This document shows positions 1 to 64,000 of a stretch of DNA of 64,000 nucleotides, in pieces (position 1 is the first letter of the stretch; the number at the start of each line of letters is the position of its first letter). The notes under the pieces were generated by a model, which ran no database searches, was not told where the DNA came from, and saw only the letters and a list, made by a program, of their open reading frames with translations. The DNA lies in the NCBI GenBank assembly GCA_943788755.1, contig CALSRM010000001.1:62001-126000 (forward strand). The letters are read 5' to 3'. The position numbers and the translations under genes are program-made. Source of the stretch: an uncultured Flavobacteriales bacterium (GTDB lineage: Bacteria; Bacteroidota; Bacteroidia; Flavobacteriales_D; Parvicellaceae).

Positions 1-1780
1 TAGTAGTTTCTTTTGATGGAGGAAATAGCTCAGTCTCCTTTATCGCATTTTCTTCAAATTCATAAACGCTGTTAGTTGGAATAGAAGTCAAATTGTGCCA
101 AGACATATCCAGTCTTCCCAATCCAACTTGACGAACCGTTTGATAACCACTTAAAAAGTTGGCGCTATCTTTAATTTTTTGAACCAAATCAATTGGGATA
201 ATTTCATCCGTTTCATAATGTCGTGCAAAGAGGTCTAAACACTCTTTTTCATAACACCAGTTTTCCATTAACTGAGAAGGAAGTTCTACAAAATCCCAAT
301 AAACAGAAGTTCCACTTAAACTTTCATAATGGCCATTTGCCATCATTCCGTGTAATGCATGTCCAAACTCATGGAACAACGTGGTTACTTCTCCAAAAGT
401 CAATAAGGAGGGCTTTGTGTCAGTAGGTTTAGTGAAATTACAGACAATAGAAACCAGTGGTCTAGTATCTAAACCATCGTATTTATTTTGACCACTAAAA
501 GAAGTCATCCATGCACCATCTCGTTTTCCAGCTCTTGGAAAGAAATCTGCATAGAAAACGGAAAGATGTTTACCTTTTTTATCTTTAACTGCATAAGTAA
601 TTACATCATCATGGTATTTCTGAATGTTCTCTAATTTTTCGAATGTAATTCCATATAATTTTTCTGCAGTTAAAAAAGCACCATCAATTACCTTTTCTAA
701 TTGGAAGTATGGTTTTAAAATTTCGTCATTGATTGCAAATTTTTCATTTTTTAATTTTTCTGAATAGTAAGAGAAATCCCACCTTTCTATTGGAGAAGGT
801 CCATTCAGTCTATTACTTAATTCTTGAATTTCTTCCATTTCTTTTTTAGCAACTGGCAAAGCATGTTCCAATAGTTCGTCTAATAATTGATATACTTTAC
901 CCGGCTTTTCGGCCATTCTTTCTTCTAGTATTAGACTAGCATGAGAAGCATATCCTAATAAATTGGCTTTTTGGTGTCTAAGTTTTGAAATTTCTCGAAC
1001 GTTACTTTCGTTATTGTTCTCGTCTTTTTGAAATGAACGTGATCCAAAAGCCAAATAGAGTTTTTTTCTTAATTCTCTATTCTCAGAATACTTCATAAAA
1101 GGAATGAATGAAGGATATTCTAATGTTATTAACCAAGTGTTTTCTTTGCCTTTAGCTTTTGCCGCAATAGCACAAGCCTCTTTGAACCCGTCAGGTAGCC
1201 CAACTAATTCATCTTCCTTATCAATCCACATTTCAAAAGCATTGGAAGCTTTTAAAAGATTTTCTCCAAATGTTAAACTTAGTTTAGAAAGGTCGGTATT
1301 TAATGTTTTTAGTGTTTCCTTATCTTTTCCTTGAAGATTTGCTCCATTCCTTACAAAACTTTTAAATGTTTTTTCTCGTAACATTTTTTGTTCAGCGTTT
1401 AGGTTGTCTTCGCTTGAGTTTTCGTATGCTTGTTTTATACGTGTAAATAACTCTTCGTCCATTAAAATGTCGTTAGAGTAAGCGGTTAACATTGGAGATA
1501 GTTCCTGTGCTAATTGTTGCATTTCTTCACTTGTTTCAGAACTATTTAAATTAAAAAATACACTCGATGCTGTGTCTAATAACTTCCCGCACCTTTCTAA
1601 CGTTTCAAAAGTGTTTTCAAAATTCGCTGGCAATGGATTGTCTTTAATTGCAGCAATTTCAGCCTTTCCCAATTCAATGCCTTTTTTCATTGCAGGCATG
1701 TAATGTTTAAGTTTTATTTCTTCAAAAGGAATTGTATTAAAAGGGGTGCTAAACGCTGAAAGCAGTAATGGATTACTCAT
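1..1780 (-). CDS. M3-family oligopeptidase, C-terminus cut by window edge
   Basis: Zinc metallopeptidase of the thimet oligopeptidase / oligopeptidase A / Dcp family, which degrades short peptides, probably in the cytoplasm since no signal peptide is seen. The reverse-strand frame is open from ATG at 1780 (MSNPLLLSAF) to base 1, 593 residues; family members are usually about 680-700, so roughly 90-100 are missing. The zinc motif HEFGH lies at residues 470-474 (bases about 359-373), with the third ligand probably Glu499 in the following DFVELPSQ stretch, which also fits the family. It diverges from the S9 peptidase gene; upstream on the minus strand there is a TTTACTTTG box resembling the Bacteroidetes -7 element. 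Family assignment is firm; Dcp versus OpdA is not resolved. Confidence 0.93.
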   Translation of the reverse strand, partial: MSNPLLLSAFSTPFNTIPFEEIKLKHYMPAMKKGIELGKAEIAAIKDNPLPANFENTFETLERCGKLLDTASSVFFNLNSSETSEEMQQLAQELSPMLTAYSNDILMDEELFTRIKQAYENSSEDNLNAEQKMLREKTFKSFVRNGANLQGKDKETLKTLNTDLSKLSLTFGENLLKASNAFEMWIDKEDELVGLPDGFKEACAIAAKAKGKENTWLITLEYPSFIPFMKYSENRELRKKLYLAFGSRSFQKDENNNESNVREISKLRHQKANLLGYASHASLILEERMAEKPGKVYQLLDELLEHALPVAKKEMEEIQELSNRLNGPSPIERWDFSYYSEKLKNEKFAINDEILKPYFQLEKVIDGAFLTAEKLYGITFEKLENIQKYHDDVITYAVKDKKGKHLSVFYADFFPRAGKRDGAWMTSFSGQNKYDGLDTRPLVSIVCNFTKPTDTKPSLLTFGEVTTLFHEFGHALHGMMANGHYESLSGTSVYWDFVELPSQLMENWCYEKECLDLFARHYETDEIIPIDLVQKIKDSANFLSGYQTVRQVGLGRLDMSWHNLTSIPTNSVYEFEENAIKETELFPPSKETT

Positions 1781-1863
1781 ATATTTTTTGATTATATTAT
1801 TGTCTTCCTACAAAGTAAATGAATTTTGATTTAGTTGATTATCTTTATTCACAAATATTGAAT

Positions 1864-4227
1864 ATGAAAGTTATATTAATTCTGTTTTTATTTTTTATTG
1901 CAGGCTCAGCCGAAGCTCAACTTGAAAATAAATCATCATTATCCATAAGCACTATTATGGAGGGGGAAGGGTTTATAGGAAACCTTCCGCATTCGATTAG
2001 TTGGACACCCAATAATAAAATTATTTACCAAAGAGATAAAGACAATGATAGAATAGATGAGTATTTCTATTCTAAACATTCGCTAGAAGAATTTATTGAA
2101 CTTCGCCCGGTAGAGTTAAATGACTTTCCTTTGAATGGTTATGAAATATCCGAAAATGGAGCAAATTTATATTTTACAAATGGACCATCCTTGTTTTGTC
2201 AAAAAAGTGATTCAGATAAACCTGAATTAATTTATTATGATTTAGATGGTTTTCAATCAATTCAATTGGTGAATGATTCCTCTAGGATTTATTTTTTTTC
2301 AGCGGGTGATTTATTCCTATATGATCTAAAAAACGTACAAGTCAGGCAAATAACAAATTTTATCAACACTTCCGAAAAGGAATCGAAGAAATTGTCTGAG
2401 GAAGAAGATTATTTAAAAAATCAGCAATTGGAGTTGTTTGAAATTGTGCAATCTCGTTCAAAGAGAAAAGCAGAGAATAAGAACCGTGATGAACTTCGGG
2501 ATCAAACGCAACCTTTACCTATTCATACCGGTGGAAAATATTTACACAATGTCCAAATTTCTCCCAACGAAAAATACGTTACGTATATCTTGTCAGATTA
2601 TCCCAAGAATAAACACACACAAGTTGAAGATCATGTAACGGAATCGGGATGGACGGAAAGTGTTAGTGCTAGATCAAAAATTGGAAGAAAGGATGCTACC
2701 CATGAGCTTTATATTTATGATTTAAATAATCGTACAACATTGTCTGTTGTTTCGAGCGATTCTGATTTGGGAGGAATGTATTCCAGACCTAATTATTTAA
2801 AAGATTATGAAGGCGATAATTATAAAGCAGAAGATAATGTTCCTAAAAACATAATTTTTCATGGACCCTATTTTTCAAAAGATGGAAAGGCAATAATAGA
2901 GATTAAATCGTATGATAATAAAGACCGTTGGATTGTGCTATTGAACCTTGTAGATGGTTCGGTGAAAAAAATCGATCACCAACACGATGAAGCGTGGATT
3001 GGTGGCCCTGGAATTAGCAGTTGGAAAGGAGTAGCTGGAAATATTGGTTGGTTAAAAGACAATAAAACAGTCTTTTTTCAATCGGAAGAAACGGGGTATT
3101 CGCATTTGTATTTATACGATACGGAGAAAAACAAAAAGAAACAGTTAACGGAGGGAAAATTCGAAATTCATTCAGCTAAATTGTCTCTAGATGGCAATAA
3201 GTTTTATGTTTCAGCGAATAAAAATCACGCCGGGAACCGAGCGTTTTATCACTTGGATATTAAATCAAAAAAATGGACATCGATACTTACTGAAGATGGA
3301 AATTATGAGGTTACAGTTTCCCCGGATGAAAAGTACTTAGCGTGTCGTTATTCCTATAAAAATAAACCTTGGGAGATTTACATCACTGAAAATAAAGAAG
3401 CAAACACTCCTATTCAAGTAACACATTCCTTGAATCCTGTTTTTGAAGATTATAGTTGGAGAGCACCGGAGGTAATAAGATTCAAAGCCGAAGATGGTGC
3501 CAATGTTCCTGCTAGAGTTTATAAGCCAACTGCAGAAAACAACAACCATGCAGCTGTAATATTTGTCCACGGAGCCGGATATTTACAGAATGCACACAAT
3601 TGGTGGAGCGGATATTACCGTGAATATATGTTTCATAATTTATTGGTAGATAATGGTTATACGGTCTTAGATATTGATTATAGAGCATCAAAAGGATATG
3701 GTAGAGACTGGCGGACAGGAATATATAGATATATGGGAGGGAAAGATTTATCGGATCAAGTTGATGGACGTAAATACCTGATTGAACAATGTGGTGTAGA
3801 TTCCAATAGAGTAGGGATGTACGGAGGGTCTTATGGCGGCTTTATATCAATTATGGCAATGCTTACTACTGATAAATTTCCATGCGCTGCTGCAATTCGT
3901 TCCGTAACCGATTGGGCCCATTATAATCATGAGTATACTTCCAATATTTTAAATACACCTGTATTGGATAGTATTGCATACAGAAGAAGTTCACCAATTT
4001 ATTTAGCGGATAATTTACAAGGAAAACTCCTTATGTTACACGGAATGGTTGATGATAACGTTCAATATCAAGATGTCGTTCGCCTTTCTCAACGGTTTAT
4101 AGAGCTAGGAAAAGAAAATTGGGACCTAGTAGGTTATCCTGTCGAACCTCATGGATTTAAAGAAGCTACAAGTTGGACAGATGAGTACAAAAGAATTTTT
4201 AAATTGTTTCAGGAAAATTTGAGGTAA
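1864..4227 (+). CDS. Secreted S9 prolyl-oligopeptidase family peptidase (DPP4-like)
   Basis: Serine peptidase that in this family removes dipeptides or cleaves after proline, exported to the periplasm or surface. The frame is open from 1819, but the Met at 1864 is preferred because it directly begins a good signal peptide (MKVILILFLFFIAGSAEAQ); this gives 787 residues, typical of DPP4/DPP-IV-like enzymes. The N-terminal half is a beta-propeller with SPDEKY-type blades, and the C-terminal third is an alpha/beta-hydrolase. The catalytic triad is visible: Ser656 in GGSYGG, Asp730 in HGMVDDN and His763 in EPHGF. It stands alone, followed by a repeat-filled intergenic region. Function is confident at family level; exact cleavage preference is unknown. 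Confidence 0.93.
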   Translation: MKVILILFLFFIAGSAEAQLENKSSLSISTIMEGEGFIGNLPHSISWTPNNKIIYQRDKDNDRIDEYFYSKHSLEEFIELRPVELNDFPLNGYEISENGANLYFTNGPSLFCQKSDSDKPELIYYDLDGFQSIQLVNDSSRIYFFSAGDLFLYDLKNVQVRQITNFINTSEKESKKLSEEEDYLKNQQLELFEIVQSRSKRKAENKNRDELRDQTQPLPIHTGGKYLHNVQISPNEKYVTYILSDYPKNKHTQVEDHVTESGWTESVSARSKIGRKDATHELYIYDLNNRTTLSVVSSDSDLGGMYSRPNYLKDYEGDNYKAEDNVPKNIIFHGPYFSKDGKAIIEIKSYDNKDRWIVLLNLVDGSVKKIDHQHDEAWIGGPGISSWKGVAGNIGWLKDNKTVFFQSEETGYSHLYLYDTEKNKKKQLTEGKFEIHSAKLSLDGNKFYVSANKNHAGNRAFYHLDIKSKKWTSILTEDGNYEVTVSPDEKYLACRYSYKNKPWEIYITENKEANTPIQVTHSLNPVFEDYSWRAPEVIRFKAEDGANVPARVYKPTAENNNHAAVIFVHGAGYLQNAHNWWSGYYREYMFHNLLVDNGYTVLDIDYRASKGYGRDWRTGIYRYMGGKDLSDQVDGRKYLIEQCGVDSNRVGMYGGSYGGFISIMAMLTTDKFPCAAAIRSVTDWAHYNHEYTSNILNTPVLDSIAYRRSSPIYLADNLQGKLLMLHGMVDDNVQYQDVVRLSQRFIELGKENWDLVGYPVEPHGFKEATSWTDEYKRIFKLFQENLR

Positions 4228-4283
4228 TTCAGCTCCACCGTCATTGCGGTGGTTTGCGAAACCAAATCAATCTCCTCATTGCA

Positions 4284-4537
4284 ATTGTCATTCAGAACGC
4301 TATTCTACTGAAAATTTATTTTCAACGTAAAATGAAGTGATGAATCTTTTGTCGAGAATCCGGTATTGCAAGGGTAAGACAAAGTTGATGATTAGTTAGA
4401 GGCTAGATTCATCACTGCTTTTTGTATGCTAAATAAATTTACTACAAAACATTGTTCTGAATGACACAGATGGATTGTCATTCAGAACGCTATTTTACTG
4501 AAAATATATTTTCAACGTAAAATGAAGTGATGAATCT
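4284..4537. repeat. Three-copy palindromic intergenic repeat
   Basis: Two direct copies of a 64-bp unit lie at 4284-4347 and 4474-4537 and differ at only two bases. A third, inverted and more diverged copy occupies about 4405-4466. The inverted copy and the last direct copy together form a large dyad: outer arms AGATTCATCACT (4405-4416) / AGTGATGAATCT (4526-4537), inner perfect 13-bp arms GTTCTGAATGACA (4454-4466) / TGTCATTCAGAAC (4476-4488) around a 9-nt loop. Each direct unit has its own central dyad TGAAAATATATTTTCA. The stretch before it (4235-4280, CCACCG-TCATTG-CGGTGG then CAATCTCCTCATTG) resembles the dispersed GTCATTGCGA-type repeats of this phylum. The whole 4228-4562 gap holds no gene; it sits between convergent stop codons and may serve as a terminator. 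Confidence 0.75.
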
Positions 4538-4562
4538 TAGTTCTTACTTACGCGGTACTTCC

Positions 4563-6629
4563 CTAACTCATTAACTGATAGGTAATAAAACTGCCCAAAT
4601 AAGCCATTCCTGTAAAGACCAAGAATTGTGTTATTGCGAATTTCCATTTACCGGTTTCTTGTTTTACAATTGCAATAGTACTCATGCATTGCAATGCGAA
4701 GACATAGAATATTAATAAAGAGAACGCGGTAGGTTTATCAAATTTTATCGATGCTAGCGCTTCCTTAGAGTTCTTATCGCTTCCAACGCTATAGATAGTT
4801 GTCATTGTTCCAACAAATACTTCTCTTGCAGCAAAAGAGGTAATTAAAGCTATTCCTACTTTCCAATCAAATCCAAGTGGAGTAATAACAGGTTCAATCG
4901 ACTTTCCAAAATAACCAATGTAGGAGTATTCTAATCTTTCAGATGATTTTAATACTTCAATTTCTTGCAGTGTATGACTCTGAAGCATTGTCTCTGAAGT
5001 GTACTTTGTTTCTATTCTTTCCCTATCGGAAGAGGGTCCGAATGAGGATAAGAACCACAATACAACGGATGCGATTATAATTATTTTACCAGCTTCAAAA
5101 ACAAAGGTTTTTCCCTTGTTTATCATTGTAGAGACTACGTTTTTTAAGGTGGGAATACCATATTTTGGCAACTCCATAATAAAGGAGCTGCGTTCGGTAA
5201 TTTTTAATAACTTATTTAGAATAACTGCAATCACCAAACTAAATACAACTCCCAAAAGATAAAGTCCCATCATAAATAAGCCTTGCAGACTAATTATTCC
5301 CCCCACCATTTCGTTCGGTACAATAAAAGCAGTAAGAAAAACATAGACAGGTAATCGCGCAGAACAACTCATTAAGGGTGTTATAAAGATCGTAATCAAA
5401 CGCTCCTTTCTACTTTCAATGCTTCTTGCAGCCATAATAGCTGGCACACTGCACGCAAAACCACCAACAAGAGGGATTATAGACTTTCCATTCATGCCGA
5501 ACATGCGCAATAAACGATCAGACATAAAGCTAATTCGGGATAAATATCCTGAATCTTCAAGCACGGTAATCAATCCAAATAGAAGCATAATTTGCGGTAG
5601 GAAAACAAGTATGCCACTTATACCTGCAAGTAATCCTTCGGTAATGAAATTAGAGATATAACCTGCCGGTAGAACATTGGAAATGCTATCTGATATATAG
5701 GCCATTCCGTTTGTAATAATTTCCATTGGAATTTGAGCAAGCGTAAAAACAGATTGAAATAATAAGAAAAAAACACTCATAAAAATCAAGAAACCCCAAA
5801 CAGGATGTATAACTATTTTATCAATTCTAGTTGTAGTGTCATCGTCATCATTTGGAATTTCGGGAACAACATTAGCTGCAATTATTTCTTGTATTTTCTC
5901 ATAGCGATTGTTGATTTCATGTAGTTCTGCTTCGTTTCTATTATAGCTACTGTTTTGAACTACCAGTTCATAAAACTCTTTATCTGCCAACCAGGTTAAA
6001 TTCTCTAGATTATTTAAGGATTTAAAGAGTCGGTATTGATTCTCGCTAGGAAACTTTTCAGCAAGTACTCCGAGAGTTTTTCCTCCAATTTTTTTCGAGT
6101 CAATGATTGCTTCGCCCTTTTTAGAGTGTTCTGCTAAAAATTTAGACTTAAGGCTAGATGCTGATTCTTTTTTTGCACTAACCTCAATAATAGGTACGTT
6201 TAATGCGTTACGCAAACCTTCTATATCTACTTGAATTTTCTTTTTCTTAGCAACATCCGACATATTTAATGCTACAATAACAGGAAACCCCAGATCTATG
6301 ATTTGGGTAACTAAAAATAAATTCCTCTTGAGATTTGTAACATCTGCAATTAGAATAACTACATCTGGGAAAGACACATTTTTTGTATCCAGAAGGATGT
6401 CTTGTACTACTTTCTCATCTGGAGATGTTGATGATAAACTATAGGATCCAGGTAGATCAATAATCTCATATTTCTGGCCATCGGACATCGTGCTTAAGCC
6501 GGATCTTTTTTCTACAGTAACCCCAGGGAAATTTCCTACTTTTTGATTTAAACCAGTTAATTTATTGAATAGCGTAGTTTTACCACAATTCGGATTCCCC
6601 ACCAACGCTATCTTAATTATCTTACTCAA
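4563..6629 (-). CDS. feoB: Ferrous iron transport protein B
   Basis: Inner-membrane Fe(II) transporter with a cytoplasmic GTPase domain. Seen in the 688 residues: G1 motif GNPNCGKT at 11-18, G3 DLPG near 59, G4 NMSD near 121, then two membrane bundles with the Cys-containing gate motifs FACSVPAIMAAR and SCSARLPVY typical of FeoB. Length is at the short end of the family and no FeoA domain or separate feoA gene adjoins it. It is divergent from the porin operon, and the two start codons are 288 bp apart. Its promoter carries a 21-bp operator identical (in mirror image) to that of the porin promoter, so it is probably co-regulated with it. Related GTPase transporters can move other divalent metals, but Fe(II) is the default. 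Confidence 0.95.
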   Translation of the reverse strand: MSKIIKIALVGNPNCGKTTLFNKLTGLNQKVGNFPGVTVEKRSGLSTMSDGQKYEIIDLPGSYSLSSTSPDEKVVQDILLDTKNVSFPDVVILIADVTNLKRNLFLVTQIIDLGFPVIVALNMSDVAKKKKIQVDIEGLRNALNVPIIEVSAKKESASSLKSKFLAEHSKKGEAIIDSKKIGGKTLGVLAEKFPSENQYRLFKSLNNLENLTWLADKEFYELVVQNSSYNRNEAELHEINNRYEKIQEIIAANVVPEIPNDDDDTTTRIDKIVIHPVWGFLIFMSVFFLLFQSVFTLAQIPMEIITNGMAYISDSISNVLPAGYISNFITEGLLAGISGILVFLPQIMLLFGLITVLEDSGYLSRISFMSDRLLRMFGMNGKSIIPLVGGFACSVPAIMAARSIESRKERLITIFITPLMSCSARLPVYVFLTAFIVPNEMVGGIISLQGLFMMGLYLLGVVFSLVIAVILNKLLKITERSSFIMELPKYGIPTLKNVVSTMINKGKTFVFEAGKIIIIASVVLWFLSSFGPSSDRERIETKYTSETMLQSHTLQEIEVLKSSERLEYSYIGYFGKSIEPVITPLGFDWKVGIALITSFAAREVFVGTMTTIYSVGSDKNSKEALASIKFDKPTAFSLLIFYVFALQCMSTIAIVKQETGKWKFAITQFLVFTGMAYLGSFITYQLMS

Positions 6630-6659
6630 CTATATATTTTAAATGGTTATAAGTTTCTA

Positions 6660-6708
6660 CAAATATCCAAACTGAATATAGTTTCCACAATACCACTTTT
6701 AGGGTATT
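6660..6708 (-). promoter_or_regulatory. feoB promoter with 21-bp operator
   Basis: On the minus strand the operator AATACCCTAAAAGTGGTATT (6708-6689, plus one further G) ends in the TTG of a -33 box, followed after 20 bases by GATATTTG (6667-6660), one mismatch from TAnnTTTG. The feoB ATG lies about 30 bp further on. The operator contains an ATACC-N8-GGTAT dyad. Overlap with -33 suggests repression, but the regulator is unknown. Confidence 0.6.
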
Positions 6709-6804
6709 ATTTAGATTGATTAAAAATAATAAATAAAAGTAAAATTTGCTTTGGCCCAATATCAGCAGTAGTTTTCAACACTTCTCTTATTTTTGTAGAT
6801 TTAA

Positions 6805-6853
6805 AATACCCTAAAAGTGGTATTGCACACTTAAATTTCCACATCTATTTTTG
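6805..6853 (+). promoter_or_regulatory. Porin operon promoter with identical mirrored operator
   Basis: The same 21 bases as in the feoB promoter, in opposite orientation (6805-6825), again end in the TTG of the -33 box (6823-6825). After 20 bases comes a perfect -7 box TATTTTTG (6846-6853). The arrangement is therefore the mirror image of the feoB side, 97 bp away, with a 65-nt leader to the porin ATG. Confidence 0.65.
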
Positions 6854-6917
6854 CAGTGTAGAATTAATTAGATTGATTCTAAATAAGGAATATATAAATC
6901 ACTAAGCGTAAAGTTAA

Positions 6918-8123
6918 ATGAAGAGATTAAGCCTAAATTTATTATTGATGTTTTTTGTAAATATAGCGCAAGCGCAGGTTATATCTACAGATACTACTAC
7001 AAATGAACCGATGAACACGGCTCAAAATATTTTAGCAGGGAATGGAGGAAAAGCAATTACCGTAGCAGGTTATGGTGAGGTGCACTTCAATCAACAACTT
7101 GCAAACGCACAGCGATATAACGGAAATATGGATGTCCACCGATTGATTATGTTTTTAGGGTATAAGTTTACCGATAAAACGTTCTTCGTAACGGAATTGG
7201 AATTTGAACACGTGAAGGAATTATATGTAGAGCAAGCATTTTTGCAACATAACCTTAATTCGAACATTAACTTTCGATCGGGCTTAATGTTAATTCCAAT
7301 GGGAATTGTAAATGAGTACCACGAGCCAACAACTTTTAACGGAGTAGAAAGGCCAAATATGGATAATAAGATTATTCCAACAACATGGAGAGAAATTGGC
7401 GCAGGTTTTTCAGGTAAATTCCCTAGCGCTTCTTTAAGATACCAATTATATGTCGTAAATGGATTATTAAGTTACGATGGTGTGGGTAAGATTGGAGGCA
7501 ACTCGGGTTATCGTTCTGGCAGACAAAAAGGAGCAAATTCTATTTTCACCACGCCCAATATTACTGGTAAAGTAGATTTTTATGGAGTAAAAGGATTAAA
7601 ATTAGGCCTTTCTGGATACTTTGGAAAAACACAATCTACAGCTTATGACAACTTAGATATGCGCGAGAATACGGCACTTTTAACTGCTGATTCTACAGTT
7701 ATAAATATGTCTATGGTAGGAATTGATTTTCGATATCAGAATAAAGCTTTTAAGGCTAGAGGACAATTTATTTACAGCAATAACGATAATTCAGATCAAT
7801 ACAATGCTTATACAGGAAGAGACTTAGGCTCTAGTTTTATTGGTTATTATATAGAGGCGAGTTATGACGTTCTTTCACTCATAAATAAAGACGCTGAAAT
7901 GGAATTAAACATTTTTGGACGATATGAAAATTATGACACGCACAATTCAGTTATTAATATGGCTCGGAATTTAACGTATGGTCGGTTAGATTATACAACG
8001 GGAATTGGATTAAAATTAGCGAATGGCGCTGTGTTAAAAGCGGATTATCAACAATTTATTAATATAGATCCAACTACAGATGCCAAACACCAGATTAACC
8101 TTGGTTTAGGGGTTTGGTTTTAG
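6918..8123 (+). CDS. Outer-membrane porin (phosphate-selective porin O/P-like)
   Basis: Predicted 16-18-strand beta-barrel that lets small solutes cross the outer membrane. It has a signal peptide (MKRLSLNLLLMFFVNIAQAQ), amphipathic beta strands throughout, a conserved 'GYGEVHFN' first strand, and a C-terminal Phe (GLGVWF) as in barrel proteins; 401 residues fits the family. It heads an operon with the FMN-binding protein (40-bp gap) and two further genes. The name phosphate-selective reflects family naming only: the mirrored operator shared with feoB suggests the substrate is a metal complex or a metal-linked solute. Start is supported by the signal peptide and the upstream promoter. Confidence 0.85.
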   Translation: MKRLSLNLLLMFFVNIAQAQVISTDTTTNEPMNTAQNILAGNGGKAITVAGYGEVHFNQQLANAQRYNGNMDVHRLIMFLGYKFTDKTFFVTELEFEHVKELYVEQAFLQHNLNSNINFRSGLMLIPMGIVNEYHEPTTFNGVERPNMDNKIIPTTWREIGAGFSGKFPSASLRYQLYVVNGLLSYDGVGKIGGNSGYRSGRQKGANSIFTTPNITGKVDFYGVKGLKLGLSGYFGKTQSTAYDNLDMRENTALLTADSTVINMSMVGIDFRYQNKAFKARGQFIYSNNDNSDQYNAYTGRDLGSSFIGYYIEASYDVLSLINKDAEMELNIFGRYENYDTHNSVINMARNLTYGRLDYTTGIGLKLANGAVLKADYQQFINIDPTTDAKHQINLGLGVWF

Positions 8124-8163
8124 ATAGGTTGTTGAATACATATTTACGAATTGCTTTTGAATT

Positions 8164-8697
8164 ATGAAGATATTTATTCTTATTTCTGTTTTTTCCTTTG
8201 GCGTTGCACTTCAGGATGTACCATGGCTGGATAAGAGTGGTCAAAAGAGAATAGATAAGACCTTTGATAAACTGTGGAAAGATCAAGAGGTTGAGATAGT
8301 TACTTTGGATGTCTCAATGGTTGATCAAAAGGAATTAGGGTTTAAAATCAGAAAGCAAACTTTGTATAAGTTAATGGGAAACGCTACGCATTTAGGTTAT
8401 ATGTATTTGGATAAAGCGCCAAGCAAGTTTGATAAGTTTGATTACATGGTAATATACAATAATGATTTAACCATAAAAGAGGTCAAAGTATTGGTGTACA
8501 GAGAGGACTATGGTGGCGAAATAATGAGTGGTTCTTTCGTGCGGCAATTTAGAGGGAAAAATAGTTTTTCACCATTTGAATTAGGGAAGGATATACAGGG
8601 TATTTCTGGAGCAACAATCTCTTGTCGGTCTGCAGTTGAAGGGGTTAAAAAATTGACTAAAAGAATTTATAAGCTCAATCAGTCGGGTAAACTTTGA
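8164..8697 (+). CDS. Exported FMN-binding protein (RnfG/NosR-type domain)
   Basis: Likely extracytoplasmic electron-transfer protein with covalently bound FMN. The 177-residue product has a short signal peptide (MKIFILISVFSFGVALQ) and near the C-terminus ISGATISC: Thr151 of the SGAT motif is the residue to which ApbE-type flavin transferases attach FMN in this family. It follows the porin by 40 bp; its TGA overlaps a possible TTG start of the next gene. With feoB divergent and under the same operator, a role in reducing ferric iron or another periplasmic acceptor is a reasonable inference, not shown by the sequence. No apbE gene is present in the window. Confidence 0.82.
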   Translation: MKIFILISVFSFGVALQDVPWLDKSGQKRIDKTFDKLWKDQEVEIVTLDVSMVDQKELGFKIRKQTLYKLMGNATHLGYMYLDKAPSKFDKFDYMVIYNNDLTIKEVKVLVYREDYGGEIMSGSFVRQFRGKNSFSPFELGKDIQGISGATISCRSAVEGVKKLTKRIYKLNQSGKL

Positions 8698-8713
8698 AGG
8701 TTCTAATTTTATT

Positions 8714-9052
8714 TTGTTAATTTGTGCTAATTGTGACCAAAATATGATGACAACCCAGGAATCTAAATTAGTAGAATATTTAAAAGAACAGACCGTTGTT
8801 ATGAATAACACGATTCTGGTTGATAGAGATATTGTAGAAAAATCATTGACTTATTTCCTGGAAAACGGAATTACTATTCTATCGTTGTCTTTTGTCAGTC
8901 TATCTGAAAGTGATGTTGAGAAAACTGAAAATGCATCTATTTCATATTTAGACAAGCCTGCATCGATGGATAAAATATTGAACGATATGAAGGCTGAAAA
9001 GGCTAAATATACGCATGTTGAGATATCTGTTCGGTTAAAAAATCAACCTTGA
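8714..9052 (+). CDS. Small protein of unknown function, possibly a frameshifted lipoprotein
   Basis: Not recognised. The open frame gives 112 residues from TTG 8714, or 102 from ATG 8744; the body is acidic and soluble-looking and the stop overlaps the TTG start of the next gene (TTGA at 9049-9052). The same TTGA arrangement occurs at 8694-8697 with the end of the FMN-protein gene, and that TTG opens a reading MKVLILF that runs off frame in a T-rich stretch. One extra T near 8712-8715 would join it to the present frame as MKVLILFLLICANCDQ, a lipoprotein-like signal. Either the sequence lacks a T or the N-terminus is really cytoplasmic. Membership of the porin operon is clear from the spacing. 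Confidence 0.6.
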   Translation: MLICANCDQNMMTTQESKLVEYLKEQTVVMNNTILVDRDIVEKSLTYFLENGITILSLSFVSLSESDVEKTENASISYLDKPASMDKILNDMKAEKAKYTHVEISVRLKNQP

Positions 9053-9588
9053 AATTAGAAGGGAAAATACACAATTTGCCTAGCTATGCTAAGGCCCTTA
9101 TATTTGCTTTCTTACTCACATTAAGTTTCGGATATTATACGGGTGTTCTATTTGTTAAACACACAACAGAATTTACTCCTCAAGGAATAGAAGAAAGCTA
9201 TAATGGCAATAAAACTGAAGAGGTAATTACCGAAGATGATTGGGAGAATGATGATTGGGGGCTAGAAAACTCCGTCCCATTGAAATATAAGAAATCAGAG
9301 CAGGAAATTATTTCCATAGTACATGCGCATGTTATTTCATTTTCTTTAATATTTCTGCTTCTCGGAGTAATTGTGATGCTGACATCGATTCCTGTTTGGC
9401 TAAAGAAAATGCTTATAATTGAGCCTTTTATTTCTATTGTATTAACGTTTGGCGGTATCTGGATGCTTTGGAAAGATATTACTTGGATGAAATATATCGT
9501 AATGTTCTCAGGAATTTTGCTGACAATTACTTTTAGTCTTTCAGTAATAATTGTGATTCAGCAATTATTGAAAAAGCCTACTGCTTAA
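9049..9588 (+). CDS. Four-helix inner-membrane protein of the porin/FMN operon
   Basis: 179 residues from a TTG start that overlaps the previous TGA. Predicted membrane helices lie at about 14-34, 89-112, 117-137 and 147-170, with a roughly 50-residue extracytoplasmic loop after the first. The second helix begins with a HAHV motif; histidines at a membrane edge could ligate haem or metal, but that is only a possibility. I do not recognise a named family. Last gene of the operon; its TAA overlaps the stop of the convergent gene in the palindrome TTAA (9585-9588). Context suggests a membrane partner of the FMN-binding protein. Confidence 0.75.
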   Translation: MKLEGKIHNLPSYAKALIFAFLLTLSFGYYTGVLFVKHTTEFTPQGIEESYNGNKTEEVITEDDWENDDWGLENSVPLKYKKSEQEIISIVHAHVISFSLIFLLLGVIVMLTSIPVWLKKMLIIEPFISIVLTFGGIWMLWKDITWMKYIVMFSGILLTITFSLSVIIVIQQLLKKPTA

Positions 9589-9953
9589 ATTAGTCCATCT
9601 TTTTGGAATACTTTAATTCCAAGCTGAATCATTTCTGTTACTTCTATTTTCAAACCTTCATCCAAATTTTTAATATGAAAACAGCTTTTTCCTTTTAACA
9701 TTTTTCGTAAAGCAGGAGAAATATCTTTAAATGCATCAACATGTGTGTAGATAGGGAAGAAGTATAAGCGAATATCTTTTGGCTTAGGAACGACGCTTGC
9801 AAAATACAAGCCATCTACTTTTTTTTTACCTTGCATCGCTTCAATAGTTCCTGTAACTTCAAAGCTTGCTTCTGAGTTTTTCGTAATTTTTAAAGCCGGT
9901 TTTTGTACTGTTAAGGAGTCTTTGAGGAATTCCTGTATTTCGGTCAGTGTCAT
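9585..9953 (-). CDS. Small conserved protein, DUF1801-like
   Basis: 122-residue cytoplasmic protein with no signal peptide or membrane segment. The core LYFFPIYTHVDAF followed by SPALRKMLKGKSCFHIKN is reminiscent of DUF1801/YdhG-type domains (alpha/beta, function unknown); the match is from memory of the family pattern and is moderate. It lies 14 bp downstream of ribBA on the same strand, so it is probably the last gene of that transcript, and it ends tail-to-tail with the membrane-protein gene. Confidence 0.7.
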   Translation of the reverse strand: MTLTEIQEFLKDSLTVQKPALKITKNSEASFEVTGTIEAMQGKKKVDGLYFASVVPKPKDIRLYFFPIYTHVDAFKDISPALRKMLKGKSCFHIKNLDEGLKIEVTEMIQLGIKVFQKDGLI

Positions 9954-9967
9954 ATGATATTTAATTA

Positions 9968-11182
9968 CTATTTCCCCATTTTCAAAGTATGTCCTAACTT
10001 ATCTTTTTTTGCTTTAAGATATGCTTTATTGTGTTCGTTTTGACCAACTTCGATAGCAACATTTTCAACTATTTCCAACCCATAACCAATTAATCCAGTA
10101 CGTTTTTTTGGATTATTGGTCATTAAACGCATTTTACGAACACCGAGATTTCTCAATATTTGCGCTCCTATTCCGTAGTCTCTTTGATCTGCTTGAAATC
10201 CTAGTTTTATGTTCGCTTCAACTGTATCGTAGCCCTCTTCTTGGAGTTTATAGGCTCTCAATTTATTGACTAATCCTATTCCTCTACCTTCTTGGTTCAT
10301 GTATAAAACAACACCCTTTCCTTCTTTTTCTATTTGATCCAAAGCATTGGCTAATTGAGATCCACAATCGCATCTTAGAGAGTCCAATATATCTCCTGTA
10401 AAACAAGATGAATGTACTCTTACCAAAACAGCTTCATCTTCGGTCCAACTTCCCTTTGTAATTGCAAGATGTTCTTCTCCTGATGTAGTTTGTTTAAACG
10501 CGGCTAATTTGAAATTACCATGTTTAGTAGGCATATCTACTTCTACTAATTTTTCAATTAATGATTCATGACGTAATCTATAATTAATAAGATCTTCAAT
10601 ACTGACTAATTTTAACTTGAACTTTTTTGCAATTTCAACTAATTGAGGCAATCTAGCCATTGATCCATCCTCGTTCAATATTTCAACAATTAACCCTGCT
10701 GCATCAAACCCTGCTAATCGAGCAAAATCAATTGCAGCTTCTGTATGTCCAGCTCTTCTCAGTACACCGCCAGCTTTAGCTCTTAGCGGAAAAATATGTC
10801 CAGGTTTTCCCAGTTCATTTGGTTGGGTATCTGGATGAATAAGCGCTTTTACTGTTTCAAATCTATCAGCTGCTGAAATTCCAGTAGTGGTTCCGTGGCC
10901 AATTACATCAACAGAAACAGTAAATGGTGTTTCAAATTGTGCACTATTGTTTTGTACCATTAAGTCGAGACCCAAATCATCGCATCTGCTCTCTATTAAA
11001 GGGGCACAGATAAGACCTCGCCCATGCGTTGCCATAAAATTGATAATTTCAGGAGTGACGTTTTCTGCGGCAGTTAAGAAATCACCTTCGTTTTCTCTGT
11101 TTTCATCATCTACAACAATGATAACCTTTCCTTGTTTGATATCCTCTATTGCGTCTTCTATTGAATCTAATTGAAATTCCAT
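9968..11182 (-). CDS. ribBA: Bifunctional 3,4-dihydroxy-2-butanone-4-phosphate synthase / GTP cyclohydrolase II
   Basis: Supplies both precursors of riboflavin: the N-terminal domain (about 1-200) makes the four-carbon unit from ribulose 5-phosphate and the C-terminal domain (about 205-404) opens GTP. Visible signatures are the acidic [11 protein letters not shown] loop near residue 26 for RibB, and for RibA the zinc ligands C-x10-C-x-C in [14 protein letters not shown] plus the NQEGRGIGL phosphate-binding segment. 404 residues is the normal fused length. No FMN riboswitch is seen in the short (~50 bp) upstream gap. It neighbours an operon encoding an FMN-binding protein, which may be coincidental or may reflect flavin demand. 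Confidence 0.96.
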
Positions 11183-11235
11183 GGCTTTTTCTTATAAGGC
11201 ACAAAGATAAGGTTAAATAGAGATGATTCTATGGA

Positions 11236-12402
11236 TTACTTATTGTTTTCGATTAATTGCATTAATTTTTGGGTTGAATCGTTCCAATTAAAGGTGTTTT
11301 CCACGTATTTCTTTCCAGCATTTGCAATCGAAATACTTTGATCGGTATCGGAAAGTAAATTAAGAATAAGACGTTTATATTCTTCCGGAGTATTTCCTAT
11401 TAAAATTTCTTTTTTATCCGTCGCTTTCAGAGCATTGTTTGCAAGACTCGAAGTGATGCAAGGAATTCCCATTGCCATTGCTTCTAATAATTTATTTTGC
11501 AGTCCTGTTCCTATATTTAAAGGCGCGAAAAATATTCTTCCTTTCGCGTAAGATTCTCTAATGTCATCTACCCAACCAGAAACCGTTACATGTTTAGACG
11601 CGAGGTCCAATACGGCTTTTGCAGGAGATGATCCGGAAAGTAAAATTGTTATATCCGGTTTTTCTTTCAGAAGAATCGGAAGAATTTCATTGACGATAAA
11701 AAGTGCGCTTTCAACATTTGGAGCGTAACGCATGTTTCCAACAAAAACTAAATCATATTGTTTGTCAATTTCTATAGGTTTAAATTTTGAAAAGTCTATT
11801 CCATTTGGAATAATCACTATTTTTGCTCTATTTGGATGAAAAATAAATCCTTGATCTTGTTTAGAAATTATCGTTTTATTCTCAAAATAATCAAAAATTA
11901 AATTTTCATATTTCTTAAGCCTTTGAAATTCCCATTTAATAAATGGCTTTCTCCAACCACCATGTTCTATACGCCTTTCCATTCCTTTAGAGAATGTATC
12001 CATATAGTCTAATGTTTTTGGAATAACATGTTGATTTTTTACATATTCCGCAGTTCTTAGCAATTGACAATAAATATGATCAGGTTGGATATTTTTGATT
12101 TGTTCCTTTATTTTACGATGTGCGTGGCCTTGATAGAAATACCAAACTTGAAAGGGTAGCGAAGAAAATAGACCTGTAAATAAGTTAATAACAATTTGCC
12201 ATTTTCGTAATTTGATCACTTCTACACTTTTGCAGAAAGCTTCTAATTGCTTTAAATGTTCGTTTGGAATGTGGGTGTCATCTAAACAGCACAAGTGAAT
12301 TTCATGAAACACAGATAATTCCTTTATTTGGTAATAAGCTCGTAGTTTATCTCCTTTGTCTAAAGGATATGGGAATCTGGAAAGAAGCACGAAAATTTTC
12401 AT
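11236..12402 (-). CDS. Glycosyltransferase, GT4/GT1 group
   Basis: Cytoplasmic sugar transferase of the GT-B fold, 388 residues. The N-terminal Rossmann domain begins MKIFVLLSRFPYPLDKGDKLR, the pattern of family GT4 enzymes; the nucleotide-sugar half includes FVGNMRYAPN, SGWVDDIRE and the donor-binding segment GTGLQNKLLEAMAMGIPCITS with the conserved Glu. Start codon overlaps the stop of the upstream glycosyltransferase by 4 bp (ATGA), so both are translated together. Likely target is an extracellular or lipid-linked polysaccharide; donor and acceptor cannot be read from the sequence. Confidence 0.9.
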   Translation of the reverse strand: MKIFVLLSRFPYPLDKGDKLRAYYQIKELSVFHEIHLCCLDDTHIPNEHLKQLEAFCKSVEVIKLRKWQIVINLFTGLFSSLPFQVWYFYQGHAHRKIKEQIKNIQPDHIYCQLLRTAEYVKNQHVIPKTLDYMDTFSKGMERRIEHGGWRKPFIKWEFQRLKKYENLIFDYFENKTIISKQDQGFIFHPNRAKIVIIPNGIDFSKFKPIEIDKQYDLVFVGNMRYAPNVESALFIVNEILPILLKEKPDITILLSGSSPAKAVLDLASKHVTVSGWVDDIRESYAKGRIFFAPLNIGTGLQNKLLEAMAMGIPCITSSLANNALKATDKKEILIGNTPEEYKRLILNLLSDTDQSISIANAGKKYVENTFNWNDSTQKLMQLIENNK

Positions 12403-13613
12403 TTGCCTAAGACTTTATCGTAAAACGAAAGAAGTTTTTCTGTAATACGTTGATTATTGTAATAAGTCTCTACTAATTTTTTTCCATTCTGACCAATTTC
12501 ATACAGTTTTTCGGGGTTTGCTTTTAACCAAGATAGTTTGTCGATAAATTCTTTCGCATTGTTAGCAATAAGTATGTTCTCACCGTCTTTGTAATCTATC
12601 CCCTCAGCTCCAATTGCTGTAGAAATGATAACGCGGCCTAAAGCCATTCCCTCAATAATTTTAACACGCATTCCGCCAGCAGATAATAAGGGTACGATCA
12701 TGATATCATTGGATAACATGAAATCTTGAGCGTTTTCCACTTCTGCATGGTTAATCATATTAGAAACTTCTTTTTCAACTAACCAATTTGGCATAGATCT
12801 CCCTGCAATGTGTAACTCTAAATCTGGATTTGCTTTTAAAACAGTTGGCCATATTTCTTCAATAAACCATGAAATTCCTTCTGCGTTGGGTTTCCAGTCC
12901 ATAGCCCCTATGTGAAAAAGTCTGAACCCCTTAGCTGAGCTCGTTCTCAAATGGCAGCCTGAATTATATGCTTTTAGACTTATTCCGAATGGAATGGTGA
13001 TCATTGGTTTTTTACAGCCAAGTTGAATGTATTTATTTTGGTCTTGTGAACTTATGCTAGCAATTCCATCAATTGCAGAAAATATTTTGATTTCATACTT
13101 TTTTAATTGTTGGGCTAATATTTTTAGGTAAACCTTTTTGGCTGGATTACCAGGTGTGATAGAAAGACGTTGCCATATCATATATTCTAAATTGTGAGAA
13201 CGAAGAATAATTTTAGCTTTAGAGAACCTCCTTATTGTATGTGTGTAAGGAGTCATAAATAAACTTTCCAGATGGATAATGTCGTAATCATTTACCTCAA
13301 GTGTTTTCCGCAGAAGGATATCAAAATCAGTCGAAAAAAAACGACTGATATTATAAGAGTCTGATGTGATAAGGCTTGAAAAGGCGTCAACAAGGTTTAT
13401 TTTTGTGTCCACAAATACACTCTCAATGTTGGCAGCAGATATGTAATCCTTGCTGAAGTATTTTTTGTCGAAAGGATGTTTTGCTGTGCTAATTGTGAGA
13501 ACTTTTACATCAATCCCATTTTCAATAAAGCCTTTAGTTATGTTGTTTATAGCAATGCAACCTCCATCTACAGATGGTTGTGGTGGCTTATGACATATTT
13601 GTAAGACTTTCAT
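12399..13613 (-). CDS. Glycosyltransferase, GT4 group
   Basis: Second GT-B transferase, 404 residues, starting MKVLQICHKPPQPSVDGGCIA with the glycine-rich acceptor loop of GT4. The C-terminal half shows HIGAMDWKPN, HIAGRSMP and the donor-site motif SAGGMRVKIIEGMALGRVIIST with its conserved Glu. It overlaps the preceding LptF/G-like gene by one base (TAATG) and the next glycosyltransferase by four, forming a three-gene operon for envelope glycan assembly and export. Only the family can be assigned. Confidence 0.9.
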   Translation of the reverse strand: MKVLQICHKPPQPSVDGGCIAINNITKGFIENGIDVKVLTISTAKHPFDKKYFSKDYISAANIESVFVDTKINLVDAFSSLITSDSYNISRFFSTDFDILLRKTLEVNDYDIIHLESLFMTPYTHTIRRFSKAKIILRSHNLEYMIWQRLSITPGNPAKKVYLKILAQQLKKYEIKIFSAIDGIASISSQDQNKYIQLGCKKPMITIPFGISLKAYNSGCHLRTSSAKGFRLFHIGAMDWKPNAEGISWFIEEIWPTVLKANPDLELHIAGRSMPNWLVEKEVSNMINHAEVENAQDFMLSNDIMIVPLLSAGGMRVKIIEGMALGRVIISTAIGAEGIDYKDGENILIANNAKEFIDKLSWLKANPEKLYEIGQNGKKLVETYYNNQRITEKLLSFYDKVLGK

Positions 13614-15061
13614 TACTTCTTTTTTCCAAAATTAAATTTAAATAGCTTTTGGTAAAACTCCATGTCAAATAATTTTGAGTCATTATTTGCTTTGTAGAAA
13701 ATAAAAATTGCTATTGGACTTAACACAACTGCACTTAGCCACATCCCTAAGTTAATGTTTATTTCTCCAGCCATCGACATTTCATCACCAGCCCTTGTAA
13801 GAATGAAGTAAATCAGGAATAAAAGAATTGCTATAATAACGGGCCATCCCAACCCTCCTTTTCTTACTATAGCTCCCAGTGGTGCTCCAAGAAAAAACAG
13901 CATCATACATGCATAAGCAAGCGTGTACTTTCTGTGCCACTCAACATCCAGCGTTGATAAATATTGTCGCGTATGCTGTGCTCTTCTTTTGTCCATTTCC
14001 AGTGTTCTTATGGTGTTTTTAACTGAAGCAATAGCGGCGTGTATGTTTCGTTTTTGGTTTGCCTTAGATAAGGATGCAAAGTGATTTATCGAGGGCGTGA
14101 CGATTTTTATTGTCACACTAGAATCATTTGTTGGTCTTAATAAAGTAAGTGTATTGCTAATGAATGTAATTGTTCTTTGTATTCTTTTTTCCGTTTCTAT
14201 ATGGGTAGAATCTTTCAGTTCTTGAATTTGGCTGAGACTTAATAAGTATTCGGGATTCTCGTATACATCATCTTCGCTCTTTTCGAATTCCATTGAAGTT
14301 AGATTAAAACTCAAGGCTGCTTTATCAAAATAATAGCGCATAAAAGGCATCTCAGAATTAGCAACACTGGCAGGATCCATTTCTTGAACAATATACCCAT
14401 CGACTAAATCTAGTAGTAATTTTTTCTTGTCCTTTGATTGTGAGATTTTACCTTGTTGTGCTCGGATTATTCTTTTATAATCTCTGGGGTCTGTAGCAAT
14501 TTTATTGGGTTTTAGTGTTCCTGAGTAGTCGTATATTACTAGGTCATATAAGTCCTTTCCATCTTCACTTTTCTTACCAACTCGAATGCTGAAATTTTCC
14601 ATTTCATTGTAAAAGATACCTTCTTTTAAGATGATTCCAGCTTTTGTGTTTTGAATGTCGGTAATTAATACCTGCATTTTAAATTTAGCTAATGGCCATA
14701 GGTTGTTGGAAAAGAAAAAAGCCCCAGCGGATACAAACACCATTAATATGATTAAAGGTTTCATAATCCTTGTTAATGAAAGCCCCGAAGCCTTCATTGC
14801 TGTTAGCTCATTGTGTTCTCCTAAGTTGCCAAATGCCATAATTGAAGCAAGCAGAATAGAGAGTGGCAGCGCTACCGGAACCCAAGTTGCAGAAGCATAA
14901 AACAGGAGTTCTAGAATAATATACCATTCTAGACCTTTCCCCATAAAGTCATCTACATAGAGCCATACAAATTGCATGTCTAATATGACCATCCAAATCA
15001 TAAAATTAAGTATGAAAGGACCTATAAAAGCTTTTAGAACAACCCACCCAAGTTTTTTCAA
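13613..15061 (-). CDS. LptF/LptG (YjgP/YjgQ) family permease
   Basis: Inner-membrane subunit of the LptBFG transporter that extracts lipopolysaccharide from the inner membrane. The 482-residue product has the family layout: helices near 10-30, 50-75 and 95-120, a large periplasmic beta-jellyroll region (about 130-330), and helices near 375-395, 405-422 and 440-455. The segment after the first helices, LGEHNELTAMKASGLSLTRI, carries the E-x-x-A-x-K/R-x-x-G coupling pattern to the ATPase LptB. Only one of the usual pair is present here. Being first in an operon with two glycosyltransferases supports an envelope role. Confidence 0.9.
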   Translation of the reverse strand: MKKLGWVVLKAFIGPFILNFMIWMVILDMQFVWLYVDDFMGKGLEWYIILELLFYASATWVPVALPLSILLASIMAFGNLGEHNELTAMKASGLSLTRIMKPLIILMVFVSAGAFFFSNNLWPLAKFKMQVLITDIQNTKAGIILKEGIFYNEMENFSIRVGKKSEDGKDLYDLVIYDYSGTLKPNKIATDPRDYKRIIRAQQGKISQSKDKKKLLLDLVDGYIVQEMDPASVANSEMPFMRYYFDKAALSFNLTSMEFEKSEDDVYENPEYLLSLSQIQELKDSTHIETEKRIQRTITFISNTLTLLRPTNDSSVTIKIVTPSINHFASLSKANQKRNIHAAIASVKNTIRTLEMDKRRAQHTRQYLSTLDVEWHRKYTLAYACMMLFFLGAPLGAIVRKGGLGWPVIIAILLFLIYFILTRAGDEMSMAGEININLGMWLSAVVLSPIAIFIFYKANNDSKLFDMEFYQKLFKFNFGKKK

Positions 15062-15115
15062 GACAGAGTGTATTTAATTAGTTTAGAAATATAGAACGGT
15101 TAAAATTCAAGGATG

Positions 15116-15496
15116 TTATCCTCCAATGACTTGTTTTAATTTAGCGGCCATATTATCCCAAAGAAGTTTAGCGCCCTCTAGCTCACCTTCTTCCGCAAAA
15201 TCAGTAACCAGCAATGCAACTTCTTTGGTAAGGGGGTCGATATTAATTAATAGTTCAAAGTAATAATCTTCACCTTCATCATCTTCCCATTGAAAACGAA
15301 TAGAATCTCCCTTTTTTTGTTGCATTAATTTAGCAACTTCTTCATCTCCATCCCAAAAAAAAGTAAATCGATCATCCTTTATGTTTACATCATCAGCAAA
15401 CCACTCAGAAAGACCACTAGGGGTAGTGATACAAGTAAATAGAATATTTGGTGATGTATTGACTATATATTCTAATTCGAATTTAATTTTTTTCAT
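15116..15496 (-). CDS. START-like domain protein (AHSA1/SRPBCC fold)
   Basis: Small cytoplasmic protein of 127 codons whose helix-grip fold is suggested by the beginning FELEYIVNTSPNILFTCITTPSGLSEWFADDV, typical of the START-like/AHSA1 proteins common in Bacteroidetes, and the closing amphipathic helix LLWDNMAAKLKQVIGG. It is strongly acidic. An upstream in-frame GTG at 15502 would add two residues; ATG at 15496 is chosen. Stands alone, 55 bp upstream of the LptF/G operon on the same strand. Ligand unknown. Confidence 0.82.
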   Translation of the reverse strand: MKKIKFELEYIVNTSPNILFTCITTPSGLSEWFADDVNIKDDRFTFFWDGDEEVAKLMQQKKGDSIRFQWEDDEGEDYYFELLINIDPLTKEVALLVTDFAEEGELEGAKLLWDNMAAKLKQVIGG

Positions 15497-15656
15497 TATC
15501 ACAATGTCTTTTTAGTTCAGGAATTGTGAACTTGCACAATATAATAATAATAATAGGTTTACAATGGAATTTTATTACAAAAGGTATTAAAACTAGATTT
15601 TTCTTCATTTTTCATATAAATAAAAAAGTCTTATGAAATATCCTCTAAGAAATATC

Positions 15657-15684
15657 TTGTAGTTACAGAGAATTTATATATTTG
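15657..15684 (+). promoter_or_regulatory. tRNA promoter (TTG-N17-TATATTTG)
   Basis: TTG at 15657-15659 and TATATTTG at 15677-15684 with 17 bases between them fit the Bacteroidetes housekeeping promoter; the mature tRNA begins 16 bases downstream. Confidence 0.65.
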
Positions 15685-15699
15685 CGCCCTTCTAATCAT

Positions 15700-15773
15700 G
15701 GCGCGGTAGCTCAGTTGGTTAGAGCGCAGGATTCATAACCCTGAGGCCGGGAGTTCAAATCTCCCTCGCGCTA
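15700..15773 (+). tRNA. tRNA with CAT anticodon (tRNA-Met, elongator type)
   Basis: 74-nt cloverleaf: acceptor stem GGCGCGG / TCGCGCT (two G-U pairs), D arm GCTCAGTTGGTTAGAGC, anticodon loop TTCATAA with CAT at 15734-15736, T arm GGGAG-TTCAAAT-CTCCC and discriminator A. CCA is not encoded. The first pair is not the C-A mismatch of an initiator. A CAT anticodon can also belong to tRNA-Ile2 modified to lysidine, which the sequence alone does not exclude. Confidence 0.92.
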
Positions 15774-15776
15774 CAA

Positions 15777-15806
15777 AGCTCAAACTGGTAAGTTTGGGCT
15801 TTTTTT
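15777..15806 (+). terminator. Intrinsic terminator of the tRNA
   Basis: Hairpin AGCTCAAAC - TGGTAA - GTTTGGGCT (one G-T wobble) followed by seven T, four bases after the tRNA. Confidence 0.85.
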
Positions 15807-15915
15807 CTTTTAGGGCCGTTCGAACTTGTTCGTATAAGGCATAAGAGGAAAAAACTACATCGCAAGGCGATGAGCTTTGTAAATCCCCCTTTATATTCAC
15901 TGAGCGTAGCGAAGT

Positions 15916-15933
15916 AAATCTCCCTCGCGCTAC
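15916..15933 (+). repeat. Duplicated 3' tail of the tRNA
   Basis: The 18 bases AAATCTCCCTCGCGCTAC at the tRNA 3' end (15757-15774) recur exactly here, 159 bp downstream, again followed closely by a terminator hairpin. Could be the scar of a lost tandem tRNA or an attachment-site repeat left by an excised element; nothing integrase-like is nearby. Confidence 0.6.
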
Positions 15934-15935
15934 CA

Positions 15936-15964
15936 AAAAGCTGGATTTTTATCCAGCTTTTTTT
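15936..15964 (+). terminator. Strong hairpin terminator
   Basis: Perfect 11-bp stem AAAAGCTGGAT - TTTT - ATCCAGCTTTT with a trailing T run, just after the duplicated tRNA tail. Confidence 0.75.
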
Positions 15965-16017
15965 ATACCCTTTTTTTTATGAATGTCAATTCAATAAAAA
16001 ATAGAGTGTATGAAAAA

Positions 16018-16039
16018 CAGGCGGTTACGCCTGCTTTTT
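16018..16039 (+). terminator. Hairpin terminator-like element
   Basis: Stem CAGGCG - GTTA - CGCCTG followed by CTTTTT and preceded by an A run. It is the third such hairpin within 270 bp, with no intervening gene. Confidence 0.55.
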
Positions 16040-16108
16040 GGTACAAGTCCAACCAATATTCACTGAGCGTAGCGAAGTAAATCTCATTAATGAAATTCAT
16101 GAATATTT

Positions 16109-16178
16109 TCTTGCGCTAGGAATTGCGGTAGGTCTTGCGCTAGGAATTTTTAGAATTCCATAAAATGAATGTGTATTT
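16109..16178 (+). repeat. Cassette-spacer copies (TCTTGCGCTAGGAATT)
   Basis: TCTTGCGCTAGGAATT occurs at 16109-16124 and again at 16133-16148. The second copy continues as TTTAGAATTCCATAAAATGAATG, the same spacer found after the sorting-domain genes at 17555 and 20900. Here no sorting-domain gene precedes it, suggesting a deleted upstream cassette. Confidence 0.6.
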
Positions 16179-16297
16179 ATGTCTTTATTATTATCTATTG
16201 TATAAATGATTGTAAGTTGTATATTTACAGACTATTATAAAGTATTAATGGACTTTTTAAAAGAATTATATATTTTCATCTAAAAAAGATTTAACTC

Positions 16298-17549
16298 ATG
16301 AAACAACTATTACTATTACCTATTCTTTTTACCTCTTTTATTTCTGGACAGACAAATAATTATTCTCTTGAATTTGATGGGGTGGATGGATTATGTGGAA
16401 ATAAGCCATAATAGTGCATTAGATTTGACTAATTCAGTTACGTTTCCTTGGGTTAAAACTATAATTTTGAATAGTTCTTTCCAATACGATACATACGAAC
16501 AAAGGATGCTGGGCAATAATGGAAATTTAATCGACTAGATGCAACCCTAACAATGATTGTATCCTTTGTATAATTTATGATGGCTCAACATTATATTCTG
16601 AGATTTCTCAAGACATATTAATATCCATAATCAGTGGTATTATGTTACAAATATCATTTAATGGTATAAAATTCAATCTATATTAATGGTTTGTATCCTC
16701 GAATCATTACAATCATTTAGTCTTGCAAATAATTCCTTTCCATGTATTTATTGGTACCGACTATAATCAAGGATTCTTTTAGCGGTTATATTATGGAAAT
16801 GATACATCTGGAATACTGCACTACCGAGCAAGAAATACAAAACTATATGAATTGTCCACCAACTGGCAATGAAGCTGGTTTAGTTGGGTATTGGAACTTT
16901 GAAGAAGGAGCGGGTACAACCGCAGATGACCTTACTTCTAATGGAAACGATGGCACTATTAAATGGTGGTGTAACTTGGAGCACAGATGTTCCTCCTTAC
17001 AATTGTTGTACCCCAAACCCAATAACATCTCAACCCACAAACCAATCTACAACTATTGGAAATAACGCTACAATTTCATTTACAGATAATCTAACTGGAG
17101 CTACTTACCAATGGCAAATAGATGCAGGTACTGGTTATTCTGACTTATCAAATGCTGGACAATTCAGTGGTACAGATACACAAACACTTACTATTTCATC
17201 AACTACAATGAGTAATAATAATACACTTTACAGATGTATTGTAACTGAATCCTCAAATTGTATGGACACAACAGATGTTTCAACTCTTACAGTGATTGAT
17301 AATACCTCAATAAATGAAAATGGACTGAGTAACTTAACAATTTACCCCAACCCAACACCCGACCAAATAACAATCGATATAAAGGGTTATAATGGAGTTG
17401 TTAATGTTGAGGTATATGATTTACAAGGAAGGTTATTAGAAACCACCACAAACACCATTGTATCTCTTAAAAAACACGCCAAGGGAATCTATGTTCTTAA
17501 GGTGAGTTATGGAGAGATAACTGAAGAGGTTAGGGTAGTGAGGGATTAG
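16298..17549 (+). pseudogene. Degenerate LamG / Ig-like T9SS cargo gene
   Basis: Remnant of a secreted adhesin-like protein. It begins with a signal peptide (MKQLLLLPILFTSFISGQ) and the LamG opening NYSLEFDGVDG, but stops after about 38 codons; the LamG continuation (YVEISHNSALDLTNSVT) is in another frame. The LamG end (GLVGYWNFEEGAGTTADD, near 16880) is in a third frame. From about 17000 a continuous frame encodes an Ig-like domain (residues resembling GATYQWQIDAG) and a complete T9SS type A sorting domain ending at 17549. Several indels and lost motif positions make real decay more likely than a single sequencing error. First of four tandem genes with the same 3' end. Confidence 0.85.
17346..17549 (+). 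repeat. T9SS sorting-domain repeat, copy A
   Basis: 204 bp from the YPNP codons to the stop, nearly identical in copies at 20691-20894, 23799-24002 and 24964-25166. It encodes NPTxDQITIDIKGYNG, VEVYDLQGRLLE and ends ITEEVRVVRD. Identity at synonymous sites suggests recent duplication or gene conversion rather than only protein-level selection. Confidence 0.9.
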
Positions 17550-17554
17550 TAAGA

Positions 17555-17602
17555 TCTTGTGCTAGGAATTTTTACTATTCCATAAAATGAATAGTATATT
17601 TG
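17555..17602 (+). promoter_or_regulatory. Conserved cassette spacer with hairpin and -7 box
   Basis: TCTTGTGCTAGG is followed by the hairpin GGAAT-TTTTACT-ATTCC, then CATAAAATGAAT and TATATTTG (17595-17602), a perfect -7 box, 20 bp before the next ATG. Related spacers lie at 16133 and 20900. Confidence 0.55.
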
Positions 17603-17621
17603 GTTTGCTAAAATTTATTTT

Positions 17622-20600
17622 ATGAAAAGATTATTACTAGGTTTTTTATTTCTGCTATTTTTTGTTCCAATTAAATCTCAAACCCGTTACTTAGATGAAG
17701 TGTTTGCTAGTGTTACGGTTTCATCTAATGTTATATACGGAAATAATCTATCTGTTTTAACGGGGGTGCCTACAGCCGAGGATTTATTAATGGATATTTA
17801 CGAGCCAACAGGAGATATTGCAACCGATAGACCATTAATACTTTATTTGTCAGGCTTTAAATTTCTGCCTAGATACGTGAATCAATACCCTACTGGTTCA
17901 AAATCTGATAGTGCAACTGTTGAAATTTGCACTCGCTTGGCAAAACAAGGATATGTTGTTGCTGCGGTTGATTATAGAAAAGGATGGAGTCCAAGTTCTG
18001 CCATTAATTCCTACAGAACTGAAACATTTGTTCGAGCGGTTTACAGAGGTTTACAAGATGCTAAAACTTGTGTTCGTTATTTCAGAAAAGATGTTGCTAC
18101 AAACAATAACTCATTTGGAATTGACGATACAAAAATAGCAGTTGGTGGTCAAGGTTCCGGAGGTTACATTTCGCTTGCCTATGGAAGCTTAGACAAATTA
18201 TCTGAAATCCAGCTACAGAAATTTTACAACAATGAGACATCGGCTTATATGGTAGATACAACCTTATGGGGGAATTGGAGTGGAATTGGCGGCAATCCTG
18301 CCTATAACACTAGTAACCACGTTGGGTATTCGGATAATGTATCAATGGTCTTTAACATCGGTGGTGCTGTTGGAGATTCTACTTGGATTGAAGCTGGTGA
18401 AATACCGATTGTTACTATGCAAGGAGAAGCAGATTACTTTGCTCCTTTTCAATATGGAATTGTAACAGTGCCAGGAACAACCGTTTTCGTTATAGACGTA
18501 AGTGGATCCAGTGACATAAGTAGAATGGCAAATGCATTCGGAAACAATGATGTATTTAAGACTCCAGCAATAACAGATGTTTATACAACGCGAGCGAACG
18601 CTTTTAACACTGCAAATGATGCAACTTACGGAAACGCAGGTGACGAAGGTTTATTTGCATTTGAAGGTGCGGCAAATGGTAATGGCCCATGGGAATGGAT
18701 AGACACTGCTGCAGTTAAAGCAGAAGCTGCAGCTTGGGGCCAGGATGGAGATGTTATACTAGATAATTTTTATGCAAGTAATCCACTTTTTCAATATTAT
18801 TACGAAACTGCCGGATATGGAGCGGCTAGAACTAGAGCAATTGCATATTGTGATACAATCCAAGGATACTTATCGCCCAGACTTTTCAGGGGATTATTCT
18901 GTTTTGATTCATCAACTACTCTAATAAACGATGTTTTCTGCGGAAGTTACAATCTTAATGGACAAGTTTATAATGCTCCAGGCACTTATAGTCAAACACT
19001 TACTAATGGATCTGGTTGTGACAGCATTATTACTTTATCACTTAACTTAGATTCGACAAGTAACACTATTAACGATGTGTTTTGCGGAAGTTACATCCTT
19101 AACGGACAAACCTATACTTCCCCAGGAACCTACACACAAACATTAACGAATGTTGCAGGATGCGATAGTGTTATTACGCTTAATCTAAGTTACAATTCTT
19201 CCTCATCAACCATGACACAAATAGCATGTGGAAGTTACACCCTAAACGGTCAAACCTACACCTCCAGTGGAACTTTCACACAAACATTAACAAATGCAGT
19301 TGGATGCGATAGCACCATAAATTTGGTTTTAACTATTTTGTCATCCTACCCCTTAGCTTTTCAAGCGAACCCAACAGCAGGAACAACCCCTTTAAATGTT
19401 ATTTTCGATAATCAAACTCCTAATTTAAGTAACTATAATTTCACATGGAGCTTTGGAGATGGAACTGTTGTACAAGATAATGGAAGTTTTGTTTCTCATA
19501 CCTATCAGTCTGATGGAACTTGGGATGTAATGCTGATAGCTGAGGATATTACTACAGGTTGTACAGATACACTTTTTAATAATGGATATATCTTTAGTAC
19601 TGGAGGAACCCCTTGTGGACACGTAGCAGCAATTACTCAGTCAGGTCCAATAACAGCCTGCTTGAGCGATTCTATTTTCTTAAGCTGTAACACCGACCCT
19701 AATTTTACCTATCAATGGCAATTGAACGGTTTCCCAATTAGTGGAGCTACAGACCAAACTTATTACCCCGCACAGTCTGGTAGCTATATGGTTGTAATAA
19801 CCGATAACAATTGCCCTGTATTTTCCAGTACTATACAAGTAACCATCAATACGTTTACTGCTCCAACTATTTCAGGTGCTGGATCAATAAGTTCATGCAG
19901 TGGTGGAAGTATGACCTTGAGTGTTCCAGATGATTATGTGAGTTATTTATGGTCTTCCGGAGGTACGGATACATCAGAAGTGGTAACAAGTTCTGGAGAT
20001 TATACTGTTACAGTAATCAACGTTTCAGGATGTCAAGCAACATCATCTATCTACTCCATAAACGCTTCATTGATTCCTACACAAGAGATTTGTATTGTTA
20101 CAGTAGATAGTACATCTGACCATAACTTGGTGGTTTGGGAAAAACCCATAGTTGCCGGTATTGACAGTTTTATCGTTTACAGAGAAATGGGCACAAACAA
20201 CTATATGCCAATAGGTTCTGTTGCTTACGATTCATTGAGTCAGTTTTTAGATACCACCAATGGAATTAACCCGAATGTAACTTCCTATAGGTATAAGGTT
20301 TCCATTTTAGACACATGCGGAACAGAGAGTAATTTAAGTTATTATCATGAGACAATGCATTTATCTACTAATCAAGGTATAGGAGGAGAAGTTAATTTGA
20401 TATGGGATGAATATGAAGGATTTCCAATAGTGTATTATTATATCTTGAGAGATTCAACAGCGAATGGCAATTGGGAGGTACTTGATTCAGTATCTAGTAA
20501 TAACTTTATTTATACCGATTTAAACCCACCTGTTAGTGGAGTTAATTATGTAATAGAAGTGTTACCCCCAAATACTTGTACATCAACAAAAGCTCAAGAC

Positions 20601-20894
20601 CATAATTCAACGCGATCGAATAGAGCTTCTATAGTCGGTGGAGGTGGTCAAGGTATCTTCCAACATCCAACTAATAATGTAAATGTATATCCCAACCCAA
20701 CATCCGACCAAATAACCATCGATATAAAGGGTTATAATGGAGTTGTTAATGTTGAGGTATATGATTTACAAGGAAGGTTATTAGAAACCACCACAAACAC
20801 CATTGTATCTCTTAAAAAACACGCCAAAGGAATCTATGTTCTTAAGATAAGTTATGGAGAGATAACTGAAGAGGTTAGGGTAGTGAGGGATTAA
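17622..20894 (+). CDS. Secreted alpha/beta-hydrolase-like multidomain T9SS cargo protein
   Basis: 1090-residue secreted protein, the only intact gene of the four-gene array. Signal peptide MKRLLLGFLFLLFFVPIKSQ; an esterase-like alpha/beta-hydrolase domain (about 45-420: LMDIYEP, LILYLSGF, VVAAVDYRKG); three tandem ~37-residue repeats of the form CGSY-LNGQ-Y-GTY-QTLTN-GCDS (about 435-570); a PKD domain (WSFGDG); an Ig-like domain (YQWQLNGFPISGA); fibronectin-like segments; and the T9SS sorting domain. The nucleophile elbow reads G-G-Q-G-S-G-G (Ser179), so glycine stands where GxSxG needs Ser and a serine follows it; activity is therefore uncertain. Likely surface-attached or released by the type IX system. 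Confidence 0.88.
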   Translation: MKRLLLGFLFLLFFVPIKSQTRYLDEVFASVTVSSNVIYGNNLSVLTGVPTAEDLLMDIYEPTGDIATDRPLILYLSGFKFLPRYVNQYPTGSKSDSATVEICTRLAKQGYVVAAVDYRKGWSPSSAINSYRTETFVRAVYRGLQDAKTCVRYFRKDVATNNNSFGIDDTKIAVGGQGSGGYISLAYGSLDKLSEIQLQKFYNNETSAYMVDTTLWGNWSGIGGNPAYNTSNHVGYSDNVSMVFNIGGAVGDSTWIEAGEIPIVTMQGEADYFAPFQYGIVTVPGTTVFVIDVSGSSDISRMANAFGNNDVFKTPAITDVYTTRANAFNTANDATYGNAGDEGLFAFEGAANGNGPWEWIDTAAVKAEAAAWGQDGDVILDNFYASNPLFQYYYETAGYGAARTRAIAYCDTIQGYLSPRLFRGLFCFDSSTTLINDVFCGSYNLNGQVYNAPGTYSQTLTNGSGCDSIITLSLNLDSTSNTINDVFCGSYILNGQTYTSPGTYTQTLTNVAGCDSVITLNLSYNSSSSTMTQIACGSYTLNGQTYTSSGTFTQTLTNAVGCDSTINLVLTILSSYPLAFQANPTAGTTPLNVIFDNQTPNLSNYNFTWSFGDGTVVQDNGSFVSHTYQSDGTWDVMLIAEDITTGCTDTLFNNGYIFSTGGTPCGHVAAITQSGPITACLSDSIFLSCNTDPNFTYQWQLNGFPISGATDQTYYPAQSGSYMVVITDNNCPVFSSTIQVTINTFTAPTISGAGSISSCSGGSMTLSVPDDYVSYLWSSGGTDTSEVVTSSGDYTVTVINVSGCQATSSIYSINASLIPTQEICIVTVDSTSDHNLVVWEKPIVAGIDSFIVYREMGTNNYMPIGSVAYDSLSQFLDTTNGINPNVTSYRYKVSILDTCGTESNLSYYHETMHLSTNQGIGGEVNLIWDEYEGFPIVYYYILRDSTANGNWEVLDSVSSNNFIYTDLNPPVSGVNYVIEVLPPNTCTSTKAQDHNSTRSNRASIVGGGGQGIFQHPTNNVNVYPNPTSDQITIDIKGYNGVVNVEVYDLQGRLLETTTNTIVSLKKHAKGIYVLKISYGEITEEVRVVRD
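20691..20894 (+). repeat. T9SS sorting-domain repeat, copy B
   Basis: 204 bp; closest to copy A, with only a few substitutions (for example AAGATAAGT for AAGGTGAGT) and a TAA instead of TAG stop. Confidence 0.9.
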
Positions 20895-20899
20895 TAAGG

Positions 20900-20945
20900 T
20901 CTTGTGCTCTGTATTTTGGAATACCATAAAATGCATGTATATTTA
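20900..20945 (+). promoter_or_regulatory. Cassette spacer with covarying hairpin
   Basis: TCTTGTGCT, then GTATT-TTGG-AATAC and CATAAAATGCATGTATATTTA. Compared with the spacer at 17555 the hairpin arms have changed together (GGAAT/ATTCC to GTATT/AATAC), so pairing is kept while sequence differs. Confidence 0.5.
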
Positions 20946-22115
20946 GCGTTCTAAAATTTAAACTATGAAAAGATTATTACTACTTGCTATACCTCTATTC
21001 TTTAATTCTGCCATAAGTTATGGCCAATGTACTACACCTATTTTTCTGGATGCTATCCTCGACCAAAATATTTGTACAGGAGAATCACTTACGTTAACAG
21101 CTAATGCTGGAGTCTTACCGGAAGACAATCTTGTAATTACGGCTGTTTTTGATGGCCCACTAACAGGAGGTACGCCCAAAGGTGTAGAACTTTATGTTAT
21201 TAACGATATAAATGATTTAAGTGCGTATGGAATCGGTGCTGCTAATAACGGTGGGGGCTCGGATGGGCAAGAATTTACCTTTCCGGCTATTACTGCAGCT
21301 GCCGGGCAGTATATTTATTTAGCATCTGATTCTGCTCAATTTAACAATTGGTTTGGATTTGATGCAGACTATGTTCAGTTTTTTTATGGAGATTAATGGA
21401 GATGATGCTATAGACGTTATTTCACAGTGGAAGTGTAATCGATGTGTTTGGCGATATTAATGTTGATGGTAATGGTGAACCTTGGGAATATTTAGACGGT
21501 TGGGCTTATCGAAATAGCTCAACGGGTCCTGATGGCAATGTGTTTGTGCTCAATAACTGGAGTTTTAGCGGACCCAATGCACTGGATGGTGAGTTGTTAA
21601 ATGCTACCGCAACAAGCCCTGTACCTGTCGGTACGTTTATACCTACTATTATTAGTGCTATCAATACGTATACCATAGATGTAACTGCCTTAAGCAGTAT
21701 GGATTATACTTTTGCAGGAGATTTTTCGGGTGCCGATCCTGTTATTAATATGAACCTTGGGGATACACTTGTTTTTAATGTCAATACTCCCGGTCATCCG
21801 TTTTGGATAAATGATTTGCAAGGTACTGGCACTGCTAATGGAGTTACTGTTGCAGATAATGGAACTACGTCAGGTGTAATTACATGGACACCAACCTCTG
21901 CAGGTACGTATTATTACAATTGCGAATTTCACTCTATGATGACCAATACCATTACGGTGGGTCCACCCGCTATTTCTTATACATGGGATAACGGAGTTAC
22001 CAATGGAGTTTCTTTTACACCAACTGCTAGTGACGATTATATAGTAGTAGCCTCTGATCCTTTTGGATGTACGGATACGGAAACGGTAACTGTAACAGTT
22101 AATTCAAATCCTACT

Positions 22116-23762
22116 GTTGATGCAGGAGCAGATCAAACCGTATGTGAAGGAGAACCAGTAACCTTATCAGGTACAGGAGCAAGTTCATATACATGGGATA
22201 ATGGAGTAAGTGATGGTGTAGTATTTAACGCAACCAATACAACAACCTATAATGTAATAGGAACTGATGCCAATGGATGTGAAAACACGGATGAAGTAGT
22301 TGTAAATATAAATTCACTTCCAACTGTAGGTGCAGGAGCAGACCAAACCGTATGTGAAGGAGTTTCAGTAACGTTATCAGGATCTGGAGCAGTAGGCAGT
22401 CCACCTTATAGTTATCTTTGGGGTAATGGCGTGACGGACGGAGTTGCATTTAATGCAACCACTACCACAACTTATATTGTAACGGTTGCTGATGCTAATG
22501 GATGTGAGAATACAGATGAAGTGGATGTAGTTGTTAATCCAAATCCGATTCCCACGATTAATGGAGTCTCTGAATATTGCACTGGTACTTCAGCATTGCT
22601 TTCTACAGTTAATCCATATGATACTTATTTATGGTCTACTGGCGATGTTACAGCAACTTCAGCTGTCACTGCTTCGGATAATCCAATTTCTGTAACGGTA
22701 ACAAATACATTTGGTTGTTCATCAACGTCTGCGGTATTTTCTGTGTCAGAAAATACTGTAATAACATATAACTCGACAGAAACAATTTGTCAAGGCGATG
22801 CTATAATTATTCATGGAAACTCTCAATCTGATGCAAGTGTTTATTCTGAGACCTTTTCTTTGGGTACAGGTTGTGATAGTATTTCTAATGTTACTCTGGT
22901 TGTAAATGCTTTACCAACAGTTGTTGCAGGAGCTAATCAAGCAATTTGCGAGGGTGAAATAGTTACCTTGAGTGGTTCAGGAGCGACCACTTATGTTTGG
23001 AATAATGGAGTAGTAGAAAACACTCCATTTACCCCAACGTTAGGAACCGTTACGTATACATTAACCGGAACAGACGCGAATGGTTGTGTTAACACAGATG
23101 TTGTTGATCTTACTGTGAACGCTTTACCAATAGTTGATGCAGGAATAGACCAAGCCGTATGTGAAGGAGACCCAGTAACCTTATCAGGTGCAGGAGCAAG
23201 TTCATATACATGGGATAATGGAGTAAGTGATGGTGTAGCATTTAACGCAACCACTACAACAACTTATAATGTAATAGGAACTGATGCTAATGGATGTGAG
23301 AATACAGATGAAGTAATTGTAAGTGTAAATTCACTTCCAACAGTTAGTGCAGGTGCAGACCAAACCGTATGTGAAGGAGACCCAGTAACCTTATCAGGTG
23401 CAGGAGCAAGTTCATATACATGGGATAATGGAGTAAGTGATGGTGTAGCATTTAACGCAACCACTACAACAACTTATAATGTAATAGGAACTGATGCCAA
23501 TGGATGTGAAAATACAGATGAAGTAATTGTAAGTGTAAATTCACTTCCAACAGTTAGTGCAGGTGCAGATCAAACGATTTGTTCTGGAGATCCAATAACT
23601 TTATCAGGTACAGGAGCAAGTTCATATGCATGGGATAATGGAGTTACTGATGGTGTAGCATTTACACCGCTTTCAACAACTACATATACAGTTACTGGAA
23701 CCGATGTTAACGGATGTTCCAATACAGATGCCTTATCAATTGTAGTTGATGAATGCTCAGGG
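22116..23762 (+). repeat. 210-bp tandem repeats encoding Ig-like domains
   Basis: Periodicity of 210 bp (70 codons) is visible at 22116, 22326, 23133, 23343 and 23553. The units 23133-23342 and 23343-23552 are almost identical in DNA. Between 22545 and 22920 the units diverge in sequence and length. Confidence 0.85.
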
Positions 23763-23798
23763 ATATCAGATTTTAATCCAAGTAACTTAACAATCTAC

Positions 23799-24002
23799 CC
23801 CAATCCAACAGCCGACCAAATCACCATCGATATAAAGGGTTATAATGGAGGTGTTAATGTTGAGGTTTACGACTTACAAGGAAGGTTATTAGAAAGCACT
23901 ACAAATACCAAAGTGTCTCTTAAAAAACACGCCAAAGGAATCTATGTTCTCAAAGTGAGTTATGGAGAGATAACTGAAGAGATTAGGGTAGTGAGGGATT
24001 AG
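23799..24002 (+). repeat. T9SS sorting-domain repeat, copy C
   Basis: 204 bp, in frame with the Ig repeats. It shares GAAAGC and AATACCAAAGT variants with copy D, so C and D form one subgroup and A and B the other. Confidence 0.88.
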
Positions 24003-24051
24003 TTATTGCTTTCTTTGTATCTTTATTAGGTTAATTTATAGTTTAAATCTT

Positions 24052-25166
24052 ATGAAATCAATTGTAAGCGTTTTAATTTTAATTACCTCTTTTTGTTCTT
24101 TTGGTCAGGTTAATTCTTCCATTCAGCATGATGGTCTTACAAGGGATTTTGTTTATTACACGCCATCCAATTGGAATTCAAATCAGCAGCTTCCTCTTTT
24201 AGTCGTTCTTCATGGGCTTACCCAAACAGGTAATGGGATTATGGATATTACTGATTTTAATACCATTGCAGAAGATAATAATTTCATTGTGTGTTATCCG
24301 GATGGAATTAATAACTCCTTTAATGCCAATATGAATGTCACGGTTTCAACTGCTGACGATTTGGGGTTTATTGAATCACTCTTTGTTTATTTTGAACAAA
24401 ATCTAAATTCCGATCCGTTAAAAAGATATTTAACTGGCTTTTCTACAGGTGGTTTTATGTGTCATAAATTAGCTTGCGAGTCCTCTCTATGTTTTGCTGC
24501 AATAGCAACAGTTTCTGGTAATATGAGTGATACTGTCTATACTAATTGCTCTCCAAATAACCTAACCTCTGTTTTGCATATTCATGGAACTACAGATCCG
24601 GTAGTTAGCTATAATGGTAGCGCAACTTCTGGAGTTTCGGTAGATTCTACTATGGAAAAATGGAGAAATTATTTGGGTTGTGATATGACTCCAAATATGA
24701 CAACTATGCCAAATAATAATCTTTTTGATTTATCTTATCCCGAAAGGTATACTTATTCAACTTGTGGTAATTACTCATTGGAATTAATTAAAATAATGGG
24801 AGGAGGTCACCAATGGCCAGGCATTGCAACATTGGTTGGAGGTTTGGGTAATATAAATATGGATTTTTTTTCGCCGCAAATTATTTGGGAATTTTTAGAA
24901 AATAAAAGCTGTCCTAGTTCTGTTTCTATCAACGAAGAAAAGCTTTCTAGTTTACATATCTACCCCAATCCAACGGCTGACCAAATAATCATCGATATAA
25001 AGGGGTATAATGGACCGTTAATGTTGAGGTTTACGACTTACAAGGAAGGTTATTAGAAAGCTCTACAAATACCAAAGTATCTCTTAAAAAACACGCCAAA
25101 GGAATCTATGTTCTTAAGGTGAGTTATGGAGAGATAACGGAAGAGTTTAGGGTCGTGAGGGATTAG
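24052..25166 (+). CDS. Secreted PHB-depolymerase/feruloyl-esterase family hydrolase, sorting domain frameshifted
   Basis: Extracellular esterase of the LpqC / polyhydroxybutyrate-depolymerase family. Signal peptide MKSIVSVLILITSFCSFGQ, then LLVVLHGLTQTG (oxyanion strand), nucleophile Ser131 in GFSTGG, Asp182 in HGTTDPV and His253 in GGGHQWPG: a complete triad. The frame that starts at 24052 ends at 25056 because one base is missing in the sorting domain (AATGGACCGTTAATG against AATGGAGGTGTTAATG in copy C). The rest of the domain continues in another frame to the shared stop at 25166. As written the enzyme would lack most of its T9SS signal and should remain periplasmic. Confidence 0.87.
24964..25166 (+). 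repeat. T9SS sorting-domain repeat, copy D (1-bp deletion)
   Basis: 203 instead of 204 bp; the missing base is near 25013-25016. The frame restored after the gap is free of stops to the normal VRD end, so the lesion is recent or is a sequence error. Confidence 0.85.
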
Positions 25167-25232
25167 GTAGGTCATAGAAAATCTTCAGGCGGTTGTAAAG
25201 ATAAGGCAGAAAAAGATAAGAAGTAAAGCGAC

Positions 25233-25259
25233 TTGATTAACATCCTTTAATTACATTTG
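25233..25259 (+). promoter_or_regulatory. Promoter of the 25279 membrane-protein gene
   Basis: TTG at 25233-25235 and TACATTTG at 25252-25259, spacing 16, ending 19 bp before the ATG. Confidence 0.55.
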
Positions 25260-25278
25260 TAAGATTAAAAGCTAAAAA

Positions 25279-25791
25279 ATGGAAAATCAAGATTTAGAAG
25301 TGTTTGACGATGGAGAATTTAATAATGATTCACCTCGAAAGAGGCCAGCTTTCATTACTGTATTAGCTATTCTTAGTTGGATTTATGTTGCTATTGGAGT
25401 GTTAGGTGCACTTGTTAATTCATTTTCGTCAGAAGAGAAACAAATTGAGCAAATTGACCAAGCAATTGCGATTTACGATGACATGGATGAAATGCCTTTA
25501 CTTGATGACTCCATTGCCGCATTAGAAGCTTCCAAAGATAATCTTCGTATCACTAATTTAGGAAATCTTATTTTCCTGCTAATAGAGGGGATTGCTGTTT
25601 TTTTGATGTTTAACTTAAAGAGAAATGGATTTTGGCTTTACACTTTGGCACAAATTGGACTAGTTTCACTGCTAATAATGGTAATGCCCTGGCCTAATAT
25701 CATATCTACATTAACCGTCGTTTTCACTCTGTTTCTGGTGCTTCTTTTTGAAATACTTTATGCAGTCAATTTAAAGCATATGAAAACTTAG
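25279..25791 (+). CDS. Four-helix membrane protein of unknown function
   Basis: 170 residues with a charged cytoplasmic N-terminus (FDDGEFNNDSPRKRP) and four predicted membrane helices at about 22-45, 93-113, 117-137 and 142-165. An acidic extramembrane loop of about 45 residues follows the first helix. It resembles the small generic membrane proteins of Bacteroidetes, but I recognise no family. Own promoter; it ends 1 bp from the stop of the convergent DUF4159 gene. Confidence 0.75.
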   Translation: MENQDLEVFDDGEFNNDSPRKRPAFITVLAILSWIYVAIGVLGALVNSFSSEEKQIEQIDQAIAIYDDMDEMPLLDDSIAALEASKDNLRITNLGNLIFLLIEGIAVFLMFNLKRNGFWLYTLAQIGLVSLLIMVMPWPNIISTLTVVFTLFLVLLFEILYAVNLKHMKT

Positions 25792-25792
25792 T

Positions 25793-26458
25793 CTATTCCT
25801 TTACTTCCATTGTGATAAACTGGACAATATTGGCACCCATTTGGAGTGCTCTATTGCGCGCTTCTTCACTATCATTATGAACTTCAGCGTCTTCCCAACC
25901 ATCTCCTAAGTCACATTCAACATCATAAAAACAAATTAACCTGCCTTCAAAAACTAGGCCGAATCCTTGCGGTGCCTTGGAATCATGTTCGTGAATTTTT
26001 GGAAGGCCTTTGTCAAAATCATAGGTTTGATGATAAATAGCATGCGTATAAGGAAGTTCTATGAAATCCAATTCTGGAAATACTTTTTTCATTTGAAGAC
26101 GCACGAATTTATCCATCCCGTAATTGTCAGAGATATGAAGAAAGCCTCCTCCCAAAAGGTAGCTTCTTAAATTTTCAGCTTCTTGCTGATTGAAAACTAC
26201 ATTACCATGCCCAGTCATATGTATAAAAGGATAGTTGTATAATTCGGGGCTGGACACCTCTATACTAGCAACATCAGGGTCAATGTTCATTCCAAGCTCG
26301 GTGTTACAATATTTCACCAAGTTTGGGAGTGAAGTAGGGTTGGAGTACCAATCTCCACCTCCGTTGTATTTTAAAACCGCAAAAGTATAAGAGTAGTTTC
26401 CCGGAGTGGCCGAAAGACTAATTAAGCCGGATAATAATATAAAGACCAAAAATCGCAC
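25793..26458 (-). CDS. Exported DUF4159 protein
   Basis: Exported protein of 222 codons with the DUF4159 pattern: FAVLKYNGGGDWYSNPTSLPNL, FIHMTGHGNVVF, LLGGGFLHISDNYGMDKF. The fold resembles the glutamine-amidotransferase-like class often found with MoxR/von Willebrand operons, but here it is alone. The frame is open to ATG 26512, giving two hydrophobic stretches and only 26 bp to the divergent speD-speE start. GTG at 26458 gives a single clean signal peptide (RFLVFILLSGLISLSA) and is preferred. Function unknown. Confidence 0.82.
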   Translation of the reverse strand: MRFLVFILLSGLISLSATPGNYSYTFAVLKYNGGGDWYSNPTSLPNLVKYCNTELGMNIDPDVASIEVSSPELYNYPFIHMTGHGNVVFNQQEAENLRSYLLGGGFLHISDNYGMDKFVRLQMKKVFPELDFIELPYTHAIYHQTYDFDKGLPKIHEHDSKAPQGFGLVFEGRLICFYDVECDLGDGWEDAEVHNDSEEARNRALQMGANIVQFITMEVKE

Positions 26459-26538
26459 ATTCAAAAGTAAGATTATTAAAAGTAATATCCGACTTTTGTA
26501 AAAAATATTCAATTCAAACCATTAATTCATAAAGAACA

Positions 26539-27756
26539 ATGCAATCATTAGGAAATCATATTTTGGTGGAGATTACGGGTTGTAATCCGCAAGTAATGAA
26601 CGATGTTGCTTTTATTGAGCAAACGATGGTTGATTCAGCTACCATTGCTGGCGCAACGGTAATTAATTCTTCTTTTCATCATTTTTCGCCCTATGGCGTT
26701 TCAGGGGTTGTGGTTATTCAAGAAAGTCATTTAGCAATACATACATGGCCAGAGTACGGTTATGCTGCAGTAGATTTATTTACATGTGGAGATGAGGTAG
26801 ATGCTTGGAAGGCATTTGATTTTTTAAAAGAAAGTTTTGGCGCAAAAAATTATTCAGCTCTTGAAATGAATCGAGGAGCCATTAAAATGCTATCAAGAAT
26901 GGATGTTGATTTGGAGTCACTCCGAAGCACGGTAGAAGATAACATTGGGAAAGAAACCATAGAACGAAATATATGGTTTACGGATAAAGACGATTCTCAA
27001 GCGCTTTCCCTGCGGTATAGGAAACAATTATTTAAAGAAAAATCGGATTTTCAAGAAGTTAAAATTTTAGATACTTACCGCTATGGGAAAATGCTAACCA
27101 TTGATCAGATGGTTATGACAACTGAAAAAGATGAAGCTCATTACCATGAGATGATCGCCCATCCAGCAATGTTTTCTCACGGAAATGTAAAGAATGTCCT
27201 TGTTATTGGTGGAGGAGATGGAGGTACTGTGCGAGAAGTGTTAAAACATAAAAGTGTAGAGAAGGTAACGATGGTGGAAATTGATGAAGTTGTAATAAAA
27301 GCATGTAAAAAGTTTTTACCCTCAATTGCTTCAGAATTTGATAACCCGAAGTTGAATGTAATAATTGGAGACGGCATATCTTTTGTTGAAAACGCAAATG
27401 AGCAAGAATATGATTTAGTTCTAGTTGATGGTTCAGATCCGGTGGGCCCAGCAAAAGGGTTGTTTTCAAAAAATTTCTTTTTGAATTGTAAGCGTATTTT
27501 AAAAGAGCGGGGTATTCTTGTTGCGCAAGGAGAATCTCCAAAGTTTAATGAAAGCGTCTTTGTTGAGTTGAATACCACTTTTCAAGAGATTTTTGGAGTG
27601 GAAAAAACGAAACTTTCTTTATTTAACGTGCCATCATACCCTACGGGAATATGGAGTTTTCAATGGGGAGTTAAAGGTCTAATTGAACCAACTTTGGTTA
27701 ATTTTTCATTGGTGAATGATGTTTCTTTTATAAAAGACTTGAAAGTATTACAATGA
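26539..27756 (+). CDS. AdoMet decarboxylase - spermidine synthase fusion
   Basis: One polypeptide of 405 residues carrying two consecutive polyamine enzymes. Residues 1-115 are a class 1B S-adenosylmethionine decarboxylase. The proenzyme self-cleaves at Glu62-Ser63 ([12 protein letters not shown]) to form the pyruvoyl group; His68 and Cys83 occupy the positions of the catalytic residues known from the Thermotoga enzyme. From about 135 a spermidine-synthase domain follows, with GGGDGG at 224-229, VEIDEVV and [11 protein letters not shown]. The decarboxylated product would pass directly to aminopropyl transfer. Followed after 80 bp by a ureohydrolase gene, so the acceptor could be putrescine or agmatine. 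Start is the first Met before the SpeD beta strand [11 protein letters not shown]. Confidence 0.93.
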
Positions 27757-27836
27757 GGCAATTCATGGAAGTTCTTTTGCATTGCCTAACTATGTTCGGA
27801 AAATGGTTGGAAATAAAACAATAGAAAAAGTATACA

Positions 27837-28857
27837 ATGAGCTTTGATCCAAATGATGTTGGTGTGAATAATGGAAATATATTTGGTTTTCATACTACTG
27901 AAAATGAAGCAGAAGTATTGTTGATTCCTGTTCCTTGGGATTCAACGGCTTCTTATGGTCAAGGGACTTCAGCTGGCCCAAAAGCGATATTAGAGGCTTC
28001 TCTTCAACTCGATTTTTTTCATCCTGAGGTAGAAAATGCTTGGGATACAAAGGTTTTTATGACGCCTATTTCAGAAGATTGGAAAAATATAAATGATAAG
28101 CTAGCGGAAAGAACGGCTAAGTATATCCACTTTTTAGAAAATGGAGGTAATTTAAAAGAAAATAAGGAGCATCAAGAAACGATACGGAAATTGCAGTAGC
28201 TCAGAATTATTTGCGCGATAATTTGAAGAAGCGATCTGCCAAAGCTATTAATAATGGCCAAAAAGTAGGGGTAGTAGGAGGTGAACATAGTGTGCCTTTA
28301 GGTTTGATAGATGCTTTGGCGGATAAACATGCGTCTTTTGGAATTCTACAAATGGATGCGCATGCAGATTTGAGAAAAGGATATGAAGGTTTTGCGCAGT
28401 CACATGCTTCTATAATGTACAATGCATTGCAGCATAAAAGTGTTGCTTCATTAGTTCAGGTAGGTGTAAGAGATATTTCTCAGAGTGAAATAGATTTTAT
28501 TATGCTGATAAAAGAATCACCTCCTTTTTTGATTGGGACCTAAAAAGTAGGCAGTTTGAAGGGGCATTATGGTCTGATCAATGTAAAGATATTGTTAGCA
28601 GTCTTCCTCAGAAAGTTTATATAAGCTTTGATATTGATTGTCTTAAGCCGCATTTATGTCCGAATACAGGCACACCCGTTCCTGGAGGTCTAGAATTTGA
28701 AGAAGCTATCTATCTGCTTTTTGAAGTGGTGAAATCGGGTAGAGATATTATTGGATTTGATTTATGTGAAGTGGCTCCAGGCAATACAAAAGTAGATGCA
28801 ATAGTTGGTGCAAGAATCCTATGGAACCTCTGTCTTGTTGCGAATTATAATAAGTAA
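27837..28857 (+). pseudogene. Agmatinase-family ureohydrolase gene with two frameshifts
   Basis: Binuclear-manganese ureohydrolase (arginase/agmatinase family), which releases urea from a guanidino substrate. Three frames are needed: 27837-28199 (LLIPVPWDSTASYGQGTSAGP), from about 28160 to 28500 (GGEHSVP, MDAHADLR), and from about 28500 to TAA at 28857 (SFDIDCLKP, GFDLCEVAPG). All metal ligands (His of GGEH, DAHAD, DID) are present across the frames and each junction needs only a small indel. The protein would be about 340 residues. Placed directly after the AdoMetDC-spermidine synthase fusion, its substrate is probably agmatine or N1-aminopropylagmatine. Whether the lesions are real is unresolved. 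Confidence 0.85.
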
Positions 28858-28935
28858 CTACTATTATTTCTATTAATTGTTTACAAATATTGGGAATCTT
28901 TCCGGTAATCTTTTTAATTGTTCGATAATCCCTTT

Positions 28936-28943
28936 TACATTTG
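28936..28943 (+). promoter_or_regulatory. -7 box of the biotin operon
   Basis: TACATTTG 19 bp upstream of the bioB ATG; a TTG at 28918-28920 is spaced at 15, short of the usual 17-20. No clear BirA-type operator is seen. Confidence 0.5.
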
Positions 28944-28962
28944 TCCTATAAAATAGATCTTT

Positions 28963-30067
28963 ATGAATACTTGGACGAAAGAAGAGATAAGAGAAGTTTA
29001 TAATAAACCATTACTTGAATTGTTGTATGAAGCAGCTACAATTCATAGAAAGTACAACGACCCTAGAGAAGTTCAAATAAGTAAATTGGTGTCCATTAAA
29101 ACGGACGGTTGTCCGGAAGATTGCGGGTATTGTCCACAAGCAGCTCGATACCACACTGATATCAATGGAAATTCATTAATGAGTGTTGAAGAGGTCAAGG
29201 GGCATGCTCAAGAAGCAAAAGACATGGGTTCAAGCAGAGTTTGTATGGGTGCAGCTTGGAGAAATGTTAAAGATGATGCTGATTTTGATCAAGTACTAGA
29301 AATGGTGAAAGTCGGTCAATCAAATGGATATGGAAGTGTGTTGTACACTTGGTATGTTAACTGAAAATCAAGCCAGGAGATTAGCTGATGCCGGTCTATA
29401 TGCGTATAACCACAATTTAGATACATCAGAAGAATATTACAAAGAAGTCATTTCAACAAGGGGTTATGAAGATCGTTTGCAAACCATTGAAAATGCCAGA
29501 AAAGCGGATTTAACAGTTTGCTCAGGTGGAATTATCGGAATGGGAGAAAAAGACGAAGACAGAATTAGTATGTTGTATACTTATTCTTTAATGCGACCCC
29601 AACCTGAATCTGTTCCCATCAATGCTCTGGTTGCTGTTGAAGGAACTCCGCTTGAAGAGCAAAATCCAGTTCCAATTTGGGACATGATAAGAATGATTGC
29701 TACAACAAGAATTGTATTAGAACATTCAGCAGTTCGTTTATCAGCTGGAAGAACTGAAATGTCTGATGAAGGCCAAGCATTGTGTTTTATGGCTGGTGCC
29801 AATTCTATATTTGCAGGAGATAAACTGTTGACTACTCCAAACCCTGAGTTTAACAACGATTTAGCCTTGTTTGATAAATTAGGTCTTGTGCCAATGAAGG
29901 CATACAAGAAAGGCGATAAGCCAAAAATCAACGAAGCATATAAAGAAGCTCCAGAAAGCAAAGAAAAAATAAAATGGTCAAGACCGGAGCACAAAATAGA
30001 AAGAAACGAAGAGGCGAAACAGAAAGGAAAAGAAGTAAGAAAAGTTACTTCTGTTAAAGAACTTTAG
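28963..30067 (+). pseudogene. bioB: Biotin synthase gene with one frameshift
   Basis: Radical-SAM enzyme that inserts sulfur into dethiobiotin. The first frame (28963-29364) contains the cluster motif C50-x3-C54-x2-C57 (CPEDCGYC) and SSRVCMGAAWR. The second (open from 29324 to 30067) contains [27 protein letters not shown] and the [14 protein letters not shown] region. Removing the T at about 29329 (GGATATGG to GGAATGG) joins them as [12 protein letters not shown], matching the family exactly, so a single inserted base is the lesion. The C-terminus has a Lys/Glu-rich tail ([11 protein letters not shown] onward) longer than in E. coli BioB. First gene of the operon; 2-bp gap to bioF. Confidence 0.92.
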
Positions 30068-30069
30068 CA

Positions 30070-31185
30070 TTGCAGCCAATTCTTCAAATACTACAGGATA
30101 AATTAAACAAACGAATTGAAGAAGGCCTTTATCGGGAATTAAAAGATTATTCAGCATTCTGTGATTTTTCTTCGAACGATTATTTAGGTTTTTCACGAGA
30201 TCAAAAAGAATTAACGCAGTTTGGATCTACCGGTTCTCGTTTAATTTCTGGCAATAGTGCAGACATCGAAAGATTAGAGTCAGAAATTGCCGATTTTCAT
30301 CAAGCAGAATCTGGGTTAATTTTTAATTCTGGCTATGTAGCCAATCTTGGTTTATTTTCTACTATCCCCAATAGAGGAGATACTGTTTTATACGATGAAT
30401 TAATTCATGCATCTATAAGAGATGGAATTCGGTTGTCAAATGCAGATTCTTTTTCTTTCAAGCACAATGATGTTGAGCATTTGGAGGGAAAGTTGTCCAA
30501 ATTCAAAGGAAATGTTTTTGTTGTCGTAGAGTCCGTTTATTCTATGGATGGTGATTCTCCTGATTTATTAAAAGTATCAGAAGCATGTAGAAATTTCGGA
30601 GCGAATTTGATTGTTGATGAGGCCCATGCTGTGGGTGTTGTAGGGGAGAAAGGAGATGGTTTAGTAGCAAAATTACACCTTCAGAGAGAAGTGTTTGCAA
30701 CCGTAGTAACATTCGGTAAAGCCCTTGGTTCGCACGGTGCTATTATACTTGGTAGTGAAATTTTGCGGAATTATTTGATTAATTTTTGTCGCTCCTTTAT
30801 TTATACAACAGCCCCTTCTCCAGAGACTATCCTGACTATTCGAAACCAATATCATAAGCTTACAGAATTATATGAGAAAAACAGTTCTGAACCTTTGTTA
30901 GCTTTAGAATTGAAAAAATATTTTATTACCAAAGCAGGCGCATCGAGAGAATTAATAACTGGAGCTTATGGTAATGTTGTCTCTGTTGTTATTCCTGGAA
31001 ACGAAAATGTTAGAAAAGTTTCTAACAGCCTTAAAAATATTGGGTTGTACGCTAAAGAAATACTTTCTCCAACGGTTCCTAAAGGTGCGGAAAGGCTAAG
31101 AATTTGCTTTCATTCTTACAATTCTGTAACGGAGGTAAATAAACTGATAGAGTGTTTGAATAAGACGATAAATCTATCTAAATAG
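30070..31185 (+). CDS. bioF: 8-amino-7-oxononanoate synthase
   Basis: PLP enzyme joining pimeloyl thioester and alanine, 371 residues from a TTG start 2 bp after bioB. Conserved features: DFSSNDYLGFS near residue 32, GSTGSRLISGN, DEAHAVGVVG, and the PLP lysine K217 in TFGKALGSHG. Also related to glycine C-acetyltransferase, but the biotin operon context settles the assignment. Confidence 0.92.
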   Translation: MQPILQILQDKLNKRIEEGLYRELKDYSAFCDFSSNDYLGFSRDQKELTQFGSTGSRLISGNSADIERLESEIADFHQAESGLIFNSGYVANLGLFSTIPNRGDTVLYDELIHASIRDGIRLSNADSFSFKHNDVEHLEGKLSKFKGNVFVVVESVYSMDGDSPDLLKVSEACRNFGANLIVDEAHAVGVVGEKGDGLVAKLHLQREVFATVVTFGKALGSHGAIILGSEILRNYLINFCRSFIYTTAPSPETILTIRNQYHKLTELYEKNSSEPLLALELKKYFITKAGASRELITGAYGNVVSVVIPGNENVRKVSNSLKNIGLYAKEILSPTVPKGAERLRICFHSYNSVTEVNKLIECLNKTINLSK

Positions 31186-31276
31186 TTGATAAGTTTAACA
31201 TTGTCTTAATAGTTATTCTATTTCCTTTGGCACAATTTTCGTAATTTCAGCCTGTACGAAGCTAATCCTATTTATT

Positions 31277-32890
31277 TTGAACAGGTATCTCATTATACTC
31301 ATTACACTTTTTACTGTAAACGCATATGCGCAAGTCACCACTGTAGACTCGCTAGAAGCAGACTATTTAAATTGGTATAACAAATCTCCAGAATTGGATA
31401 AGGTCTGCGGTACTGCTGTTGATAGAGCATATGAAACAATCTTGAAAGATAAAGAACCACATAAAGTAATTATCGTTGCTGTTATTGATGGCGGTATTGA
31501 TGTCCGTCACGAAGACTTGAAAGGACAGGTTTGGATAAATATAAACGAAATCCCAGATAACGGTATTGATGATGATAAAAACGGCTATATAGACGATATT
31601 AATGGATGGAATTTTATAGGAAATAGTAAAGGAGAGCATTTAAATATCGAAAACCTTGAGGTAACACGAATTTACAGGGATTACAAAGCTAAGTTTGATT
31701 TAAAAACAGCTAATGATATTACCAAAGAAGATAAAGCTGATTTTGAGATGTACACAGCAGCTAAAGCGGAATATGAAGAGTATGTTGTAAAGTATGGAGG
31801 AATAATTGACCGATATACTAATAGTATTTTGGAAGTTAAGAAAGCAAACAAGGCTTTGAAAGCATTTTTGCAACAGGATTCAATTTCGATGGATGATATC
31901 AAAGGAATAGAATCGGAAGATTCGTTAATAAATAGTTACAAAAGATTACTTTCAAGCGGAACAAACTTAGCTTACTTGGAAGGTGCTATCGACTATTATA
32001 AGGTTTTCACAGAAGGTTATTTAAATCTTGAATTGAATGCGAGAAGTAATGTAATAGGTGATAATCTTTCTGACATGAAGGATGCATTTTATGGCAATGG
32101 AGACGTAAAAGGGCCAAATGCGGATCATGGGAGTATGGTTTCAGGAATAATTGGCGCTGTTAGAAACAATGGAATGGGTGTTAATGGTATTGCTACCGGA
32201 GTCAAAATAATGGCCTTAAGGTCAATTCCATACGGTGATGAATATGATAAAGATGTTGCTTTGTCAATTCGTTATGCTGTTGATAATGGAGCTAGCATAA
32301 TCAATATGAGTTTTGGTAAAGCTTATTCTCCTATGGAAAGTGAAGTTTATGCTGCAATTAAATATGCTGAAAGTAAGGGTGTGTTGATGATCGCGGCATC
32401 AGGTAACGAAGGACAAGATGTTGACGTAATAACACATTATCCGACTCCCTATTCAGAAAAGGGAAATCATGTTTCTACTTGGTTGACGGTAGGAGCAAAT
32501 TCAAAAGATTTTGAAGAGAAAATGACTGCTACTTTTTCAAATTATGGGACTGAAAAAGTACATATATTTGCTCCAGGAGTGAAAGTAATCTCAATATCTC
32601 CAGACGATAGTTATGATATGATGAATGGAACTAGTTTTTCTTGTCCTGTTGTAACAGGAGTAGCGGCATTAGTTTGGTCGTATTACCCAGAACTTTCCGC
32701 AAGTGAATTAAGAGAAATTTTAATGGAATCAGCTGTTATGTACAAAAACATCAAAGTGAATCTACCTGGTTCTTTTGAGGAAGATAAAGTACCAAGTGTT
32801 AAGTTTGGTAAACTGTCTGAATCAGGTGGGGTGGTCAATGCATATTATGCTTTACAAATGGCAGAAAAGAAAAGAGTAGAAGGGAAATAA
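31277..32890 (+). CDS. Exported S8 (subtilisin-like) serine protease inside the biotin operon
   Basis: 537-residue secreted protease from a TTG start, with signal peptide MNRYLIILITLFTVNAYAQ. The triad is Asp71 (AVIDGGIDVRHEDL), His284 (NADHGSMVSGIIGAV) and Ser453 (NGTSFSCPVVTGVAAL). Some 210 residues separate Asp and His, far more than in subtilisin. The extra segment (about 115-265) is charged and mostly helical, and shows KYGGIIDRYTNSI. No T9SS sorting domain, so likely periplasmic. It lies 91 bp after bioF and only 11 bp before bioD, so it is co-transcribed with biotin genes though it has no obvious part in the pathway. Confidence 0.9.
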   Translation: MNRYLIILITLFTVNAYAQVTTVDSLEADYLNWYNKSPELDKVCGTAVDRAYETILKDKEPHKVIIVAVIDGGIDVRHEDLKGQVWININEIPDNGIDDDKNGYIDDINGWNFIGNSKGEHLNIENLEVTRIYRDYKAKFDLKTANDITKEDKADFEMYTAAKAEYEEYVVKYGGIIDRYTNSILEVKKANKALKAFLQQDSISMDDIKGIESEDSLINSYKRLLSSGTNLAYLEGAIDYYKVFTEGYLNLELNARSNVIGDNLSDMKDAFYGNGDVKGPNADHGSMVSGIIGAVRNNGMGVNGIATGVKIMALRSIPYGDEYDKDVALSIRYAVDNGASIINMSFGKAYSPMESEVYAAIKYAESKGVLMIAASGNEGQDVDVITHYPTPYSEKGNHVSTWLTVGANSKDFEEKMTATFSNYGTEKVHIFAPGVKVISISPDDSYDMMNGTSFSCPVVTGVAALVWSYYPELSASELREILMESAVMYKNIKVNLPGSFEEDKVPSVKFGKLSESGGVVNAYYALQMAEKKRVEGK

Positions 32891-32901
32891 TATATTTAGG
32901 T

Positions 32902-33525
32902 TTGGAAAGTAAGTCTTTTTTTGTCACAGGAATAGATACAGATATTGGTAAAACGGTTGTGTCTGCAATTTTAGTAGAAGCTTTAAATGCGGATTATTGG
33001 AAGCCAATACAAAGTGGTGATCTCCACTATACCGATACCGATAAAGTTAAAGAGTTAGTAAATGGAAAAACTATTTTGCATCCTGAAGCGTATCGATTAA
33101 ACAAACCATTATCACCCCATGCCGCTGCCAAATTAGATAATATTTCGATTTCTTTGACTTCTTTTCAATTGCCAAAAACAAATAATAACTTAATCGTTGA
33201 AGGTGCGGGTGGCTTGCTTGTCCCAATTAATGAAGATGGAGACTATTTGTCAGATATAATCGTAAAGCTCGGGATGGAAATTATACTTGTCTCTAAAAAT
33301 TACCTAGGAAGTATAAATCATACATTATTGTCTATTGAGTATTTAAAATCAAAAAGTATTTCGATAAAAGGTATTATTATAATTGGAGAGAAAAATGAAT
33401 CTTCGGAGTCAATTATTGTCAAAAACACAGGAGTTAATATATTACATCGCGTTCCAATGGCAGAGAGTGTTACGTGCGATTTTATTAAAGAGCAAGCAGA
33501 GTTGTTAAGATCTGCTTTAAATTGA
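32902..33525 (+). CDS. bioD: Dethiobiotin synthetase
   Basis: ATP-dependent carboxylase closing the ureido ring of dethiobiotin, 207 residues. P-loop G10-IDTDIGKT, KPIQSGD (substrate lysine region) and VEGAGGLLVPI are all present. TTG start, 11 bp after the protease gene. Confidence 0.92.
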   Translation: MESKSFFVTGIDTDIGKTVVSAILVEALNADYWKPIQSGDLHYTDTDKVKELVNGKTILHPEAYRLNKPLSPHAAAKLDNISISLTSFQLPKTNNNLIVEGAGGLLVPINEDGDYLSDIIVKLGMEIILVSKNYLGSINHTLLSIEYLKSKSISIKGIIIIGEKNESSESIIVKNTGVNILHRVPMAESVTCDFIKEQAELLRSALN

Positions 33526-33562
33526 AAAATCTTTCTTTACTTTGGCTTCGTAAATAACCATC

Positions 33563-34834
33563 ATGTCAAAACTCAAAGAATTAGACAAAAAATACATCTG
33601 GCACCCTTTCGATCAAATGAAAGGAGCGGATATAATTCCAATTGTAAAAGGAGAAGGTTCTCACGTATTTGACGAAGATGGAAAGAAGTATATCGACGGT
33701 TTTTCTAGTTGGTGGGTAAATACACATGGACATGCAAACCCTTATATTGCTGAGAAATTATCCGAACAAGCTTTCACGCTTGAACATGTCGCTTTTGGGG
33801 GGTTTACGCATCCAAGTGCAGTAACGTTGTCGGAGAGGTTAGTAAATATACTTCCACAAAAAATTGAAAAGGTATTCTTTTCTGATAATGGTTCAACAGC
33901 TAACGAGGTAGCGCTCAAAATGTCAATTCAATATTGGTTTAACCAAGGTGAAAAAAGAAATCGATTTATTTCTCTTAAAGGAGACTATCACGGCGATACA
34001 TTTGGTAGCATGAGTCTTACGGCTAGGGGCGGTTTTAATGAGCCATTTGAGCGCTTTATGTTTGATGTTGATTTTATTGATATTCCAACAGAAGAGAATA
34101 GAATTGAATTATTAACAGAATTTGAGTTGTTGTTAAAAACGAATGACATCGCGGCCTTTATTTTTGAACCCATTGTGCAAGGTGCAGGCGGAATGATCAT
34201 GCATTCTCCGGAGGTGCTGTCTGAGTTAATAGGGTTGTGCAACCAATATGGAGTTATTGCAATTTCTGATGAAGTTTTTACAGGGTTTGGAAGAACTGGA
34301 AAGATGTTTGCCATAGACCATTGTGAAAATAAGCCAGACATTGTTTGCTTGTCTAAAGGAATAACGGGTGGCTTTATGGCTATGGGGATTACTGCTGTTT
34401 CTGATAAAATTTATCAAGCATTTTATTCTGACGATAAGGGGAAGACCTTTTTACATGGTCATTCTTATACAGGAAATGCATTGGCTTGCAGTGTGGCAAA
34501 TGCTTCTTTAGATTTATTTGAAAAAGAGGATGTTTGGCAAAATATTGAATCAATTTCTAAAATGCAAAGTGAGTTTGTTCGTTTAATTGCAACAAATTCA
34601 GGGGTAAGAGCTGCCCGGAGTTTTGGAACAATTGCAGCGGTCGAATTAGAATCCGATGGAGCAAGTTCTTATTTCAATAGCAAAGGAAAAGAAGCCTATA
34701 GTTTTTTATTAGAAAAAGGAATAATACTTAGACCGTTAGGAAATGTAATTGTTCTGATTCCCCCATATTGTATAAGTAGCAAGGATCTAGAATATATGTA
34801 TGAATCAATTCAAGAATATTTGAATTTAAGCTAG
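33563..34834 (+). CDS. bioA: Adenosylmethionine-8-amino-7-oxononanoate aminotransferase
   Basis: PLP aminotransferase making 7,8-diaminopelargonate, 423 residues. Opening IWHPFDQM and SSWWVNTHGH are characteristic of BioA; FIFEPIVQGAGGM, SDEVFTGFGRTG and PLP lysine K265 (CLSKGITGG) follow. A TACTTTG box 20 bp upstream could be an internal promoter. Its TAG shares the palindrome CTAG (34831-34834) with the stop of the convergent lipoprotein gene. Confidence 0.94.
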   Translation: MSKLKELDKKYIWHPFDQMKGADIIPIVKGEGSHVFDEDGKKYIDGFSSWWVNTHGHANPYIAEKLSEQAFTLEHVAFGGFTHPSAVTLSERLVNILPQKIEKVFFSDNGSTANEVALKMSIQYWFNQGEKRNRFISLKGDYHGDTFGSMSLTARGGFNEPFERFMFDVDFIDIPTEENRIELLTEFELLLKTNDIAAFIFEPIVQGAGGMIMHSPEVLSELIGLCNQYGVIAISDEVFTGFGRTGKMFAIDHCENKPDIVCLSKGITGGFMAMGITAVSDKIYQAFYSDDKGKTFLHGHSYTGNALACSVANASLDLFEKEDVWQNIESISKMQSEFVRLIATNSGVRAARSFGTIAAVELESDGASSYFNSKGKEAYSFLLEKGIILRPLGNVIVLIPPYCISSKDLEYMYESIQEYLNLS

Positions 34835-36261
34835 AAAGAAGCTCTAATCTTTTGTGAAATATCTTCTGGACTTGATTTAGTGACATCTTGGGTAGAGAAT
34901 TTCATTTCAACTAAATTACCCTCAAGATTTTGTTTGGTTAGTTTAAAGTTATCAATTATTGCAAGTTCTCCTTTCATTGTAACTCCCCAAAAAGAGTGAT
35001 GATTGTCCTTAGGAAATTTAATTTTATCAGGAAAACCAACTGGTACTACTGCTCTTGTTTTATTATCAATACAATATAATTCATAGAAGGATATTTCGTC
35101 ATTATTTTTGTTTTGATATTTGAAAAACAATTCAGTGAAATCGGTTAATATATAAAATCTATCGCAGTTAAAAATACCAAAATTATCTGATGTAAATACA
35201 CGCTGAATGCCAGCACTTGATTTATCTATATTGTCTGCGTTTTGTTCATAATTTTTTGCAATTTCCAACATTTTTTGTGTTTCAGCTTCTTGTTTTTCAT
35301 TAGCATCTTGAATCAATTTCATGTCTTTCTCATGTTCTTTAAATAATTCTTCATATTCATTAATTGCAGTTTCATAATCGTTACCTTCTAGTGCTGGTTC
35401 AACAAAGTACTCTAAGTTTATATCCTCTCCTGTATCTGATTTCCCATAAAATTTCAATTTATAAAGTCCTTTAGTATTTGTGTTTTTAACTTCAACATAA
35501 TACCAAGCTTTTTTACTTTCACCTCTTTTGTATTTTGATTTTTCAGAAACATGAAACATTACATTTTCATACTTTTTAAGTTCTGGAACATATTGGTCAT
35601 TGTCTAACTTAAGTGTAATTAATCTAGGGTCATTTGGGTCTAGTTTGTTTGGTTTTACCGGTGCTGGGTCTATTTTCTGTAAAGCCTTTATTGGAGTTGG
35701 TTGATTGTCTTTCTGAATTATTTTTAATGAAACCATAACCGAATCTTTACCCTTTGTTTCCCATTTTCCAGTTTTCTCATTAAAAGAATATAGCCCAAAA
35801 TCTGTTTCTGAACTTTGTGAATTTAATCCAACTTTAATCTCTTTACCTTTTGCGAATTGAATGTCATCAATAGGTTTTATTTCACACATTCCTGCGGATT
35901 CGAAAAAATGATCACCGCTTTCATCTTTGTATGTCATTGGTATTCCACTTAAGAAAATGTCTTCATTTGAATCGAACTCCCTAAATTTTATTTTCGTGGA
36001 TGAGTTAAGAGCTTTTCCTTGCTTATCAACGAAACATCCTTTAGGAATTTCAAGAAAAGAACCTGATTCAAATTGTATCAAAGTATCTTTATTTGGGTTT
36101 ATAGTTAACGTAATGAATTCAATGCATGTTCCAAAAGGAGGTGCTATGAATGATTTGGGTTCTGTTTTGCCGATTTTGGGTATATCAATTTTATAATTAT
36201 CCTCGGTCGAACAATTGTATAATAAAACTGTTGTAAAGATTACAAGTATAATATTTTTCAT
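34831..36261 (-). CDS. Large lipoprotein of unknown function
   Basis: 476 residues. Lipoprotein signal MKNIILVIFTTVLLYNC with acylated Cys17. The N-terminal beta domain has the pattern FESGSFLEIPKGCFVD, then IFLSGIPMTYKDESGDHFFESAGMCEI, seen in a group of Bacteroidetes surface or periplasmic proteins I cannot name further. A helical Glu/Lys-rich stretch (about 290-340) precedes a C-terminal beta region (FGIFNCDRFY). No enzymatic motif is visible. Confidence 0.8.
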   Translation of the reverse strand: MKNIILVIFTTVLLYNCSTEDNYKIDIPKIGKTEPKSFIAPPFGTCIEFITLTINPNKDTLIQFESGSFLEIPKGCFVDKQGKALNSSTKIKFREFDSNEDIFLSGIPMTYKDESGDHFFESAGMCEIKPIDDIQFAKGKEIKVGLNSQSSETDFGLYSFNEKTGKWETKGKDSVMVSLKIIQKDNQPTPIKALQKIDPAPVKPNKLDPNDPRLITLKLDNDQYVPELKKYENVMFHVSEKSKYKRGESKKAWYYVEVKNTNTKGLYKLKFYGKSDTGEDINLEYFVEPALEGNDYETAINEYEELFKEHEKDMKLIQDANEKQEAETQKMLEIAKNYEQNADNIDKSSAGIQRVFTSDNFGIFNCDRFYILTDFTELFFKYQNKNNDEISFYELYCIDNKTRAVVPVGFPDKIKFPKDNHHSFWGVTMKGELAIIDNFKLTKQNLEGNLVEMKFSTQDVTKSSPEDISQKIRASF

Positions 36262-36328
36262 ATTTCAAAGATTTAATATAAAGGTAATGAAGCTATTTTA
36301 ATTCGATACAATTTTTAATTGTGAAAAA

Positions 36329-36363
36329 AATAAAGCTCATTCTTATTAGGAATGAGCTTTATT
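36329..36363 (-). terminator. Terminator after the 36387 gene
   Basis: Perfect 14-bp stem AATAAAGCTCATTC - loop 36343-36349 - GAATGAGCTTTATT. On the minus strand it is followed by a T run, and it lies 24 bp past the stop at 36387. Confidence 0.88.
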
Positions 36364-36386
36364 TTCAATAATATAGGGTTGTTGAA

Positions 36387-37154
36387 CTACCCAGTGATCT
36401 CGTCGTATAGTTTTTTAAATTCTTCATTATCATCTAATAAACAATCTTCCCTTGCTTCATAGAAAAATGGTTGACCCATACTGATGACCTCAATTGCTTT
36501 TGCATGGTCTTTTTCATCAATAAATGAAGCGTATTCCATTAATGATTTACGTAAAAATCTTTGTTGAATTTCAGTTAAATCACCCAACTGAACATCTGTC
36601 CCAATCGTTTTGATTAAGTCGATAGCTGCTGCAACTATTTTTTTACCTTCTGTTTGGTTTTTCGTCCGAATTTCTAATTCTCCCCATAATAAACGAGCAC
36701 CATGATCTTTAGGGTCAAATGCACATACTTTTTTAAGAATACCTGCGGCCTTTTTGTATCCTTTTTCAGTGTTGGTAAGCATGTAGTTTTCTACATCCTC
36801 ATAGATAATTTCCTTTAATTGGTCTATGTATTCTTGAGAGTCTTCTTCATAAGTATTATCTGGATCTTTTTTTCTGTATTTTTTTGCAAAACTTAAAGCA
36901 GTGCTGTACGCCTTTGGCCAGTTTTCACTATATTGATGATCTTGGCTCATTTCAAAAGAAGCCATCGAAACATATAAATAAGGCAAAGGGTGCTTTTTGG
37001 TCTTCTCATTCTCAGTGTAATTTATTGCTTTCACAAAACATTTCTCATATTTCTCATCAACGTACAATATTAATAGGTCCTGATATTCTTGACTTAATAC
37101 TGTGTTTATTGAAGTGTATGATATTAGGGATAAAATGACAAGTAGCTTTTTCAT
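36387..37154 (-). CDS. Exported TPR-like helical protein
   Basis: 255 residues with signal peptide MKKLLVILSLISYTSINTVLSQ. The remainder is almost wholly helical with TPR-like segments (YLYVSMASFEMS, GYKKAAGILKKVCAFDPKDHGARLLWGELEI). No catalytic motif. Probably a periplasmic scaffold or partner protein; monocistronic, with its own terminator. Confidence 0.78.
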   Translation of the reverse strand: MKKLLVILSLISYTSINTVLSQEYQDLLILYVDEKYEKCFVKAINYTENEKTKKHPLPYLYVSMASFEMSQDHQYSENWPKAYSTALSFAKKYRKKDPDNTYEEDSQEYIDQLKEIIYEDVENYMLTNTEKGYKKAAGILKKVCAFDPKDHGARLLWGELEIRTKNQTEGKKIVAAAIDLIKTIGTDVQLGDLTEIQQRFLRKSLMEYASFIDEKDHAKAIEVISMGQPFFYEAREDCLLDDNEEFKKLYDEITG

Positions 37155-37256
37155 TATATGTTTTTTTAATTACAAATGACTTTTCAAAAGTCGTGCCCAA
37201 AATACTAAATAACTATTACTAATAGATAATGATTTATATAAAAGAATAAAAATGGA

Positions 37257-37284
37257 TTGTTGATAGTCATATTTTTTACATTTG
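37257..37284 (+). promoter_or_regulatory. Promoter of the 37290 gene
   Basis: TTG 37257-37259, 17-bp spacer, TACATTTG 37277-37284. The box ends 5 bp before ATG 37290, so transcription would start at or beside the start codon (leaderless). This also argues against the in-frame Met at 37257. Confidence 0.5.
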
Positions 37285-37289
37285 TAAAA

Positions 37290-37901
37290 ATGAAATTAAT
37301 CGGAGATAGAGTGTCGTATAAAGTTCATGAAGATTACAGTACAATTGTAATTTCAACGAATATTGATAAATGGAAGGAGACCATATTATTAACGTGGCTG
37401 CTTGGATGGACAATCTGTGGAAGCGTTTTCTTTTATTTTCTTTTCGCTGGAGATTTAACCAGAGAAGAAAAGCTAATGCTGCTGGTTATGTGTGTTTTTT
37501 GGTTGTTTTTTGAAATTAGAATAGGTAAAACTTATCTATGGCGAAAATCCGGAATGGAATTTATTAGAATCGATAAGGATTTAATGACGATTAAAAAGTC
37601 TATTAAAGGTTTTGGGAAAGCTATACCTTATCAGTTAGGTAGGATTAAGAATGTACAAGGGCTTGAGGTTAATCCTAAGGGGTTTAGTAAATCAATGAAT
37701 GACTCATTTTGGGTAATAGGCCAAGGAACAGTACGTTTTTTTTATAACGAAAAGGAAGTTCGATTTGGAGCTCAATTAGGCACTAAAGATGCAGAGAAGT
37801 TAGCGAGAGCTGTCAAAAAGTTTGTAAGAGAATATGCTCAAAAAAGCAGTGATCATTTAGCTGCTGTCCAGAAGAAAGTCACTGAACATAGTGCCGATTA
37901 A
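37290..37901 (+). CDS. Two-helix membrane protein of unknown function
   Basis: 204 residues from ATG 37290; a Met at 37257 is in frame but overlaps the promoter. Two membrane helices (about 37-57 and 64-82) are flanked by hydrophilic parts. The C-terminal cytoplasmic domain (DLMTIKKSIKGFGKAIPYQ, VRFFYNEKEVRFGAQL, then a basic helix) looks like a small PH-like beta domain of the kind seen in bacterial bPH/YdbT-type proteins; this is a fold guess. Ends 1 bp from the convergent CoA-transferase gene. Confidence 0.72.
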   Translation: MKLIGDRVSYKVHEDYSTIVISTNIDKWKETILLTWLLGWTICGSVFFYFLFAGDLTREEKLMLLVMCVFWLFFEIRIGKTYLWRKSGMEFIRIDKDLMTIKKSIKGFGKAIPYQLGRIKNVQGLEVNPKGFSKSMNDSFWVIGQGTVRFFYNEKEVRFGAQLGTKDAEKLARAVKKFVREYAQKSSDHLAAVQKKVTEHSAD

Positions 37902-37902
37902 T

Positions 37903-38967
37903 CTAGCTAATTTTAAAAGCAATTGATTTTATTCGCGTCGTTTTTTCACCATTAACTATTTCTTCAAGCAACATATTTTGAGCTGTTTTTGAAGAGAAAA
38001 CTTCTTCCATATTTTTTATACCCCCTATTGGGATGCTTTTTTCTATACATTGAGTAATTAGTTCATCACGATTATGGTCACGAATTAACGTTCCGAGTAT
38101 TTCTTGCAATGCAATTCTATTTTTCAATCGATTTTGGTTGGTTGAAAATTTGTCTTCATTGGCTATTTCTTTTCTCTCTAGTAAATTACAGAACGACGCA
38201 AACTGCTTGTTAGAACCGATTGCAGTTACCAGTAGCTTATTGTCTTTAGTTGTGAAAATATCTCCATATGGAGCAATATTTGGATGCATAGATCCAATTC
38301 TTTGTGGTATTTCTTGGTTCATTAGCCAGTTAGTTGCTTGATTGGCCAAAGAGCTTAATGCAGCCTCTTCCAATGAGGTCTCAACTAGGCTTCCTTTTCC
38401 GGTCTTTTCTTTTTTGAGTAGAGCCAATAAAACCCCCTCTTTCAGCTGATGAGCGCCCAAAAGATCCATAATAGCTAAAGGCATTTTGGTTGGAGGTGAG
38501 CCTATTTGTCCGTTCATATGCATATAACCACATTCAGCTTGTAATACAACATCAAAAGCAACGCGTTCAGGTTGGCTTTTAAACCCGTTCAGCTGTGCGT
38601 AAATTACTTTTTCATTATTTTTCTTTAAGTCTAGGTAACTAAGGTTAAATTTTTGTGCATCACCATATTTGAAATTACAAATAATGACATCAGCTTCTTT
38701 ACAAAGGGATAGTAATTGGGAAAAATCCTTTTCATCGGTATAATCTAAAAAGAGATGTTCTTTTCCCCAATTAACGGAAGAGAAGTAAGCGGATGTGTTT
38801 TCAGTTTTTTCGTTAGAAGATTTCCAATTTCGTGTTACATCTCCATTGGTTTTTTTGTTTTCGATTTTAATAACATTTGCCCCTAGTTCAGCGAAAAACA
38901 TTCCGACTGCTGGTCCTGCAAGCACACTAGCTAGTTCCACAACTTTTAAATCTTTGAAAACACTCAT
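37903..38967 (-). CDS. Class III CoA-transferase (CaiB/BaiF family)
   Basis: 354-residue cytoplasmic enzyme. VVELASVLAGPAVGMFFAELGANVIKIE is the CoA-binding opening of the family, followed by the stretch with catalytic Asp (VIYAQLNGFKSQPERVAFDVVLQAECGYMHMNG); TSLEEAALSSLANQATN and IAPYGDIF also match. The family includes carnitine and formyl-CoA transferases and alpha-methylacyl-CoA racemase, and substrate cannot be inferred. Single gene. Confidence 0.9.
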   Translation of the reverse strand: MSVFKDLKVVELASVLAGPAVGMFFAELGANVIKIENKKTNGDVTRNWKSSNEKTENTSAYFSSVNWGKEHLFLDYTDEKDFSQLLSLCKEADVIICNFKYGDAQKFNLSYLDLKKNNEKVIYAQLNGFKSQPERVAFDVVLQAECGYMHMNGQIGSPPTKMPLAIMDLLGAHQLKEGVLLALLKKEKTGKGSLVETSLEEAALSSLANQATNWLMNQEIPQRIGSMHPNIAPYGDIFTTKDNKLLVTAIGSNKQFASFCNLLERKEIANEDKFSTNQNRLKNRIALQEILGTLIRDHNRDELITQCIEKSIPIGGIKNMEEVFSSKTAQNMLLEEIVNGEKTTRIKSIAFKIS

Positions 38968-39232
38968 AGTGCTAAACTACAAATTAATGGTCTTTAGCTA
39001 TAACCTTTTCCTATATTTAGCGTCTAAGTAGGGTTGAATTTCAAACATTAACAGAAGTTGCTTAAATTTCGATTGTGAAATTGAAAATGGAATATTTTTT
39101 TGTTAAATGAGGCATTTTTGAGAAGCATATCCTAAGATATGATCAGAGGAAAGAACGACATTACATAAAAAAAGAAACATTTTTCAGATTATAGGTTGAA
39201 CATTAAACAACTTCAATATCTTAGAGGCAACA

Positions 39233-42200
39233 ATGTCGCAGGGAAAGAAATTTGGAGCATTTGGGGGCGTATTTACACCATCGATACTAACAATATTGGG
39301 TGTGATTATGTACATGCGTTTGGGTATGGTTGTAGGTAATGCAGGAACATTATTTACTACAATTGCCATAATACTTCTTGCTCATATTGTTTCTGTTACT
39401 ACAGGATTAAGTGTTTCTTCAGTTGCTACGGATAAAAAGATAAAGGCTGGAGGTATATATTATATGCTTTCCCGAAGCCTCGGTTTGCCTATTGGAGGAG
39501 CAATTGGGATTACCCTATTTGTTGCAACTGCATTAAGTATAGCTTTATATTTAATTGGATTTGGCGAAAGTGCCATGGTTGTACTTTCTGATTATCTAAG
39601 TATTGAAGAGATTACAACCAATCACCTGAGGATTATAGGGTCAATTGCACTATTAGTTATTGTGACAATTGCTTATATCTCTACAAGTATTGCGATTAAA
39701 TCGCAGTATTTTATTCTTTTTGCAATTATTCTTTCCTTGATCTCAATTTTCCTTGGAACGAGTGAAGGTAAAGGATTTGATACTTCTCATGTGGAAGGAT
39801 CAACTGTAGGATTCTCAACTTTGTTTGGTATTTTTTTTCCTGCTGTAACTGGGTTTACCGCCGGTGTTGCAATGTCTGGTGATTTGAAAGATCCTAAAAA
39901 AGCAATTCCTTGGGGAACGATGTCAGCGGTAGTCGTAGGTTTGTTAGTCTATATTGTACTATCTGTATTTATTCATTATTCCATACCACAGGCAGAATTA
40001 ATCAATAACAATAATGCTTTGGTTCAATTTGGATTAGTTCCGGGATTGGTAATCGTTGGAATATGGGGGGCAACATTATCATCTGCTTTGGGGGGTATAT
40101 TGGGAGCGCCACGTATTCTTCAAGCAATGTCAATCGATAAAATTACACCAAATATCTTTGGAAGAGGAGTTGGGAATGATAATGAGCCTCGAAATGCTTT
40201 GATTCTGACTTTCATTATTGCAGAGGCTGGAATCTTAATTGGGGAATTAAATGTTATTGCAGAAATAGTGGCCATGTTTTATATGGCTGCCTATATGTTT
40301 ATTAATCTTTCTTGTTTTTTGGAACAATGGGCAAGTCCGGATTTCAGACCTAAATTCAAAATATATTTATTCGTTCCGCTGATTGGAACCATTGCTACTT
40401 TTTTATTAATGGTGCAATTAAATCTAGCTGCTGCCCTAATATCTGTGGCTATAATGGCTTTGGTTTTTATATGGTTGACAAGAAGGCATTTAGAATTAGG
40501 TTCAGGAGATGTTTGGCAAAGCGTATGGTCTTCAGTTGTTAAAATTGGATTGAAAAATTTAGGGAAGAAATCAACGCACAAAAGAAATTGGGAGCCGAAT
40601 ATATTGTTGTTTAGTGGTGGAACAGCTGCTCGGCCCCATTTACTAGGTTTTAGTAAATCTATAGCTGGGAGAAAAGGAATGATATCAAATTTTGATTTGA
40701 TTGAAACACCAACTGCAGAGGTACTGTTTCCTAAACATGCTCAAGCTGTCAATGATGATGGTTATGACGATTCTATTTTTCATAGAAAACAGGAATGTCA
40801 AAATATCTTTCAAGGTATTGAGGCCATTGCAAGCACTTATGGCTTTTCTGGAGTTGAGCCTAATACAGTAATGATGGGTTGGGCGCGAAACACCAATCAC
40901 CCTATTGGATTTTCTCAAATGACGAAAAAACTGGGGGTACTTGACTATAACGTTTTGTATCTTGATTACGACAAAGAAAAAGGATTTGGGCAATATAAGA
41001 GAATTGACATTTGGTGGAAGGAAATAAATCAAGAGAGTGATTTGGCTTTACAATTAGTAAGAATGTTGTTGGCTTCGCCTGATTGGAGCAATACGCATGT
41101 ACGGATTCTCTATCTAAATAATGACAATGGTCAAAAATTAATTGTTGAGGATGCTGTTAGAAAAAGACTAGAAGCTTTGCGCGTTGATGCCGAAGTAGAA
41201 ATTGTTAATAATGAATTAGAGAAAAAAGGATTTTACGAAGTAGTTAAAATAAATTCTTTTGAAGCTGACTTAATATTGTTGAATATTCCTGAAATAGAAG
41301 AAGGAAAGGAAAGCACATTTATAGAAAATACAAATGCTTTTTTAGATGTAATGGGCACCACATTATTGCTAAAAGCGTCTTCTCATTTTTACGATGAGGA
41401 AGGGTTTGATCCTTTACTTGAAATGAAATATCAAGGAGAAGAATTTGCCTCTTTATTTATCGAAAAAACCGATGCGGTTGTTCTTGGCCTACCTGGCTAT
41501 GAATTACTTGATAAAAAAATAAAGATAATTGATGATGAAATTCATGCCTTAAATATTGCTTTTGTCAATCGTGTTTATGATACGTGGTTTGATGTATGGA
41601 ATAGCTATATAGGTTTGTTTAAAGAAAGGTTGCAAGCAGAGGATAGTCAATCTATTGAAAAAGCTTTAGAAATTGAACAGAAGCTACTAGAGGACATTGT
41701 TGATAATCGTATAGGAAAAATAACTACAGCAATATCACTTGGAATAGAGTCGCATGTAGAAGCAGTAAGCAAACTCGTGGAATTATCTCCAACTACCATA
41801 GAGAGAATATATACGCAGGAAGAATTGAAACCGAACCCGAAAGATTCTCCGAAATTAGTGCGATTGAAAAAGAAATATTTGCGGAAAAAGAAGCAAAATA
41901 TTCGTTTTGCTAAGATTGTACAACATCATTTTGAGAATTCCTATCTATATCAGTTTAAGACGAAATTAAACGTGCTGGGCCTTTCCAGTTTTATTGTAAA
42001 TAAAACACTAAAAGATTGGTCCATTGACAATGAAAGGGCTGATGGGTTAAATGATCTAAAAGATTTACTTTCAATCCAGTTTAAAAAAGAAAAAGGCATC
42101 TTTTTACAAGAACTAAATTCGCTGGGAAGAATATTTTGTAACTCAATCACCGTTGATGTAGATAAATTAGATGTCAATAATTTGTCATCAAACCGGGAGG

Positions 42201-44212
42201 AAGAAAGAACAGGAAAAGTAATTAAAAATGCCTTTCTGTCAATTGCTTCATATCCGGAACACTGGAATTCAAATCAAAAACATTTCACAAATCAGCTTCT
42301 TGTCAATGTTCAATTAACACAGGTGAGAAAAACATTAATTCCATTTGTTAATCAATCCACAAAAAAGATAGACAAAGGATTAATTCATTCATCGTTGAAT
42401 TTGTTTAATCGTATCGAAGAACAAATAGATGAGATAAGCTTGGAAAAACTGGGTGTGTTTGAAGCGAAGTTATTATCTGTGTCCAACACAATAAATGTTG
42501 ATAATTTGATTAAATCAATAACACAAAAAGTAGATAAAAGTGTTAACAAATATTGTGATAGCTCCGAGGTACTATCAGCGAAGCAGATAAATGAGTTTGA
42601 AAATGATCAATATGATTTAACGCCTTCGAAGATAAATGTGCGAAAAGTTGTGGGGCACTTAATAGAAAACGAGTTGGTTAGTAAAATAAAGGAGGTGTTT
42701 CAGTTGTCGCATAATGCAGTAAATTCTGAAGTTGTGAAAGTTGAAAATGCGCTAAGGTTATTGAAGTTTACATTACAAAACAAAGAAAATGAAAGTAGCA
42801 ATTCGAATGAAATTGCCGAAAAAGTGAAAGAGAGTATTGCAGAAGCAAAGGAACATTTAGCTACAGTTCAAATAAGATTGAACGGGGACATTCAAACAGT
42901 TTTAGATTTATTAAAAAAGATGTTAAAGGATGAAATAATTATTTCTAGAGCGGATACTTTGGATGGTATAATTCTGAGGGAGAAAACCCGAAAGGGAGCT
43001 GCAAAATATTTAAATAACATCAAAAGTCGATTTGAAAAGATTAACAATGGGGTAGACAGACTATTGATTAAGGCACGTGATTTATTTGCTATAACAGGTT
43101 ATCAACATAGAACGAAGTCTGTTCAGAATCCGCACAATAGATTAGCGGATTTTATGGATTCGGTTTCTTTGGCCCCTGCTATTGAAAAACAATTACCTTT
43201 TTATTACAAACAACTGTTTTTAGGGAAGCATATTGCTCCGGATAAACCATTACAGAATCGTTTATCTGAACTGGAAATGGCGCGAAAATCAATTGAAAGA
43301 TTTAAGGCTGGCAGAAATGGCGCAATTTTATTTACAGGAGACCCATTTTCAGGTAAATCTTATTTAATGCATAATGTAGTTAATGTATATTGTGAGAAAA
43401 AAGTATACAACATTGTGGCTCCAATGCACACAATTAACTTCTCGGAAAAATTATTTGATAATTCATTGAACATTGCAACGGGAATAGAAGGAAGTTACAT
43501 TCAAATAATGAATGAATTGCCAGAGGGTAGTGTTTTGGTATTTGAAGATCTTGAATTATGGTGGACACGTTCAACAAATGGAGCTGATTTATTGAATAGA
43601 ATAATGTCGGTTGTTAAATCTTATGGGCATAAACATTTATTTTTATTTGATTGCAATATCTATTTCTATCAACATATTCGCCAATATATTGATATTGATT
43701 CTAAGCTATTGACAACGATTACAGTTTCGCCGCTTACGACAAATGAAATAAATAGAGCTGTAATGGACAGGCACAGTAGTGGAGGGGTATCTTTCTTGTG
43801 GAAAGGAAAACTTGAAAAAGAGTTAAAGCAGAGAGAACAAAATCAATTATTTAAAAAGCTGACTTCAAATTCAGAAGGAAACGTGGGACTTTCTTTTTAT
43901 ATGTGGTTAGCAAATATAAGCTCTATAGATGGCAGCTTACTGGATTTAAAGAAAATGGAATCATTGGAATTACCCAATGTTCTGTTATCTGATTGGAATC
44001 TTATGTTATTGCAAATTCTGTTACATAAGCAAATTGATTTTAATCAATTATGCACAGTCTATCATACCGAAAGTTCTGAAAGTATTAATACGACGTTGCA
44101 AAGTCTTGTAAGGGCTGGAATTGTTTTGAACTCAAACAATTTATTTGAAATCTCTCCATATGCTTTGCCATATTTAATTAAGTATTTACGTAAAATCCAA
44201 TTGATAAACTAA
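39233..44212 (+). CDS. SLC12-type transporter fused to a helical region, P-loop ATPase and winged helix
   Basis: Giant 1659-residue membrane protein. Residues about 8-425 are an APC-superfamily core like cation-chloride cotransporters (FGAFGGVFTPSILTILGVIMYMRLG, 12 helices, GAPRILQAMS). About 440-750 match the SLC12 cytoplasmic tail (RPHLLGFSKSIAGRKG, VMMGWARNT). About 760-1340 is charged, mostly helical and coiled-coil-like. A nucleotide-binding domain follows, with Walker A GDPFSGKS at 1369-1376 and Walker B VLVFEDLE (Glu1438-Asp1439). The last ~90 residues (LMLLQILLHKQIDFNQLC...LQSLVRAGIV) look like a winged helix. SLC12 proteins normally stop near residue 750-1000. Preceded by a 265-bp gap with a small dyad at 39126-39141; the stop overlaps the next gene by 1 nt. 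Confidence 0.9.
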   Translation: MSQGKKFGAFGGVFTPSILTILGVIMYMRLGMVVGNAGTLFTTIAIILLAHIVSVTTGLSVSSVATDKKIKAGGIYYMLSRSLGLPIGGAIGITLFVATALSIALYLIGFGESAMVVLSDYLSIEEITTNHLRIIGSIALLVIVTIAYISTSIAIKSQYFILFAIILSLISIFLGTSEGKGFDTSHVEGSTVGFSTLFGIFFPAVTGFTAGVAMSGDLKDPKKAIPWGTMSAVVVGLLVYIVLSVFIHYSIPQAELINNNNALVQFGLVPGLVIVGIWGATLSSALGGILGAPRILQAMSIDKITPNIFGRGVGNDNEPRNALILTFIIAEAGILIGELNVIAEIVAMFYMAAYMFINLSCFLEQWASPDFRPKFKIYLFVPLIGTIATFLLMVQLNLAAALISVAIMALVFIWLTRRHLELGSGDVWQSVWSSVVKIGLKNLGKKSTHKRNWEPNILLFSGGTAARPHLLGFSKSIAGRKGMISNFDLIETPTAEVLFPKHAQAVNDDGYDDSIFHRKQECQNIFQGIEAIASTYGFSGVEPNTVMMGWARNTNHPIGFSQMTKKLGVLDYNVLYLDYDKEKGFGQYKRIDIWWKEINQESDLALQLVRMLLASPDWSNTHVRILYLNNDNGQKLIVEDAVRKRLEALRVDAEVEIVNNELEKKGFYEVVKINSFEADLILLNIPEIEEGKESTFIENTNAFLDVMGTTLLLKASSHFYDEEGFDPLLEMKYQGEEFASLFIEKTDAVVLGLPGYELLDKKIKIIDDEIHALNIAFVNRVYDTWFDVWNSYIGLFKERLQAEDSQSIEKALEIEQKLLEDIVDNRIGKITTAISLGIESHVEAVSKLVELSPTTIERIYTQEELKPNPKDSPKLVRLKKKYLRKKKQNIRFAKIVQHHFENSYLYQFKTKLNVLGLSSFIVNKTLKDWSIDNERADGLNDLKDLLSIQFKKEKGIFLQELNSLGRIFCNSITVDVDKLDVNNLSSNREEERTGKVIKNAFLSIASYPEHWNSNQKHFTNQLLVNVQLTQVRKTLIPFVNQSTKKIDKGLIHSSLNLFNRIEEQIDEISLEKLGVFEAKLLSVSNTINVDNLIKSITQKVDKSVNKYCDSSEVLSAKQINEFENDQYDLTPSKINVRKVVGHLIENELVSKIKEVFQLSHNAVNSEVVKVENALRLLKFTLQNKENESSNSNEIAEKVKESIAEAKEHLATVQIRLNGDIQTVLDLLKKMLKDEIIISRADTLDGIILREKTRKGAAKYLNNIKSRFEKINNGVDRLLIKARDLFAITGYQHRTKSVQNPHNRLADFMDSVSLAPAIEKQLPFYYKQLFLGKHIAPDKPLQNRLSELEMARKSIERFKAGRNGAILFTGDPFSGKSYLMHNVVNVYCEKKVYNIVAPMHTINFSEKLFDNSLNIATGIEGSYIQIMNELPEGSVLVFEDLELWWTRSTNGADLLNRIMSVVKSYGHKHLFLFDCNIYFYQHIRQYIDIDSKLLTTITVSPLTTNEINRAVMDRHSSGGVSFLWKGKLEKELKQREQNQLFKKLTSNSEGNVGLSFYMWLANISSIDGSLLDLKKMESLELPNVLLSDWNLMLLQILLHKQIDFNQLCTVYHTESSESINTTLQSLVRAGIVLNSNNLFEISPYALPYLIKYLRKIQLIN

Positions 44213-44931
44213 TGTTGTTTGAATTTCAAGACATAACATTTGGAATGTTTTTCCGCTTAATTAGCGCCGCGGTTTCAATTTTTATATTCTTTTTCATTGC
44301 ACAAAAATACCTTGTTCCATGGATTAGAAATGACCGGTTACAAAAGCATTTTCGCTTCTATTTACCACTCGTGAGAAATATTGTGTGGATTCTATTTTGT
44401 ATAGATTTAGTCTATGAAATTTCATTAATCAACCTGTTTGTCTCATTAAGTCTGTTTGGCCTTATAATAGCCTTGTTATGGCAGTTAGTAAGGGATTTTG
44501 TTCAGGGAATTATATTTGGATTTCAAAAAGGAGATATAGTTGGTCAGCGATTAAAAATAAAAGATTATTCCGGTGTTGTTTCGGCACAAACCGCTACTAA
44601 GCTGCATTTGGAAATAGAAAATGGAGAAATCATTCAATTTCCTTATAACCAGGTAACTTCCCAATTAATGTCTAAACCAACTGTAGCTGGAAAGCTTAAA
44701 AGTTGTAGTTTTTCTGTGATTCTATCTGGAAAGGTAAATATTGATGCCGCAAAAGATAAATTAACAAGTCATTTACTGAGTATGCCTTGGGTTATTTCTA
44801 CCATGAAAATTAAGGTTGAGGTGATTGAAGAGCGCGATGCAAATATTGAGCTCAAAGTTGTTGTTTACACTTCTAGTGAAAAGTACATTTCTAGAATCAA
44901 ACAAGAAATTGCAGAGTTGTTATTTGATTAA
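44212..44931 (+). CDS. MscS-like mechanosensitive channel, short form
   Basis: 239-residue membrane protein, translationally coupled (TAATG) to the SLC12-ATPase gene. Helices at about 11-33, 46-68 and 75-98; the last begins a pore-like segment (LIIALLWQLVRDFVQGIIFGFQKGDIVGQRLKI), matching the pore helix and the beta-domain entrance of MscS. The usual beta domain (VVSAQTATKLHLEIENGEIIQFPYNQV) and an alpha/beta C-terminal domain follow. Probably releases solutes or ions on membrane tension; coupling to an ion transporter suggests shared osmotic duty. Confidence 0.85.
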   Translation: MLFEFQDITFGMFFRLISAAVSIFIFFFIAQKYLVPWIRNDRLQKHFRFYLPLVRNIVWILFCIDLVYEISLINLFVSLSLFGLIIALLWQLVRDFVQGIIFGFQKGDIVGQRLKIKDYSGVVSAQTATKLHLEIENGEIIQFPYNQVTSQLMSKPTVAGKLKSCSFSVILSGKVNIDAAKDKLTSHLLSMPWVISTMKIKVEVIEERDANIELKVVVYTSSEKYISRIKQEIAELLFD

Positions 44932-44973
44932 TAATGTTTTAGATGTCTGGTAGACATGTTTTGGCTTTTGCAT

Positions 44974-45003
44974 TTGAAACCAATAAGTAAATAAGTACAT
45001 TTG
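44974..45003 (+). promoter_or_regulatory. aroC promoter
   Basis: TTG 44974-44976, 19-bp spacer, TACATTTG 44996-45003, five bases before ATG 45009: a near-leaderless arrangement. Confidence 0.6.
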
Positions 45004-45008
45004 TTCGC

Positions 45009-46088
45009 ATGGCAGGAAATTCTATCGGTAAACTATTTATTTTAACCACATTTGGGGAGTCACATGGTAAGGCTATAGGTGGTATAATAGATGGATGTCC
45101 GTCAAATATAGAATTGAATTTGGAGGCAATTCAAAGAGAATTAAGCCGCAGAAAACCGGGTCAGAGTAGAATTGTAACACAACGAAAAGAAAGTGATACA
45201 GTAGCTTTTTTATCAGGAATTTTTAATGGTAAAACAACGGGTGCTCCAATTGGTTTTACAATTCAAAATGAAAACCAAAAGAGTAAGGATTATTCCCACT
45301 TAGAAAATACATTTAGGCCCTCGCATGCGGATTATACTTATGCCCAAAAGTACGGTACAAGAGATTACAGAGGAGGAGGAAGAAGTAGCGCAAGAGAGAC
45401 TGCATGTAGAGTTGTGGCAGGCGCAATTGCCAAGCAAATATTGATTATCAAGGGGATTAGCATAGAAGCCTATGTTTCTTCAGTAGGAGGCATTTCATTA
45501 GATAAATCACATAAAGAATTGGATTTATCCAAAACAGAAGATTCAATTGTTCGATGCCCGGATAAGAAAATTGCGGAACAAATGATTTCACGAATTGAAG
45601 AAGTCCGAAAATCAGGAGATACAATTGGAGGAGTGGTTTCGTTTGTAGCAAAAGGTGTTCCAGTTGGACTTGGAGAACCTGTTTTTGATAAATTACACGC
45701 CGACTTGGGTAAAGCAATGCTTTCAATTAACGCAGTAAAAGGGTTTGAATACGGTTCTGGATTTGACGGTGTAAAATTGTTAGGCTCCGAGCATAATGAT
45801 AGTTTTATAAGCGATGTTGATGGGGTTTCTACTGAAACGAATAATTCAGGAGGTATTCAAGGCGGGATTAGTAATGGAGAGGTAATATATGGTAATGTTG
45901 CATTCAAGCCGGTTGCCACCATAATGCAACAACAGGACTCCGTGGATAAGGAAGGAAAGAAAGTTGAATTAGATGGCAAAGGTCGCCATGATCCATGTGT
46001 TGTTCCAAGAGCAGTGCCGATTGTAGAAGCAATGGCGGCGATAACAGTAGTAGATTTTTTATTAAGAAGTAAAGCCACACAATTATAA
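45009..46088 (+). CDS. aroC: Chorismate synthase
   Basis: Last step of the shikimate pathway: FMNH2-dependent conversion of EPSP to chorismate. 359 residues with the signatures [54 protein letters not shown] and [14 protein letters not shown]. Its own promoter; 12 bp before the symporter gene, with which it may be co-transcribed. Confidence 0.97.
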
Positions 46089-46100
46089 TTTAAATAGAAT

Positions 46101-47555
46101 ATGAAAAAATTAGCCTTGCATTGGAAAATTATAATTGCACTTGTTTTAGGAATAATATGGGCTTTTGCTTCAAGTTATTTAGGTTATTCTGAGTTTACAC
46201 TAGACTGGATTGATCCATTTGGAAAAATATTCGTCAACCTGCTTAAAATGATAGCAGTACCATTAGTTATGTTCTCCATAATGAAAGGTGTTGCAGATTT
46301 GAAAGATATTTCTAAATTGGGAAAGCTTGGTGGGAAAACTTTAGGCATTTATGTAGTTACAACTGTGTTTGCAGTGACTGTTGGTTTAGGGTTAGTAAAT
46401 TTGATTAAGCCAGGTAGTTTCTTGAGTGCGGATCAGCTTATTAAAAACAGAATTCAATATGAATTTTGGTGTGGAGAATCGGGAACAGAGATAAAAGATG
46501 CTAAGGATTACTTGCATGATCCGCAATACGCCTCGTATGTTCTTTCGGCAAAAGCAGATTACAAAATAAGTAAAGATGAAATAGCAAATGACAAGAAATT
46601 TATGGAACGTACCAAAAATGCGAATGCACAAAAAGATGCACGTCCATTATCCTTTTTGGTAGATTTTGTTCCTCAAAACTTTTTTCTTTCCTTGACAGAT
46701 GGTAAATTGATGCTGCAGGTTATTTTCTTTTCTATCTTCTTTGGCGTTTGTTTATTAATGATTCCAATAGGCAAGGGCGGACCAGTGTTAGCTGTTGTGG
46801 ATGGTGTTAATGAAGTATTTTTAAAAATGGTAGATATAATAATGAAATATTCTCCATTCTTTGTTTTTGCTCTTTTAGCAGGTAAGTTTTCTGAGATGGC
46901 AGGGGATGATCCAGCTTCTTTAATAGAAATGTTTAAGAGTTTAGGGATTTATAGCCTTACCGTTCTGCTAGGTTTATTTTTCATGATATTCGTTTTGTAT
47001 CCATTGATCATGAAAATGGTGGTGAAGAAGAAAATGACTTATGCTGGTTTTTTTAGAAGAATTAGCCCAGCTCAGTTTTTAGCATTTTCTACAAGTTCAA
47101 GTGCTGCTACATTGCCTGTTACAATAGATTGTGTTAGAGATAGAATAGGTGTTTCGAAAGAAGTGACAAGTTTTGTGTTACCAATTGGAGCGACCGTAAA
47201 TATGGATGGAACAAGTTTGTATCAGGCAGTTGCAGCAATTTTCTTAGCGCAGTATCACGGAATCGATTTAGACTTAGGAGCGCAGCTTACAATCATTCTT
47301 ACGGCAACATTAGCTTCTATTGGTTCTGCAGCGGTCCCTAGTGCAGGTTTAGTAATGTTGATGATTGTATTGGGTTCTGTTGGTTTAAATCCAGCGTGGA
47401 TAGCAATAATTTTACCGATAGATAGAATATTGGATATGTGCCGAACTGTTGTTAATGTAACAGGTGATGCAACTGTTGCTACAATAGTTGCATCCTCAGA
47501 AGGGGACCTGAATGTGGTTACAGACGAAGAGTTGGTAAAATTGGAAACAGCGTAA
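46101..47555 (+). CDS. Dicarboxylate/amino-acid:cation symporter (DAACS family)
   Basis: Secondary transporter of the GltP/DctA group, 484 residues with eight helices and two re-entrant loops. Diagnostic segments: SSSAATLPVTIDC (HP1 serine-rich tip), NMDGTSLYQAVAAIFLAQ (TM7, ion and substrate binding) and PSAGLVMLMIVL (HP2). An extended hydrophilic loop of about 90 residues (about 110-195, YEFWCGESGTEIKDA) lies between early helices. Glutamate, aspartate or a C4 acid is the likely cargo. Confidence 0.93.
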   Translation: MKKLALHWKIIIALVLGIIWAFASSYLGYSEFTLDWIDPFGKIFVNLLKMIAVPLVMFSIMKGVADLKDISKLGKLGGKTLGIYVVTTVFAVTVGLGLVNLIKPGSFLSADQLIKNRIQYEFWCGESGTEIKDAKDYLHDPQYASYVLSAKADYKISKDEIANDKKFMERTKNANAQKDARPLSFLVDFVPQNFFLSLTDGKLMLQVIFFSIFFGVCLLMIPIGKGGPVLAVVDGVNEVFLKMVDIIMKYSPFFVFALLAGKFSEMAGDDPASLIEMFKSLGIYSLTVLLGLFFMIFVLYPLIMKMVVKKKMTYAGFFRRISPAQFLAFSTSSSAATLPVTIDCVRDRIGVSKEVTSFVLPIGATVNMDGTSLYQAVAAIFLAQYHGIDLDLGAQLTIILTATLASIGSAAVPSAGLVMLMIVLGSVGLNPAWIAIILPIDRILDMCRTVVNVTGDATVATIVASSEGDLNVVTDEELVKLETA

Positions 47556-47639
47556 AAAATTAGCGTTAACGAGTTAAAGTAAAATACAATATTGTGGTAA
47601 GCTTTTTGTAAAACGATATAAGATCTGCGGCAAATTAAA

Positions 47640-49688
47640 ATGAAATATTCCTATCTGTTTTTATTGATGTTTTCACTATTATCAACTTCGTTCTATACGC
47701 AAGATGATGAGGAATATGATGAGGATCCAGCTTGCCTGCAAGTTCCTGCGGATAAAAAAGTGCTGAAACTTTATGAGAAAGGATTGGATAAAAAAAAGTA
47801 CGCCTATAAAGACCGGATTCGTCATTTGAAAGATGCTTTAGAATTAGATGAAGACTGTTCTGCTTGTATGTGGGAAATTGCGAAGTTGACATACCGCAGG
47901 GCTCAGGCAAATGGTGATAATTTTGAGGTGCCGCAGAAATACTATCATATGATTGAAGCTACCTGTCCGGAGTTTCATGCTGATATATATTACAATTTAG
48001 GAGTTATGTATTATGCGCAAAAAGCAGATTGTATGGCTTCTGAATACTTCGATAAATTTTCAAAATTTCCTTCTGAGGATGAAAAAAGATTGTCTAGAAA
48101 ATATGCTGCCCAATTGGGAGATATTGAAGATGTTAAATACGAAATAGATTTTTATTGTAATTACTTTAAAGACAAAAAACCATTTTCTCCAAAAGTTGTG
48201 GAAAATGTCTCTACTGCATCACGTCATGAATATTTACCTATGATTTCTGCTGATAATGAAATTCTGCTTTATACTGCAGAGTTTGATCAAAAGTTCAAGG
48301 GAGATGTGATGGTGCAAAAAGTACAAGAATTTACAATGAGTAATCGATCGGAGGCCAATTTACTATTTGGAGCAGGGATTAAAATGCCAAAGCCTTTTAA
48401 TGTAGGTCCTAGATACGGAGGCGCAACCATTTCATTGAATAATAAAAATCTATTTATCTGTTCATGTATCAAACAAGCAGGAATTTTCAATTGCGATATT
48501 TTTAGCACAAAGTATGAGGTGGTTGAGGTGGATGGAAAAGAACAAAGGGTCTGGTCTGAATTAAAAAATTTAGGTCCTAATATTAATGGGCCAGATACAT
48601 GGGAAGCTCAACCATCATTGAGTGCAGATGGTAAAACCTTATATTTTGCATCGGCGAGGGCTGAAAGTATTCAGCAAAGTATTGATATTTATTATTCCGA
48701 AAAACAACCGGATGGTTCTTGGGGTAAAGCTATTAATTGTGGACGCCCAATTAATACAATAGGCAACGATAAAGCTCCTTTTATGCACTCTGATAGTAAA
48801 ACCTTATACTTTGTTTCTCAATGTTCTCAAGAGCGATTAGGCGCAGGCGGTTACGATTTGTTTTATACGCGACAAAATGATGATGGTAACTGGGATATTC
48901 CAAAAAATATGGGTTATCCTATAAATACTGAAGGTGATGAAGAGGGTATCATTGTGAGTGCTGATGGAGAACAAGGATATATTTCTTCTAATGGCATAAC
49001 AGGAGGAGTAGGCAAGAAGGATATCTTTTCTTTTAATTTACCAGAAGAAGCTAAACCAGATAAAATAATAATTATGAAAGGAAAAGTAGATGCGGAAAAT
49101 ATAGAAGAAATTAAAGATGCGAAATTGAAAGTGAGATATCAATCTGGAAAGATTGTAGAACAAGAAATTTCAATTAGCGATGAAGGTGATTATGTGGCTG
49201 TAGCAAATGTTGGATCAGGAAAAGAGGATGTCCTTATTGAAATTGAAAAAGAAGGAAGTGCCTATGAATCAAAATTGATAAAAAAGGAAGAAACAGATAA
49301 TACTTTTATCAAAGAACAAGGAATAGCGATTAAAGAAATTAAAAAAGGAAGTATGCATACGATTAATGATATTTTATTTGCATCAAATTCATCCGAAATT
49401 TCTGCTGCTTCTAAACTAGTATTACAGGGATTTGCAAGTTGGTTAAAGCAAAATCCAGATATTAACATTGAAATCCAAGGACATACAGATGATGTTGGTA
49501 ATAATACTGATAACCTTGCTTTGTCTCAGGATAGAGCGTATTCAGTAATGGAATACCTTTCAGTCGATGGAGGAGTAAAAGCCTCTAGAATTAAGTTTAA
49601 AGGCTATGGAGAAACAAAACCTATAGTACCTAATGATTCTTCAAGTAATCGCAACAAGAATCGTAGAACGGACTTTTTAATTTTATAG
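47640..49688 (+). CDS. TPR / PD40 propeller / OmpA-family envelope protein
   Basis: 682-residue exported protein (signal MKYSYLFLLMFSLLSTSFYTQ). Order: acidic linker, TPR-like helices (about 40-150), a PD40/WD40-like propeller (about 190-455: SADNEILLYTAEF, LSADGKTLYFASAR, SADGEQGYISSNG), a small beta module (about 475-555), and an OmpA-like peptidoglycan-binding domain (about 565-682: IEIQGHTDDVGNN, NRRTDF). This is the layout of the type IX secretion component PorE and its many paralogs, so it likely anchors an outer-membrane complex to peptidoglycan. No direct partner adjoins it. Confidence 0.9.
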   Translation: MKYSYLFLLMFSLLSTSFYTQDDEEYDEDPACLQVPADKKVLKLYEKGLDKKKYAYKDRIRHLKDALELDEDCSACMWEIAKLTYRRAQANGDNFEVPQKYYHMIEATCPEFHADIYYNLGVMYYAQKADCMASEYFDKFSKFPSEDEKRLSRKYAAQLGDIEDVKYEIDFYCNYFKDKKPFSPKVVENVSTASRHEYLPMISADNEILLYTAEFDQKFKGDVMVQKVQEFTMSNRSEANLLFGAGIKMPKPFNVGPRYGGATISLNNKNLFICSCIKQAGIFNCDIFSTKYEVVEVDGKEQRVWSELKNLGPNINGPDTWEAQPSLSADGKTLYFASARAESIQQSIDIYYSEKQPDGSWGKAINCGRPINTIGNDKAPFMHSDSKTLYFVSQCSQERLGAGGYDLFYTRQNDDGNWDIPKNMGYPINTEGDEEGIIVSADGEQGYISSNGITGGVGKKDIFSFNLPEEAKPDKIIIMKGKVDAENIEEIKDAKLKVRYQSGKIVEQEISISDEGDYVAVANVGSGKEDVLIEIEKEGSAYESKLIKKEETDNTFIKEQGIAIKEIKKGSMHTINDILFASNSSEISAASKLVLQGFASWLKQNPDINIEIQGHTDDVGNNTDNLALSQDRAYSVMEYLSVDGGVKASRIKFKGYGETKPIVPNDSSSNRNKNRRTDFLIL

Positions 49689-49865
49689 AGCCAATACTCA
49701 AGTTATATTAAATTTACGAAATTATTATCAAGATCCTTTTTCTTCTAAGTATGGTTCAGTCTATTTTGTTGTCTCTTATTCATTTAAGATTCAGCGAGAT
49801 GTTAATTTTTTATCTATTTCACTATTTTAAACTTTGGTGTAAAGATCAAAATATGGATAACGCAT

Positions 49866-51593
49866 TTATATTCTGAGACCAATAACGCATACATCATCAA
49901 TTTGCTCCATTGATCCGCGCCATTTTTCGAATTCTGCATCAAGCAGGGAAAACTGCTTTTCCATAGAGTTTTCTTGAATGGATAGTAAGAAATTTTTAAA
50001 ATTAGTTGTTTTGTATTTTTTCCCTCTTATTCCACCAAATTGGTCTGAATATCCGTCCGAAAAAATATAGATTGTATCTCCTTTTTCTAATTGAAAAGAA
50101 TGCGTCTTGTAGGGTTGGAGATTCTCAAATTTTCCTATAGGTTGTTTGTTTGCTTTGGTTTCTATTAGAATACCATTACGAATAATCCAAAGTGGGTTAT
50201 GTGCTCCAGCATATTCTAATTTATCTTCAATTAAGCTGCAAATTGCAATATCCATTCCGTCTCTAACCTCTGTTTCACTTTTTTCAAACTCTTGAATGAC
50301 TATATCTCTGGCTTTGTCTAGTATTTGACCAGGGTCCGATAAGTTATATTCTCTAACCGACCGATTAAGCGCATTATTGCATACCACGCTTATCATTGCT
50401 CCGGGAACTCCATGTCCTGTGCAATCTGCAACTGCAAAAAGAATTCTATCCGCTTTGGCTTTCATCCAGTAAAAATCGCCCGCAACAATGTCTTTTGGTT
50501 TATACAAAACAAATGAATCTTTTAAAAATTCATCAATTACTTTTGACGATGGCAGTATTGCGCTTTGTATTGTTTTAGCGTATTCAATACTGTCTGTTAT
50601 TTCTTGACTTTTTTCTTCGACAATCAATTTCTGATGATGAATTTCTTTCAAAGATGCTTGTAGCTTTTCTTCTGCTTCTATTCTTTTCGCTATTTGCTTT
50701 TGTAAGGAACGATTCCAAAAAATAATGATTCCAATAACGACCATTACAATCAAAGCACAAATAGCTGCAATTTTCCATATACGTGTCATATCAACGCCAT
50801 ACTCATACTTTACTGTTACCCAGTCATTTATTATTTCTTGTTTTTCCTTATTTGATATGGAATTCAATGATTTTTCTAAAATACTAAGAAGTGTATCATT
50901 TCCTTTTAATACAGACATATGTAAATTATAATCATATTCTTTTACCTCAGTAGCAATCTGTAAATGGTCAAATCCACTGTAGTTCATATAATAACTTGCT
51001 ATTGGCAGTCCTGCTATCGTTGCATCTGCTTCTTTGGTCAGTATTTTAAACAAGGCTTCTTCCAAATTATTGGTATAAATAATGGTGAAATTTGGATAAT
51101 CACGTTCAATTAACTCGGTAATCACATATCCTCGAGGTAAAGCAATTTTCAAATTGTTTAAGTCGTTAATATCACCAATGAATTCACCTTCTTCGGAATT
51201 TATTATTACAAAAGAAAAAGAAACATAAGACGATGTGAAATCCATGAATTGGAGTCTATCTTCCGTCACAGCTATTATTGGCAATACCTGCAGTTTTTCC
51301 GATTTTAAAGACGCTACAGAAGACAACCAACCTTGGTTTGGAAGTGGCTGTAAATTTATACCTGAACGGCTACGAATAATATCTATAATTGGTTCAACAA
51401 TACCATCATGATTGCCATTTTCATTAATAAATTCATAGGGTTTCCAATCCGGATCATATCCAAAATACACCGTATCGTTGTTTTCAATCCATTCTTTCTC
51501 AATAACAGATAAATCTATTGCCGTTTGACCGATCAATTTTATCGAATGAAGAAATTGAAGTCCCAAGAAAAATACTAATAAGAATTTTTTCAT
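49866..51593 (-). CDS. Periplasmic solute-sensor SpoIIE-type phosphatase
   Basis: 575 residues in three parts: a signal peptide and a bacterial solute-binding domain of family 3 type (about 35-260: VYFGYDPDWKPYEFINENGNHDGI, ATIAGLPIASYY), a single membrane helix (about 272-292), a coiled coil (about 295-335), and a PP2C/SpoIIE Ser/Thr phosphatase (about 345-575: AVADCTGHGVPGAMISVV, DGMDIAIC, IFSDGYSDQFGG, QIDDVCVIGL). The metal-binding aspartates are present. Ligand binding outside should control phosphatase activity inside, probably on an anti-anti-sigma-like or other phosphoprotein target. Promoter box TATATTTG on the minus strand at 51611-51618. Confidence 0.92.
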   Translation of the reverse strand: MKKFLLVFFLGLQFLHSIKLIGQTAIDLSVIEKEWIENNDTVYFGYDPDWKPYEFINENGNHDGIVEPIIDIIRSRSGINLQPLPNQGWLSSVASLKSEKLQVLPIIAVTEDRLQFMDFTSSYVSFSFVIINSEEGEFIGDINDLNNLKIALPRGYVITELIERDYPNFTIIYTNNLEEALFKILTKEADATIAGLPIASYYMNYSGFDHLQIATEVKEYDYNLHMSVLKGNDTLLSILEKSLNSISNKEKQEIINDWVTVKYEYGVDMTRIWKIAAICALIVMVVIGIIIFWNRSLQKQIAKRIEAEEKLQASLKEIHHQKLIVEEKSQEITDSIEYAKTIQSAILPSSKVIDEFLKDSFVLYKPKDIVAGDFYWMKAKADRILFAVADCTGHGVPGAMISVVCNNALNRSVREYNLSDPGQILDKARDIVIQEFEKSETEVRDGMDIAICSLIEDKLEYAGAHNPLWIIRNGILIETKANKQPIGKFENLQPYKTHSFQLEKGDTIYIFSDGYSDQFGGIRGKKYKTTNFKNFLLSIQENSMEKQFSLLDAEFEKWRGSMEQIDDVCVIGLRI

Positions 51594-51797
51594 ATTCTAT
51601 GCTATGCTAACAAATATAGGAGTAAGCGATGAGAAAAAGTTAATTACTCTTAATATATATGATAGTAAATATCGATAATTCTAAATTCTGTAAAGTTTTT
51701 GTCGTTTTCCCCACTATGTTAATAAGTTGCTTTCACATTTGGTATGGATTTTAATATATTCGAACTTCTTAAAAAAAAACAACTCTAAAACTGGTTT

Positions 51798-52886
51798 ATG
51801 AAAAACGTGCTAGCGGTATTTGTTACAACATTAATTACCCTTGGCTTTTCGGCTCAAGAGTTAACACCTGAAGAACAAGCATTTCAAGATTCAATTAATG
51901 CATTAAATACAGCTAGTGCTGCAACAGCAGAGTCACAAGAAGCTTATAACAATGGAATCGCATTGTTTAGTCAGGATAAATACAAAGAAGCTATAGCAGC
52001 TTTTGACAGATCTCTTGCGGGGGATTCAAAATTTGAGGCTGCTTATTACAACAAAGGTGTGGCGCAATACCAAATGAAAGCATATAAAGCTAGTAAAGGA
52101 ACATTCACTAAATTATTAGGAATCAATAAGGAACATGGAAAAGCTTATTTCCAAAGGGCACAGGCGCATCAAAAATTAAATAATTTAGATGCTGCTATTG
52201 ATGATTATGATCACGCAATATTAATAGATGCAAAAAATTACAAAGCTTATTATAATGCAGGAGGAGTTAATTTTTTGAAAAAAGATTATGAAAAAGCAAT
52301 AAAATTATTTACTAAAGCTATTGGAATTAAACCTGATTTTGGTGATGCATATAATGATAGAGGAAGTAGCTATAGAATGTTAAGGAAATTTGATTTGGCT
52401 TTAGCTGATTATGAAAAAGCGGGTAAATATATGTCCAAACATGCATTTGTTTTTAACAATCTAGGAGCAGTTAAGAAAATGTTAAAAGATTTTGAAGGAG
52501 CTAAAGCTGCTTATGGTAAAGCATTGGCGTTGGACTCCAAATTTTACCTAGCCTACAATAATAGAGGGGCTATGAGTTTTGAGCAAGGAAAATACGACGA
52601 AGCTTTACGTGATTTTAACAAAGCGATTGAAATCAACCCAAAATATGCCCCCGCATATAACAATAGAGGATCTGTTAAAGACAAAAAGAAAAAATATAAA
52701 GAAGCAATTAAAGATTTTGATTTAGCTATTTCTTTGAATAAAAATTATGCAAATGCTTATGCAAATAGAGGTACTGCAAAAGAAATGAACCGTGATATGG
52801 AAGGCGCTTGTATGGATTGGGCAAAAGCGAGAGAGTTGGGTTCAGATGTAGGAAAAGCATACCAATCGGAAAATTGTGAGTTTTAA
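51798..52886 (+). CDS. Exported tetratricopeptide-repeat protein
   Basis: 362 residues, signal MKNVLAVFVTTLITLGFSAQ, then eight or nine TPRs from about residue 45 (AYNNGIALFSQDKYKEAIAAFDRSL, AYNNRGSVKDKKKKYKEAIKDFDLAI). It ends with CENCEF-like SENCEF. A protein-binding scaffold in the periplasm. 30 bp before the OmpA gene and probably in the same operon, which suggests the two proteins act together. Confidence 0.9.
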   Translation: MKNVLAVFVTTLITLGFSAQELTPEEQAFQDSINALNTASAATAESQEAYNNGIALFSQDKYKEAIAAFDRSLAGDSKFEAAYYNKGVAQYQMKAYKASKGTFTKLLGINKEHGKAYFQRAQAHQKLNNLDAAIDDYDHAILIDAKNYKAYYNAGGVNFLKKDYEKAIKLFTKAIGIKPDFGDAYNDRGSSYRMLRKFDLALADYEKAGKYMSKHAFVFNNLGAVKKMLKDFEGAKAAYGKALALDSKFYLAYNNRGAMSFEQGKYDEALRDFNKAIEINPKYAPAYNNRGSVKDKKKKYKEAIKDFDLAISLNKNYANAYANRGTAKEMNRDMEGACMDWAKARELGSDVGKAYQSENCEF

Positions 52887-52916
52887 CTAAGACGTAAACG
52901 AATTAAGAAAATCAAG

Positions 52917-54998
52917 ATGAAAAATATATTTATTATAGTAGGTTCTTTATTTATTACGAATAGTTATGCTCAGAATGTTGATTTCAAAGCAGGTAATTTT
53001 AAAGATAAAAAGGATGCGTTTAAAAGTGCCTTAGCACACTTTGAAAAAGGGGATGATTTTTTGGAATTAGGCAATGAATCCATTTATACGGTTAAATCGC
53101 CAGGAAACAATTTTAAAGCAGCTATTCAAGAATACGAATATGCTTTTAAGTTTAATCCGAATAGTGCGGAGTTGAATTTTAAAATGGGTAATGCTTATTT
53201 GTATACAAATGAAAAATATAAAGCACTAAAATATCTTAAAGCAGCTGAGAAGTTAAATCCCGAAGTAGATACATTTTTGGATTTTTATTTAGGAATGGCG
53301 CAACAATTAGATATGGATTTTGCAGGCGCTTTAAAACATTACGAAAAATTTGAGGGTGCTACGAAGTCAAAGCATGTTGAAACTTTGGGAAGAATGCTAA
53401 AAAAACGTAAGTCTGAATGCAAGCATGGAAAGAGTATAACTGCAGCTCCAATAAGAGCTTGGATTGATAACGTTGGGAATATTAATTCTTCAGAAGATGA
53501 TTATAGTCCATGTATTTCAACTGATGGGGGAACGATTATGTTTACCTCTAGAAGAGAAAATGGTCATAAAGCAGATGAGGTTGGAGTTTATGACGGAGAT
53601 ATATACATTACTGAAATTAGTAATAAAGGGAAATGGTCAAAACCCAAAAATGTGGGGAAGCCGTTAAGCACAGAAAATGATGAAACCTCTACAATGCTTT
53701 CTTATAATGGAACTAAATTATTAGTTTTTAAAACGGAAGGAGAGGATTATAACGTTTATGAAAGTAATCTAAAAGGAGCTTCCTGGAGTGCTCCTGGAAA
53801 GTTACACAGAAGTTTAAATACGATTGTTAACCAAACGCATGCTACTTATAATTTTAATGATAGAAAAGTTTATTTTATTTCGGACAAACAAGTAGGATCG
53901 AGTAGTAAAGGAACCGACATATATTTCTGTGGTCGTAAAAATGGTTCAAAACAGGAATTTGGAGCTGCACAATCAATAGGTAAAGAAGTAAATACGAAGT
54001 TTAACGAAGGATCTGTATATATGCATCCTGATGGAGAAACGATGTACTTTAGTAGCGAAGGACATAATTCAATGGGAGGATTTGATATTTTTATGTCGGA
54101 GAAAAAACAAGGGGTTTGGCAAATACCAGTTAATATGGGATATCCGATTAATACTCCTTATGATGATCATTTTTTTGCAGCTACTGCAAGTGGGAAGTAT
54201 GCGTATATCTCTTCTAACAGAGAAGGAGGGAAAGGTGGTTTGGATATTTACAAAGTAACTTTTTGGGGGAATCCAAAAGAGTTGATTGTAGATACGGAAG
54301 ATTACTTGTTGGCAAGTGTTGCTAATCCAATTCAAGATGTTAAAATAGAGAGCAAGGTAAAGGTAAATAAGAAATCGCTAACTGTATTTAAAGGAGCTAC
54401 TATTGATGCTATTGAAAATAAACCGGTTGAAGCTAAGATGGAGATTATAGACAACAGCACTGGACAAAAAATGGAGACATTTGTTACAAATAGTGCTACG
54501 GGTAAATTTTTATTGTCATTGAATGGTGGACGAAATTATGGGATTTCTGTTCAAGCTGATGGGTACTTATTCCACTCAGAGAATTTTGATATCCCCAAGC
54601 AGAGCTCATTTAGTATGGTAAATAAAGAAATTAAATTAAAGAACATTAAAATTGGAAGTAAAATTGCTCTTCGAAACGTATTTTTTGATGTCGGTAAATC
54701 GACGGTAAAAGATGAGTCCAATACAGAGTTAGATCGCTTAGTAAAGCTTTTAAAAGATGTTCCAGGACTTAAAATTGAATTATCTGGACATACAGATAAT
54801 ACAGGTAGTGAAAGTTTGAATAAGAAGTTATCTCAAGATAGGGCTACAGCTGTTGTTAATTATTTAAAAGCGAAAGGGGTTGTTACAGAAAGGTTATCTG
54901 CAAAGGGATATGGTTCTTCTCAACCAATAGCAAACAATGCATCATCTGAAGGTCGTCAAGAAAATAGACGCACAGAATTTAAAATTATCGCTAATTAG
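52917..54998 (+). CDS. TPR / PD40 propeller / OmpA-family envelope protein (PorE-like)
   Basis: 693 residues, signal MKNIFIIVGSLFITNSYAQ. TPR region about 70-165 (FNPNSAELNFKMGNAYLYTNEKY), PD40 propeller about 185-445 (CISTDGGTIMFTSRRENG, MHPDGETMYFSSEG, ISSNREGGKGGLDIYKV), a carboxypeptidase-regulatory-like beta domain about 490-565 (GATIDAIENKPVEA), and an OmpA domain about 575-693 (FFDVGKSTVKDES, LSGHTDNTGS, ENRRTEFKI). Same architecture as the 47640 protein but with a clearer regulatory domain, hence closer to PorE. Preceded by the TPR gene. Confidence 0.9.
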   Translation: MKNIFIIVGSLFITNSYAQNVDFKAGNFKDKKDAFKSALAHFEKGDDFLELGNESIYTVKSPGNNFKAAIQEYEYAFKFNPNSAELNFKMGNAYLYTNEKYKALKYLKAAEKLNPEVDTFLDFYLGMAQQLDMDFAGALKHYEKFEGATKSKHVETLGRMLKKRKSECKHGKSITAAPIRAWIDNVGNINSSEDDYSPCISTDGGTIMFTSRRENGHKADEVGVYDGDIYITEISNKGKWSKPKNVGKPLSTENDETSTMLSYNGTKLLVFKTEGEDYNVYESNLKGASWSAPGKLHRSLNTIVNQTHATYNFNDRKVYFISDKQVGSSSKGTDIYFCGRKNGSKQEFGAAQSIGKEVNTKFNEGSVYMHPDGETMYFSSEGHNSMGGFDIFMSEKKQGVWQIPVNMGYPINTPYDDHFFAATASGKYAYISSNREGGKGGLDIYKVTFWGNPKELIVDTEDYLLASVANPIQDVKIESKVKVNKKSLTVFKGATIDAIENKPVEAKMEIIDNSTGQKMETFVTNSATGKFLLSLNGGRNYGISVQADGYLFHSENFDIPKQSSFSMVNKEIKLKNIKIGSKIALRNVFFDVGKSTVKDESNTELDRLVKLLKDVPGLKIELSGHTDNTGSESLNKKLSQDRATAVVNYLKAKGVVTERLSAKGYGSSQPIANNASSEGRQENRRTEFKIIAN

Positions 54999-55152
54999 AA
55001 TAGTAATAGCAGCGGTTTCAATTACGTTAAGATAACTGGAGTATTTGTTGTTGCTCGACTTTTTACAATGACTTTAGCCATCTACTTTTGTAATCATATT
55101 TTAAATTCTATAAATTATTTTAATTTCTGCTAATAAAATAGCGCTCAAAGTT

Positions 55153-55160
55153 TACATTTG
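55153..55160 (+). promoter_or_regulatory. hisS -7 box
   Basis: TACATTTG 18 bp before the hisS ATG. A good -33 TTG is not evident at the expected distance. Confidence 0.45.
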
Positions 55161-55178
55161 TCTTTCAATTTTATATAA

Positions 55179-56543
55179 ATGAGTAAACCGTCTATTCCAA
55201 AAGGTACAAGAGATTTTTCACCAACTGAAATGGTGAGAAGGAACTATATTTTTGATACGATTAAGAAATCATTTATTAAATATGGCTTCCTTCCTATCGA
55301 AACACCCTCCATGGAGAACTTGAAAACGCTTACTGGAAAGTATGGTGATGAAGGGGATAAGTTGATTTTTAAAGTATTGAACAGCGGGGATTATTTAAAA
55401 AAAGCTGATAAGGGAGCAATCGAAGAAGAGAATTCTTCGAAGTTGATTAGCTCTATTTCTGAAAAAGCATTGCGTTATGATCTAACGGTGCCTTTTGCAA
55501 GATATGTAGTACAACATCAAAATGATATAGCATTTCCTTTTAAACGCTACCAAATTCAACCTGTTTGGAGAGCTGATAGACCGCAAAGAGGAAGGTACAG
55601 AGAGTTTTATCAATGTGATGCTGATGTAGTTGGAAGTAACTCCTTGTTGTACGAAGTTGAAATTGTTCAATTGTTAGATGAAGTTCTTTATAATTTGGGT
55701 ATTCCAGGCTTTACCATCAAAATTAATAACCGCAAGGTGTTAAGTGGGATTGCCGAAATAACAGGGGAGTCCGATAAAATTATTGACATTACTGTCGCCA
55801 TTGATAAATTAGATAAAATTGGAGAGGAAGGAGTTATTAAAGAATTAGAAAGTAAAGAGGTTTCAGCTTCAGCAATTGAAAAAATAAAACCTTTGTTTTT
55901 ATTGAAAGGGGATTACAAAAAAGTTATTTCAGAAATGAAAAAAATGCTTCAAGATTCAGAAATTGGATTGAGAGGAATAGAAGAATTAGCGTTTATATTT
56001 GAAACAATCAATGCGTTGGGATTGAAGAAAGCAACCTTTGAATTTGATGTAACGCTTGCTAGAGGACTAAACTATTATACAGGAGCTATTTTTGAGGTAT
56101 CTGCCAACAATGTTAAAATGGGGAGCATATCAGGCGGAGGTCGATATGATGATTTAACAGGTATTTTCGGTTTAAAAGATGTTTCTGGAGTTGGAATATC
56201 TTTTGGAGCGGATCGGATTTATGATGTTTTAGATGAATTAGAATTATTTCCAGAGTTTTCTGCAGAATCCACTCAGGTAATGCTTGTTAATTTTGGGATA
56301 GATGATCTATTTTGTTTACAGGTATTAAAAGAACTGAGAGAAAACGGTATTAATGCTGAGTTTTATCCATCTTCAGTAAAATTGAAAAAACAAATGAAAT
56401 ATGCGAATGATAAAAATATTCCATTTGTAATTTTTATAAATGAAGAAGAGGTTGCCAGTAATATACTAGAACTTAAAAACATGCTGACAGGAGATCAGCA
56501 AAAGTTAACGATAAAGGATGTTATTACTACTTTAATGGATTAA
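55179..56543 (+). CDS. hisS: Histidyl-tRNA synthetase
   Basis: Class II synthetase charging tRNA-His, 454 residues. Seen: [13 protein letters not shown] at the N-terminus, motif 2 ([23 protein letters not shown]), the histidine-binding [15 protein letters not shown], motif 3 ([13 protein letters not shown]) and a C-terminal anticodon-binding domain (about 365-454). Upstream of hutH by 4 bp. Confidence 0.97.
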
Positions 56544-56546
56544 AAT

Positions 56547-58040
56547 ATGAGTGAAGCACAGCATGTAATATCATCAGCACATTTATCAATTAAAAAAATT
56601 GATAACATACTAAAAACAAATGTTCGCTTAAAGCTATCAGACGATTCTATTAAAAAGATAAAAAAATGTCGAAAGTATTTAGACTTGAAGCTAAAGAGAG
56701 GAGATGAAGTGTTTTATGGCATTAATACTGGATTTGGGTCGTTGTGTAATACTGTTATTTCCAAAAAAGACTTAAGTCAATTGCAGGAAAATCTTGTTAT
56801 GTCTCATGCTTGTGGATTAGGGGATGAAGTTGGGCACGATATCGTTAAATTGATGCTTTTGTTGAAAATTCAAGGACTCTCTTTAGGATATTCTGGTATA
56901 GCTTTGGAAACTATTCAAAGATTGATCGATTTTTATAACAATGACATAATGCCAGTTGTTTATCAGCAAGGTTCGTTGGGTGCATCGGGTGATTTAGCTC
57001 CTCTTGCACATATTTCACTTCCTTTATTGGGCAAAGGATATGTTGATTTTGAGGGGAAACGAAGAAAAGCAAAAGATGTTCTTGAAGAATTGAATTGGGA
57101 GCCAATTGTTTTAAATTCTAAGGAAGGACTTGCATTGCTTAATGGTACTCAATTTATGAGTGCACATGCAGTTTGGTCATTAATAAAAGCAAATCACTTA
57201 TCTGAATTTGCTGATTTAGTAGGCACCATGTCTTTAGAGGGATTTGATGGTAGGATTTCTTCCTTTGCTGAAGCTGTTCATTTGGTTAGACCGCATAAAG
57301 GTCAGCTAGAAACGGCTAGAAATATTAGAAAATACCTAGAAGGAAGTGAGTTAATTAACCAAGATAAGGTTAATGTTCAAGATCCCTATTCGTTTCGTTG
57401 TATGCCTCAAGTACACGGAGCCTCTAAGGATGTTATAGAATATGTATCGGGAGTAGTTGAAATTGAAATAAACTCTGTTACCGATAACCCTACAATTTTT
57501 CCAGATGAAGACATGATAATATCCGCGGGGAATTTTCATGGGCAACCTTTGGCATTGAGTTTAGATAACTTGGCGATTGCAATAGCAGAATTAGGTAGTA
57601 TTTCTGAACGACGAATTTATAAATTGATTTCAGGAACAAGAGGCCTTCCTCCGTTTCTAGTTGCCAACCCAGGTTTAAATTCAGGATTTATGATACCGCA
57701 ATATTCGGCAGCTTCAGTTGTAAGTAAAAATAAACAATTATGTACACCAAGCTCTGTAGATACAATTGATTCGAGTAACGGTCAAGAAGACCATGTTAGC
57801 ATGGGAGCAAATGCAGCTACTAAAACACTAGAAGTAATCAAGAACGTTGAAAAAATTATTGGAGTAGAATTATTTACAGCAACGCAAGCACTCGAGTTTA
57901 GAAAGCCTTTGAAGTCTTCTGAATATATAGAAAGCTTAATTATTGAGTTTAGAAAACTTGTTCCATTTGTAGGTGATGATAAAATCATGCACGATGAAAT
58001 GGAAAAATCAAGAGTATTTGTCCAAGAATTTGAATTTTAA
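56547..58040 (+). CDS. hutH: Histidine ammonia-lyase
   Basis: Converts histidine to urocanate and ammonia using the self-made MIO group from Ala146-Ser147-Gly148 (SLGASGDLAPLAH). 497 residues, normal length; YGINTGFGSL, NLVMSHACGLGDE, VTDNPTIFPDE and GNFHGQPLALSLD all conserved. No hutU, hutI or hutG adjoins it; instead it is coupled to hisS, so two histidine-using enzymes share a transcript. Aromatic-acid ammonia-lyases share the fold; the SHACG context favours histidine. Confidence 0.93.
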   Translation: MSEAQHVISSAHLSIKKIDNILKTNVRLKLSDDSIKKIKKCRKYLDLKLKRGDEVFYGINTGFGSLCNTVISKKDLSQLQENLVMSHACGLGDEVGHDIVKLMLLLKIQGLSLGYSGIALETIQRLIDFYNNDIMPVVYQQGSLGASGDLAPLAHISLPLLGKGYVDFEGKRRKAKDVLEELNWEPIVLNSKEGLALLNGTQFMSAHAVWSLIKANHLSEFADLVGTMSLEGFDGRISSFAEAVHLVRPHKGQLETARNIRKYLEGSELINQDKVNVQDPYSFRCMPQVHGASKDVIEYVSGVVEIEINSVTDNPTIFPDEDMIISAGNFHGQPLALSLDNLAIAIAELGSISERRIYKLISGTRGLPPFLVANPGLNSGFMIPQYSAASVVSKNKQLCTPSSVDTIDSSNGQEDHVSMGANAATKTLEVIKNVEKIIGVELFTATQALEFRKPLKSSEYIESLIIEFRKLVPFVGDDKIMHDEMEKSRVFVQEFEF

Positions 58041-58043
58041 CGC

Positions 58044-58676
58044 TTGAATACTCTATACCTAATACCTGGAACCGGAGCAGATCATCGTTTTTTTTCTAGA
58101 TTACAACTTGATGTTAATACACAAGTAATTGAATGGACTGAATGGGGAAATGCCCAAACAATTCGAGAATACGCTGAGGTACTAAGTTTGCAAATTAATA
58201 CAGAAGAACCTTTTGGAATTTTAGGTGTTTCGTTTGGTGGTATGCTTGCTGTTGAAATGTCGAAATTCCTTAATCCATCGAAGCTCATTATTGTGTCTAG
58301 TGCAAAATCGTATAAGGAACTTCCTGTTATAGTTAGGTTTGCAAGAAGGTTAGGAGTGCATCATCTGATTTCTCCTTGGCTTATTAAAATGATTCCATTT
58401 GCTGGAAAAATATTTGGTGTTTCTAAAAAAGATAAACGTTTTTTTGACAAAATGATAGATGAAACTCCTGCTGGACATTTGAAAAAGACAATTCGTTCTA
58501 TACTCTATTGGAAAAATACAGATCTCCCTTCCGGAGTACTGCATATTCATGGTTCTCGAGATAAAGTAATTCCAATAAAAAAAACACAGAAACCTGCTGT
58601 GGTCGAAGGTGGTGGCCACTTTATGGTTTATAATATGGCCAATGAAGTCGGTGAAATTATTAATGAGCATTTATAA
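58044..58676 (+). CDS. Small alpha/beta-hydrolase
   Basis: 210 residues from a TTG start 3 bp after hutH. The triad is Ser63 (GVSFGG), Asp173 (HGSRDKVI) and His192 (GGGHFMV). No signal peptide. Length and the lack of a large lid resemble BioH-like or thioesterase-like hydrolases, but the substrate is open. Its TAA overlaps the convergent phosphatase stop in the palindrome TTATAA (58671-58676). Confidence 0.88.
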   Translation: MNTLYLIPGTGADHRFFSRLQLDVNTQVIEWTEWGNAQTIREYAEVLSLQINTEEPFGILGVSFGGMLAVEMSKFLNPSKLIIVSSAKSYKELPVIVRFARRLGVHHLISPWLIKMIPFAGKIFGVSKKDKRFFDKMIDETPAGHLKKTIRSILYWKNTDLPSGVLHIHGSRDKVIPIKKTQKPAVVEGGGHFMVYNMANEVGEIINEHL

Positions 58677-60041
58677 CCTTATTCCGACTACACAAACATC
58701 ATCGATTTGATCAAAGTCATCTTTCCAAGTTTCAAATTCAGATTGTATAGAATTTAGTTGATCGGACATTTTTTGCGCTTTAATTTTACTGAGTAAATTA
58801 TTAAAAGGCTTGTATTTATATTTTTTTCCTCGTTTCCCTCCAAATTGATCAGCAAATCCATCCGTAAAAAGGTACAATATATTTCCTGGATTTACAGGTA
58901 TAGTCTTCCCTTTAAATGGTTTTTGCGTTAGAAACCTACCAATTGGTTGTTTACATCCTTTAATTTTTTGTGATTCAATTTCATCTTTATCAAAAATCCA
59001 AAGAGGATTGTTAGCTCCTGCGAATTCGATACTTTTTCCATCTTTATTTATGCGACACAAAGCTATATCCATTCCATCCATGATGTCCGTATCACTTTGT
59101 TCAAATGTGTTTATTACCAATTCGGTTGCTTTGTCCAAAATTGCAGCAGGTTCATATAAATTATATTCTCTTACCGCTCTGTTTAAAGCATTATTACAAA
59201 CAACACTTACCATAGCGCCTGGTACACCGTGTCCGGTACAATCTGCAACTGCAATCAATAAGCCTTTTGGTGTTTCCTCTATCCAATAGAAATCACCAGC
59301 AACGATGTCTTTTGGTTGGTAATAAACAAAGCAGTCATTAATACATGCATTTATGGACTCTTTAGAAGGTAGAATTGCTTCTTGTATCCTTCGAGCATAT
59401 GTTATACTATCGGTTATTTCTTCGTTTTTAATCTCAATTATGTTTTTTTGCTGCACTAATTGATCGTTGGAAGTTTTTAATGCTAAACGCGAAATGATTT
59501 CTTTCTTATGCAGTCGATACCGAGTTTGTATAAGGAATATCAAGAATAAAGCAACCGTTATGTTTAGAAGTCCTCCGTTTATGATAATTTCATCAAACGA
59601 TAGTGGGCTATTAAAATAAAACATACCTCCTATAGAAAGTAAGCATAATGCAACCAATACTATACTGTATAGCATTCTCCAGAGCATTAACATACCTCCT
59701 CCAATAAGAATCGCCAACATTGCAAACGTTTGTTGCTGAAACATTTCCAATTCCATAACGCTGTAGAAGTATCCATTTTGGATAACAAGGGCAGTATAGG
59801 AAAGAAACATAAAAAGTTCAATCCTAGTTAGTTTTTTATTATGAATAAGCAGCAATACTAGCACAAATATTGAGATACTACATCGAATAATACAAAATGA
59901 AAACCAATATTCTGGAGTAACAAAGTAATCACTTAGGGCCCATAAGGGGTTTAGAATTAAAGCTACCCAGCTGGCAATTTTGAAGTATTTTACAGAAAGT
60001 GTGTTTAATTCACTTTGCCAATCAACGATGTTTTTTCCCAT
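58671..60041 (-). CDS. Membrane-bound SpoIIE-type phosphatase
   Basis: 457 residues from ATG 60041 (MGKNIVDW); the frame extends to 60065 but the first eight codons look non-native. Six membrane helices (about 25-180), a coiled-coil linker (about 190-230: NDQLVQQKNIIEIKNEEITDS), then a PP2C/SpoIIE domain nearly the same as that of the 49866 gene (VADCTGHGVPGAMVSVVCNNALNRAVREYNL, LFTDGFADQFGGKRG, QIDDVCVVGIRL). Only the sensor part differs, so the two probably dephosphorylate related targets in response to different inputs. Confidence 0.9.
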   Translation of the reverse strand: MGKNIVDWQSELNTLSVKYFKIASWVALILNPLWALSDYFVTPEYWFSFCIIRCSISIFVLVLLLIHNKKLTRIELFMFLSYTALVIQNGYFYSVMELEMFQQQTFAMLAILIGGGMLMLWRMLYSIVLVALCLLSIGGMFYFNSPLSFDEIIINGGLLNITVALFLIFLIQTRYRLHKKEIISRLALKTSNDQLVQQKNIIEIKNEEITDSITYARRIQEAILPSKESINACINDCFVYYQPKDIVAGDFYWIEETPKGLLIAVADCTGHGVPGAMVSVVCNNALNRAVREYNLYEPAAILDKATELVINTFEQSDTDIMDGMDIALCRINKDGKSIEFAGANNPLWIFDKDEIESQKIKGCKQPIGRFLTQKPFKGKTIPVNPGNILYLFTDGFADQFGGKRGKKYKYKPFNNLLSKIKAQKMSDQLNSIQSEFETWKDDFDQIDDVCVVGIRL

Positions 60042-60063
60042 AGATGTTAGCACTAATATAAAC

Positions 60064-60094
60064 AAAAATAGCGAAACTAAATCTCGCTATTTTT
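60064..60094 (-). terminator. Terminator of the MORN-like gene
   Basis: Perfect 11-bp stem AAAAATAGCGA - 9-nt loop - TCGCTATTTTT, 23 bp beyond the stop at 60117, with a T run on the minus strand. Confidence 0.8.
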
Positions 60095-60116
60095 AATATG
60101 ATTTATGATAAGTATT

Positions 60117-60848
60117 TTATAAATCCTTAGTTTTAGATACTTTACCGTTGCTGTAAGTTTCTTCCTTTGTGGGTTTTCCTTGTTGATTATAATAAGTCCA
60201 TTTACCAGTTTTATAATAATCATATGCGTTTAAGTCATAGGTTAAGGTTCCTTTTTTCTTGTGTTTTCCATCTAAATAAAAGTCATTTTGAGTGAAGTTT
60301 AATTTCTTAACTCTTTCTAATACAGTTTCCTCTTGTCCAGTTTCATAGTAGGACCTTTTGGCATTATGATATAAGAAACTTTTATGGAATTCCTCATAAA
60401 ACTCCATGTTACCATTTGAATAATAATCAATCCATAGAAGTGCAGATCCCTCCATATATTTAACTTCAGACTTCAATGTTCCGTCAGTGTAAAACTTCTT
60501 TTGAAGCGACCTGAAACCATCTATGTTTTTAAATTCCCTTTCTATTTGACCGTTCGGATAAAAGTTTTTATAAACTTTTAATTGTCCGTCAATATAATAT
60601 CCACGGTGCAGAAGTGTTCCATCGTCATAAAAATCTTCTTTCCAGTTATTTACAGCATAACCATTTTCCATTCTTACGGAATCTCCTGCAAGAACCATAT
60701 TTAAAGGCTCGTAGATCTGAATTCCATAAGTCTCATCAATAATAGATTTATCGAATGTCTTATCTTTAGGGATTTGGCTTTCAAGGTCTATTTGTGCGTA
60801 AGAAACACTAGAAATTAAAAAGACACCTAACAGTAAAATACATTTCAT
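60117..60848 (-). CDS. Exported MORN-like repeat protein (YwqK-like)
   Basis: 243 residues, signal peptide MKCILLLGVFLISSVSYAQ. The rest is at least five MORN-type beta-hairpin repeats (FYDDGTLLHRGYY, FYPNGQIEREFK, FYTDGTLKSEVKY, YYSNGNMEFYEEF, TYSNGKVSKTKDL). Proteins of this group are annotated as YwqK-family antitoxins, but no toxin gene is adjacent, so that name is not supported here. A minus-strand TAATTTTG box lies at 60896-60903. Confidence 0.85.
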   Translation of the reverse strand: MKCILLLGVFLISSVSYAQIDLESQIPKDKTFDKSIIDETYGIQIYEPLNMVLAGDSVRMENGYAVNNWKEDFYDDGTLLHRGYYIDGQLKVYKNFYPNGQIEREFKNIDGFRSLQKKFYTDGTLKSEVKYMEGSALLWIDYYSNGNMEFYEEFHKSFLYHNAKRSYYETGQEETVLERVKKLNFTQNDFYLDGKHKKKGTLTYDLNAYDYYKTGKWTYYNQQGKPTKEETYSNGKVSKTKDL

Positions 60849-60922
60849 ATGAAGATAGTTTCAGTGATATGTTTGAAATTAACCATGTAAATATACAAAA
60901 TTATGTCTAAATGTTAAAATAT

Positions 60923-62635
60923 TTACACGTCCTTTTTTTCACTAAGCGGAGCAATTTTTATACCAAAGTAACCATAAATAATTGTCATGATAGGGCTTAT
61001 GATATTGAAGAAGCAGAATAAAAAGTATTCTCCGGTAGCAACTCCTAGCACATGAGATTGCGCTGCACCACATGTGTTCCATGGAACTAGCACAGATGTA
61101 ACTGTTCCGCTATCTTCTAAAGTTCGACTTAAATTTTGGGGAGCAAGACCCCTCTCTCTATATGTTTTTGAAAACATTTTACCAGGAACTACAATTGCTA
61201 GATACTGATCGGAAGCAGTTACATTAAAACCAACACACGTTAAAGTTGTAGTAGCAATTAAAGAGCCTCTAGATTTGGCCTTGGATACTATGACCTCTGT
61301 TATCTTACTTAACATACCAAGTTTATCCAGAATCCCTCCAAAACTCATCGCACAGATAATTAGCCATATTGTTCCCATCATACCCGACATTCCGCTGGTT
61401 CCAAGTAGTTCGTTCACTTGGTCGCTAGAAGTGTTAACGGATGTATCTATGGTCATAGCGTTTATTACACTGCGGTATGAAGCCTCTAAATAATTGCTTC
61501 TTGATAAGGTGGCGGTTAAACCTAACTTATTAATGCTGTTATCAAAAGTCAATGTGAAATTATCCGTTGCAGCCGTGTCCAAAGCTTCTGGAAGTATAAA
61601 GGATCCAGTTGCTGCCACATCCCCTTCTTTGCTTATGACCAAATCGTAGCTGCCACCATCTACATTTTTTAACTTAGAATCACCTTTTATTTTTTCATCT
61701 TTTTGATACCATTCAAAAGAATATTCGGAAGTGTTTTCACCCTCTATTATAACCGTGTTTTTTATTCCGTTTTGGTTGATAATGTCTGGCTGAAAAAGGA
61801 GTGCCGCGACTCCACCTAACAAAGCTCCTGCAAAAAGAGCTGGAATTGCAGGTACTTTTTTAATTATCATAAAAACTACGGTGGCAGGAACTAAAAACAA
61901 CCATGGAGTTATATAAAAAGAACCTTCAATAGCTGAAAGTATCCCGTTTATTTCTTCCGTTGAACCACTTTCGCCAACAAAAAAACCTAACACCAAGAAA
62001 ATCAATAACGTAATTATAATAGAAGGAATTGTAGTCCACATCATGTAGCGAATGTGCGTAAATAAGTCTGTTCCAGCAACAGCAGGAGCGAGGTTTGTTG
62101 TGTCACTCATAGGCGACATTTTATCTCCAAAATAGGCTCCAGAAATTATTGATCCAGCAATTAAACCAGTGTTTATGTCCATCGCTTGGCCGATACCAAG
62201 TAAAGCTACTCCTATTGTAGCTATAGTGGTCCATGAGCTTCCAGTTGCTAACGAAATAATTGCACTAACTATGCAAGCAGCAAATAGAAATATAGTAGGG
62301 TTTAATATTTTAAGTCCATAATAAATCATACTTGGCACAATACCACTGATTAACCAGGTTCCCGCTAAAGCACCTATTAATAAAAGAATCAGTAATGCGG
62401 GAAGGGCGGATAAAATTGAATCACTAATACCACTGAGCATATCTTTCCATTTGTATTTAAGTCGCCAACCAATTAGCGCTGCTATTGCTGTTCCAAACAA
62501 CAGTGCCATTTGATTAGCTCCGCCTAAAGAATCATCTTCCCAAATAGAAATAACAGATATCATTAAAAGAATAACCAAAGCAATTATTGGAGTTAATGCT
62601 TGAATTAAAGAAGGTTTTTTGAATGTAGATTCCAT
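60923..62635 (-). CDS. NhaC-family Na+/H+ antiporter with an extracytoplasmic insert
   Basis: Secondary antiporter, 570 residues versus about 460-490 usual for NhaC. Family features are SGAYFGDKMSPMSDTTNLAPAVAGTDL (ion-binding region), ATGSSWTTIATIGVALLG and GTSGMSGMMGTIWLI. About 100 residues (about 285-385) are inserted between two helices just before SYRSVINAM. The insert is hydrophilic, beta-rich and Ig-like (SEYSFEWYQKDEKIKGDSKL, GGSYDLVIS), with a pattern close to that of secreted adhesin domains. The flanking helices suggest it faces the periplasm. Confidence 0.9.
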   Translation of the reverse strand: MESTFKKPSLIQALTPIIALVILLMISVISIWEDDSLGGANQMALLFGTAIAALIGWRLKYKWKDMLSGISDSILSALPALLILLLIGALAGTWLISGIVPSMIYYGLKILNPTIFLFAACIVSAIISLATGSSWTTIATIGVALLGIGQAMDINTGLIAGSIISGAYFGDKMSPMSDTTNLAPAVAGTDLFTHIRYMMWTTIPSIIITLLIFLVLGFFVGESGSTEEINGILSAIEGSFYITPWLFLVPATVVFMIIKKVPAIPALFAGALLGGVAALLFQPDIINQNGIKNTVIIEGENTSEYSFEWYQKDEKIKGDSKLKNVDGGSYDLVISKEGDVAATGSFILPEALDTAATDNFTLTFDNSINKLGLTATLSRSNYLEASYRSVINAMTIDTSVNTSSDQVNELLGTSGMSGMMGTIWLIICAMSFGGILDKLGMLSKITEVIVSKAKSRGSLIATTTLTCVGFNVTASDQYLAIVVPGKMFSKTYRERGLAPQNLSRTLEDSGTVTSVLVPWNTCGAAQSHVLGVATGEYFLFCFFNIISPIMTIIYGYFGIKIAPLSEKKDV

Positions 62636-62698
62636 ATTAATTTATAATTAATCGTTGTAAAAATACCTTTTTCCAAGAGATTGAGAAAGACTTGCAAT

Positions 62699-63701
62699 TT
62701 ATAAATCTTTGAATGTCTTTTTTTTGCGACCAAAATGCTTCCAAACGATATTACTAGAATACATGCCTTCCATTTCTGTAAAACTTTTGTATAACATTTG
62801 TTTTCGCTTTTTATTCAATTGCGGGAATGTTTTTGTAAAAATGAAAATGTGCTTTAATGATACTTCCTATGTGCCTTATTTTCCCAGAAAAAAGAAACTT
62901 CGCTCCAGCTATACTGTCTAGGAATAATCGTGACAGTATTTTAATAAAAAGACCTTTATCTAGGTTTTTATACAGCGTAAATAAACTGTTTCTAAAGTTT
63001 AAATATGTTTTTTGTGGGTTGATATAGTTTAATGTTCCTCCGCCAACATGATAAACAGAACTAGACCCACAATACATTATTTTTTTCCCACTGTTTTTCA
63101 TTCTCCAGCAAAGGTCGATTTCTTCCATATGTGCTAAATAACTAGCGTCAAACCCCCCAAATTCATGAAATGATTTAGCCTTAATGAACAAACATGCTCC
63201 TGAAGCCCAAAATATTTCAGCTGTATCATCATATTGTCCTTCATCCTTTTCTAAATGGTCAAAAATTCGACCTCGACAAAATGGATAGCCATTTTTATCA
63301 ATCATTCCACCTCCAGCACCAGCATGCTCAAAGTATTGCCTATTGTGGTATGATAAGATTTTTGGCTGTGCTGCAACTATGTTTTCATCGCTTTCTAATA
63401 ATTGAATAATTGGGGTAATCCAATTTGGGGTGACTTCCACATCAGAATTTAAAAGAATGTAATAGTCTGCAGTGACCTGTTTGAGACCTTCGTTATAACC
63501 TCCAGCAAACCAGTAGTTTGAATCGTTTACAATAACCTTTAGTTGAGGGAAGTTGTCTTTCAGAAAAAGAACTGAATCGTCAGTGGAGGCATTGTCTATA
63601 ACGTAAATATCAGCTTCATTGCTGTTTGTAATAACACTGGGTAAGAATTTTTCGAGCCACTTCAACCCATTAAAATTTAATATGACAACTGCAGTATTCA
63701 A
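62699..63701 (-). CDS. Family 2 glycosyltransferase, frameshifted near its C-terminus
   Basis: Inner-face GT-A sugar transferase (rhamnosyltransferase-like). AVVILNFNG, the DNASTDDS loop and LLNSDVEV (donor-metal Asp) are at the N-terminus, with AHMEEIDLCWRMK (catalytic region) near residue 220. The frame from 63701 ends early at 62811 (296 residues). Beyond it the adjacent frame carries NKKRKQMLYKSFTEMEGM and NIVWKHFGRKKKTFKDL to a stop at 62699-62701, the typical end of these proteins. Removing one C from CCC at about 62822-62825 (minus strand) joins them as NIPQLNKKR, giving about 334 residues, the normal family length. Confidence 0.85.
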
Positions 63702-63749
63702 ATATTTAAAATGAGTGTTATAAAGATTAAAACAATTAAATTTAATTTA

Positions 63750-64000
63750 TTAACGAGGTTTGTAAAATAAATCATCCGTACGATCTCCAAATTCAGGATC
63801 AGGGTTTACATCATCTACATTACCGCCTTTGGTACTTCTTCGCTTTAAATCAATTTTCCAATGAAAGTTTTGGATTTCTCCAATTAAATCAGAATGTAAT
63901 AATTCATAATCATTTGTAACTAAATCACGATCATAAAAAACAAAACGTTTATTATTAAATTTTCCAATTTTGTAGTAATGCCATATTTGATAGGGATATG
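63750..64000 (-). CDS. GWxTD domain protein, C-terminal fragment at window edge
   Basis: Open minus-strand frame from the window end to TAA at 63750-63752, 83 codons shown. The sequence begins YPYQIWHYYKIGKFNNKRFVFYD and ends DDLFYKPR, the pattern of the C-terminus of GWxTD-domain proteins, exported Bacteroidetes proteins of unknown role. The signal peptide and main body lie outside the window. Confidence 0.8.
   Translation of the reverse strand, partial: YPYQIWHYYKIGKFNNKRFVFYDRDLVTNDYELLHSDLIGEIQNFHWKIDLKRRSTKGGNVDDVNPDPEFGDRTDDLFYKPR

Follow-up and report, generated by a model that had tools for sequence, protein, structure and literature searches.

How does a bacterium place a common export tail on a new enzyme or adhesin? 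In the Bacteroidota, many proteins are exported via the T9SS by means of one loosely conserved tail, and the origin of that tail on new cargo is the question on which the gene array described here bears. The array lies in a window of 64,000 nucleotides (G000:C1:62001-126000), which is part of a 3.17-Mb, five-contig genome (G000), and was compared at the species level with the corresponding locus in three congeneric genomes (G001, G002, and G003). Four + strand genes stand between a tRNA-Met gene (15700-15774) and a gene encoding a 170-aa membrane protein (25279-25791), the first gene of a conserved right flank, and each carries a TIGR04183-type C-terminal sorting domain (CTD). With a tail that is present as a shared DNA repeat, relatives that differ, and remnants that have been left behind, this locus makes tail-mediated gene turnover directly testable.

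All array elements located below, including both flanking genes, are on the + strand. Gene 1 (16298-17549) comprises a degenerate N-terminal part, with five in-frame stops within its first 101 codons, an Ig-like part (a weak Ig_3 match), and a CTD (PF18962). According to the family search, gene 2 (17622-20894) encodes an alpha/beta hydrolase (BD-FAE), a PKD domain, a stalk segment (19255-20640), and a CTD. Gene 3 (20965-24002), whose layout was drawn from the ORF list, the family search, and comparison with the relatives' loci (L069, L070), consists of two ORFs with a frameshift near 21396-21444 and encodes PKD/Ig_7 repeats and a CTD; in-frame repeats with a 210-bp period run from 21984 to 23773. 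Gene 4 (24052-25166) encodes an esterase (PHA depolymerase-like) whose CTD is out of frame in the G000 assembly. In the family search, the CTDs of genes 1-3 scored above the curated cut-off for the TIGR04183/PF18962 T9SS sorting domain; the copy in gene 4, broken by a frameshift and with one stop inside, was recognized by the TIGR04183 search. SprA, the component of the T9SS machinery that was searched for, was found in the genome (2515 bits), which suggests that the system is likely active in G000.

Part of the damage to these genes may be technical. Downstream of the array (26539-30067), bioB (present as two ORFs that overlap), the end of speD/E, and the gene at 27837 look frameshifted when judged against relatives or from the ORF layout, so that the G000 assembly probably carries indel errors; since these conserved neighbors are affected as well, the stops of gene 1 and the split of gene 3 may be sequencing errors in part. 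The same side of the window holds a subtilase gene (PF00082; 31199-32901) that lies amid the biotin genes and that G003 and G002 do not have. It also holds a 476-aa gene with no Pfam match (34822-36388), which is missing at this place in G003 and G002 and which, by eye, resembles a 464-aa gene (L213, 9395-10789) found in G003 at the place equivalent to that of the unlinked C2 gene discussed below.

The 3' ends of the four genes are direct repeats of about 205-220 bp, located by repeat comparison and profile search at 17331-17549, 20676-20894, 23784-24002, and 24947-25166 for genes 1 to 4, respectively. The initial annotation described these ends as nearly identical, a wording that suits only genes 1 and 2 (96% DNA identity) and genes 3 and 4 (93%), because the remaining array pairs are 88-91% identical. 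Read backward from the stop, most array pairs agree at 16-20 of every 20 nt until about 200-220 nt upstream of it, and beyond that point at only 3-9 of 20; in pairs that involve the frameshifted gene 4, register is lost earlier in the upstream comparison. This drop supports the description of the N-terminal modules as unrelated to one another; in gene 1, however, the N-terminal part is degenerate. For gene 3, the family search returned no lamin-tail or cupredoxin hit, and these labels come only from the initial annotation. Identity had also been claimed for synonymous positions; these are indeed alike, yet third positions are the most variable, with 4, 3, and 16 variable sites at the first, second, and third codon positions among genes 1-3. 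Such a distribution points to recent common descent of the array CTDs, with ordinary third-position drift. It also rules out DNA-level invariance of the CTD, which had been considered as a possible recombination signal.

A second repeat is found on the 5' side of the genes. A leader element upstream of gene 1 (16063-16297) is also present at the C2 gene and at gene B of G003, and repeat comparison revealed a short form of it 5' of gene 2 (17550-17621) and of gene 3 (20895-20964). The leader and the first signal-peptide codons are common to these two gaps and to the region upstream of gene 1. The shared spacer, which had been placed in two or three of the gaps, thus follows genes 1 and 2 and also precedes gene 1, but it is absent after genes 3 and 4. 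CTD and leader copies together take up an estimated eighth or so of the interval. Of 222 loci examined, only those of the array and of the C2 gene contain the 25-bp core of the leader; L219 adds a single match to a shorter, related motif. A promoter function is predicted at most, and the promoter scan of the array, with 30 sites compared to a shuffle mean of 39.4, lends it no support, as there are fewer sites than in the shuffles.

Within G000, 125 TIGR04183 matches lie above the cut-off, and 122 of these CTDs were compared at the DNA level, a family being defined by at least 80% identity over at least 100 bp. The array family is the largest, with seven of the 122 CTDs: the four of the array and three at unlinked places in the genome, where the initial annotation had proposed to look for the same 3' end. 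The other groups have four, two, and two members, and no further pair among the 122 reaches 80% over 100 bp. The four-member group (C3:706684, 710231, 810695, and 1377773; L039, L036, L023, and L079) also shows a sharp edge of likeness just before the CTD. In two of its members, identity is 56-70% upstream, rises to 94-100% in a stretch that starts about 150 bp 5' of the CTD and ends near the stop, and is at background thereafter; the other two are near-identical upstream as well and are therefore regarded as plain recent duplicates. For the array itself, plain recent duplication combined with strong constraint on the CTD, and no exchange, is hardly credible. The CTD is a functional signal and its dN is low, as such a history would predict; however, other CTDs of G000 have diverged beyond DNA alignment, and in the array family the synonymous sites are alike too and are less diverged between species than are orthologous genes. 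A synonymous constraint specific to this family would be needed, yet third positions vary.

The three unlinked copies differ in what precedes the tail. The C2 gene (L072, 7133-10982) has the leader, an N-terminal part unlike the hydrolase of gene 2, a stalk of 1.4 kb, and the CTD; its stalk is about 93-95% identical to that of gene 2, and the two genes thus share leader and CTD while their effectors are unrelated. In G003, the place of this gene is occupied by other genes. Similarly, the C3:144 gene has no counterpart beside the same flank in G003 or G002, nor does the C3:806 copy, an orphan tail (stalk end and CTD) located downstream of a tRNA-Arg. In total, all five of these family places (genes 1 and 2, C2, C3:144, and C3:806) are without an in-place counterpart in G003, and among the seven family places of G000 only genes 3 and 4 have one. 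G003 possesses an unlinked family copy of its own, in which FG-GAP and SprB repeats precede a similar stalk end and CTD; the ORF directly 3' of this gene (L217, 9138-10481) shows a GIY-YIG match that is weak and falls short of the cut-off.

The flanks of the array (tRNA-Met on the left, the membrane gene and speD/E on the right) are collinear at about 87% across the relatives, and outside the array interval and some smaller gaps, both G003 and G002 align collinearly with the 64-kb window of G000 at 82-93%. Between these flanks, gene content is different in each of the four genomes. In the G003 interval, the esterase is accompanied by a PKD gene of 1038 aa and by a relative of gene 3; that of G002 contains a trypsin/TPR gene, approximately 8.5 kb of unrelated ORFs, and a LamG-containing relative of gene 3, with no esterase; and the G001 contig has a different gene with its own CTD, labeled Calx-beta-like from its similarity to a Calx-beta-type gene of G000. 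In G002, the CTD of the LamG-type gene leads directly into the sequence that flanks the esterase downstream, which looks like the outcome of a recombination between two CTDs in which the esterase was lost or was never gained. In both G001 and G002, foreign genes adjoin CTD remnants in which the 5' part is missing and the 3' end is kept, and another remnant of this form is found at G002:C23; the joint of the G002 trypsin/TPR gene is about 45 bp upstream of a CTD core. These joints at or near the CTD were read by eye, and they are few and not independent of one another. Gene order, the point on which a comparison of relatives had been advised, is therefore not fixed among G003, G002, and G001 at the species level, and breakpoints appear to fall in or near the repeat.

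The initial annotation had gone further and proposed that effector domains are captured or swapped by homologous recombination at the common 3' end. Effector exchange with kept ends is seen between gene 2 and the unlinked C2 gene, but the genes inserted in G002 and G001 bypass the array CTD: they are out of frame with it, have no CTD, or have a different one. That new effectors are captured in frame at the CTD itself was not borne out, and the clear swap joint lies about 1.4 kb upstream, in the stalk repeat.

Misjoining of repeats in the metagenome assemblies is another conceivable explanation; the G001 contig stops about 870 bp past its CTD remnant, and frameshifts are present in G000. In the contigs of G000, G002, and G003 (140-610 kb), however, the interval has unique sequence on both sides, and the remnants differ in sequence from other copies (85-92% identity to gene 1), which makes misassembly a very improbable explanation.

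Divergence at synonymous sites bears on the age of the copies. The CTD dS is 0.10 between genes 1 and 2 and 0.36-0.37 between either of them and gene 3. These values are far below the divergence of unrelated T9SS genes, whose CTDs are mostly unalignable at the DNA level, and the expectation of the initial annotation on this point was upheld. Between gene 1 of G000 and the trypsin-linked copy of G002, the dS is only 0.044, whereas orthologous genes of these species have values of 0.27-0.79 (0.54 for the esterase body; the two speD/E values, 0.27 and 0.49, may be affected by the frameshift close to the 3' end). From this difference, some CTD copies look as though they were exchanged after the species split, and exchange between species is strongly suggested; the best reading of the sequence comparisons is that exchange at the array has been partly between species.

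The phylogeny of the CTDs, mostly unresolved and used only for AU tests, is in part consistent with this. A single clade of all seven G000 copies was rejected (p-AU 0.016), and a clade of the three copies in the gene 3 position was marginally rejected (p 0.0495). A sister relationship between the esterase CTDs of G000 and G003 was not rejected (p 0.33), a result that does not favor the preferred reading. These two CTDs are only 74% alike though the esterase bodies are orthologous, while the G000 copy is 93% identical to that of its neighbor, gene 3; either the G000 esterase CTD was converted by gene 3, or the G003 copy was replaced or diverged fast. It could be argued that concerted evolution is sufficient, with gene conversion keeping the CTDs alike and with gains and losses of genes at the locus being unrelated to the repeats. 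The grouping of the CTDs of genes 3 and 4 in G000 (support 95/93) and the divergent tail of the orthologous esterase in G003 are what conversion would produce. It would leave aside, though, the gene-replacement joints and remnants in or beside the CTD, as well as the CTDs held in common across species at a dS of 0.04, and we consider this explanation unlikely.

The left end of the interval provides evidence of another sort. The tRNA-Met (CAT), identified with ARAGORN (L075, L069, L070) and as an Rfam tRNA, is the conserved left anchor. It is followed in G000 by the left-end type found 3' of tRNA-Met in G003 (15775-15915; blastn and reading), then, only about 140 bp away from the tRNA, by a 20-bp direct repeat of its 3' end identified by sequence comparison (15916-15935, 19 of 20 identical), and then by the left-end type found 3' of tRNA-Met in G002 (15936-16149, 97% identical). 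The presence of both types in tandem around the copy of the tRNA tail suggests that two versions of the locus may have been joined there. Site-specific integration of a genomic island at the 3' end of tRNA-Met, with the CTD likeness being incidental, would account for this tandem arrangement and for the family remnant downstream of tRNA-Arg. On the other hand, Pfam scans of array ORFs, which covered the small ones in part, detected no integrase, the differences between genomes are located at several inner CTD joints, beyond those adjacent to the tRNA, and no tRNA is present in the stretch examined around either the C2 or the C3:144 copy. Such an island therefore appears quite improbable as the source of the array.

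Turnover is not confined to this family. As a control, the 30 best-scoring CTD loci of G003 were considered; two were family members, and for 20 of the other 28 a single G000 locus matched the body as well as the CTD. Three gave partial matches (L175, body and downstream region without the CTD; L184, CTD and downstream region; L194, a short downstream piece), and five had no G000 counterpart, a count that could be lower because 122 of the 125 G000 CTDs were compared. Since these five were ordinary CTD loci, some cargo turnover is general. One of the partial matches, L175 (G003:C11:348901), is 87-88% identical to L118 (G000:C1:316520) in the body and downstream, with about 700 bp including the CTD unaligned, and is a candidate for 3'-end replacement outside the array family.

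More generally, a DNA query with the CTD matched 8 of 39 genomes of the same taxonomic family, from three genera; outside the genus, matches were 66-74% identical or limited to a short piece. A milder likeness is seen in G009, where a tandem pair of genes that differ in their bodies has CTDs 80% alike. Among named records, relatives of the CTD were found in MAGs of "uncultured Flavobacteriales bacterium", isolates C_MB131 and AF_MB37. No relative was found in viral contigs, plasmids, or phages, which is weak evidence against a mobile vector, as this lineage is poorly sampled.

The shared ends, the fixed flanks with different genes between them, the joints at or beside the repeats, the truncated CTD remnants, and the CTD histories that disagree with those of species and genes together lead us to propose, with a probability of roughly 65%, that the interval from tRNA-Met to the membrane gene is a recombination hotspot for T9SS cargo genes in which CTD and leader repeats act as homology arms. 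Within it, cargo genes would be gained, lost, and made mosaic by recombination. The CTD repeat would form the 3' arm; several genes would also have a 5' arm, made up of the leader and the beginning of the signal peptide, with unrelated effector DNA between the two. Recombination may be homologous or one-end-homologous, and may involve both DNA from relatives and paralogues within the genome; the enzyme pathway and the uptake of DNA are parts of the model that we infer. Variety among secreted proteins would be what selection keeps. A bolder version, possible but doubtful, is that CTD DNA and the leader/signal-peptide repeat form a two-ended exchange platform between which DNA of relatives is swapped, the export tag doubling as a recombination handle. 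The second sharp-edged CTD family and L175 would then be further cases.

The hotspot resembles several known systems. In tRNA-linked genomic islands, variable content lies beside a tRNA whose 3' end is duplicated. The array shares these two features at tRNA-Met but differs in having inner joints at CTDs and no integrase in the ORFs scanned. Polymorphic toxin systems, such as the TANFOR proteins of Bacteroidetes, also pair a conserved trafficking module with effector modules that are exchanged. Their conserved module is N-terminal (PMC7073777), whereas the array has the C-terminal sorting domain in that role; neither a toxin gene nor an immunity gene was recognized. In the literature covered, which takes in only a minority of subscription journals, recombination at T9SS CTDs was found only in work on Porphyromonas. 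The closest parallel is P. gingivalis, in which rearrangement of adhesin domains and allelic exchange affect the T9SS cargo genes kgp, rgpA, and hagA (PMC5266723). In both cases, cargo genes have modules in common, and recombination between repeats or alleles yields new combinations of surface proteins, conditionally so for the array. In P. gingivalis, the shuffled or repeated parts are inner adhesin modules of a few fixed genes, compared among strains (PMC5266723); in the array, by contrast, CTD and leader are repeated, whole genes change, and species were compared. Our best reading is thus that this kind of process is already known from the shuffling of Porphyromonas adhesins, and that what is new is the use of tail and leader as the shared parts.

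Follow-up and report, generated by a model that had tools for sequence, protein, structure and literature searches.

A protein in which long helical bundles are followed by an AAA+ domain and a winged helix, together with an adjoining MscS gene, was found to be the conserved unit in Bacteroidota, and the SLC12 transporter fused to this protein in the DNA studied here is one of several partners. The window, that is, the whole stretch analysed, comprises 64,000 nucleotides from an uncultured Flavobacteriales bacterium of the family Parvicellaceae. It contains the following features of this system.

39233..44212, + strand: fusion gene encoding SLC12, helical region, AAA+ domain and winged helix (1659 aa, ATG start)
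39233..40522, + strand: predicted SLC12/NKCC-like membrane domain, residues 1-430 (NKCC1 alignment)
40523..41482, + strand: SLC12-type cytoplasmic C-terminal domain, residues 431-750 (PDB KCC chains align to about residue 705)
41483..43186, + strand: long helical region, a linker or stalk, residues 751-1318 (AlphaFold2, profile comparison)
43187..43987, + strand: AAA+ domain, Orc/Cdc6 or STAND-like, residues 1319-1585 (AlphaFold2 and PDB structure comparison)
43337..43360, + strand: Walker A, GDPFSGKS, residues 1369-1376 (sequence)
43532..43549, + strand: Walker B, VLVFED, residues 1434-1439, with a conserved LELWW after it (sequence)
43988..44209, + strand: C-terminal winged-helix domain, residues 1586-1659 (secondary structure of the model; the Orc2 match spans model residues 570-909)
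44212..44931, + strand: predicted short divergent MscS-family channel gene, 239 aa, translationally coupled partner (Pfam)

A preliminary description of this DNA had proposed a 1659-residue fusion of an SLC12 transporter, a helical region, an NTPase and a winged-helix end, and all of these parts were found by ORF analysis, Pfam/NCBIfam searches and AlphaFold2. GDPFSGKS sits exactly where Walker A had been placed, and VLVFED agrees with the Walker B claimed near residue 1438. The MscS-like gene said to follow with a one-base overlap was also recovered: its ORF starts at the last base of the fusion-gene stop codon (TAATG).

The fusion or pieces of it were present in 32 of the 37 genomes of the window's family, and thus it was not the assembly artefact that its absence from all relatives would have indicated. 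The probability that it arose by misassembly or by read-through of two genes is negligible. Although the fusion is broken in frame in genome G002, probably by a sequencing error, 33 uninterrupted full-length frames of 1600-1760 codons (the window's and 32 other loci, from many assemblies) were aligned, which refutes this explanation. Between the window and a genome of the same genus (95% identical), dN/dS was 0.05, 0.04, 0.12 and 0.08 in four parts of the fusion and 0.08 in the MscS gene; every domain is under purifying selection. Across much of the family the fusion is often still flanked by the CoA-transferase, aroC and SDF transporter genes, which points to its vertical inheritance there. 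The frame-broken copy in G002 (L063:3551-9252) runs from its AAA+ end in frame into MscS, probably owing to assembly indels.

The transporter part was compared with characterized cotransporters. Residues 1-750 matched NCBIfam TIGR00930 with an E value of 5e-115, but the match was partial and below the curated cut-off (385.6 versus 953.4). Pfam AA_permease was matched in the fusion protein at E 4.5e-42, and the PDB matches of the SLC12 part were NKCC1, NCC and KCC structures (E about 1e-71). The residues that define the K+, Na+ and Cl- sites of NKCC1 have been described (PMC7035313, PMC7889885). In the alignment, Tyr383, Pro496 and Thr499 of the K+ site correspond to Y106, P203 and T206 of the window protein, Ser613 and Ser614 of the Na+ site to S283 and S284, and Tyr686 of the second chloride site to Y354; all six window residues were invariant or nearly so (at least 97%) across the 33 fusions. 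Asn298 in TM1 of NKCC1, which contributes through its backbone carbonyl (PMC7035313), aligns with Thr20. Because the Na+ and K+ sites are both present, the carrier looks NKCC-like, as predicted from sequence. It could not be the sole route of K+ uptake, since TrkH was found in nearly all relatives. A prokaryotic cation-chloride cotransporter, MaCCC of Methanosarcina acetivorans, is already known (Warmuth et al. 2009, as cited in PMC4301019).

The SLC12 homology stops at about residues 705-750, and an ordinary SLC12 regulatory domain was therefore ruled out for the C-terminal half. Neither Pfam nor NCBIfam gave any assignment above cut-off for this half of the window protein, and its profile had no significant match among PDB sequences. 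Residues 751-1659 were modelled with AlphaFold2 from an alignment of the window protein and nine relatives (ten sequences). The mean pLDDT of 80 and pTM of 0.50 make the single domains usable, but not their mutual arrangement. In the model, residues 1319-1659 fold into an AAA+ domain ending in a winged helix. Compared over its full length with solved structures, this part came closest to archaeal Orc2/Cdc6 and Walker-type ATPases, with 1w5t at Z 15.4 (317 residues, rmsd 5.4) and 2qen at Z 14.6. Comparison of the model with the PDB thus bore out the NTPase fold proposed for this half, which is distinct from the normal SLC12 C-terminal domain, and the Orc2 match extends over the winged-helix end seen in the model. 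The AAA+ core and winged helix are shared with Orc1/Cdc6 and with STAND and archaeal Walker ATPases as a full-length fold match, whereas the identity to 1w5t and 2qen is 12-16% and the module differs from them in being tied to transporters and channels and in often having lost the P-loop lysine. An nSTAND1 profile was matched below cut-off in one relative. In the G-D-x-R stretch, tentatively taken to hold the Sensor 2 arginine, the window protein reads EGNVG.

The region between the transporter and the AAA+ domain (residues 751-1318) was modelled as long helical bundles with a pLDDT of about 80. When it was folded alone and searched with Foldseek against solved structures, nothing better than E 0.1 was obtained, and a second look gave generic helical bundles only. 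In profile-profile comparisons, this region proved homologous among the forms fused to SLC12, standing alone, linked to CorA or fused to the exchanger, with probabilities of 94-99.9% against at most 1% for reversed controls; the homology was not detectable by this comparison in a form of about 800 aa.

The distribution of the module was studied within one phylum, Bacteroidota, by searching 396 class-level and 392 phylum-level genomes with profiles and inspecting gene neighbourhoods. The fusion also occurred in further orders and classes, and an MscS gene adjoined 42 of the 43 SLC12 fusions, so that the fusion and MscS neighbour sought across the phylum were both found. Among all 107 module loci, 97 had an adjacent MscS gene on the same strand, in 37 cases overlapping and in 51 within 0-20 bp (88 together). 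About five of the ten remaining loci lie at or near contig ends and one is a frame-broken assembly; the others are L190, L040, L116 and L117, of which the last three appear truly to be without MscS. Weak AAA matches of about 850 aa, at E 1e-5 to 1e-9, turned up in most of the genomes covered by the phylum scan and were not counted; judged by length, they look like ordinary AAA+ proteins of the ClpB type.

The exceptional loci had features of their own. In L040 (6111-9095), the stand-alone helical-AAA+ gene immediately follows two genes for sensor histidine kinases. L116, L117 and L120 encode a 1120-aa form (family f34) that is extended at its C-terminus, and an MscS gene appears to be missing next to it. 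In L190 (6172-6729), a 185-aa membrane protein, possibly an MscS remnant lacking the beta-domain, is encoded in the usual place of MscS, with the AAA+ gene on one side and a Na+/H+ exchanger gene on the other.

The frequency of pairing contrasts with the small number of MscS genes, only about four, in the window's genome; according to the genome scan, the other three are ordinary and larger. The window's MscS gene scored 19.1 bits against Pfam MS_channel when searched alone (cut-off 20.2) and 21.5 in the genome scan, and its relatives reached E 5e-22, another scoring 1.8e-21. The partner shares the channel and the beta-domain with MscS channels, but is predicted to be short and divergent, and its gene is coupled to that of the AAA+ protein.

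The transporter accompanying the pair differs from form to form. Four loci (L179, L180, L181 and L203) encode a 1500-aa protein in which an N-terminal Na+/H+ exchanger (PF00999, residues 46-425) is fused to the same kind of helical-AAA+ part. Genes for MscS, TrkH and TrkA come next in line. Pfam was run on L180, with TrkH also checked in L203, and the remainder were assigned by similarity to L180. In a quick tree of the AAA+ domain, this group formed a single supported branch apart from all SLC12 fusions. In L182 the N-terminus is polytopic but of another kind, and TrkH and TrkA lie upstream. The form of about 800 aa is followed by MscS and then a Na+/H+ exchanger in eight loci, including L190 with its possible shortened remnant, and a form of about 1010 aa is followed by MscS and then CorA in another eight. 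Many stand-alone forms (families f97, f103 and f109) have MscS, with no recognised ion transporter adjoining. The stand-alone proteins, with the exception of a single short form that has a borderline segment, had no predicted membrane helix, which fits a cytosolic controller.

Two further observations were made on these operons. Those of L179, L180, L181 and L203 also encode a second exchanger-like membrane protein of about 415-420 aa with no Pfam match. Seven AAA+/MscS/CorA operons (L124-L126, L130, L131, L133 and L134) lie behind genes for peptidase M3 and adenylosuccinate lyase (Pfam check on L126); a second MscS gene is often present in this group, and the Walker A lysine is lost throughout.

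Stand-alone SLC12 proteins of about 730-760 aa (L070-L073, L215 and L216, from Bacteroidota and cyanobacteria) end with the cytoplasmic domain, and neither an AAA+ gene of this kind nor an MscS gene lies alongside them. L215 and L216, from plasmid records, are annotated as amino acid permeases.

Because the MscS pairing recurs and the cation transporters are exchanged, ion or turgor homeostasis is the best-supported role of the module. There is an even chance, in our estimate, that the protein is an AAA+/STAND-like controller, switched by nucleotide or oligomeric state, which coordinates an ion transporter with the MscS channel in this homeostasis by a mechanism that we infer. In the window, the AAA+ switch would be carried on its helical stalk at the cytoplasmic side of the NKCC-like cotransporter. 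It would assemble or change shape with nucleotide state or with a condition of the cell, such as turgor, ionic strength or ATP level, and would drive the transporter to which it is fused and the MscS channel in opposite directions, so that salt uptake and release would not be open simultaneously. A physical contact between the AAA+ domain and MscS, the signal sensed and the direction of regulation are likewise what we infer.

The earlier suggestion that ion uptake and release may be regulated together gained support because the transporter partner is exchanged, the same module being fused to a Na+/H+ exchanger or placed beside CorA, TrkH/TrkA or such an exchanger; it requires correction in that the core is the AAA+/MscS pair. 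The switch-channel pair looks portable between transporters. It is conceivable, although somewhat doubtful, that the pair represents a new, phylum-wide class of ion-homeostasis controller, in which an AAA+/winged-helix switch is obligately associated with a dedicated MscS and has been joined repeatedly to unrelated transporters (SLC12, Na+/H+ exchanger, or beside CorA/TrkH), with pseudo-ATPase versions arising several times. Considering the stand-alone forms that have MscS and no recognised transporter, control of the transporter may not be the core task. The helical-AAA+ protein could mainly control or assemble MscS, the fusion serving only to anchor it at the membrane or to link expression while the transporter is unregulated. 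MscS is indeed the near-constant partner, and the transporters vary or are absent. However, two unrelated transporter fusions together with the CorA and TrkH/TrkA operons would be hard to put down to chance if transport had no importance, and the fusion was kept in 32 of the 37 family genomes. This explanation keeps some probability but is considered less likely than joint control.

The nature of the partners also bears on a possible function in defence. STAND-like sensors paired with membrane effectors exist in defence systems, and the module could by analogy be an anti-phage sensor with MscS as its killing pore. However, the partners are ion transporters, the only PADLOC match was one weak partial hit (mad8, E 0.003), and the gene has been inherited stably amid CoA-transferase, aroC and SDF genes in much of the family, which makes an anti-phage function very improbable.

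The ATP site was compared across the module. The Walker A lysine was present in 73 of 106 sequences and absent from the other 33, with at least six changes of state on the quick tree. An intact GK[ST] motif was found in 33 of the 43 SLC12 fusions, and both Walker A and Walker B are intact in the window protein. Since the lysine was lost repeatedly, an ATP-driven cycle cannot be general; judging by these motifs, ATP hydrolysis is probably optional across the family and not always needed. Several lineages have kept the AAA+ domain although its ATP site is no longer normal, which favours a structural or allosteric role, besides hydrolysis or replacing it. The NTPase had been proposed to gate the transporter or to act as a STAND/AAA-like sensor; as many relatives lack the lysine of the ATP site, the domain would act as a switch or scaffold and need not be an ATPase. 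These data also bear on whether the AAA+ domain might serve as a chaperone or remodeller, assembling or extracting the transporter and channel in the manner of MoxR/RavA-type AAA+ proteins. Such a function would suit the AAA+ fold and the long helical arm, but a catalytic chaperone would hardly be expected to be joined covalently to a single copy of the transporter, the repeated loss of the Walker A lysine speaks against obligatory hydrolysis, and the fold came nearest to Orc/Cdc6 in the PDB structure comparison. It is regarded as quite improbable.

The proposed switch-like controller has a parallel in known systems. Bacterial ion transporters are known to be regulated by RCK/KTN, CBS, USP or phosphotransfer modules. 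TrkA/KTN and RCK domains are cytosolic nucleotide-binding switches on K+ transporters and channels and would resemble the module in working principle, whereas the latter has an AAA+ domain and winged helix and RCK has a Rossmann fold; in the exchanger-fused operons, TrkA is a separate neighbouring gene. The SLC12 proteins NKCC1, KCC and MaCCC are like the fusion in membrane domain, ion-site residues and cytoplasmic domain, but none of the solved SLC12 structures has a helical stalk, AAA+ domain or winged helix. No description of an AAA+ domain fused to SLC12 or paired with MscS was found in the open-access literature, in keeping with the earlier remark that a system of this composition is not known to have been described. 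If the controller role is correct, an Orc/STAND-like AAA+ domain within a secondary carrier and locked genetically to MscS would be a new link between salt uptake and emergency release. It would also give a physiological role to bacterial NKCC relatives now annotated as amino acid permeases, and provide a tractable model for control of cation-chloride cotransporters from the cytoplasmic side.

Two other features of the window were observed. A 214-aa membrane protein, to which no function was assigned, is encoded at 37257-37901, and in many relatives ORFs similar to it in size and orientation accompany the CoA-transferase gene close to the fusion. A 210-bp tandem repeat (2.5 copies, 94%) at 23147-23664 possibly lies within a gene coding for a repeat protein.
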